A stretch of DNA of 20,490 nt from IMG/VR virus record IMGVR_UViG_3300030019_000162, positions 1 through 20,490 of that record; one strand, 5' to 3'. Below the pieces are notes generated by a model, which did not search any database, was not told the origin of the DNA, and was given only the letters and a program-made list of their open reading frames with translations. A program made the position numbers and the translations under genes. Position 1 is the first letter of the stretch; each line of letters begins with the position of its first letter. Below are positions 1-20,490 of this stretch, one piece after another. This DNA comes from a virus.

Positions 1-1
1 T

Positions 2-355
2 GAAAAACAGAAAAAAATGTTATATAACAGAGGTGTTTCAAATAAAGGTAGAATAGTTAGTGAAGAAACAAGACAGAAATTATCCAACTCTTTAACAGGA
101 AGAATTTTTTCGAAGGAAACAATAGAAAAAATGAAGATTTCTAATAAAGGTAGAATAGTTAGTAAAGAAACAAAGAAAAAACAATCAGAAAAGAGGAAAG
201 GTGAATTAAATCCATCGTGTAAAATTAAAGATATAGAAATACAAAAAATAATAGATATGATTAATAATGGTGAAACAATTAAAGAAATATCCAAAAAATA
301 TAATGTTTGCACTGCTACCATTAGAAATATTAAAAATGGTAAAAGAAAAATATAA
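2..355 (+). CDS. C-terminal part of a NUMOD3-type homing endonuclease-like protein (5' end outside window)
   Basis: The reading frame is open from the first bases of the window, so the ATG at 17 is probably internal and the gene starts upstream. What is visible is DNA-binding material: NUMOD3-like repeats of the form NKGR-x-x-S-x-E-T near residues 9-45 and again about 34 residues later, then a basic linker and a helix-turn-helix of about 35 residues at the C-terminus (ISKKYNVCTATIRNIKNGKR). In known families these modules follow a GIY-YIG or HNH nuclease domain and recognise the insertion site of a selfish homing gene; no catalytic domain is inside the window. It is followed by about 60 bases carrying the rtcB promoter. 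A stand-alone DNA-binding remnant is the alternative. Confidence 0.7.
   Translation, partial: EKQKKMLYNRGVSNKGRIVSEETRQKLSNSLTGRIFSKETIEKMKISNKGRIVSKETKKKQSEKRKGELNPSCKIKDIEIQKIIDMINNGETIKEISKKYNVCTATIRNIKNGKRKI
38..172 (+). repeat. Near-identical 33-bp direct repeat within the NUMOD3 region
   Basis: Bases 38-70 and 140-172 match at 31 of 33 positions and lie 102 bases apart, exactly 34 codons, so the reading frame is kept. The repeat encodes the NKGRIVS-x-ET core of the NUMOD3 motif. Near identity at the DNA level points to a recent internal duplication of one DNA-binding module. Confidence 0.8.
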
Positions 356-360
356 AATAA

Positions 361-392
361 TTTGGTAGATTGAATAAATTGTATTATCTTTG
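361..392 (+). promoter_or_regulatory. Bacteroidota-type promoter for rtcB
   Basis: TTTG at 361-364, a 20-base spacer, then TATCTTTG at 385-392. This fits the known Bacteroidota primary sigma factor consensus (TTTG near -33, TAnnTTTG near -7). It lies 28 bases before the rtcB start and shares extra bases (AATAATTTGGTA) with the promoter at 3295. Confidence 0.75.
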
Positions 393-404
393 TATTTAAA
401 TTAA

Positions 405-412
405 AGAAAGGA
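405..412 (+). promoter_or_regulatory. Shine-Dalgarno-like site of rtcB
   Basis: AGAAAGGA ends seven bases before the ATG at 420. It stands out because most other genes here have only A/T-rich sequence before their starts, as is usual in Bacteroidota and their phages. It supports the chosen start and hints at stronger translation of rtcB. Confidence 0.4.
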
Positions 413-419
413 AAAAATT

Positions 420-1811
420 ATGATAGAATTAAAAGGAAAATATACAGATGCGAAAATATTCTTAGATGAAGTCGAAGAAGGTGTTTTTGCTCAAATATTT
501 GATGTTATAAATTCACCAACATCAAAAGGATTGAAGGTTAGAATACAATGTGACACGCATGTTGGATCTGATATATGTATTGGTTTCACTATGGAATTAG
601 GAAAATATTTGAAACCATCAACAATAGGTGTTGATATTGGGTGTGGTATGCTAAGTGCTTCATTTTCAACAACTAAGGTTTTGGACTTGGAAGATATTGA
701 TAATATGATACGTGAAAATGTTCCAATGGGATTTAATGTTCACGATGATATTAAATTTAAAACTATACCATTTGGTGATGTACAAGTAGTAGCAACTGAA
801 TTTGTTAAGAAATATAATGAAAAATTTGGTACTTCATATGTAGCACCTGAATATAATGAAAAATGGTTAGATAATAAAATGTCTGATATTGGAATGGATA
901 CTAACAAGTTCTTTTCCGCAATTGGAACATTAGGTGGTGGAAATCACTTTATCGAAATGGGTAAATCAGACAAAACAGGAAATTATTGGGTTACTGTTCA
1001 CTCAGGGTCAAGAAATTTTGGATTGAAGATTGCTGAATATTGGACTAATGTTGCAAAGGGTAAAGTTTTTGTTGCATCTAAAGATTATAATATTGAATTG
1101 GATAATATTTTATTGAATACTTTCCCTAAATCAGATATTCCTAAAAAAGTACGTGATTTAAAAGCAAGATATGCATTAGGATTAGACAAACAATACTTAG
1201 AAGGTGAAAACTTGATGGGTTATTTATTCGATATGATTTTTGCACAACAATACGCTTTATGGAATAGAAAAACAATGTTATCTTTAATTAAAGATGCTTT
1301 AAACATAAGAAAGTTTGATGAAGAAATTCACTCAATACATAACTATGTCGATTTTAAAGACTTTATTATAAGAAAAGGTGCTATTTCATCATACGTTGGT
1401 GAAAAGATGGTTATACCTTTTAATATGCGTGATGGTATATTGATTTGTGAAGGTAAATCAAATGAAGATTGGAATAATTCTGCACCTCACGGAGCAGGTC
1501 GTTTGATGTCACGTTCAAAAGCTAAAGAATCTGTTAATTTAGATGCATTTAGAAAATCAATGGAAGGAATTTATTCAACTTCGGTTTGTAAAGGAACACT
1601 TGATGAATCACCATTTGCTTACAAGGATTCAGAAATGATTGAAAAAGCAATTGAACCTACTGCTACTATACTTGATAAAATTAAACCAATCTTAAACATC
1701 AAGGATAAATCAGAAGGGGTTTCATGGAAAGATAGAAAAGCAAACAAGAAGAAAGACCAAAAACTTCGTGCTGAAAGACAAGAAGTTTCTTTCACTAAAA
1801 TGAAAAAATGA
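420..1811 (+). CDS. rtcB: RtcB-family RNA ligase
   Basis: RtcB joins RNA ends carrying a 2',3'-cyclic phosphate or 3'-phosphate to 5'-OH ends, using Mn(II) and GTP; it works in tRNA splicing and RNA repair. The 463-residue protein has the family landmarks in order: DTHVGSD (45-51), VDIGCGM (71-77), GGGNHF (172-177), VHSGSR (193-198), HNYVDF (307-312), and PHGAGRLMSR (357-366). By family comparison the metal ligands would be D72/C75, H176, H194 and H307, and H358 is the expected guanylylated histidine, so all key residues appear present. DESPFAYKD (395-403) is also typical. Residues 433-463 form a lysine-rich tail beyond the usual C-terminal core. The gene has its own promoter, ribosome site and terminator, so it is transcribed alone. 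No RtcA or archease gene is visible nearby. In a phage it probably repairs tRNA cut by host defence nucleases (inference). Confidence 0.95.
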   Translation: MIELKGKYTDAKIFLDEVEEGVFAQIFDVINSPTSKGLKVRIQCDTHVGSDICIGFTMELGKYLKPSTIGVDIGCGMLSASFSTTKVLDLEDIDNMIRENVPMGFNVHDDIKFKTIPFGDVQVVATEFVKKYNEKFGTSYVAPEYNEKWLDNKMSDIGMDTNKFFSAIGTLGGGNHFIEMGKSDKTGNYWVTVHSGSRNFGLKIAEYWTNVAKGKVFVASKDYNIELDNILLNTFPKSDIPKKVRDLKARYALGLDKQYLEGENLMGYLFDMIFAQQYALWNRKTMLSLIKDALNIRKFDEEIHSIHNYVDFKDFIIRKGAISSYVGEKMVIPFNMRDGILICEGKSNEDWNNSAPHGAGRLMSRSKAKESVNLDAFRKSMEGIYSTSVCKGTLDESPFAYKDSEMIEKAIEPTATILDKIKPILNIKDKSEGVSWKDRKANKKKDQKLRAERQEVSFTKMKK

Positions 1812-1814
1812 GAT

Positions 1815-1847
1815 AAAAAGGTTGGGTAGAAATATCCAACCTTTTTT
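1815..1847 (+). terminator. Rho-independent terminator after rtcB
   Basis: An 11-bp perfect stem, AAAAAGGTTGG (1815-1825) pairing with CCAACCTTTTT (1836-1846), has a 10-base loop and a T run, starting four bases after the rtcB stop. Confidence 0.85.
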
Positions 1848-1876
1848 ATGTCCAAGTATTCCTAATATATAATAGT

Positions 1877-2392
1877 ATGAAGGGAAGAAAACCAAAAGAA
1901 AAACCATCTGATGTAGGTGTTAATATTTCATTATTAGAAATGGAAATAGCAATTTCGAATTTATTTGATATAAGAAAGAATATAATAGTACCAAATATCT
2001 CATGGGGATTGGGTATACACGAATGTGACTTGTTTATTGTAAGAAACACTGGTTATTGTATTGAAGTTGAAATTAAGAGGTCTAAACAAGATTTAAAAAA
2101 AGATTTCGAAAAAAAACATTCACATATAGATAAAGAAAATAGAATTAAAGAATTTTATTATGCGATACCTGATTATTTATATGATAGTTGTAAGGAATTG
2201 ATAGGTGATAAAGGTTTAATAACTGTTTCTAAGTGGAATAGTGGTAAAAATACATATATTAAAGCAAAATTTCATACAAAATCTACTTCAACTAAAGATG
2301 CAAGAAAATTGACAGATAAGGAAATTTTAAAGGTTTTAAAATTAGGTGTTATGCGTGTATGGAAGTTAAAAGAAAAATTAAGCAAAAAGTGA
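1877..2392 (+). CDS. PD-(D/E)XK nuclease-like protein
   Basis: This 171-residue protein has the core of a PD-(D/E)XK nuclease fold: an N-terminal helix with E21, then VPNISWGLGIHECD (38-51), a strand, and VEIK (64-67). D51 with E65-x-K67 forms the D...ExK catalytic signature; E63 lies next to it. The following basic helix (KRSKQDLKKD, 67-76) and KKHSH are typical of small phage and bacterial proteins related to the MmcB/VRR-type nucleases, which are thought to act in DNA repair. The substrate cannot be read from the sequence. It begins 30 bases after the rtcB terminator with no host-type promoter or Shine-Dalgarno site visible. Fold assignment is fairly secure; actual nuclease activity is inferred from the intact signature. 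Confidence 0.7.
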   Translation: MKGRKPKEKPSDVGVNISLLEMEIAISNLFDIRKNIIVPNISWGLGIHECDLFIVRNTGYCIEVEIKRSKQDLKKDFEKKHSHIDKENRIKEFYYAIPDYLYDSCKELIGDKGLITVSKWNSGKNTYIKAKFHTKSTSTKDARKLTDKEILKVLKLGVMRVWKLKEKLSKK

Positions 2393-2407
2393 GTTTTTTA
2401 ATTGTAA

Positions 2408-2428
2408 AAAATAATATATAAAGAAAAA
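2408..2428 (+). promoter_or_regulatory. 21-bp A/T leader motif shared with 7797-7817
   Basis: The 21 bases at 2408-2428 (core TAATATATAAAGAAAAA) recur exactly at 7797-7817. Both lie just before genes with no host-type promoter of their own (2444 and 7817). It may be a phage-type promoter or a translation leader; in DNA this AT-rich a chance match is less unlikely than usual. Confidence 0.3.
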
Positions 2429-2443
2429 AGATTTTTATATATT

Positions 2444-3277
2444 ATGGAAGCATTGAATAAATATAAAGTTTTCGAAAACTTACAACAAGCTAAAAAAACA
2501 CTTAGGGATTTACATATAGAAGAAACAAATCCAAATTTTATTAAATTAAAAACTATGTTAGCTAATAACATGGGGTACATGGGTAAATTTACTGAATGGT
2601 TATTTAAAGACCGTGAAGAATTTTCACAACTACAAGAAATTTATACCGAATTACAAAAAATAAATTTAGATAAACCTATTGCTGAATTTAAAAAAGCAGA
2701 AGATTTATATGACTACATACAATCAAAAGGTATTGGTTCTAAAGTAAATCAAGTAATTAAAGCATTACCAAGTAGAGCAAGGGAATATGTTAATGATGAA
2801 TTAAAACAATTAATTCAGTTAAATACAGAACATGCTGATTTATTAATTGATTTTTATTCTAAAAAAGGTGGTAAATATTCTAAATTAGGACAAGCAGCAT
2901 TATTAAAAGATACACGTGCATTTTTAGAAAATGCTATGGGTGAATTTAATTTAGAAACAATCAAAAAAACCTTATCTGGTTTAAATATAGAAATTGTTTA
3001 TGAAAGTCCTGAATTATTGATGGTTTCTGTTGGTGATTATGATGCATCTTGTAAAATTGGTTCAAGACACTGGTGTTTAGCTACATCAAAACATATGTGG
3101 GATAATTATGTAGATGGTACCACAAAACAATATTTTATATGGGATTTCACAAAAGATATTTCGAATAAAGAACATATGATTGGTGCAACCATTGGATTGA
3201 ATAATAAAATAAAAAATGCACACTGGGCAGATGATTCAAGAGTTAATAATCCAGAACAAGTATTTGCAGATTTATAA
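2444..3277 (+). CDS. Unknown phage protein with a WC-x-A motif
   Basis: Not recognised as a named family. The 277-residue protein is mostly helical for its first 170 residues (KYKVFENLQQAKKTLRDL; NNMGYMGKFTEWLFKD), followed by a more beta-rich C-terminal part with KIGSRHWCLATSKHMWDNY and then HMIGATIGLNNKIKNAHWAD. A G-x-x-x-WC-x-A segment followed by a Y-F-I strand and a final D-D also occurs, from memory, in large phage proteins of unknown role; I cannot name a function. It ends shortly after this segment, so it may be shorter than relatives. The N-terminal YKVFEN faintly resembles the short end motifs of other proteins in this window. No host promoter is visible, only the 21-bp A/T motif 15 bases before the start. 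Confidence 0.6.
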   Translation: MEALNKYKVFENLQQAKKTLRDLHIEETNPNFIKLKTMLANNMGYMGKFTEWLFKDREEFSQLQEIYTELQKINLDKPIAEFKKAEDLYDYIQSKGIGSKVNQVIKALPSRAREYVNDELKQLIQLNTEHADLLIDFYSKKGGKYSKLGQAALLKDTRAFLENAMGEFNLETIKKTLSGLNIEIVYESPELLMVSVGDYDASCKIGSRHWCLATSKHMWDNYVDGTTKQYFIWDFTKDISNKEHMIGATIGLNNKIKNAHWADDSRVNNPEQVFADL

Positions 3278-3294
3278 TTAAATTGTTCAAATAA

Positions 3295-3326
3295 TTTGGT
3301 ATTATGGAAAATTTGTATTACCTTTG
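3295..3326 (+). promoter_or_regulatory. Bacteroidota-type promoter of the peptidase-ASCH-HD operon
   Basis: TTTG at 3295-3298, a 20-base spacer, TACCTTTG at 3319-3326; start codon 21 bases downstream at 3348. Geometry is identical to the promoter at 361, including the AATAATTTGGTA around the upstream element. Confidence 0.75.
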
Positions 3327-3347
3327 TGGGTAAATAAATAATAAAAT

Positions 3348-4589
3348 ATGAATAATAAAGATATTAAACAATTGTGGAATAATTTAACTGATTATGCACA
3401 TACATACGGACAAGAAGATGAAGTCATTGATATTATCAATGACTTTATTAATATTCCCTTTACACGTGATGAATATGGTAATTATTTTGTTAAGGTTGGT
3501 GATAGTAAAACATTGTTTGTAACACACTTAGATAATGCAGTTAAGCAAAAACTTCATGTAACAAAAGTAGAATACCAAAAAGATGGTCATGATTTTGTTA
3601 AAACGGATGGTTTTACTATTTTAGGTGCTGATGATAAAACAGGAATTGTTATGATGATTAATATGATTGATAATAATATACCTGGTATGTATTATTTTTT
3701 CATTGGTGAAGAAGTAGGACTTGTTGGTTCTTTACTTTATTATAAAGAAAAACCAGAATTTTTTGAAAATTACGAAAGATGTATTGCATTTGATAGAAAA
3801 GGTTACGGTTCAATTATTAACCGTATGAAGGGAAGATATTGTTGTTCTAATGCTTTTGTTGGTGCTTTATCAGGTGAATTTGCTAAGACTGGTATGAAAT
3901 TTTCTGCTGACCCTTATGGTGTTGGTACAGATTCTGCATCATTTATGAACATTATACCTGAATGTGCTAATCTTTCAGTTGGGTATTTTAATGAACATTC
4001 ATATAAAGAAGAACAAAATATTGATTATATGCTTGAAATGTGTGATGCATTGATAGATATTGATTGGGAAGATTTACCAACGGTTCGTATTCCTAAAAAT
4101 TGGGATACAAGAAAACCAGAAGCTACTGTTTCACAAGAAACAGATTTACCGTTATATAAATTACAAAATATATTTTCTGATATATGTGGTTTGTTTCGTA
4201 GTAAACTGAAAGCATATTCTTCTGCACATAGTTTATTTGAAGCAGGAAAGCAAATGCGTTTTTATCAAGTTCAAGACCTTGACAAACTGAATAACTTTAA
4301 TGTATGGTTATATAAGGATGGTTCTGTAAAAGTAAAAAAAGGAACTAAAGTTGTTAAGTTTGAAAATTACGAAGAATTATTTAAATTATTAAATAAAAAT
4401 AATAAAAAAGTTCGTAAAGTATTTGATATTGTTAAATTACCTGCTGAAATAGAAGCGGATGAAAAACGGGAAAAATTAAAAAAAGAAGTTCAAGCTAACG
4501 CTAAAGAAGAAGTTGAAAAAAATTTAGAAAAGGATGTAATTATAAAAGAACGTGTTATATCATCATTTTTAAAATTCAAAAAGAAATAA
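3348..4589 (+). CDS. M20/M28/M42-like zinc metallopeptidase, paralogue 1
   Basis: Residues 1-240 resemble the co-catalytic di-zinc aminopeptidases of clan MH. The expected ligands are in order: THLD (H60, D62), GADDKTG (D95), GEEVG (catalytic E121 and ligand E122), AFDRKGYG (D149) and FNEHSYKEE (H217). DPYGVGTDSASF (188-199) is a further conserved block. Residues about 266-345 form a second domain that recurs in paralogues 2 and 3, and the last 70 residues are a Lys/Glu-rich, probably coiled-coil tail. The adjacent CC pair at 165-166 is conserved in all three copies. It is the first gene of a four-gene operon, six bases before the next. No signal peptide is visible, so it should act in the cytoplasm or be packaged. 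Substrate unknown; the ligand set predicts a peptidase or related amidohydrolase. Confidence 0.8.
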   Translation: MNNKDIKQLWNNLTDYAHTYGQEDEVIDIINDFINIPFTRDEYGNYFVKVGDSKTLFVTHLDNAVKQKLHVTKVEYQKDGHDFVKTDGFTILGADDKTGIVMMINMIDNNIPGMYYFFIGEEVGLVGSLLYYKEKPEFFENYERCIAFDRKGYGSIINRMKGRYCCSNAFVGALSGEFAKTGMKFSADPYGVGTDSASFMNIIPECANLSVGYFNEHSYKEEQNIDYMLEMCDALIDIDWEDLPTVRIPKNWDTRKPEATVSQETDLPLYKLQNIFSDICGLFRSKLKAYSSAHSLFEAGKQMRFYQVQDLDKLNNFNVWLYKDGSVKVKKGTKVVKFENYEELFKLLNKNNKKVRKVFDIVKLPAEIEADEKREKLKKEVQANAKEEVEKNLEKDVIIKERVISSFLKFKKK

Positions 4590-4595
4590 AAAGAT

Positions 4596-4985
4596 ATGTA
4601 TACTTTTTTATATGATAAAGAAGAAGAATCTATTTTCAGGGAAGAAAATAAAGATAATTCAGAAATGTTACCAAAATATAAAATTGGTGATATTGTAATA
4701 TTATCAAGAGATGCAATTGAAATACATGAAGAATATTATGGTCATAGGGTTGAAGATTTTGTAAAGATAGAAATGGAAAACTGTATAAATAAAAAAATTC
4801 CTATAAAAATAATTAAAATAGCTATAAAAAATTCTAATAAAAAGAAGTATTATGCATTTGCTGAATTAACCGGATATATATCTGAACCATGTCTTGATAA
4901 TGGGTTTCATGTAAAATATATGATTAAAAATAAATTAGTATATGAACATTTAAAAACATTTAAAGAATATAAAAATAATTTATAA
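4596..4985 (+). CDS. Small hypothetical protein between the peptidase paralogues
   Basis: Not recognised. The 129-residue protein has an acidic N-terminus (EEESIFREENKDN), then PKYKIGDIVILSRDAIEIH (26-44), a pattern typical of a small beta-barrel (SH3-like) entry strand, followed by alternating basic strands (IPIKIIKIAIKN) and AFAELTGYISEPC. No catalytic motif or membrane segment is seen. It starts six bases after peptidase 1 and ends one base before peptidase 2, so it is clearly co-translated with them and may be an accessory subunit. It could equally be a later insertion into a tandem peptidase duplication. Confidence 0.6.
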   Translation: MYTFLYDKEEESIFREENKDNSEMLPKYKIGDIVILSRDAIEIHEEYYGHRVEDFVKIEMENCINKKIPIKIIKIAIKNSNKKKYYAFAELTGYISEPCLDNGFHVKYMIKNKLVYEHLKTFKEYKNNL

Positions 4986-4986
4986 T

Positions 4987-6420
4987 ATGAATCCAACAAT
5001 AATAAAACAAATTTGGAATGAATTAACAGATTTTACATACATCTATGGTATGGAAGATGAAGTGATTGAAGTTATTAAAAAAAATATTTCTATACCATTT
5101 ACACGTGACGAATATGGTAATTATTTTGTTAAAGTTGGTGATAGTAAATCATTATTTGTTAGTCATTTAGATGTAGTGTCTAAGCAAAAATTAAAAATTA
5201 ATAAAATATCATATCAAAAGGAAGAACATGAATTTGTTAAGACTGATGGATTTACTATTTTAGGTGCAGATGATAAAACAGGTGTTGTTATTATGTTAAA
5301 CATGATTGATAACAATGTTTCGGGTACTTATTACTTTATGATAGGTGAAGAAGTAGGTACGGTGGGTTCTGGACTACTTTATAAAGAAAAAGGTGAATTA
5401 CTATCAACCTTTGATAGATGTGTCGCATTTGACCGCAAATCATACGGTTCTATTATCAATAGACAGATGGGTGAATATTGTTGTTCAGATGAATTTGTTA
5501 ATTCTTTAGTTAATGAATTTAGTAATAATGGAATGGAATTTAAAGCAGACCCTTATGGTGTTTGGACTGATTCAGCATTATTTATGGGTACTATTCCAGA
5601 ATGTACTAATCTTTCAGTTGGATATTTTAATGAACATCATTACGAAGAAGAACAAGATATTACTTATATGTTACAATTAGCAGACGTTGTAACTAAGATT
5701 AATTGGGAAAGTTTACCAACAGTACGAATTAAAAAATCATTTGATACCGAAGAACCAAATGAAAATACTGTAATAGAAGGTGAACGTTTACCTATTTATA
5801 AGCTACAAACAATATTCGATGAAATTGATGATTTGATTTATGATTCAACTGGTTTATTTTCATCTAATACAAATTTTTTCAAACCGAATAAAGAAATGAA
5901 ATTTTTTAAAGTGAAAGATTTAAAAGGTAGTAGTAATTTTTCATTATGGTTAAAGTGGGATGGTAGTATTAAAATTAAAAAAGGTGATTTAGTATTAGAT
6001 TATGATAATTTTGATGATCTTGAAGAAGATTTAGAATATGATGATGAAAGTATGTTATTAGATATTCTAAAAGAAAATAAACTATTTAAATTTAATCAGT
6101 TTATAAAAGAAGGTCTTCAACATGATTTTGGTAAGATATTACATCTTACTTTTAAAGGTAAGGATTGGTTTGAAATGATTAAGAATGGTATAAAGAAAGA
6201 AGAGTATCGTACAATTAAACCATATTGGGAATCAAGATTAGATGGTAAGAAATTTGATACTGTTAAATTACAAATGGGTCGAAGAAGTAATTCACCTGCA
6301 ATGTATATAAAATGTGAAGGAATTGAAAAAGGTGGTGTGGGTAAGCAAGAATGGGGTTGGGTAGAACCTTGTTATAAAATAAAATTAGGTGAAGTACTTA
6401 AAATAGAAAATTATGAATAA
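4987..6420 (+). CDS. M20/M28/M42-like metallopeptidase (paralogue 2) fused to an ASCH domain
   Basis: Residues 1-240 align with paralogue 1 without gaps; the ligand residues fall at the same positions (H60, D62, D95, E121/E122, D149, H217), as does the CC pair at 165-166. The second conserved domain spans about 268-350. A linker with KFNQFIKEG (368-376) leads into a C-terminal ASCH-like domain (about 383-474): HLTFKGKDWFEMIKNG, KKEEYRTIKPYWESRL, and the closing YKIKLGEVLKIE. ASCH domains bind RNA or modified nucleosides; the YqfB member hydrolyses N4-acetylcytidine. The EYR-x-x-KPYW pattern is common to stand-alone phage ASCH proteins. Fusion of this peptidase to ASCH is unusual. The gene starts one base after its neighbour and overlaps the HD gene by eight bases, so the products are probably made together. 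Confidence 0.8.
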   Translation: MNPTIIKQIWNELTDFTYIYGMEDEVIEVIKKNISIPFTRDEYGNYFVKVGDSKSLFVSHLDVVSKQKLKINKISYQKEEHEFVKTDGFTILGADDKTGVVIMLNMIDNNVSGTYYFMIGEEVGTVGSGLLYKEKGELLSTFDRCVAFDRKSYGSIINRQMGEYCCSDEFVNSLVNEFSNNGMEFKADPYGVWTDSALFMGTIPECTNLSVGYFNEHHYEEEQDITYMLQLADVVTKINWESLPTVRIKKSFDTEEPNENTVIEGERLPIYKLQTIFDEIDDLIYDSTGLFSSNTNFFKPNKEMKFFKVKDLKGSSNFSLWLKWDGSIKIKKGDLVLDYDNFDDLEEDLEYDDESMLLDILKENKLFKFNQFIKEGLQHDFGKILHLTFKGKDWFEMIKNGIKKEEYRTIKPYWESRLDGKKFDTVKLQMGRRSNSPAMYIKCEGIEKGGVGKQEWGWVEPCYKIKLGEVLKIENYE

Positions 6421-7240
6421 AAAAATTAAAAAATTCTTACAATTTATAAAAGAAAATACATCCGTTGATTTTTTTGGTGTGTTATATGAAAAAGCACCTA
6501 AAAAATTAAGAGAACTAATTGATTCAACAAAAGGTGTTGAACAAAACCCAACATGGCACAGCGAAGGAGATGTATACACACATATTAGATTAGTGACAAA
6601 TAGATTATGTAATGCATATCCAAATGATAAGAATTTACTTTTAGCAGGATTCTTTCACGATTTAGGTAAAGTTGAAACAACTGAATGGAATGAAGAAAAA
6701 CAATCATGGACTGCACGTGGACATGAAGATGTATCTGTAATTATTGTAGATGAATATAAATCATGGATTGAAGATATGGGTGGTGATTTTGATGCAGTCA
6801 AAGAAATAGTAGCTAATCATATGCGTATTAAATATTTAGAAGAAATGAGAACGCAAGCTAAAATTGAATTAGTAAAAAATCCCTACTTCGAAGAAATACT
6901 TAAATTTAATACTGCTGATTGTGGTGGTACGAGTTTAGAATGTAAACCGTTATTAGATATATCTAATATTGAAAATGAAATGTCTGAATTTAAAAAGAAA
7001 GAAGAAGAAAAGAAAATAATGAATAGTAAATTCAATGGTGATATTATTATGCAAAGTTATCCGCATTTAACAGGAATATATTTAGGTAATGCTATAAGTA
7101 ATTTCAAAAAATATATTATTGATGAATTTAATATTGATTTTAAAGAATATGTGTTAAAAAATAGTAAAGAATCCATATTTACATACTTTGATAAATTCAT
7201 AAATGACAAATATGGTGATATTACTGATATTGTTTCATAA
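6413..7240 (+). CDS. HD-domain phosphohydrolase resembling the back half of a CCA-adding enzyme
   Basis: The HD metal site is complete: H57 (after WHSEGDVYTH), HD at 82-83 in FFHDLGK, H104 in ARGHED, H136 in ANHMR and D169 in TADCGG. After the HD region, FNGDIIMQSYPHLTGIYLG (207-225) resembles the G-x-DLM ... G-x-x-x-G segment found after the HD domain of bacterial tRNA nucleotidyltransferases. The nucleotidyltransferase head itself is absent. In the E. coli CCA enzyme the HD domain removes 2',3'-cyclic phosphate and 2'-phosphate, so RNA-end trimming is a reasonable guess here; nucleotide hydrolysis is the alternative. The N-terminus reads KKFLQFIKENTSVDFF, a possible capsid-targeting-like segment. 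Its ATG lies inside the end of the peptidase-ASCH gene (ATGAATAA overlap), which suggests translational coupling. The operon ends just after it. Confidence 0.8.
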   Translation: MNKKIKKFLQFIKENTSVDFFGVLYEKAPKKLRELIDSTKGVEQNPTWHSEGDVYTHIRLVTNRLCNAYPNDKNLLLAGFFHDLGKVETTEWNEEKQSWTARGHEDVSVIIVDEYKSWIEDMGGDFDAVKEIVANHMRIKYLEEMRTQAKIELVKNPYFEEILKFNTADCGGTSLECKPLLDISNIENEMSEFKKKEEEKKIMNSKFNGDIIMQSYPHLTGIYLGNAISNFKKYIIDEFNIDFKEYVLKNSKESIFTYFDKFINDKYGDITDIVS

Positions 7241-7266
7241 AAAGTTGGAAATACCAACTTTTTTTT
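7239..7266 (+). terminator. Terminator of the peptidase-ASCH-HD operon
   Basis: AAAAAGTTGG (7239-7248) pairs with CCAACTTTTT (7254-7263) around a five-base loop, followed by more T. The stem begins inside the HD gene's TAA stop. The same bases also contain the upstream element of the next promoter. Confidence 0.85.
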
Positions 7267-7275
7267 GTATCTTTG
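7244..7275 (+). promoter_or_regulatory. Bacteroidota-type promoter nested in the preceding terminator
   Basis: GTTG at 7244-7247 (TTG core match), a 20-base spacer, TATCTTTG at 7268-7275. The spacing equals that of the promoters at 361 and 3295. The start codon of the next gene follows 22 bases later. Confidence 0.65.
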
Positions 7276-7297
7276 TACCTAATCAAAAATAAACTAT

Positions 7298-7789
7298 ATG
7301 TACAAAAACCTTTTAACAACATCTTATACAAAATATATTCATAAAATGTTTAACATATCATTCAAAAAAGAATGGTTCGAAACATATTGGGCATTTGATT
7401 TACACGGTACAATAATGAAACCAAGTTATGATTTAAATGATAAGAGTGTAGAATTTTATCCATATGCAAAAGAAGTTTTACAAATACTTACCAATAGAGA
7501 TGATGTCAAGTTAATTATGTGGACATCATCATATGAAAATGAAATAGAACATTATAATACTATTCTTTATGATAATGGAATAATTTTTGACAAAGTAAAT
7601 GAAAACCCAAATATTTCATCTAATAATGGTAATTTTGGGTTTTATGAAAAGAAATTTTACTTCAATATATTATTTGATGATAAAGCAACGTTTGACCCTG
7701 AAACAGATTGGGAACCAATTTTTAATTTATTAAATGCATATCAAGAAGATGGATTTTTACCAAATCCAAAATGGACAACAAAATATTAA
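7298..7789 (+). CDS. HAD-superfamily hydrolase-like protein with a D-x-H-x-T motif I
   Basis: The 163-residue protein shows the HAD landmarks: motif I AFDLHGTI (nucleophile D34, H36 and T38), motif II MWTSS (75-79), a Lys-rich motif III (EKKF, 117-120) and motif IV LFDDK (125-129). HAD phosphatases normally have D-x-D-x-T in motif I; here the second Asp, the usual acid/base, is His. Such D-x-H variants occur in small phage proteins; the activity may be altered or the target may be unusual. There is no cap domain. FNISFKKEWF near residues 18-27 precedes the fold. It is the first gene of the third host-promoter unit, 27 bases before peptidase 3, with no terminator between. Likely a phosphatase on a nucleotide, nucleic-acid end or sugar phosphate, not resolvable from sequence. 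Confidence 0.7.
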   Translation: MYKNLLTTSYTKYIHKMFNISFKKEWFETYWAFDLHGTIMKPSYDLNDKSVEFYPYAKEVLQILTNRDDVKLIMWTSSYENEIEHYNTILYDNGIIFDKVNENPNISSNNGNFGFYEKKFYFNILFDDKATFDPETDWEPIFNLLNAYQEDGFLPNPKWTTKY

Positions 7790-7796
7790 TATTTAT

Positions 7797-7817
7797 AAAA
7801 TAATATATAAAGAAAAA
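7797..7817 (+). promoter_or_regulatory. 21-bp A/T leader motif, second copy
   Basis: Exact copy of 2408-2428, here directly abutting the start codon of the gene at 7817. Its position so near the ATG argues for a leader or ribosome-loading role rather than a promoter at this site, unless translation starts at the later in-frame ATG (7832). Confidence 0.3.
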
Positions 7818-9871
7818 TGGGAAAGAAAAATATGAAATATCTTAAAAAAAACAACATAAAAGAAAACGTTGGAACAGGGTTAGATGCTATTAATGGTATG
7901 ACTGATGCTGAATTCAATGATTTTCTTAATAGTAATGAAAAAAGGACTGATAAGAAAAATAAAGGTAAAGTTAGTCCTGTTTATGCTAATCAAAGTAGTA
8001 ATTTCTTAGAAAATTCTAAGAAGTTTAATGAAGATAAAAAAAAGCAAAAATCTATATATTATGATGATGAAATGATTGATGATATTAAAGATACATTATT
8101 TAAATTAGATAATGATGAAACGCAAGAATATTTAGATGAATTACCATCATCTGTTGAATTATTTAAAGATACACCAATTAGAGTTAAAAAGTCTAAAGAA
8201 ATGGATAAATGGATAAATGATTTTGATCATGTATTTGGTGTAAAAAATTTTGATGACTATCTTAAAAAGAATAAAGATACTGATAAAAATATCACATTTG
8301 TAACACCTGGTGGTGATAAAATTAAATCAGATGATGAAAGATATGAAGAACTTTGGCAAAAATACATGGATAAGCGTGATGAAGAAGAAATGGAAATGGA
8401 TGATGCTGTAACATATAGAAGTGATAGTATCACTAAAGATTTCAAGGATATGTCATTAATGGAAAAATTCATTGATATGACTAAATGGACTTATATTTTA
8501 GGTCAAGAAGATGAATTAGCATATATTTTTCCAAGTGATATTATAAAAGATCCAATCGGAAATTATTATATGAAAATTGGACAAAGTGATACTATGTTTA
8601 CTTGTCACCTTGATACAGCAACTTCTAAAAAAGTAAAAGTAAATCATTTATTTGAAAATGAAGATGATGAAGCAAAGCAAACATTTATCAGTACTGATGG
8701 TAGAACTATTTTAGGTGCAGATGATAAAGCAGGTGTTCTTATTATGTTAAACATGATTGAAAATAAAGTTCCTGGTTTGTACTACTTTTTTATCGGTGAA
8801 GAAAAAGGTACAGTTGGTTCTAATGGTATATTAGAAGCAGACCCAAAATTCTTTGAATCATATAAAAAATGTATTGCATTTGATAGACGTGGTTATGGTT
8901 CTATTATAACTAAGCAATATGGTTCATCTTGTTGTTCACCTGAATTTGCAGAAGCATTAGTAAAGGAAATGGCAAAAGCAACAGGTACTACATTCAAAGA
9001 AGACCCAACGGGTGTATACACTGATTCTGCTGTTTTTATGGATATTATACCAGAAGTTACAAATATATCAGTTGGATATTTTAATGAACACAGTGGTCAA
9101 GAATTTCAGAATATGACATATTTGGAATGGTTATGTGCTGCTGTTATTGAAGTAAATTGGGAATCATTGCCTATTAAAAGAGACCCAATGGAATACTATA
9201 ATAATTTAGTGAAAACTAAAAAAAGCAGTGGTAATAAAAATACAGAAAATTCTGATTATGATGATAATTACAGTAAATTATTTAATATAGTTGAAGAAAT
9301 TATGGCAGATGTTTCTAACATGGAATGTCTTAATGGTGAAGGATTTCAACCTGAAAAAGAAATGATTTTTGAAGATTGGAATGATGAATCAAATGTTTCA
9401 GTTGTAATTATACATAGCGATTATGCAATAACTATTGGAAAAGATTATTTCACTGATTTAGATGACTTAGCAACTTCTATGAAAGATTATTATAATTATG
9501 ATGTATCAAGAATTGAAGATTTTTATAATGATGAAGAAGATGAAGAAGATGAAGATGATGACTACTTAAATTATATGTCTAAAAAACAAAAGGAATTATC
9601 AGATGCATTAGATGATGATGAAGATGAAGAATTATTTGAAACGGGCATAAGTCTTAATTATTTTATGCAAGATATAAAAACCGATTTATTAAACGGTAAG
9701 AAAGTTGGTCATATTTCATCTTATAATATTAATTTATTATTAGAAGATTATGGTAAATCAATAGAAAGTTTAGTAACATGGATATTTCATAATGGTAATG
9801 ATCCACGAAGAACTTTTGGTCTTACATGGGATGCTGATGAAAACGATTTCTATTTTGAAGAAGTTAAATAA
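7817..9871 (+). CDS. M20/M28/M42-like metallopeptidase, paralogue 3, with long N-terminal extension
   Basis: The peptidase domain lies at about 215-450 and keeps the full ligand set: CHLD (H264, D266), GADDKAG (D302), GEEKG (E328/E329), AFDRRGYG (D356) and FNEHSGQEF (H425), plus DPTGVYTDSAVF (396-407) and the CC pair at 372-373. The second domain shared with the other copies spans about 484-560. Unlike them it has a 210-residue, highly charged N-terminal extension starting MKYLKKNNIKENVGTGLD after a short leader, and an acidic run (NDEEDEEDEDDDY, 571-583) before a C-terminal domain of about 75 residues (ISLNYFMQDIKTDLLNG; SIESLVTWIFH). The extension could be a propeptide or a packaging or partner-binding region. 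It is the last gene of its unit, ending in a strong terminator. More diverged than copies 1 and 2 are from each other. Confidence 0.8.
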   Translation: MGKKNMKYLKKNNIKENVGTGLDAINGMTDAEFNDFLNSNEKRTDKKNKGKVSPVYANQSSNFLENSKKFNEDKKKQKSIYYDDEMIDDIKDTLFKLDNDETQEYLDELPSSVELFKDTPIRVKKSKEMDKWINDFDHVFGVKNFDDYLKKNKDTDKNITFVTPGGDKIKSDDERYEELWQKYMDKRDEEEMEMDDAVTYRSDSITKDFKDMSLMEKFIDMTKWTYILGQEDELAYIFPSDIIKDPIGNYYMKIGQSDTMFTCHLDTATSKKVKVNHLFENEDDEAKQTFISTDGRTILGADDKAGVLIMLNMIENKVPGLYYFFIGEEKGTVGSNGILEADPKFFESYKKCIAFDRRGYGSIITKQYGSSCCSPEFAEALVKEMAKATGTTFKEDPTGVYTDSAVFMDIIPEVTNISVGYFNEHSGQEFQNMTYLEWLCAAVIEVNWESLPIKRDPMEYYNNLVKTKKSSGNKNTENSDYDDNYSKLFNIVEEIMADVSNMECLNGEGFQPEKEMIFEDWNDESNVSVVIIHSDYAITIGKDYFTDLDDLATSMKDYYNYDVSRIEDFYNDEEDEEDEDDDYLNYMSKKQKELSDALDDDEDEELFETGISLNYFMQDIKTDLLNGKKVGHISSYNINLLLEDYGKSIESLVTWIFHNGNDPRRTFGLTWDADENDFYFEEVK

Positions 9872-9872
9872 T

Positions 9873-9907
9873 AAAAAAGGATTGATAAATTATCAATCCT
9901 TTTTTTT
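9873..9907. terminator. Bidirectional terminator between convergent genes
   Basis: AAAAAAGGATTGATAA pairs with TTATCAATCCTTTTTT almost without a loop; A and T runs on both sides let it work in both directions. It separates peptidase 3 (+) from the UVR-motif gene (-). Confidence 0.85.
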
Positions 9908-10478
9908 ATTCTGTTATTTTTTTAAGTCGTTCTTTTGTTTCATTTATTTTATCTCGATATATAATTGCATTATCATAATCTTCTATTTTAATAACTTCTT
10001 TCAATTCATTACTTAAAATATCAATTTTTATATTATTATAAGACTTATTCATTGATTTGAAATTTAAAAGGATAAAAACTAATGACCTTTTAAAATTTGT
10101 AATTATTTCATTTATAAATTCTTCCTTATCATCCAAATAACTAATTATTTGTTCATTAATTTGTGGGTCAACCAATGTTGAAAGTTCATCTAATTTTTTA
10201 TACATTATATATGTTTCTTCAATCATCAAATGCAATAATTCGTTTGGTATTATATTTATTTTCTTTTCAATACCATCTTCAACATCAACTAAGTAAACAA
10301 TTCTATTTAATTCATCATTACCATTAAATTTTTCATCATACCCACTCATTAACATATTAAACATTAAGTAAGTTAAAAATGGATTATTCTTTTCTAAAAT
10401 TTGTCCATTTAACCCCATCAACATAATATAAGAAACCGATAATTTATTTATATTTTTTATATTTTCCTTGTCCTTCAT
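9906..10478 (-). CDS. UVR-motif protein of unknown function
   Basis: The last 35 residues (155-189) match the UVR motif: LSNELKEVIKIEDYDNA then IIYRDKINETKERL, i.e. L-x-x-A/V-I-x-x-EDY-x-x-A-x-x-xRD-x-I. In UvrB and UvrC this helical hairpin mediates their contact; in ClpC-type and McsA-like proteins it serves as a protein interaction module. The first 150 residues are helical, with hydrophobic stretches (LSVSYIMLMGLNG; FLTYLMFNMLMSG; RSLVFILLNF) but no clear membrane span, and are not recognised. It is transcribed toward the peptidase genes, sharing their terminator, and diverges from the sheath gene across a 209-base A/T leader. It may be a regulator or adaptor (inference). Confidence 0.6.
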   Translation of the reverse strand: MKDKENIKNINKLSVSYIMLMGLNGQILEKNNPFLTYLMFNMLMSGYDEKFNGNDELNRIVYLVDVEDGIEKKINIIPNELLHLMIEETYIMYKKLDELSTLVDPQINEQIISYLDDKEEFINEIITNFKRSLVFILLNFKSMNKSYNNIKIDILSNELKEVIKIEDYDNAIIYRDKINETKERLKKITE

Positions 10479-10687
10479 AATTTCATTTTTTTATTGTTTA
10501 TACCTATGTATATATCATTTTTACTATAAAGTTTTAGATTTATATTCTTTTTATATATTATTTACTAAAATACAAATTTAAAATAAAATATATAAAATAA
10601 ATATAAGATAAAATAGTTGAGAATTATTGTTTTTAATTATTTATATATAGAAATATAAATGTATTTTAAAAAATAAAATATTAAAAG
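10479..10687. promoter_or_regulatory. A/T-only divergent leader between the UVR gene and the sheath gene
   Basis: This 209-base gap has no good TTTG/TAnnTTTG promoter toward the sheath. It contains ATATAAGATA at 10601-10610 and TATATAGAAATA ending at 10655, 32 bases before the sheath ATG, resembling elements before other virion genes. Probable late promoter region; exact site not established. Confidence 0.4.
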
Positions 10688-13600
10688 ATGCCAATACAAG
10701 AAAAAGATTTAGGTAAATATGTAAGACCTGGTATTTATATCGAAGAAACTAATAGTTCAACGATTACAACACCACCATTACAAAACGTATTAATTAATTT
10801 AGTACCAGGATTTTCAAAGAAAGGACCTTTCAACTACCCAGTGTATATTGAAACACCGACTGCATTTGAAACAACATTTGGAACAATTGATTATCAATTA
10901 GAAAGAAAAGGTTCATATTTTCATAGAACCTGTTTAAAAATGTTAGAAACTGGTCCAATTTGGGCACTCAATTTATTAGATACTATTTCAGGTCGTGATA
11001 AATTAAATTATGTATCTGTTTCAACAACATCTAAATATGATAGTTCTGACCTTAGTAAACCTTTTACTGCTGATTATGAATTATTTTTCAATAGACAAGA
11101 TTTTTGGGAAAAAGATACCGAAACATTTTTAGATTTAATTAAATCAGAACAAAATGATGTATCGAGATTATTACATTTGACAAATATGGGTGATAAAGCT
11201 ATAACAGTATTTTTATTCAAATCAAATGCTACTAATTTTGATGTTACAGCAGAAGTTTGGTATAATGGTGAAACAAAAGTACCATCATATATTCATCCAA
11301 AATCATTAATTTCAGATTATTTAGTTACTGTATTAATATTAGAAGGTAATTGGAATGATTATAAAAAATTAAGTGTTGATTCTAAATGGTCTAAATATTT
11401 TACAACAGATGGATTACAAATTTCAACAATTACAAATTTTTTAAATGAATCAAGTGTTAGTGTATTAGGTAATTATGATGCTTCTTTAATACCAGAATTT
11501 CAAGATTTGAACAGTAGAAATATGTTCATTGAAACTGTTATAAACGATAGTACAAATTCAACATCATTATTTTGTGCATATAATAAAGATTTACTATTAG
11601 ATAGTGATTATCTAAGTGATTTAGTTGATATGGTTGGTTTCACGCTTGTTGGAAGTGATAAAGAAAGTATAAATTTCTTATCATATAATCAAGATTTAAA
11701 AGAAATAAAAAGTTATGATAATGTTTCATTAGATGCAGCTAATAATGTTTTTGCTGTAAATACAATTGGAATCGGTGATTATGGTACATCAATGTTAAAT
11801 TGGAGTACAGATGGTATAATATTTTCTGAAATAACAGATAATTCACAAGTAGGTGTAGCTCCACTTGTTGCAAGTACATTAAAAATTGAAGCAATATTTC
11901 CATTATCAAATGCATCATATATTATAAACGGTGCTAAATACACAATTAATGGTGAAGAAAAACGTATAATTTTAGATAATATTGCACCTAATACAGAAAG
12001 AACAGATATTATTTATTTAGATTCTGATGGTTTTCAAGTTGAAAAGGGTATAGCTTCTATAAGTGGTGAAACAATTTTAAGAGAAATAAATTTCAATAAT
12101 AACAATACTATTATTTTAGGTACTGTTAAAATAATAAATGATACAGAAACTACAAATTATTACTATAATGAAGTATCTGTAAATGGTTCAGGGTTTGTTA
12201 CACTTCCAGTAGAATTCGGTCAAGGAATTGATAATATTGGTGAATTTTTAAGTGTTGTATTTACCTACACTGATGTAACAAGAATTTTAAGTTCAAATTC
12301 TGATTATTATAAACAATTAAGAGCTTCTAAATATTATACTGAATTATCAAGTAATATTGCTACTAATAAAGGTGTAATTGTTAAATTATCAGGTGCGGGT
12401 AAAGAATCTATTATTGATCCAATATCAATACCAGGTACATCATTATCATTAGCAACTGTTAACATTTATATTAGTAATCCTACTAATTATTTAAATGGTG
12501 CTATTTATTATATTGATAATGAATTTAATTATGTAAGTGGTAATGTTATGACTACTGCGTATGATACTATGACAAATGTTGTTTCAAAATATTCAGCATT
12601 GTATTTAGATTATATTAACGGTGAAATTAATAATGGTGATTATATTCTAAAAAATGGTGTTAAAGATGCACTTACTATGTTTGTTGATGCAAACGGTATT
12701 ATGACATTAACATTCGATTTTTCACCTGAATTTTTACCACTTGATATCCTTTCAGATATTGGTAATTGGAAAGAAACAATTCAAATTGATGGTTTGGATG
12801 TAAGTTTTGATCCAACAAATACTTTATCAATAAAGATGAGTAAAGAAAGATACCCAGAAGTAAAAGTTGGTATGTATATTGAAGCATATTATGATGAAGC
12901 ATATTATTCAAATGTTGGTGAAGGATTTTCAATTGGTGATTATACACCAAGAAAATTAGTTAGAGTAATAAGTGTTAAAAACGATGTTATTGATACTACT
13001 TTAAAAAATGTTTTTACTGATGGTCCAATTAAAATCACAAAGATTTTAGATAAAGAAGAATATTATACAACAATGTATCCTGCAATTTATCAATATGCAA
13101 CACATTTAAAAGGTGCTAATTTAATTCCATTTAAATTGAATATTGATTCAATACCTAACGGTACAGAAGCAAGATTGAACACAATTTTAAATGTTATGGG
13201 TCAAGGAACACAAATGTTTAAAGGATTAGTAAACAAAAATAAAATTTCATGGAGATATTTAGTAGATTCATTTGGTTTAGGTTTAAGTGAAAATTCAAAA
13301 CAACAATATCTTGATATTTGTGGTAAAAAATTAAACTGTTTAGGTTTCATTAATATGCCAAGTGTTAAAGACTTCAAAAAGTCATACAATCCAAGTTATG
13401 TTGATGAATATGGTGCATTTAGTACAGTATATCTTAAAGACGGTGCTAACTTAGATAAAAACCCTAACTTCTTATATACTTTCGGTGAAGGTGTGGGTGG
13501 TTCAACAGTTGGTTATTTCTTCCCTTATGTAACACATACAGTAGACGGTGTAACTAAAGAAGTACCACCAGCAGCATTTGCTGCAACTGCTTATATGAGA

Positions 13601-14149
13601 AAACAACTATCTAATAGTTCTGCAACTTACCCTTGGACAATTGTAGCAGGTGTTAATGATGGTATTATTTCAGGTATGGGTAAAACAGAAATTGATTTTA
13701 CGGATGATGATTTAACAAACTTAGCACAAATGGGTGTTAATCCAATAACATTCGTAAGAAAAGTTGGTTATATTATAAATGATGAAAGTACTGCAAGTGT
13801 ATTCCCAATATCTTCATTAAGTTATATACATTCAAGAGAAGTTCTTATTGAATTAGAAAATGACCTTTATGATATGTTGTTAAGATACCAATGGAAATTT
13901 AATACACCAGGTATTCGTTCTGAAATCAAATACAAAGCTGATACAATTTGTAGGGGTTATGTAGAAAAAGGTGGATTGTATGCATTTAGAAATGTAATTG
14001 ATATTAGTAATAATACAAATTATATTATAGACTTACAAGGTGGTGTACTTGATACACATGTTGAAATTGTTAAAGGTATGGGTTGGATTGTTAATAACAT
14101 TACAATCGAAAAAACAGGGACAATTACTTCAACTGGATTCGGAGCTTAA
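10688..14149 (+). CDS. Contractile tail sheath protein (T4 gp18-like)
   Basis: The sheath polymerises around the tail tube and contracts to drive it into the host. The N-terminus (GKYVRPGIYIEET; LVPGFSKKGPFNYP; TAFETTFG) is the standard sheath start, and the last part carries the conserved core: a region near 785-870 (AIYQYATHLKGANLIPF; SWRYLVDSFGLGL), FAATAYMRKQ, YPWTIVAGVNDGI (about 979-991), VNPITFVRKVGY and the C-terminal GGVLDTHVEIVKGMGW strand region. At 1153 residues it is far longer than T4 gp18 (about 660); the extra sequence lies between about residue 100 and 775 and is beta-rich and Asn/Thr/Ser-rich, as expected of surface-exposed inserted domains. The gene ends in a strong terminator. 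It stands upstream of the tube gene, separated from it by an inverted fibre-like gene. Confidence 0.9.
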   Translation: MPIQEKDLGKYVRPGIYIEETNSSTITTPPLQNVLINLVPGFSKKGPFNYPVYIETPTAFETTFGTIDYQLERKGSYFHRTCLKMLETGPIWALNLLDTISGRDKLNYVSVSTTSKYDSSDLSKPFTADYELFFNRQDFWEKDTETFLDLIKSEQNDVSRLLHLTNMGDKAITVFLFKSNATNFDVTAEVWYNGETKVPSYIHPKSLISDYLVTVLILEGNWNDYKKLSVDSKWSKYFTTDGLQISTITNFLNESSVSVLGNYDASLIPEFQDLNSRNMFIETVINDSTNSTSLFCAYNKDLLLDSDYLSDLVDMVGFTLVGSDKESINFLSYNQDLKEIKSYDNVSLDAANNVFAVNTIGIGDYGTSMLNWSTDGIIFSEITDNSQVGVAPLVASTLKIEAIFPLSNASYIINGAKYTINGEEKRIILDNIAPNTERTDIIYLDSDGFQVEKGIASISGETILREINFNNNNTIILGTVKIINDTETTNYYYNEVSVNGSGFVTLPVEFGQGIDNIGEFLSVVFTYTDVTRILSSNSDYYKQLRASKYYTELSSNIATNKGVIVKLSGAGKESIIDPISIPGTSLSLATVNIYISNPTNYLNGAIYYIDNEFNYVSGNVMTTAYDTMTNVVSKYSALYLDYINGEINNGDYILKNGVKDALTMFVDANGIMTLTFDFSPEFLPLDILSDIGNWKETIQIDGLDVSFDPTNTLSIKMSKERYPEVKVGMYIEAYYDEAYYSNVGEGFSIGDYTPRKLVRVISVKNDVIDTTLKNVFTDGPIKITKILDKEEYYTTMYPAIYQYATHLKGANLIPFKLNIDSIPNGTEARLNTILNVMGQGTQMFKGLVNKNKISWRYLVDSFGLGLSENSKQQYLDICGKKLNCLGFINMPSVKDFKKSYNPSYVDEYGAFSTVYLKDGANLDKNPNFLYTFGEGVGGSTVGYFFPYVTHTVDGVTKEVPPAAFAATAYMRKQLSNSSATYPWTIVAGVNDGIISGMGKTEIDFTDDDLTNLAQMGVNPITFVRKVGYIINDESTASVFPISSLSYIHSREVLIELENDLYDMLLRYQWKFNTPGIRSEIKYKADTICRGYVEKGGLYAFRNVIDISNNTNYIIDLQGGVLDTHVEIVKGMGWIVNNITIEKTGTITSTGFGA

Positions 14150-14164
14150 TTACAATACTATATT

Positions 14165-14195
14165 AAAAAACCACTTCAAAAGAGTGGTTTTTTTT
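14165..14195. terminator. Bidirectional terminator between sheath and fibre-like genes
   Basis: AAAAAACCACT (14165-14175) pairs with AGTGGTTTTTT (14183-14193) around a seven-base loop. It stops transcription from both convergent genes; the fibre gene's stop codon overlaps its right edge. Confidence 0.85.
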
Positions 14196-15669
14196 ATAAT
14201 AATATAGATAAATATATGAAAAATATTGAATCATCAGATTCTAAATGATATGATGCGGTATTTTCATTCCAAAATAACAAATCCCCTATATCTACATTAT
14301 TTAATGATTTTGCTGTTATTCCATTATCACTTGAAAAGTAACAGTCATATATTTTTACACCATCACCGAGATTTACAGGAACACCATTAACTTCAACCCT
14401 AACTAATGTTAAAGGTTTATTTAAAATAGGTATACTTGTTGCTAAATGAATATTTGTTCCCGTCATAGCAGACATATTAAAATTCCCTTTTACATAATCT
14501 AAAGATTCTATCTTATTATTTATAGTACTTAATGCATCTTGTACATTAGTAGAATCTAAATTAATTGCATCTGAATTATCATAACTAATATTTACAGCAG
14601 TATTTGATACAGAACCAGCAGAAACTGATATTGACTTTATTTGTATAATTTTACATTGTGTACTATCTGATAAATTAGTTGCGTTATTTTTAACTATTAA
14701 AAAACATAATGGTACAGACGTAATCAAAATTTCATTAGGAATATTAATACCTAATAGTTGTAAATCACTTTCAGCAGATGTTATATCTTTATATTCAGTG
14801 TGTTGTGTTGGGTATATTAAAAATAATATATCATCACTTAAACAAGACCTACATAATATTCTTAACGTATAATTATTATTTGTTGTAACTTGTAAATTAG
14901 TTGTACCATTGGACCAATGATTAGTATCTATTGAATCATAATTATTAGCATCACCACCGTAAATCCATGTAGAACCATTATAATATGATGTAAAAAACTT
15001 TATATGTGTTTTTGAAATAAGTGTTTTTTGGTTAGGATATCTTAAATCATATTTTGAATTTATTGAATATCCTACAACATCACCACCACTTACATCTAAA
15101 AAAGAATTTGAATCAGTCGGTGTGACAATATTACCACTAATTACCTTTGGTCCTTCATTTATATGAATATCAATTATTGATGGTAAATCCCTACTAAAAA
15201 TAGGTTTAAATAAAGAATCACTATATAACTTTCTATTACTTGGTTTAATTAATAACTGACCTAATACGACATAACTATTTCTTTGTTCTACTGTAAATTT
15301 AGATAATTGTTGAATTATATTACTATTATTATCAATAGCAATATAAATAAAAAGTTCTGTTAAACCAAAACTTATAATAGATATATTTAATTTATCAGTC
15401 CAAATTAATTGAATTATTGATTTGGTTATTGGGTTAACAAAATTACCAATACCTGCTAATATATTAAAAGTATTATCATCAATAATTTGTATAAGACCAC
15501 CTGTATATAGACCAGTACCTAAAGCATAATTAACAGATGTTTCATTTATGAATTTTAAATTTACCGCATCATTACTATCAATCGGTGAATCAACATTTAT
15601 TAATCTATTATTATTTATATCAAAATCCGATATAATTTCAAGTTGCTTATTTTTAATTTTTGTTATCAT
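14194..15669 (-). CDS. Tail fibre-like protein on the opposite strand
   Basis: The N-terminus (DFDINNNRLINVDSPIDSND then AVNLKFIN) is the repeat-like pattern common in phage tail fibres and baseplate-attached receptor-binding proteins: D-x-N-x-x-R-I-x-N, then DAVNL-x-x-x-N. The body is beta-rich and Ser/Asn/Thr-rich with two Cys close together (LCRSCLSDD), and near 370-395 there is another fibre-type segment (AINLDSTNVQDALSTINNKI). The C-terminus (GDLLFWNENTASYHLESDDS followed by a short hydrophobic strand) looks like a terminal beta domain. The host receptor cannot be predicted. It lies inverted between the sheath and tube genes, which are normally adjacent, so it is probably an insertion relative to the T4-type order. 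It diverges from the tube gene across a 202-base leader with a mirrored element. Confidence 0.65.
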   Translation of the reverse strand: MITKIKNKQLEIISDFDINNNRLINVDSPIDSNDAVNLKFINETSVNYALGTGLYTGGLIQIIDDNTFNILAGIGNFVNPITKSIIQLIWTDKLNISIISFGLTELFIYIAIDNNSNIIQQLSKFTVEQRNSYVVLGQLLIKPSNRKLYSDSLFKPIFSRDLPSIIDIHINEGPKVISGNIVTPTDSNSFLDVSGGDVVGYSINSKYDLRYPNQKTLISKTHIKFFTSYYNGSTWIYGGDANNYDSIDTNHWSNGTTNLQVTTNNNYTLRILCRSCLSDDILFLIYPTQHTEYKDITSAESDLQLLGINIPNEILITSVPLCFLIVKNNATNLSDSTQCKIIQIKSISVSAGSVSNTAVNISYDNSDAINLDSTNVQDALSTINNKIESLDYVKGNFNMSAMTGTNIHLATSIPILNKPLTLVRVEVNGVPVNLGDGVKIYDCYFSSDNGITAKSLNNVDIGDLLFWNENTASYHLESDDSIFFIYLSILL

Positions 15670-15871
15670 TAAATGTTAATTTTTTATTTCTTATTCTATA
15701 TTCTTATATATTAAAAATAATTAATTGTAAATGATAGAATAAGGTGGTATAAACAAAAAAATGATTTTTTATTATTTATATATAAAATAAGTTGAAAAAT
15801 CAGCTTATAAATAATAAAAATATAAGAATATATAATTTATATATAATGTATAAAAAATAAAATAAAAAATT
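15670..15871. promoter_or_regulatory. Divergent leader with a mirrored 13-bp element (fibre/tube)
   Basis: ATATAAGAATATA occurs at 15820-15832 on + (39 bases before the tube ATG) and exactly on - at 15697-15709 (27 bases before the fibre ATG). ATATAGAATAA lies on - at 15691-15701. The symmetry fits a pair of late promoters firing outward. No host-type promoter is seen. Confidence 0.45.
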
Positions 15872-16435
15872 ATGGCATTACCACATTTTACACAAATAAC
15901 ATCACATAATAGTAATTGGGAACCTTCATACAAAAATTTATATGAAGTTGAAATATTACTACCAACTGATATAGCTTCAATGCATACGAATTCTAAAACA
16001 TTATTATTAGAAAACACTACATCAGCAAAAATGCCTGTTTATCCTACGTTGACTACTGCTTCACAAAAGTATAAATATTCAACAAGATTATTCGTTGGTT
16101 TTCCTGATAGTACATCTATTACTGACTTAACATTTGTTTTTAATGTTAACCAAAACGATAGCAAACAATTATTCACATTTAGAATGATTAAAGATTGGTA
16201 TGATTTAGTTTGGAATAATGAAGATGGTTCATCTAACTATAAAAGTAGAGTAGTTGGTGAAATTATTGTTTACCAACACGATAGAGAAGGTGAAGTTATC
16301 CGTAGAGTAACTTATCACAATTGTCAAATCACAGGTTTTTCTGGTATGGAAGATTTAGTATGGGGTGGTGGTGCAGATATTCACGAATTAACTGCAATTT
16401 GGGCAGTTGACTGGTGGGAGGACTATTATTTCTAA
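15872..16435 (+). CDS. Tail tube protein (T4 gp19-like)
   Basis: This 187-residue protein forms the inner tube through which DNA passes. Evidence: length near that of T4 gp19 (about 163), NLYEVEILLP near residue 22, a central LTFVFNVNQNDSKQLF strand region, the block YHNCQITGFSGMEDLVWG (about 147-164), and the C-terminal HELTAIWAVDWW, all typical of T4-type tubes. The start at 15872 is the only reasonable ATG, preceded by A/T-only sequence. A strong hairpin terminator follows within 25 bases, so the gene is likely transcribed alone and at a high level, as expected for a protein needed in many copies. Confidence 0.85.
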   Translation: MALPHFTQITSHNSNWEPSYKNLYEVEILLPTDIASMHTNSKTLLLENTTSAKMPVYPTLTTASQKYKYSTRLFVGFPDSTSITDLTFVFNVNQNDSKQLFTFRMIKDWYDLVWNNEDGSSNYKSRVVGEIIVYQHDREGEVIRRVTYHNCQITGFSGMEDLVWGGGADIHELTAIWAVDWWEDYYF

Positions 16436-16458
16436 TTCTTTGATAATCAGATACTTAC

Positions 16459-16497
16459 AAAAAATATCCTTTATTTATTTAAAGGATATTTTTTTTT
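16459..16497 (+). terminator. Terminator after the tail tube gene
   Basis: AAAAAATATCCTTTA (16459-16473) pairs with TAAAGGATATTTTTT (16480-16494) around a six-base loop, followed by further T. Confidence 0.85.
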
Positions 16498-16708
16498 GGA
16501 AAAACGATATTTTTATTTAATATATACATTATAATTACTTTTTATAATAAATTCACACAAACAACAAACAACGAACTTCCAATTTTTATACAATAGTTAA
16601 TTTATATTAATATAATATAAATTTAAACATTGTTTATATATTTACCCATAATAATTGATTAGGATTGACTTTCTATAATATATAGAATAAAAATAACTTT
16701 TTTACAAC
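16498..16708 (+). promoter_or_regulatory. A/T-rich leader of the gp26-like gene
   Basis: A 211-base non-coding stretch. ATATAGAATAA at 16680-16690 ends 18 bases before the ATG, matching the element 21 bases before the fibre start on the other strand. A pyrimidine-poor CAAACAACAAACAAC tract at about 16556-16571 is unexplained. No RNA gene was recognised. Confidence 0.4.
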
Positions 16709-17665
16709 ATGAATAATAATGATGAAATTAAAAATCAAGAATATCTTGAAAAAGTACTAAATGGTGACAAAACTGTTTCAAAGAAATCAAAAACAAAAGT
16801 AACAGAAGATTTTGATTTGGTTAATGATAATTATGCACCCCCAACAATGGACTATTCGAACATTGATATTAATTCTTTACCTTCTTCTAAATTTTATAGA
16901 CCAGGTACAAAAATTGCAATAAGACCCGCAAAAGTTAATGAAATACAAGCATATTCAGTTGTAGATGATAAAAATTTTGTTGATATAACAGAAAAAATGA
17001 ATGAACTATTAGCAAGAAATGTATTATTTACATATCCTGATGGTAAAAAAGGAACTTATAGGGATTTAAAAGATGCAGATAGAATGTTTATTATTTTTAT
17101 GATAAGAGAAATGACATTTGCAGGTGGACATACTTTAACAAAAGAAATACAATGTAATCATTGTTCTAATGAATTTTCTATTCCATTCAGAGCAACAGCA
17201 GGTCAAGCAGGACCAGCAACATTTGAATTAAATAACACTAATCCAAAAATTGATAAATTATGGAATAATAGCGACAGATGTTATGAATTTATACATGAAG
17301 GTATTTCGTGGAAATTGGGTGCTCCAACAATAGGTATTCAAGAAGATTTCTATGAAGAAATTAAAAGGGAAGTTCAAGATGATAAAAAACCTAATATATC
17401 ATTCATGAAAATAGTTCCATTTTTGTTACACGATAGAAATTCAATTACAACAGAAGGAATTAAAGCAAAGGTAAAAGAATTTACTGCAATTGATGATTTG
17501 ATTTTATTTAATAAATTAAACGCAGTTGTTAACAATATGACATTTGGTATTAAAGGATTAATTATGGAATGTACTGAGTGTGGTGCGGAGGTCCACACAG
17601 ATTTTACATTTCCCAGCGGTGCATCTGCAATATTCGAAATCCCAGATATCTTGGACAGCATTTAA
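16709..17665 (+). CDS. Baseplate hub protein, T4 gp26-like, with two Cys pairs
   Basis: The central pattern INSLPSSKFYRPGTKIAIRP (54-73), then KVNEIQAYS and DADRMFIIFMIREMTFAGG (122-140), resembles the gp26-type baseplate hub proteins of T4-like phages, which start with LPS-x-...-RP and carry a zinc-binding pair of CxxC motifs. Here these are C149/C152 (CNHC) and C288/C291 (CTEC), 136 residues apart, so they probably close one zinc site. T4 gp26 itself is shorter (about 208 residues) and lacks the 50-residue charged N-terminal region seen here. The protein should act in hub assembly at the tail tip. The stop at 17663-17665 overlaps another open frame (17580-17960) in the +1 register, considered in the next entry. 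Confidence 0.6.
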   Translation: MNNNDEIKNQEYLEKVLNGDKTVSKKSKTKVTEDFDLVNDNYAPPTMDYSNIDINSLPSSKFYRPGTKIAIRPAKVNEIQAYSVVDDKNFVDITEKMNELLARNVLFTYPDGKKGTYRDLKDADRMFIIFMIREMTFAGGHTLTKEIQCNHCSNEFSIPFRATAGQAGPATFELNNTNPKIDKLWNNSDRCYEFIHEGISWKLGAPTIGIQEDFYEEIKREVQDDKKPNISFMKIVPFLLHDRNSITTEGIKAKVKEFTAIDDLILFNKLNAVVNNMTFGIKGLIMECTECGAEVHTDFTFPSGASAIFEIPDILDSI

Positions 17666-17702
17666 TGATAGTTATTCATTATTTTTGCAAAAAGTTTTAT
17701 CA

Positions 17703-17960
17703 ATGTTTCAAGTGAATGTTGAAGATTTATTAGTTAATAAATTTCAACTTATGGTACAAGATACAAAAGTTCAAACTGATGTAGTTGATAAATGGTACTA
17801 TTGGGAATATGAATTGTATATAAAGATGTTGAATAGACGTAATAAGGAAGAAAAGGAACATAATGAAAAAGAAGAATCTGATACATCAGGTAAATATAAT
17901 TTCGGTAACTTTAATCCAAGCAAAATAGCAGGTAGTATACCAAAACTACCTAAATTTTAA
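17703..17960 (+). CDS. Small helical protein, possible hub or tail assembly partner, start uncertain
   Basis: From the ATG at 17703 the protein has 85 residues: a helical part (FQVNVEDLLVNKF; VQTDVVDKWYYWEYELYIKM), a highly charged NRRNKEEKEHNEKEE segment and a short GNFNPSKIAGSIPKLPKF tail. The frame is open upstream through 17580, and the translation SWTAFNDSYSLFLQKVLSMF before the ATG also looks protein-like. So the true product may begin earlier, by a TTG at 17685, or by a +1 shift out of the gp26-like gene that would join the two. In T4-like phages a small assembly factor (gp51) works beside gp26; similarity to gp51 cannot be shown here. A hairpin terminator follows immediately. Confidence 0.5.
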   Translation: MFQVNVEDLLVNKFQLMVQDTKVQTDVVDKWYYWEYELYIKMLNRRNKEEKEHNEKEESDTSGKYNFGNFNPSKIAGSIPKLPKF

Positions 17961-17963
17961 ACT

Positions 17964-17993
17964 AAAAGACCTATATTAAATTGTAGGTCTTTT
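17964..17993 (+). terminator. Hairpin terminator after the small helical gene
   Basis: AAAAGACCTA (17964-17973) pairs with TAGGTCTTTT (17984-17993) around a ten-base loop. The following T run is interrupted, so it is somewhat weaker than the others. Confidence 0.7.
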
Positions 17994-18048
17994 ATTGTTA
18001 GATAATATATTTTATATATATAAGTAAATAAAAATATACCAATTTACT

Positions 18049-18930
18049 ATGAGCAAGATTATACATTTTTTTGATTTAGATAATACATTATGGAAAGTAG
18101 AACTAAAAGCGTGGATTATATTAAAGAATAAACCTAATAACCCATTAATAAAACTAAACAAAATTCAAATAAAAGATATTTTAAATGGTGTTTATAAGAA
18201 AGAAGAAAATCTTATAGAATTTAATGGTAATACATTTTGGATTAGTGATAATATGTTTGATAAGATTAAAAAGAAGTATCCAAAAATAGAATTAACCGAT
18301 TTAGGTGTGTCTTTTATTGAATATACTAACCCAGACTATTATTTAAATTTAAACATATTTAAAGAAAATATTAGACATCTGATTGGTGAAAAGGGTGTTG
18401 AAATTGGTATTATATCAGCAAGATATGATGCTGATAAGGATAAAAACTTATTAGTATCATTAAAAGATGAATTAGCAAAAGATGGGTTAGAAATAACTAA
18501 ATTTTATTATGTTTCAAACTTTTTTGAAATGAGAACAAATGATAAGATTAATTATGAAAAAATGAAAATATTATTGGAACATTTAATTGGTTTCCATATT
18601 AAGGATAACCACTTTATCCCAATTAAACAAGATTTTTTTAAAGAAATACATTTTTATGATGATGAAATACAAAATATAAATGTAGCTAATGATGTTCAAT
18701 ATTATTTAGAAGAATATTTAAGAAATACAGAAGATGAATTATTTCACAAAATAATAGATAGAGTTAAAAATTATACACCTGTATTATACACTCACCTTAT
18801 TACTAATAATAATTTGAATAAATTTAAAACTACTGAAATAAAATTAGTAGAACCAATAAGATATTCAATTAAGGTTGATGAACATAAAACTTTTAAATTT
18901 AAAGATTTTATTAATAAAAATTATAAATAA
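18049..18930 (+). CDS. HAD-superfamily phosphatase-like protein
   Basis: The 293-residue protein begins with a canonical HAD motif I, FFDLDNTLW (nucleophile D9, acid/base D11, T13), and has motif II IISAR (about 122-126), a downstream Lys region and motif IV FYDDE (about 203-207). These identify a Mg-dependent phosphohydrolase fold with the catalytic residues intact, unlike the D-x-H protein at 7298. Residues about 20-80 form an inserted cap-like region. The C-terminal 60 residues are extra and end in KTFKFKDFINKNYK, an F-x-x-FI segment like those in several other proteins here. It sits between baseplate-type genes, suggesting virion association or late expression; the substrate is not predictable. 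It is eight bases before the next gene, so the two are probably co-transcribed. Confidence 0.75.
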   Translation: MSKIIHFFDLDNTLWKVELKAWIILKNKPNNPLIKLNKIQIKDILNGVYKKEENLIEFNGNTFWISDNMFDKIKKKYPKIELTDLGVSFIEYTNPDYYLNLNIFKENIRHLIGEKGVEIGIISARYDADKDKNLLVSLKDELAKDGLEITKFYYVSNFFEMRTNDKINYEKMKILLEHLIGFHIKDNHFIPIKQDFFKEIHFYDDEIQNINVANDVQYYLEEYLRNTEDELFHKIIDRVKNYTPVLYTHLITNNNLNKFKTTEIKLVEPIRYSIKVDEHKTFKFKDFINKNYK

Positions 18931-18938
18931 GATTATTT

Positions 18939-20490
18939 ATGGTAAATAATTCTCATGGATATGTTGACCCTACAATTAAGTTTGATGAAGAACTTATCAA
19001 AGTGGGTTATTCAGATATAAAAATTGATTTCAATATAGCAGAACCCTTAGATAAAACTATGGGTGCTGTATTTGGATATCCTCTTACTACTGATTATGAT
19101 TATTCAATTTATAAAAATGAAGTTAAACCAACTACACCCGTAGTTAATCCTGAAAAACCAGGTTTAGCTACATTATTCAAACAAACGATATTAACAATAG
19201 GTGATATACTTGGATTCTTATTTAAAATAGTAAAGCAAGCAATTGACCAAATAGTAAATTCGTTTATAATGCCCATACTTACACCCGCATTACCATATAC
19301 TTTACCGATTCTAATTCAAAAAATCATAGAAATTATTAAAAAAATACTTGATATGGTTAATGAAGCAATTTCAATAGTTACCGATACATTGAATTGGATT
19401 TTAAAAAAAGTAGCGGGTAAATTAATGAAAATAAAAATTCCTATACCTAAATTTTCTATACCATTATTCGGATTAGCTATTGCTATACCAGCTATTGATA
19501 TATTAGGTATATCAAAAACTGAACCATACGCAAGTTTACCTTCTGATAAAATAAAAAACATAACTAAAAAAATATCAGGTCTTAATAAAGAACTTAGTCT
19601 TGTACCTGTAAATGATTTGGATATGAAGAAAGATATAAAAAGTCAAATAGATTCAGCACAAAAAGATATTGATAGATTATCTAAGATTAAGGATATTGAT
19701 GTTACTAATAAATTTAATGAAGTTCAAGATATAAATTATCAGATAAATGAAATAAATGATAGTAAAAGTCAAAACAATAAAGATTTTTTAACAAATGCAT
19801 TAGGTGTTATGGAAGTATCCCTTTCAGTATTAAAATCAATGTTATATATGTCCACACTTGATATATCTGATTTAGTAATTGGAATACATAATGATATAAT
19901 TTTAAAAAAGAAGGTTATATTAGATGAATTCTTAACAAAACAAATACAAGATGGGAAGGGTATAAAAATACAAGCAGGTACATTAGATAGTATAACATCT
20001 GAATTGAATTCACAAGGTATATATTTTTCTGATGCTATAAAAGATGGGTTAAGATTAGGTGTAACACCTGGTAATAGTAGTGATATGAATAGTAGTATAA
20101 ATTATATAATTGATACAACTTCATCAACTTTAGGTTTGATAACAACATATAATGTGAATTTTCTATCTTATACATTTACAGATAGATTAAGCATTTATCA
20201 AAAAGAAAATAATTATTTAAATGATAATAAAATCCAAGTAAAAGAATTTAAAGTTGGGAGTAAAACAAGATATTTATATGGGTTTAATGGTGATTACCAT
20301 TATTTAAGAACATCAGCAGGTTTTTTAATTGATGAAATTGAAAAAGAAGAATTGGATTTAGAAGAAGATATTAATAAATATAAAATAGAAAATATACCAT
20401 CTTATGCACAAAGAATACAAGCATTAAATGATTTATTAGATAAACCATCTACTAAACAACTTAAAACATCAGAACAATATAGAACACCTA
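18939..20490 (+). CDS. Large structural-type protein, truncated at the window edge
   Basis: An ATG at 18939 opens a frame with no stop through the last base, giving at least 517 residues; the 3' end is outside the window. The N-terminal 70 residues are mixed, then 75-190 is a long hydrophobic/amphipathic region (LATLFKQTILTIGDILGFLF; TPALPYTLPILIQKIIEIIK; IPIPKFSIPLFGLAIAIPAI). Next comes a Lys/Asp/Ile-rich helical stretch with coiled-coil character (204-280), a mixed region, and a second acidic helix (465-485). A hydrophobic segment flanked by coiled coils, beside baseplate and tail genes, would fit a tape-measure, baseplate or cell-envelope-contacting protein, but no family is recognised. 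It follows the HAD gene by eight bases and has no own promoter. Confidence 0.65.
   Translation, partial: MVNNSHGYVDPTIKFDEELIKVGYSDIKIDFNIAEPLDKTMGAVFGYPLTTDYDYSIYKNEVKPTTPVVNPEKPGLATLFKQTILTIGDILGFLFKIVKQAIDQIVNSFIMPILTPALPYTLPILIQKIIEIIKKILDMVNEAISIVTDTLNWILKKVAGKLMKIKIPIPKFSIPLFGLAIAIPAIDILGISKTEPYASLPSDKIKNITKKISGLNKELSLVPVNDLDMKKDIKSQIDSAQKDIDRLSKIKDIDVTNKFNEVQDINYQINEINDSKSQNNKDFLTNALGVMEVSLSVLKSMLYMSTLDISDLVIGIHNDIILKKKVILDEFLTKQIQDGKGIKIQAGTLDSITSELNSQGIYFSDAIKDGLRLGVTPGNSSDMNSSINYIIDTTSSTLGLITTYNVNFLSYTFTDRLSIYQKENNYLNDNKIQVKEFKVGSKTRYLYGFNGDYHYLRTSAGFLIDEIEKEELDLEEDINKYKIENIPSYAQRIQALNDLLDKPSTKQLKTSEQYRTP

Follow-up and report, generated by a model that had tools for sequence, protein, structure and literature searches.

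What joint function, if any, could have brought metallopeptidases, an ASCH-like module and an HD-domain protein under a single promoter in a phage is the question raised by the virus fragment analysed here, a stretch of 20.5 kb (20,490 nucleotides) referred to below as the window. Four ORFs lie on the plus strand at 3348-7240, namely pepA, a 129-aa orphan, pepB-ASCH and HD, with gaps of 6, 1 and -8 bases, and they are flanked by a putative promoter and an intrinsic terminator exactly where the sequence-only reading of this locus had placed them. The unit and the two genes that follow it are composed of:

3295-3326, + strand: predicted Bacteroidota-type promoter, TTTG-N20-TACCTTTG, 21 nt 5′ of the pepA ATG
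3348-4589, + strand: pepA, PepT/TET-like metallopeptidase core with a C-terminal domain, 413 aa (phrog_4191, 7.5e-67)
4596-4985, + strand: orphan protein, 129 aa, no family match
4987-6060, + strand: pepB, peptidase portion of the fusion ORF (catalytic core modelled by AF2 with a pLDDT of about 95)
6112-6417, + strand: ASCH-like module fused to pepB (phrog_625, 9.5e-18; GIKKEEYR signature)
6413-7240, + strand: HD protein, CCA-enzyme type HD with a helical tail, 275 aa (Pfam HD, 7.4e-9)
7239-7263, + strand: intrinsic terminator, AAAAAGTTGG-AAATA-CCAACTTTTT(T), -11.2 kcal/mol, z -3.2
7298-7789, + strand: HAD-type phosphatase-like gene of the next unit (NF046079, 2.2e-6), conserved in the related contigs L005 and L012
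7817-9871, + strand: pepC, third peptidase paralogue (phrog_4191, 1.8e-70)

Organization and origin of the locus

The full promoter pattern occurs twice in the whole window, 5′ of the RtcB gene (420) and of pepA (3348), a count that is not above chance in such an AT-rich window (2.45 expected). Both occurrences precede gene starts, by 27 and 21 nt respectively, and it is their location, rather than their count, that is the evidence for the predicted promoter. A third -7 box, TATCTTTG, is found past the terminator at 7268-7275 and opens the next unit. No tRNA genes were found in the window. The same four genes are present in a near-identical contig (L004) from another metagenome, so that neither the arrangement nor the pepB-ASCH fusion is an assembly error.

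Downstream, the window carries tail sheath, tube and baseplate-type genes, assignments made by sequence inspection rather than by family match; genes for a capsid or a prohead protease are absent, the head genes lying outside this fragment. Within the phage collection, the window comes closest to uncultured megaphages of 634-735 kb, LR756501-4 and LR745206; a huge-phage survey has reported a phage genome of 735 kb (PMC7162821). Its nearest relatives are two IMG/VR contigs, L005 of 94 kb and L012 of 23 kb. The source is probably a huge T4-like myophage, with a Bacteroidota host if we judge from the promoter type alone.

The peptidases

All three peptidases fall in phrog_4191, and the metal ligands H60, D62, D95, E121/E122, D149 and H217 are invariant across them. 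The paralogy and the di-metal ligands expected from the sequence-only reading thus hold, but it had counted two peptidases, and pepC, just outside the four-gene unit and 0.6 kb further on, makes three. Likewise, the layout of the operon stands but its self-containment does not, given the proximity of pepC and the fact that relatives keep parts of the unit. The AF2 model of pepB matched Peptidase T (M20B; 3rza, 3gb0) with a Z score of 26.4 and an rmsd of 2.5-2.6 over 232-234 residues, and TET1 (M42; 2cf4) with Z scores of 23.6-23.9, in both cases over the catalytic core only. The window peptidases have the catalytic fold and di-metal ligands in common with both enzymes, and they possess the di-metal ligand set together with the catalytic base of Peptidase T/M20B. 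Residues 1-243 of the model align to 232-234 of the 373 Peptidase T residues, spanning the whole target, and the inserted lid domain of Peptidase T was not found in the pepB model. Unlike Peptidase T and TET1, the window peptidases are without the inserted lid/oligomerisation domain and end in a different small domain (residues about 258-350), and on this model we predict that they are lidless PepT/TET-like aminopeptidases.

Relatives of this family are widespread, with 267 in IMG/VR and 374 phage records, and megaphages encode four to eight copies each. When we considered 77 IMG/VR peptidase loci, a gp23-type capsid gene (PF07068, 2.5e-29) lay at most four genes away in 49 and a head maturation (prohead) protease within four genes in 45, an NFACT-R RNA-binding protein adjoined the peptidase in 50, and in 11 at least two peptidase copies were clustered. 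Since capsid and protease genes lie near it in most loci, the peptidase is a head-cluster gene over much of its range. It could thus be argued that the whole locus is a head-maturation unit, in which the peptidases would digest prohead-protease propeptides so that the head can fill, with HD and ASCH as passengers; this would fit the roughly 50 huge-phage contigs in which the peptidase is the second gene after that of the major capsid protein, the NFACT-R/peptidase neighbourhood that recurs in LR745206 and LR756502, and the proximity of pepC to the tail sheath gene in the window, L005 and L012. However, small phages of Klebsiella and Pectobacterium also encode the peptidase, and the pairing of peptidase and HD genes described below suggests a specific partnership, so that we consider a pure head-maturation role unlikely. 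The peptidases themselves may serve either in peptide clearance during head maturation or in nascent-peptide recycling, neither of which we prefer.

Gene order in relatives

In L005, a peptidase gene and an HD gene overlap by one base, and a second, divergent peptidase-HD pair also overlaps by one base (ATGA), which suggests a specific partnership; the ASCH and orphan genes are absent at both places. In L012 a stand-alone ASCH gene overlaps HD, and the peptidase is not directly upstream. The megaphages with an HD relative have it away from the peptidase, and the two genes are unlinked in most phages. Because L005 and L012 each keep parts of it, the window unit was assembled from shared pieces, and the apparent steps were a peptidase duplication, the gain of the orphan and the fusion of pepB to ASCH. 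The 129-aa protein had no match in Pfam, PHROGs, NCBIfam, PDB or phages, and its relatives in IMG/VR occur only within the same phage. The idea of a fixed four-gene system was consequently abandoned, the full set being present in neither relative, and the comparison of gene order that the sequence-only reading had proposed as a check showed scattering in half measure, with partial pairs kept in the close relatives and HD elsewhere in the megaphages.

This incomplete conservation, together with the orphan that lacks relatives and the frequency of clustered peptidase copies, would be expected if a recent tandem peptidase duplication, an orphan and a fusion had come under one promoter by chance, with no joint function at all. 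Yet peptidase-HD and ASCH-HD adjacency, with overlaps, is kept separately in two relatives, which makes mere chance very improbable in our view. Two other candidates were rejected. RtcB is not a fixed partner of the unit, as contigs L005 and L012 (which are fragments) and three of the four megaphages lack it, and defence or counter-defence families were set aside after PADLOC returned weak generic Cas3-HD matches only.

The HD protein

The resemblance of the HD protein to the rear part of CCA-adding enzymes, first seen by inspection, was borne out by the Pfam HD match, by similarity to the phrog_2244 tRNA nucleotidyltransferase (3e-5) and by structural comparison. The similarity to CCA-adding enzymes spans the HD domain and the helical tail, and H57, H82, D83, H104, H136 and D169 are invariant in 23 homologues. 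The AF2 model has a pLDDT of 93, with values of only 51-65 for residues 1-20 and above 90 thereafter, and matched the tRNA processing enzyme 3wfp/3wfo with a Z score of 12.3 and an rmsd of 3.4-3.5 over 142-144 residues. Its top structural match is PhnZ, an HD oxygenase of the di-iron type (Z 13.9, rmsd 2.7, 132 residues), and because of this match, a redox role may be envisaged; the six-ligand HD site is also compatible with HD di-iron oxygenases.

The nucleotidyltransferase head is absent from the 275-aa protein in both the domain search and the model, whereas a related HD domain is fused to a PolyA_pol head in contig L015 and adjoins it in L016. Thus, unlike the E. coli type of CCA-adding enzyme, with which it has HD ligands and HD-plus-tail similarity in common, the window HD has no nucleotidyltransferase in the protein or next door and has gained a capsid-targeting-like tag. 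The HD domain of the E. coli enzyme is described as a 2′,3′-cyclic phosphodiesterase, 2′-nucleotidase and phosphatase (Yakunin 2004, as cited in PMC10673834). Since a nucleotidyltransferase associates with this HD in other phages, we favour RNA-end hydrolysis, a role that we infer from the protein family.

The pepB-ASCH fusion

The fusion ORF (4987-6420, + strand) encodes 477 aa. The pattern GxKxxExR, which we take to be the ASCH signature, is present as GIKKEEYR in the window module and also occurs as GEKKEEYR. The fusion to ASCH was upheld by this signature and by the phrog_625 match, though below Pfam's cut-off; the window protein had no match to Pfam ASCH, and the stand-alone L012 relative scored 14.7 bits against a cut-off of 21.2. 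In the AF2 model, the ASCH portion has a pLDDT of about 35. At the sequence level, the window module is 57% identical to the L012 protein and 33-51% to those of ordinary phages. It therefore shares the signature and sequence identity with the phage ASCH proteins of phrog_625 but, unlike them, is fused to a peptidase, with a tag-like linker. We regard it as a predicted RNA/nucleotide-binding partner.

A capsid-targeting-like tag on HD and ASCH

Two further features bear on where these proteins would act:

6413-6454, + strand: N-terminal capsid-targeting-like tag of HD, MNKKIKKFLQFIKE, with a T4-type core, poorly ordered in the model
6085-6111, + strand: FKFNQFIKE, a capsid-targeting-like segment internal to the fusion (pepB residues 367-375), linking peptidase and ASCH

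The core has the pattern [FYW]xx[FY][ILV]xE. In T4, the precursor of the internal protein IPIII begins with MKTYQEFIAE, annotated as a leader removed on maturation (X04567.1, to which our query sequence was 100% identical), and the HD core F-L-Q-F-I-K-E matches its Y-Q-E-F-I-A-E position by position, with F8 and F11 at T4 positions 4 and 7 and a hydrophobic-x-E processing site at I12-K-E14. According to genetic work in T4, residues 4 and 7 serve in targeting and residues 8 and 10 in processing (PMC9026906), and these are the four conserved positions in the tags described here. The HD N-termini of the window, L005 and L012 differ in their first residues while the core is common to all three (KFLQFIKE/N, KFIKYINE/G and KYTGFINE/N, respectively, with the putative cleavage at the slash), and the ASCH tags read KFTNFVNE/S in L012 and KFNQFIKE/G in the window fusion. 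The stretches bearing a candidate tag include MNKKIKKFLQFIKEN and, for the L012 ASCH, MKKFTNFVNES. No N-terminal tag was found on pepA, pepB or the orphan.

We compared dereplicated protein families, peptidases excluded, with shuffled N-termini. Of 970 families of these phages, 16 had the core within aa 4-15, against 1.2 in the shuffled controls (maximum 6 of 500). Rearranged cores and E->D or E->K variants occurred in 0-2 of the 970 families. After family dereplication, the enrichment is significant in each of four sets taken alone (the clade of the window, the megaphages, and the peptidase and HD loci), and a negative control of 543 ordinary-phage families shows none (1.0 vs 0.5). An earlier, looser pattern was dropped, as its enrichment was only 1-3-fold and owed part of its size to the peptidase motif YYFFIGE, and the tag was rejected as a general feature of the peptidases because few relatives carry one.

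Among ASCH homologues, only those of huge phages bear the tag, the roughly 70 from ordinary phages mostly beginning at the domain itself (MKILHLTLKKKWF); judging from this comparison, the tag is an add-on to ASCH. The internal FKFNQFIKE aligns to the N-terminal MKKFTNFVNE of the stand-alone L012 protein, with K368, F369, F372 and E375 conserved, so that what is N-terminal in the orthologue is no longer so in the fusion. We know of no T4 targeting sequence that works at an internal position, and the fused ASCH may have ceased to be packaged with the loss of its N-terminal tag position, barring a restart of translation, for which the in-frame ATG at 6052, upstream of the tag-like segment, could be a candidate.

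The likeness to the T4 IPIII/gp21 system extends from the N-terminal position and the aromatic-x-x-aromatic-[ILV]-x-E core to the hydrophobic-x-E site shared with the capsid protein, as the capsid proteins of relatives bear a site of the I/M-x-E type (SINE/NAYVN), and to the presence of gp23 relatives in related phages. A putative S77 protease may be a further likeness, PF03420 being matched weakly, below Pfam's cut-off, by four megaphages. T4 internal proteins are small and basic, whereas the cargo predicted here from sequence is an HD phosphohydrolase and ASCH, and one tag copy here lies inside a fusion, pepB-ASCH. A limited literature search found no published description of tags of this kind in this phage group, and a T4-type tag on HD and an ASCH module appears to be new. 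It also supplies independent, if predictive, evidence for a virion-packaged enzyme set, one of the roles that the sequence-only reading had suggested.

Proposed function

Because of the T4-type capsid-targeting sequence at its N-terminus, HD is likely to be packaged. We give an even chance to a virion-linked operon in which the tagged HD, once packaged and injected, would trim RNA or tRNA ends early while the peptidases trim short peptides. HD, and ancestrally ASCH too, would be built into the prohead core, the tag would be trimmed after FIKE by an S77-type prohead protease, and HD would enter the cell with the viral DNA, working from the first moment of infection. There it could clear 2′,3′-cyclic phosphates and phosphates from RNA, most likely at damaged tRNA 3′ ends, in a pathway shared with the RtcB ligase encoded upstream and with the CCA nucleotidyltransferases that such phages encode at other loci. 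ASCH would act as the RNA/nucleotide-binding partner, and the short peptides would most likely be head-maturation propeptides or nascent-chain fragments.

The same genes could also form an unpackaged translation and RNA-repair kit, in which HD heals tRNA ends, ASCH binds RNA and the peptidases salvage the peptides of stalled or cleaved peptidyl-tRNA, the motif being otherwise used. RNA repair sets are known from jumbo phages (PMC7824862), RtcB is just upstream of the unit, a peptide deformylase lies near HD in L005 and L012, and both the nucleotidyltransferase found with HD in other phages and the NFACT-R protein next to so many peptidases would suit such a kit. It nevertheless gives no account of a motif that agrees with the T4 capsid tag in every position of known function, nor of the like cleavage site in the capsid protein, and we hold it to be rather doubtful.

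If, as we prefer, the tag is a capsid address, the injected proteins of giant phages could be listed from sequence alone. Such protein sets, central to disarming the host, are known for few phages; RNA-end repair would become a pre-loaded function, and ordinary phage genes such as ASCH would turn into virion cargo by gaining about 14 residues. More tentatively, and at somewhat short of even probability, T4-like tags may serve huge Bacteroidota-type phages as a general address label for a wide range of unrelated enzymes, RNA and translation factors (CCA-type HD, ASCH, NFACT-R) included, from which the injected proteome could be read, and a second N-terminal motif, MKIIITESQL, may do likewise in other phages. 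A broad form of the core is present in 23 of 39 distinct NFACT-R proteins.

A second N-terminal motif

Across L014, L015, L037 and other HD loci, the N-terminal motif MKIIITESQLxxI opens the proteins of 14 families that are unrelated to one another, where the expected number is 0.6. This motif differs from the putative head-type tag and is possibly another address tag. The head-type tag itself is frequent on NFACT-R proteins (PF05670) adjoining capsid genes, and about 50 further IMG/VR peptidase loci share the capsid-peptidase placement of the NFACT-R gene in L107. A HAD-like protein in the window carries a tag-like segment, KTFKFKDFINKN, at its C-terminal end.

L107:5182-5574, NFACT-R (PF05670) RNA-binding protein, 130 aa, between gp23-type capsid gene and peptidase
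LR745206 (uncultured megaphage) 202511-202894, NFACT-R (PF05670) protein, flanked by gp23-type capsid gene and peptidase
Window 18049-18930, HAD-like protein
L015:1140-2777, permuted CCA enzyme, HD domain before nucleotidyltransferase head

Neighbouring genes

The relatives L005 and L012 encode a peptide deformylase 3′ of the HD gene, whereas the window has none at this position. The 491-aa protein, which has no Pfam match, is missing from the sheath-tube interval of L012. The UVR-motif-like gene is kept between pepC, the third peptidase paralogue, and the sheath gene in the window, L005 and L012. RtcB is immediately preceded by a homing endonuclease ORF.

L005:12551-13078, peptide deformylase
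L012:1835-2371, peptide deformylase
Window 14194-15669 (-), 491-aa protein, between sheath and tube genes
Window 9873-9905, bidirectional terminator dividing pepC from the UVR-motif-like gene
Window 9906-10478 (-), UVR-motif-like small protein
Window 17-355 and L004:985-1878 (near-identical contig), GIY-YIG/NUMOD-type homing endonuclease ORF, 3′ end
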